A stretch of DNA of 6,060 nt from Pseudomonadota bacterium (lineage in GTDB: Bacteria > Pseudomonadota > Gammaproteobacteria > Woeseiales > Woeseiaceae): NCBI GenBank assembly GCA_027295475.1, contig JAPUKV010000016.1, forward strand, positions 1-6,060. The letters are read 5' to 3'. Below are positions 1 through 6,060 of this stretch, piece by piece; the first letter of the stretch is position 1, and each line of letters begins with the position of its first letter. The position numbers and the translations under genes are program-made. Under the pieces are notes generated by a model that saw nothing but the letters and a program-made list of their open reading frames with translations, made no database searches and was not told the origin of the DNA.

Positions 1-329
1 CGAATGCCGATCGCGTCTCCGTAGGACGCGATCACAGGCACGGCTTCACGAATATGTTCGGCCGCGGCGCCGTCCATGACGATACCTGGCCGCGTTTCGA
101 GTCCGTGAATCGACATCTCCGGAGAAATCACGAATGAGCCGCCGCCGAGCCTGGTCATGGCGGCCTGAAAGGATGCCAGCGTTCTCAGGGAAGGGCTCAG
201 GAAAAGCAATGACAGCACTTTGCCGCTGAGTGCCGCAGGCTCCGGCTTCTCGTCGAGCCGGTTCGACAATTCAAGCAGCGCAGAAATCTCCTCTGTTGAA
301 AAGTCGGCAAGGTCGTTAAATGCTTGCAT
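1..329 (-). CDS. argF': N-acylornithine carbamoyltransferase (probably N-succinylornithine type), N-terminal part, cut by window edge
   Basis: The first 110 codons are present; the gene continues past the left edge. The product transfers the carbamoyl group of carbamoyl phosphate to an N-acylated ornithine, giving N-acylcitrulline in the cytoplasm. The carbamoyl-phosphate loop reads SPSLRT (residues 45-50), the form seen in acylornithine enzymes (N-P/S-S-M/L-R-T) rather than the STRTR of ordinary ornithine carbamoyltransferase. The stretch LETRPGIVMDG (77-87) followed by EH (91-92) also matches this subfamily, closest to Bacteroides fragilis SOTCase from memory. Residue 90, the known acyl-specificity position, is Ala. 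Leu51 replaces a usually conserved Arg. Two in-frame ATGs stand in tandem (332 and 329); AAGGA lies 3 bases from the first and 6 from the second, so 329 is preferred. It follows argD by about 20 bases, in the same operon. Confidence 0.88.
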   Translation of the reverse strand, partial: MQAFNDLADFSTEEISALLELSNRLDEKPEPAALSGKVLSLLFLSPSLRTLASFQAAMTRLGGGSFVISPEMSIHGLETRPGIVMDGAAAEHIREAVPVIASYGDAIGI

Positions 330-335
330 CATTAT

Positions 336-341
336 TCCTTT
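336..341 (-). promoter_or_regulatory. ribosome binding site of argF'
   Basis: AAAGGA on the minus strand lies in the short gap after the argD stop. Spacing is 6 bases to the ATG at 329 and only 3 to the ATG at 332, which favours the second ATG. It is one of the clearer ribosome binding sites of the operon, so argF' need not depend on coupling to argD. Confidence 0.6.
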
Positions 342-352
342 AGTAATTCCAT

Positions 353-1540
353 CTATGTTTTGGGCGCTATGGCGTCGAGTGCTTTCGCCAGGCGCCTGAC
401 ATGCTCCGCTTGCAGCACCAGGGGCGGCAGTAACCTCAGCACGCCGGGGTCGGCGCTGGTGCCGGTCAGTATGTCATGCTGCAGCAGTGCATCACGAATC
501 TCGCCTGCCGGCCTGTCACAGACGAGACCAAGTAAAAGGCCCATGCCCTGGACTGATTGAATCGGCCCGGTGACGCAATGCTCGCGGATCTCGGCTTCCC
601 GTTGTCGAACGTTCGCGAGCAGCCCTTCAGCCTTGATGGTTTCAATGACGGCGATGATAGCGGCCGCTGCGACCGGACCGCCACCGAATGTCGAGCCGAG
701 GCTGCCCTGACCGACAGTCTTCGATATGCGCTCGCTGCAAAGCAGTGCGCCACAGGGGATTCCACCGCCGAGCCCTTTGGCTGTCGTGAGCAGGTCCGGT
801 TCTGCACGATAAGCTTCAATCGCGAAATAATGACCGGAACGGCCCATGCCGCATTGCACTTCGTCGGAAATCAACAGCGCACCGGCCCTTGAAGTGCGCT
901 CGCGTAACGCCGCCACAAAATCGGGTGATAGATCGAAGGCGCCGGCGACACCCTGCACCGGTTCAAAAATCACAGCCGCAACGCTCTCATCGATCATTGA
1001 TTCTGCGGCGGCAACATCATTCCGCGGGATGAAATCAACCGCGAAAGGCGTGTTTGGAAATCCGTACCAGCTGTCGGCGGAGCTCCAGGTCACCGCCCCG
1101 GCTGCCGCCGTGCGGCCGTGGAAACCGTGTGTCAGCGCAAGGATTTTTTGTCGGCCGCCCGTCGCCAGGCAGGCCATGCGCAGGGCGTTCTCGATCGCTT
1201 CAGCACCGCTATTGACGAAGAAGACCCTTGAGAGGTTCTTTGGCGCAATCCCGACAAGCTGTTCCGCTGCAGCTGCCCGCACGTCCAGCGCAACGGCATT
1301 GCTCTGAAATAGCAGCTGCCTGGTCTGTTCACAGATGGCCTGTACCAGGCGTGGATGACCGTGTCCGAGCGCAGCAACGGCATGTCCGCCCCAGAAATCC
1401 AGAATACGCTGACCACTGGTCGTGACCAGATCGCAGCCAGCGGCTTGCGTCGGCATAAATGGCAGCTGCTCGTATACCTGAAGCATAACGGCAGCTTCCC
1501 GTGTGCGCGGATCCTGCAATGTGTCATCGGCTGCACTCAT
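353..1540 (-). CDS. argD: N-acylornithine aminotransferase (class III, PLP-dependent)
   Basis: A complete 395-residue protein of normal family length. It is predicted to convert N-acylglutamate 5-semialdehyde to N-acylornithine with glutamate as amino donor. Seen in the sequence: the phosphate-binding NSGAEA (110-115), HGFHGRT (138-144), the cofactor-contacting DEVQ (226-229), and the PLP lysine K255 in TTAKGLGGG, followed by STFGG. The early motif with WGGHAV (50-55) and ALGHGHP, and VQCGMGRSG (228-236), resemble Bacteroidota ArgD (recalled as YGGHAV and SVQCGYGRSG) more than the E. coli form. The start ATG lies 4 bases after the argC stop; no strong ribosome binding site is visible, so translational coupling is likely. 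The acyl group is not deducible from this protein; the neighbouring argF' suggests succinyl. Related class III enzymes are hard to separate by sequence, but the operon settles the role. Confidence 0.93.
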   Translation of the reverse strand: MSAADDTLQDPRTREAAVMLQVYEQLPFMPTQAAGCDLVTTSGQRILDFWGGHAVAALGHGHPRLVQAICEQTRQLLFQSNAVALDVRAAAAEQLVGIAPKNLSRVFFVNSGAEAIENALRMACLATGGRQKILALTHGFHGRTAAAGAVTWSSADSWYGFPNTPFAVDFIPRNDVAAAESMIDESVAAVIFEPVQGVAGAFDLSPDFVAALRERTSRAGALLISDEVQCGMGRSGHYFAIEAYRAEPDLLTTAKGLGGGIPCGALLCSERISKTVGQGSLGSTFGGGPVAAAAIIAVIETIKAEGLLANVRQREAEIREHCVTGPIQSVQGMGLLLGLVCDRPAGEIRDALLQHDILTGTSADPGVLRLLPPLVLQAEHVRRLAKALDAIAPKT

Positions 1541-1544
1541 CTGT

Positions 1545-2600
1545 TCAGGTCCATGCGGGTGATGCTGCAGTGAGGCCGCTTGATTCAGGCAATGACCAAA
1601 GCCGGTTCATCCATTGCATGGCACCGCCGGCGGCACCTTTAACGAGGTTATCGATTGCGCTCATGACAACAACAGTATCGCCTTCGCAGGTGACGCCGAC
1701 CCTGGCGTCGTTACACGCAATGACGTCTTTCAGACGCGGAATTCCCTCGACAACGTTGACGAACTGACTGTCTGCATAAAATGAACGAAAGGCGTTTTGA
1801 AGCTCGTCCGACGATACCGGGACTTTCATCCTGGCCTGCATGGTCACGTAAATGCCGCGTGCGAAAGGACCCGAATGCGGCACGAAATGCACCGCTGCTT
1901 TCGTCTGACAGCTTGTTTCGATCAACGCTTCGATTTCGGGCACGTGACGGTGCACAAGCGGTTTGTATGCATACAGATTGCTGTGCCGTTCGGGATGATG
2001 CGTGCCGGCCTGCGGACTCCGCCCGGAACCGGTGCTGCCGGTTATGCCGCTGACAAAAAGTTCTTCGGTGACGATGCCTGATTTCAGCAAGGGCACGGCT
2101 GCGAGCAGCACGGCTGTGGCGAAACAGCCCGGATGCGCCGCATGTGGCGCATCCGGGACTGGGGCGTGTTCCGGTACGGCACAGAAAAACTCCGGTATCA
2201 GGGTTGGCGCCGGATGTGGTATTCCGTATACCGCCTCGTATTGTTCCGCACTGGCGTAGCGAAAGTCTGCCGATGAGTCGACGACATGAACATCAAGACC
2301 GCGAGCAGCGGCGCCCTCGAGTGCCGCCGCAATAACAGGCGCTGAAGCGCCGTGCGGCGCAGCGGAGAACAGGGCAAGATTGCCGCCTTTGTCCACTTGC
2401 TCGAGCCAGGTGTCCGGACGGGCGAACGATACGCCGGGGTATGTGCCGGCCAGATTCGGAAAAACGTCCGCGATCGCCTCACCGCCACGGCTAGCGGACA
2501 CCGCCGCGGCCAGCCGGAAGTCCGGGTGTGCTCCAATCAGGCGTAAGAATTCGCCGCCGACATATCCGGTTGCGCCGAGAACGACCGCGGGGATGGTCAT
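1545..2600 (-). CDS. argC: N-acetyl-gamma-glutamyl-phosphate reductase (N-acylglutamyl-phosphate reductase)
   Basis: A complete 351-residue protein. It reduces N-acylglutamyl 5-phosphate with NADPH to the semialdehyde, the third step of arginine synthesis. The N-terminus has the dinucleotide-binding GATGYVG (9-15). The catalytic cysteine is C159 in HPGCFATA; the conserved histidine region is HRHVPEIE (217-224). DNLVKGAAGGAMQWMN (317-332) is the usual C-terminal signature, with a tail about eight residues past the normal PESSGL end. GITGSTGSG (185-193) is like Bacteroidota ArgC, while HHPERHS (201-207) recalls the LysY/ArgC group. The start ATG overlaps the stop of the preceding P-loop gene as ATGA, so the two are translationally coupled. 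A strong coding hairpin sits beside the active-site codon. Confidence 0.96.
   Translation of the reverse strand: MTIPAVVLGATGYVGGEFLRLIGAHPDFRLAAAVSASRGGEAIADVFPNLAGTYPGVSFARPDTWLEQVDKGGNLALFSAAPHGASAPVIAAALEGAAARGLDVHVVDSSADFRYASAEQYEAVYGIPHPAPTLIPEFFCAVPEHAPVPDAPHAAHPGCFATAVLLAAVPLLKSGIVTEELFVSGITGSTGSGRSPQAGTHHPERHSNLYAYKPLVHRHVPEIEALIETSCQTKAAVHFVPHSGPFARGIYVTMQARMKVPVSSDELQNAFRSFYADSQFVNVVEGIPRLKDVIACNDARVGVTCEGDTVVVMSAIDNLVKGAAGGAMQWMNRLWSLPESSGLTAASPAWT
2112..2157. repeat. two tandem inverted repeats inside argC
   Basis: A perfect 12-base inverted repeat, CCCGGATGCGCC at 2128-2139 and GGCGCATCCGGG at 2146-2157, encloses a 6-base loop. Next to it a 6-base inverted repeat, GGCTGT at 2112-2117 and ACAGCC at 2124-2129, also has a 6-base loop and shares two bases with the first. 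The larger repeat encodes PDAPHAAHPG, just before catalytic Cys159 of ArgC. In the argC mRNA the hairpin would be very stable and GC-rich, but no run of U follows, so it does not look like an intrinsic terminator. It may affect pausing or mRNA stability, or be a by-product of codon choice. Confidence 0.75.
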
Positions 2601-3661
2601 AATTTCAAGCGCCCCGTATCGATCAGGAGCTCGGTGATCGAATCGCCAAGCGCGACGCCGTTGCTGAGCGCATTGATCGCGGGCAAAGACAATCGCTCTT
2701 TGATCTGATCGATCCCGACTGCGTTGTCGGTCGCCGGGCCGGTAACGAGGGCCGGCTCGATGTCGAATTGCTCCCTGAGAATTCTTGCGCCGCCCCAGGC
2801 AGCAACCGGATCGTTTGCACAGAGAATGACGGCGGTAAAAGCGTCGCGTATGTCCTCGTCTGCAAGTATTGCTTCAACGCCGTAAGCCCCGAGCAGACCG
2901 TCGCCAAGCTCGATCACGATGACATCGGGTTGAAACCCGGCCAGGCTGCTAAGCAATGTGCGTGTGAGAGCCGGTCCGTTTTCTGGTGTCGTCGTCACGA
3001 CGCCGAGATCGGAGAAGATCATCGAGTGAGCAGCACCGGCGTCCTCCATCGCAAGAATGTCCCGGCGTAAGGAAACGCCGGTCGCTTTGCAGGCCGCGAC
3101 CTTCAGGCCACGGTGACGCAGGCGGCTGACGATTGCGCAGGCGGCCGCCGTCTTGCCGGAATCCATGCAGGTACCGGCAAGCGCTATGACCGGTACACCC
3201 TTTGTGTCTAATTGAGCGTTCTTATCGAGTTCTTTAGCGCCGACTCGCGCTGGCACGCCGATGCGTTCGCCGAGGTAGGGGAAGTGCAGCACAGTGCCAA
3301 GCACTTCGCAGTCGAAAGGCGCACCAACATCGGGATTAGCTGAATCGCACATGCCAAGAACGCCACCGATATTCAGAATCTGAATCGTGGACCCAACTTC
3401 GAGTGCTTCCGGCAAATGACCCGAGTAACCGAGTAGCGCTTTTCGATGTCCGAGTGCGCCGACGACGATATCGCCCTGGTTGACGGTGGCCATTCTGCCG
3501 CTCGTTAACTCAAGCTGGTTGTAACGGGTCTTGTTATTGAGGACGCGCACGGCAATGAGCACGCCTTCCTCACAGGGAATGTCGGCGGATACCCTGAGCT
3601 CGTGGCTCAGATTGCTGTGCTGGGCAACGGAGGCGACTTTATCGACGAAGATGCTACGCAT
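2597..3661 (-). CDS. uncharacterised P-loop protein of the arginine operon (BioD/DUF1611-like)
   Basis: A complete 354-residue protein, not a standard arginine enzyme. The N-terminal half (about 1-155) is rich in Gly and Val and looks beta-stranded, with no signal peptide or membrane segment. The C-terminal half begins with LAGTCMDSGKT (161-171), a deviant P-loop of the GTxxxxGKT kind found in dethiobiotin synthetase (BioD) and related SIMIBI proteins. CKATG (191-195), with a lysine where BioD-like enzymes keep one, follows, then acidic D201, E206 and D207, and VIELGDGLLGAYG (249-261), which recalls the BioD EGAGG loop. I also recall DUF1611 proteins with a similar loop. AAAGGG at 3669-3674 lies 7 bases before the ATG; argG ends 3 bases upstream and the stop overlaps the argC start by 4 bases. 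This coupling implies a role in arginine synthesis. A glutamate N-acyltransferase role is inference only. Confidence 0.85.
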   Translation of the reverse strand: MRSIFVDKVASVAQHSNLSHELRVSADIPCEEGVLIAVRVLNNKTRYNQLELTSGRMATVNQGDIVVGALGHRKALLGYSGHLPEALEVGSTIQILNIGGVLGMCDSANPDVGAPFDCEVLGTVLHFPYLGERIGVPARVGAKELDKNAQLDTKGVPVIALAGTCMDSGKTAAACAIVSRLRHRGLKVAACKATGVSLRRDILAMEDAGAAHSMIFSDLGVVTTTPENGPALTRTLLSSLAGFQPDVIVIELGDGLLGAYGVEAILADEDIRDAFTAVILCANDPVAAWGGARILREQFDIEPALVTGPATDNAVGIDQIKERLSLPAINALSNGVALGDSITELLIDTGRLKL

Positions 3662-3664
3662 AGT

Positions 3665-4885
3665 TCAGCCCTTTCCGGCTGACGCGCCGGCTCGGGTCTG
3701 CAGCGACCCTGACAAAGACAAAATGCGTGCGTATCCGAGTGCGTCGCCGGCGGTCCACTCGCCGGCGGCTTCCCCGTACACGCCTTTCGTAGCGGCAAGC
3801 AGAGAGTATGGCGAGGCGACGCCATCGATAAAGAGACTGCCCGGCCGCAACGTGAAACTAACCTGGCCCGTGACGCGCCGCTGCGATGAGGAGAGTAATG
3901 CCTCGATGTCCCGGCACGCGGCATCCAGCTGCTTACCTTCGTGAATGAGATCGCCGTAGACGGCCGCGACGGTGTCTTTGACACGGGATTGCTGTGCACT
4001 CAAGACGAGTTTCTCAAGTTCACGATGCGCCGTGATCAACGTAAGCGCTGCCGGCGCCTCAAACGCGACACGGCCCTTGGTGCCGAGAACCGTATCGCCG
4101 AGATGAATGCCTCTGCCCACGGCATAGGAACCCCCCAGTATCTCGAGTTTCTCGATCAGAGAAACCGGATCGAGTTTCTCACCGTCCAGCGCCACCGGGA
4201 TGCCGGCGTCGAAGTCGAGCGTGTGACGCGATTCAGGCTTGGGTCTGTCGAACGCGCCGGCCGATAACACCCAGGCTTGCTCAGGCAAAGACCTCTCGGA
4301 AGTCAGCGTTTCCTGACCGCCAATCGTTATGCCCCACAATCCGCGGTTGACCGAGTACGCGGATCCCTGGGCGGGCAGCGGCAGGTCATGATCTTCGAGG
4401 TATTTGAGCTGCTCCTCGCGGACCCAGCTGTTGTCCCTTACCGGCGCAAGAATCTCCAGGCCCGGGTTCAGTGTCCGCAGCGTGACCTCGAAGCGCACCT
4501 GATCGTTGCCGGCCGCCGTGCAGCCATGTGCGACGGTTGCAGCCCCCCTTGCGCTGGCCAGCCCGGCCAGGCGCGCAGCCTGAAGACCGCGCTCTGCGCC
4601 AACACATAAGGGATAAAACTGACCCCGACGCACGTTGCCGGCAATGAGATACCGTAATACCGAGTCGAAAAAGTCTTTTTTGCAATCGAGCAGCACATGT
4701 TCGATCGCACCGAGCCTGAATGCGCGATCCTCGAGGGCCGCTGCAGCCGCGTCGTCAATACCGCCGGTATCGACCGTGGCCGTAATAACGTCGCGTCCGT
4801 AATTCTCTTTCAGCCACGGGACACAAAATGACGTATCCAGACCACCTGAAAAGGCAAGAATGATTGGAGAATTATCGTCGGTCAC
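3665..4885 (-). CDS. argG: argininosuccinate synthase
   Basis: A complete 406-residue protein of usual family length. It condenses citrulline and aspartate using ATP, giving argininosuccinate, AMP and pyrophosphate. The ATP pyrophosphatase motif SGGLDTS lies at 13-19, and the aspartate/citrulline-binding stretch AGNDQVRFE at 125-133. SVNRGLWG (178-185) and the ETLTS segment (192-196) resemble Bacteroidota ArgG as I remember it; there the usual GKGNDQ also reads GAGNDQ. The start is GTG: no ATG lies nearby in frame, and AAGGA stands 8 bases upstream. The gene follows argR by 31 bases with no terminator visible and precedes the P-loop gene by 3 bases. Being first of the enzymes in an operon of early steps fits a single arginine-controlled unit. 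Confidence 0.96.
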   Translation of the reverse strand: MTDDNSPIILAFSGGLDTSFCVPWLKENYGRDVITATVDTGGIDDAAAAALEDRAFRLGAIEHVLLDCKKDFFDSVLRYLIAGNVRRGQFYPLCVGAERGLQAARLAGLASARGAATVAHGCTAAGNDQVRFEVTLRTLNPGLEILAPVRDNSWVREEQLKYLEDHDLPLPAQGSAYSVNRGLWGITIGGQETLTSERSLPEQAWVLSAGAFDRPKPESRHTLDFDAGIPVALDGEKLDPVSLIEKLEILGGSYAVGRGIHLGDTVLGTKGRVAFEAPAALTLITAHRELEKLVLSAQQSRVKDTVAAVYGDLIHEGKQLDAACRDIEALLSSSQRRVTGQVSFTLRPGSLFIDGVASPYSLLAATKGVYGEAAGEWTAGDALGYARILSLSGSLQTRAGASAGKG

Positions 4886-4893
4886 AGGGATGG

Positions 4894-4898
4894 TCCTT
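4894..4898 (-). promoter_or_regulatory. ribosome binding site of argG
   Basis: AAGGA on the minus strand lies 8 bases before the GTG at 4885. It supports GTG as the real start, since no ATG is available in this frame between the argR stop and the SGGLDTS motif. Confidence 0.6.
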
Positions 4899-4916
4899 CA
4901 AAGGGAGGATCTAAAT

Positions 4917-5366
4917 TCAACCGCGGGCGGATGCGCGGTCGATTTTCGTAAGAAGATTTCTTTGCGCTGCGGCATTTTTGGTCGCGACTAACACCGTGTC
5001 ATCGCCACCGACGTTGCCGACCATTTCCGGCCAGCCACTCTGGTCCAGTGCCAGCGCGACCCGCTGTGCCGCACCAATGGCCGTCTTTATGACCACGAGA
5101 TTGGGCCCGGCGGTATCTATCTCCCTGAGAAGCCCGGACACCTCGGCCACCTCGTCGCCCTTACCCGGGCCCGGCAGTGCATAGCCCTGAGTTGTCTTGA
5201 GCGCACCCAGTTCCTTCAGGTCACGGCTGACGCTCGATTGCGTGGCGACAAAACCCTGTGAGGTCAGGGCATCCACGAGCGACTGCTGAGTCCCGGCGGG
5301 ACCCAGTTCCAGGATCTGCCGGATGGCTTGCCGTCGGTCTGACTGAATTTCCGGGGAGTTCGGCAT
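4917..5366 (-). CDS. argR: arginine repressor ArgR
   Basis: A 149-residue transcription factor, close to the usual 150-156. The N-terminal winged helix contains SSVSRDLKELG (44-54), the DNA-recognition helix with the family's Ser-Arg pair. The C-terminal hexamerisation and arginine-binding domain shows D108 and GDDT (121-124), matching the GDDT signature of the family. With arginine bound, ArgR represses arginine genes through ARG boxes. A GTG at 5390 would add eight residues, but it lies upstream of the transcription start expected from the -10 at 5394-5399, so the ATG at 5366 is preferred; neither start has a clear ribosome binding site. As first gene before argG it probably represses its own operon. 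E. coli keeps argR apart from the structural genes, so this linkage is worth noting. Confidence 0.93.
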   Translation of the reverse strand: MPNSPEIQSDRRQAIRQILELGPAGTQQSLVDALTSQGFVATQSSVSRDLKELGALKTTQGYALPGPGKGDEVAEVSGLLREIDTAGPNLVVIKTAIGAAQRVALALDQSGWPEMVGNVGGDDTVLVATKNAAAQRNLLTKIDRASARG

Positions 5367-5373
5367 GGTCTGA

Positions 5374-5391
5374 TTCGCATAAATATGCACA
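5374..5391 (-). promoter_or_regulatory. ARG box 1 (ArgR operator)
   Basis: The minus strand reads TGTGCATATTTATGCGAA, which agrees at 15 of 18 positions with the E. coli consensus TNTGAATWWWWATTCANW (consensus from memory). Its core GCATA-AA-TATGC (plus strand, 5377-5388) is a perfect inverted repeat around two bases. It covers the predicted transcription start of argR, a place where bound ArgR would block initiation. Confidence 0.6.
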
Positions 5392-5393
5392 TA

Positions 5394-5422
5394 TAAATAC
5401 CAGAATGCGCATACTCAGTCAA
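5394..5422 (-). promoter_or_regulatory. predicted sigma-70 promoter of the argR-argG operon
   Basis: TTGACT (-35, 5417-5422) and TATTTA (-10, 5394-5399) are 17 bases apart on the minus strand. TGG directly before the -10 gives an extended -10 motif that can offset its weak 3-of-6 match. Initiation would fall near 5386-5387, about 20 bases before the ATG of argR. The two ARG-box-like sites overlap the spacer and the start point. Confidence 0.5.
5400..5417 (-). promoter_or_regulatory. ARG box 2, weaker match
   Basis: The minus strand reads TGAGTATGCGCATTCTGG, built on the perfect palindrome ATGCGCAT (5405-5412). The flanks fit an ARG box partly, but the centre is GCGC instead of A/T-rich. Centre-to-centre distance to box 1 is 26 bases, longer than the roughly 21 typical for paired boxes. 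It fills the spacer between the predicted -35 and -10 of argR. Confidence 0.35.
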
Positions 5423-5460
5423 GCACTTGCGGCTGTTAATATGCGCTGCTTCACACTATC

Positions 5461-5466
5461 AGGGGA
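5461..5466 (+). promoter_or_regulatory. ribosome binding site of the esterase gene
   Basis: AGGGGA stands 7 bases before the GTG at 5474. The in-frame ATGs at 5405 and 5441 have no comparable site, so this site decides the start. Confidence 0.55.
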
Positions 5467-5473
5467 AGCGGCT

Positions 5474-6060
5474 GTGGATACACCGGACACCGTTGAAGTC
5501 GGGGGCAGAGAAAAACCGGACGGCACTGTTATCTGGCTTCACGGCCTGGGTGCCGATGGCCATGATTTCGAGCCGCTCGTGCCCGAGCTTCAGCTGGATG
5601 AATTTGCTGATATCCGCTTCATCTTTCCCCATGCGCCTGTCCGTCCGGTCACGATCAATGGCGGCATTCCGATGCGGGCCTGGTATGACGTCATGAGCCT
5701 CGATCGGTCCGGGCCGCAGGATGAGGCCGGTATTCGTGACAGTGCTGAGACCTTAAGGCGACTGATCGAGCGCGAGCACGATCGGGGAGTCGATTACGAC
5801 CGCATCGTAGTGGCAGGCTTTTCACAGGGCGGCGCCATCGCGATGCATACGGCAATGAGGTTCCCGGAGAAATTGGCCGGTCTGATGGCTTTATCGACCT
5901 GGATGCCTCTCGAAGCGACAATTGACGGGGAAGTCATGCAGAGTCCGGAGTCTCAGCCCCGCGATCTCCTGATCTTGATGGTGCACGGCTCATTCGATCC
6001 GATGCTGCCGATCGCCGCCGGCCAGCACGCCCGGGACATCATGCAGAAGGCAGGTTTCCA
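5474..6060 (+). CDS. carboxylesterase/phospholipase (alpha/beta hydrolase), C-terminus beyond window
   Basis: The first 195 codons are present; the frame is open to the right edge. The product belongs to the bacterial carboxylesterase II/acyl-protein-thioesterase-like family and should hydrolyse short-chain esters in the cytoplasm; no signal peptide is seen. TVIWLHGLGADGHDF (18-32) carries the oxyanion-hole HG. FPHAPVRPVTINGG (51-64) and MRAWYD (67-72) are typical of gamma- and betaproteobacterial members. The nucleophile is S117 in GFSQGG, the catalytic acid D175 in HGSFDPMLP; the expected histidine lies beyond the edge. The GTG start places the first motif about 20 residues in, as is usual. 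The gene is divergent from argR and shares an 83-107 base region, where TAATAT at 5437-5442 could be its -10 but no good -35 was found. A link to arginine is not implied by its family. Confidence 0.9.
   Translation, partial: MDTPDTVEVGGREKPDGTVIWLHGLGADGHDFEPLVPELQLDEFADIRFIFPHAPVRPVTINGGIPMRAWYDVMSLDRSGPQDEAGIRDSAETLRRLIEREHDRGVDYDRIVVAGFSQGGAIAMHTAMRFPEKLAGLMALSTWMPLEATIDGEVMQSPESQPRDLLILMVHGSFDPMLPIAAGQHARDIMQKAGF

What the first reader, a model, noticed from the sequence alone, without database searches (positions are those of the whole stretch)
2597..3661. Unassigned P-loop protein embedded in the arginine operon; candidate for the missing glutamate N-acylation step
The sequence shows a 354-residue protein with a GTxxxxGKT loop (163-171) locked between argG (3-base gap) and argC (ATGA overlap). 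No arginine step I know uses such a protein at this place. No N-acylglutamate synthase is visible in the window. From memory, the DUF1611 P-loop family includes DgcN, reported to N-acetylate D-glutamate. I infer that this relative might acylate L-glutamate, with acetyl-CoA or succinyl-CoA, in place of ArgA or a GNAT enzyme. Other options are an ATP-dependent ligase, a kinase standing in for ArgB, or a regulator.
Basis: partly seen in the sequence, partly recalled or inferred. Interest (0 to 1): 0.75.

Follow-up and report, generated by a model that had tools for sequence, protein, structure and literature searches.

The report
Likely new first arginine-biosynthesis enzyme
An unnamed gene locked inside the arginine operon of a marine-sediment bacterial group most likely makes the first enzyme of the pathway, the one that caps glutamate, with a protein fold not known for this job, filling a gap left by the apparent absence of the usual enzymes.

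Summary
In detail: a 354-residue P-loop protein (here "X") lies between argG (3-base gap) and argC (ATGA overlap) in a Woeseiaceae-type contig. Relatives have the operon argR-argG-X-argC-argD-argF'-argB-argH: every arginine step except N-acylation of glutamate and the final deacylation. X lies between argG and argC in 30 of 31 complete contexts; the exception (G506) is telling: argR-X-argC-argB, i.e. steps 2 and 3 plus X. ArgA is over cut-off in 0 of 26 and ArgJ found in 0 of 26 tested X genomes; in six genomes surveyed for GNATs the only shared cluster is RimI. In 29 of 29 readable knotted carbamoyltransferases two marker residues are succinylornithine-type (all three in 26). The model (pLDDT 94) has a P-loop domain close to DUF1611 proteins, including the acetyltransferase DgcN, but equally close to BioD and CTP synthase; its beta-rich N-terminal domain matched no solved structure. 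A Stigmatella relative passes Pfam's DUF1611 cut-off. X is probably an N-acylglutamate synthase, in Woeseiaceae most likely an N-succinylglutamate synthase. This is inference from context and homology: no activity is shown, the Woeseiaceae records are MAGs, and the window's own genome is not held.

The parts
2597..3661 (-). gene X: 354-aa two-domain P-loop protein, proposed N-acylglutamate (N-succinylglutamate) synthase
   Evidence: ORF; conserved in arg operons; purifying selection
3149..3175 (-). P-loop GTCMDSGKT, residues 163-171 of X; G163, M166, G169, K170, T171 kept in 40 of 40 aligned family members
2618..3199 (-). C-terminal P-loop NTPase-fold domain of X (about residues 155-348)
   Evidence: AF2 model and PDB comparison
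3212..3661 (-). N-terminal beta-rich domain of X (about residues 1-150); no match among solved structures found
2597..2600 (-). ATGA overlap of X stop and argC start (translational coupling likely)
   Evidence: sequence
3662..3664 (.). 3-base spacer between argG stop and X start
   Evidence: sequence
3665..4885 (-). argG, argininosuccinate synthase
   Evidence: TIGR00032 289.9 bits over cut-off 268.2
1545..2600 (-). argC, N-acyl-gamma-glutamyl-phosphate reductase
   Evidence: TIGR01850 289.6 bits over cut-off 233.6
353..1540 (-). argD-like class III aminotransferase (acylornithine aminotransferase)
   Evidence: TIGR00707 E 4e-97, below its cut-off; Aminotran_3
3..332 (-). argF' (first 110 aa), knotted-type acylornithine carbamoyltransferase; the one marker residue visible here is Ala, succinylornithine type
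4917..5390 (-). argR, arginine repressor, first gene of the operon
   Evidence: Arg_repressor and Arg_repressor_C

Best explanation
X is the first enzyme of arginine biosynthesis in these bacteria: it puts an acyl cap on the amino group of L-glutamate, doing the job of ArgA, ArgJ or a GNAT synthase with an unrelated fold. In Woeseiaceae the cap is most likely succinyl (donor succinyl-CoA), so the route would be glutamate -> N-succinylglutamate (X) -> ArgB -> ArgC -> ArgD -> N-succinylornithine -> ArgF' -> N-succinylcitrulline -> desuccinylation by an M20 enzyme encoded elsewhere -> ArgG -> ArgH. By analogy with DgcN, the P-loop domain would bind the CoA thioester (perhaps its ADP part) and the interface with the N-terminal domain the glutamate. 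Shown here: gene order, absence of known synthases in the tested genomes, succinyl-type carbamoyltransferase markers, predicted fold of the C-terminal domain. Inferred: the reaction, the donor, the substrate site, the desuccinylase.
Confidence: 0.7

Rival explanations
1. Same pathway step, other chemistry: X is an ATP-dependent ligase that joins free succinate (or acetate) to L-glutamate through an acyl phosphate, as a BioD- or CTP-synthase-like enzyme would, and does not use a CoA thioester.
For: Complete P-loop and conserved K192, D201, E251; profile hits to BioD (E 1e-4) and structural scores for BioD and CTP synthase tied with DUF1611.
Against: DgcN, the one fold match titled as an acyltransferase, is an N-acetyltransferase by its PDB title; the synthases reviewed in PMC4490483 (abstract and passages) use acetyl-CoA, and ArgJ uses acetylornithine (PMC1382215 passage).
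Confidence: 0.13
2. X is not the synthase but another part of arginine metabolism: a regulator, a channelling partner of ArgC/ArgB, or the missing deacylase.
For: Only guilt by association ties X to step 1; a deacylase gene (argE) is also missing from the operon.
Against: X is as conserved as argG, argB and argF'; M20-family genes are present in 10 of 10 genomes searched, and a P-loop fold is not known to me for deacylation; ArgR is present as regulator; the absence of any known synthase would stay unexplained.
Confidence: 0.1
3. An unrecognised synthase elsewhere (an unusual GNAT) makes N-acylglutamate and X does an unrelated job, e.g. a BioD/MobB-like cofactor function.
For: New synthase types keep being found (PMC4490483 passages); the GNAT survey used one Pfam model and six genomes; MobB is the best Pfam hit of the window protein (E 7e-4, below cut-off).
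Against: No GNAT cluster other than RimI is common to the six; arg linkage of X is kept in deep branches and in G506 with only argR, argC and argB.
Confidence: 0.07

Closest known systems
DUF1611 family / DgcN (D-glutamate N-acetyltransferase; PDB 7xrj, 2obn, 2g0t)
   Same: Similar length (331-345 against 354 residues), P-loop C-terminal domain of the same fold; weak to borderline Pfam PF07755 match, over cut-off in a Stigmatella relative; proposed reaction of the same kind on glutamate.
   Different: Arginine operon instead of a D-glutamate pathway; proposed L-glutamate and succinyl donor; N-terminal domain beta-rich, without a DUF1611_N hit or a match to solved structures.
N-acetylglutamate synthases ArgA, NAGS-kinase fusions, ArgJ, short GNAT types, C-NAGS (CG3035)
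   Same: Proposed pathway position and reaction type.
   Different: No family hit of X to any of them; ArgA and ArgJ not found in tested X genomes; the CG3035 model gave only trace hits, far below cut-off, on three of the GNATs tested.
Bacteroidetes succinyl route (BT3761-type GNAT, SOTCase; PMC7311316 passages)
   Same: Succinyl-type carbamoyltransferase markers (PMC4581275 passage).
   Different: There a GNAT-type gene (recalled as GNAT; the passage calls it over 50% identical to Cabys_1732) is the probable N-succinylglutamate synthase; here X stands in its place.
BioD / MobB / CTP synthase P-loop enzymes
   Same: Fold of the C-terminal domain and P-loop signature.
   Different: Sequence match limited to about 30-95 residues from the P-loop on; extra N-terminal domain; arginine context.

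Membership tests
DUF1611 (PF07755, P-loop domain) | Score over Pfam gathering cut-off | tested here: inconclusive
   Window protein 15.5 bits against 25; clade member from Stigmatella 25.7, Myxococcaceae JPH2 23.2
DUF1611 | C-terminal domain fold as in a solved DUF1611 protein | tested here: met
DUF1611 | N-terminal DUF1611_N domain (that Pfam holds this as a separate model is recalled) | tested here: not met
DgcN | N-acylates glutamate | not testable with these tools
   Needs an assay
DgcN | Gene paired with the racemase DgcA (pairing from PMC10845958 passage and recall) | tested here: not met
   Neighbours of arg-type X are arginine genes in 31 of 31 complete contexts
ArgA (TIGR01890) | Amino-acid kinase-like plus GNAT domain over cut-off | tested here: not met
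   No hit of X at E<=1 in NCBIfam
ArgJ (PF01960) | Pfam ArgJ match | tested here: not met
   No hit of X at E<=1 in Pfam
BioD | Curated match over cut-off and a single P-loop domain of about 220-235 aa | tested here: not met
   Only partial weak relations; 354 aa with an extra domain
MobB | PF03205 / TIGR00176 over cut-off | tested here: not met
   19.9 of 26.6 and 26.5 of 76.2 bits
N-succinylglutamate synthase (functional class) | Found with a succinylornithine-type carbamoyltransferase | tested here: met
   29 of 29 readable argF' next to X at two markers, 26 of 29 at all three; exception: G506 has an ordinary ornithine carbamoyltransferase elsewhere
N-succinylglutamate synthase (functional class) | Catalytic activity with succinyl donor and L-glutamate | not testable with these tools
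   Needs an assay

The most novel reading that the evidence does not exclude
A P-loop (BioD-like) protein family with a so far unmatched beta-rich N-terminal domain is a separately invented N-succinylglutamate synthase, giving a succinylated arginine route outside Bacteroidetes, in Gammaproteobacteria and, by close homologs, in Holophagae, Myxococcota and Verrucomicrobiota; its paralogs beside M20 peptidases, ABC transporters and in a phosphonate-type cluster would be further amino-acid N-acyltransferases.
Probability: 0.5. Interest if true: 0.8.

Novelty: new variant of a known kind. Interest (0 to 1): 0.7.

Why it matters
If true, it fills a gap in arginine biosynthesis for a widespread group of marine-sediment bacteria (Woeseiaceae; abundance recalled) and probably for members of three other phyla, adds a non-GNAT fold to the synthases of N-acylglutamate, and gives a second enzyme for the succinylation of glutamate, whose gene PMC4490483 (2015, passage) called not identified and for which GapMind (PMC7311316, passages) names a probable gene in Bacteroidetes. 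It would also give a function to a large set of proteins now called hypothetical or DUF1611. It is directly testable with one purified protein.

Tried and rejected
Sequence search of X alone against PDB gave nothing useful; the profile A1 gave BioD and MobB around the P-loop and a few weak others. N-domain: PDB sequence profile, Foldseek and VIA-align gave no relation; absence of a family there is not proof. The window's own genome is not held, so no absence could be tested in it. Paper searches: 'DUF1611' alone is in 2 papers of the library, neither about arginine by title; searches for DgcN were swamped by other meanings or empty, with two side mentions read as passages (PMC11747546, PMC10845958); 'N-succinylglutamate synthase' is in 2 of the 20 papers listed (21 held a term); Woeseia with arginine biosynthesis gave 4 papers, none on this by title or abstract start; (succinylated arginine terms) gave 5, of which PMC7311316 and PMC4581275 were seen as passages; Myxococcus with NAGS gave 4 (PMC1382215 passages). 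In these searches I saw no report of this protein as an arginine enzyme; subscription papers are mostly not held and no whole paper was read. L025 (Demequina, 35% over 90 residues): no open frame that looks like an X relative was seen near the match, dropped as chance. Three weak hits (G047, G142, G145, E about 5e-4) were left out of the paralog count, as were eight weak hits in seven genomes (E 6e-8 to 9.5e-4). The M20 clustering used 28 of the 104 places (30 had loci), so 'only DapE in all ten' holds for those 28. X contexts in Holophagae, Myxococcota and Verrucomicrobiota could not be seen: only proteins were available. The output was cut in its middle (part of L092).

Full report
What is there. 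The window's minus strand reads argR (5390-4917), argG (4885-3665), X (3661-2597), argC (2600-1545), argD (1540-353) and the first 110 residues of a carbamoyltransferase (332-3). A divergent carboxylesterase-like gene stands upstream of argR (5408-6058).

X is a real and well-kept gene. dN/dS between window and L001 is 0.131 for X, 0.119 for argG, 0.240 for argC. Over L002-L022 mean identity to the reference is 80.9% for X, 79.3% argG and 61.6% argC (21 loci each), 81.2% argB and 80.2% argF' (20 each), 68.5% argD and 70.6% argH (18 each) (references for argB, argF' and argH came from L001, the others from the window). Two near-identical proteins carry the NCBI label Woeseiaceae bacterium (P0003, P0017), so the window is most likely from that family.

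Operon. In L001, L007 and L011 and by tblastn in the loci long enough, the order is argR-argG-X-argC-argD-argF'-argB-argH. This holds every step of arginine biosynthesis from glutamate except the N-acylation and the deacylation. In 22 Woeseiaceae-type loci (L001-L022), four from the class survey (L085-L088; L085 and L086 with argD-argF'-argB-argH in front of argG) and four more (L204-L207; L204 like L085), X lies after argG and before argC. With G506 that is 30 of 31 complete contexts; two contig-end loci, L023 and L024, agree with the half that can be seen. The exception, G506 (L188), has argR-X-argC-argB in one place and argG-ornithine carbamoyltransferase-argH in another; its argB, argC and ornithine carbamoyltransferase are over their NCBIfam cut-offs. 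There X is the only unassigned member of a cluster whose other enzymes are steps 2 and 3. I take this as the strongest single clue that X is step 1.

Missing synthases. L011's argB is argB over cut-off with no acetyltransferase part. In the class sample ArgA is over cut-off in 157 of 229 genomes. The five genomes there with X in the arg operon (G010, G188, G038, G061, G139) have only matches of E 4.5e-31 to 7e-47; their score rows were not printed except G010's (160.6 bits against 202.85), so I judge the others by E-value. G506 has 133 bits. That makes 0 of 26 (G010 counted once). ArgJ (PF01960): 0 of 21 and 0 of 5 (G506, G188, G038, G061, G139), while the control genomes ring in 10 of 14. Fisher's test for lack of ArgA, 5 of 5 against 67 of 224, gives 0.0028 without correction for relatedness. 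By contrast 12 of 12 genomes that hold only a paralog of X at about 30% identity (E<=2e-15) have ArgA over cut-off.

GNAT synthases. PF00583 found 66 places in six genomes (G001, G006, G010, G014, G018, G188). I read 64 ORFs; of the other two places one is a second match in an ORF already read and one (G188 contig 81) was not fetched. One cluster is in all six: four of its seven members were tested, three are RimI over cut-off and one of the two from G001 is just under it (82.7 of 86.4 bits). The cluster most like the ArgA acetyltransferase domain is in four of six, and the two members tested pass the arsenic-resistance family ArsN2. So no known type of N-acylglutamate synthase explains the group. 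A GNAT missed by that model, or lost to MAG gaps, is not excluded.

Acetyl or succinyl. PMC4581275 (passage) tells acetyl- from succinylornithine carbamoyltransferase by residues 92, 185 and 302 of the X. campestris enzyme: E, N, K against A/S/P/V/Q, P, V/I/E. Aligned to the solved acetyl enzyme, L011 argF' has A, P, V. Over the argF' of X loci that could be read, 29 of 29 have succinyl-type residues at the first two places and 26 of 29 at all three (L007 unread at the third; L087 and L207 have Ala there). The deep branches agree: G061 and G691 P/P/E, G139 V/P/E. In the class sample the acetyl-type residues E/N/K occur in G033 and G186, which lack arg-type X. G174 has a succinyl-type gene (A/P/A) on a 3-kb contig, no X match, and ArgA and ArgJ matches; I suspect a mixed bin but have not shown it. 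G506 has X with an ordinary ornithine carbamoyltransferase, so X may serve either kind of route or the cap may differ there.

Deacylation. Of 28 M20 genes read in ten genomes (104 places), one cluster is in all ten, and its G001 member is DapE over cut-off (TIGR01246, 545.6 bits). DapE removes succinyl from succinyl-diaminopimelate; it or another M20 enzyme could remove it from succinylcitrulline. This is inference.

Spread. Searches with X relatives returned proteins named after Woeseiaceae, other Gammaproteobacteria including Natronospira bacteriovora, Holophagaceae/Holophaga, Chthoniobacterales/Verrucomicrobiota, and Myxococcaceae. In a 31-row tree they form one clade with the arg-operon X proteins (support 87/65, moderate), with the M20-linked (X2) and ABC-linked (X3) paralogs outside (the tool warns of long branches between X2 and X3). 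In the class, arg-type X is in 9 of 369 genomes (E<=1e-50), in the phylum sample in 2 of 398 (E<1e-70). Context outside Pseudomonadota was not visible.

Mechanism. That DgcN N-acetylates D-glutamate and is a DUF1611 protein is recalled; the PDB title calls it an N-acetyltransferase, and papers seen as passages name a D-glutamate N-acetyltransferase (EC 2.3.1.312; PMC11747546) and a DgcN-DgcA route from D- to L-glutamate (PMC10845958). A relative using L-glutamate and an acyl-CoA needs no new chemistry. Residues kept in at least 42 of 43 arg-type X proteins and in 0 of 15 paralogs include K44, Y47, N48, G78, N97, F116, A138, G258, D312 and N313; R133, R200 and Y260 are kept in 43 of 43 and in 3 of 15 paralogs; K170, T171, K192, D201, D218 and E251 are kept in nearly all 58. 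The first set is where I would look for the glutamate and acyl sites. An ATP-dependent ligase cannot be excluded.

Verdict. It is a strong genomic prediction, not a demonstrated activity.

Noticed in passing
L089 5790-6797, L090 8399-9424, L189 8133-9158: A roughly 30%-identical paralog (X2) lies directly behind an M20-like peptidase gene in 3 of 3 such loci. L090's peptidase is nearest to glutamate carboxypeptidase-like models, below cut-off; L189's is M20 over cut-off; L089's was named by eye. A possible acylase/acyltransferase pair.
   Followed up: partly
L091-L096, L098, L100, L101, L191, L208, L209: Another paralog group (X3) is followed by a gene of about 510-580 aa that looks like a one-piece ABC transporter (Pfam-tested only in L096; annotated so in two Paracoccus plasmids; the rest by eye). 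The plasmid annotations call the X3 proteins DUF1611 or dethiobiotin synthase.
   Followed up: partly
L212 (Priestia megaterium plasmid NZ_CP085446.1): A distant relative of X (24% over 97% of P0130) sits in a cluster with ornithine carbamoyltransferase, two ATP-grasp proteins, TPP enzymes, an M20 peptidase and an isocitrate lyase/PEP mutase family gene: it looks like a phosphonate-type natural product cluster, where an amino-acid N-acylation step would make sense.
   Followed up: no
L055-L064 (ten Woeseiaceae-type genomes): Among the M20 genes read, the only cluster in all ten is DapE. DapE may double as the desuccinylase of a succinyl arginine route.
   Followed up: partly
L104 (G174): A succinyl-type carbamoyltransferase on a 3-kb contig in a genome with ArgA and ArgJ matches and no X match: probably a mixed bin, otherwise a counter-example.
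   Followed up: partly
L190 (G541): Genes that look like the arginine succinyltransferase catabolic operon (ast; named by eye, only the argD-like gene was matched) lie next to an X3-type paralog on the other strand.
   Followed up: no
window 5408-6058: A carboxylesterase/phospholipase-like gene (Abhydrolase_2) diverges from argR and keeps that place in 22 of 24 loci L001-L024; the other two begin too near the operon or lack it.
   Followed up: no
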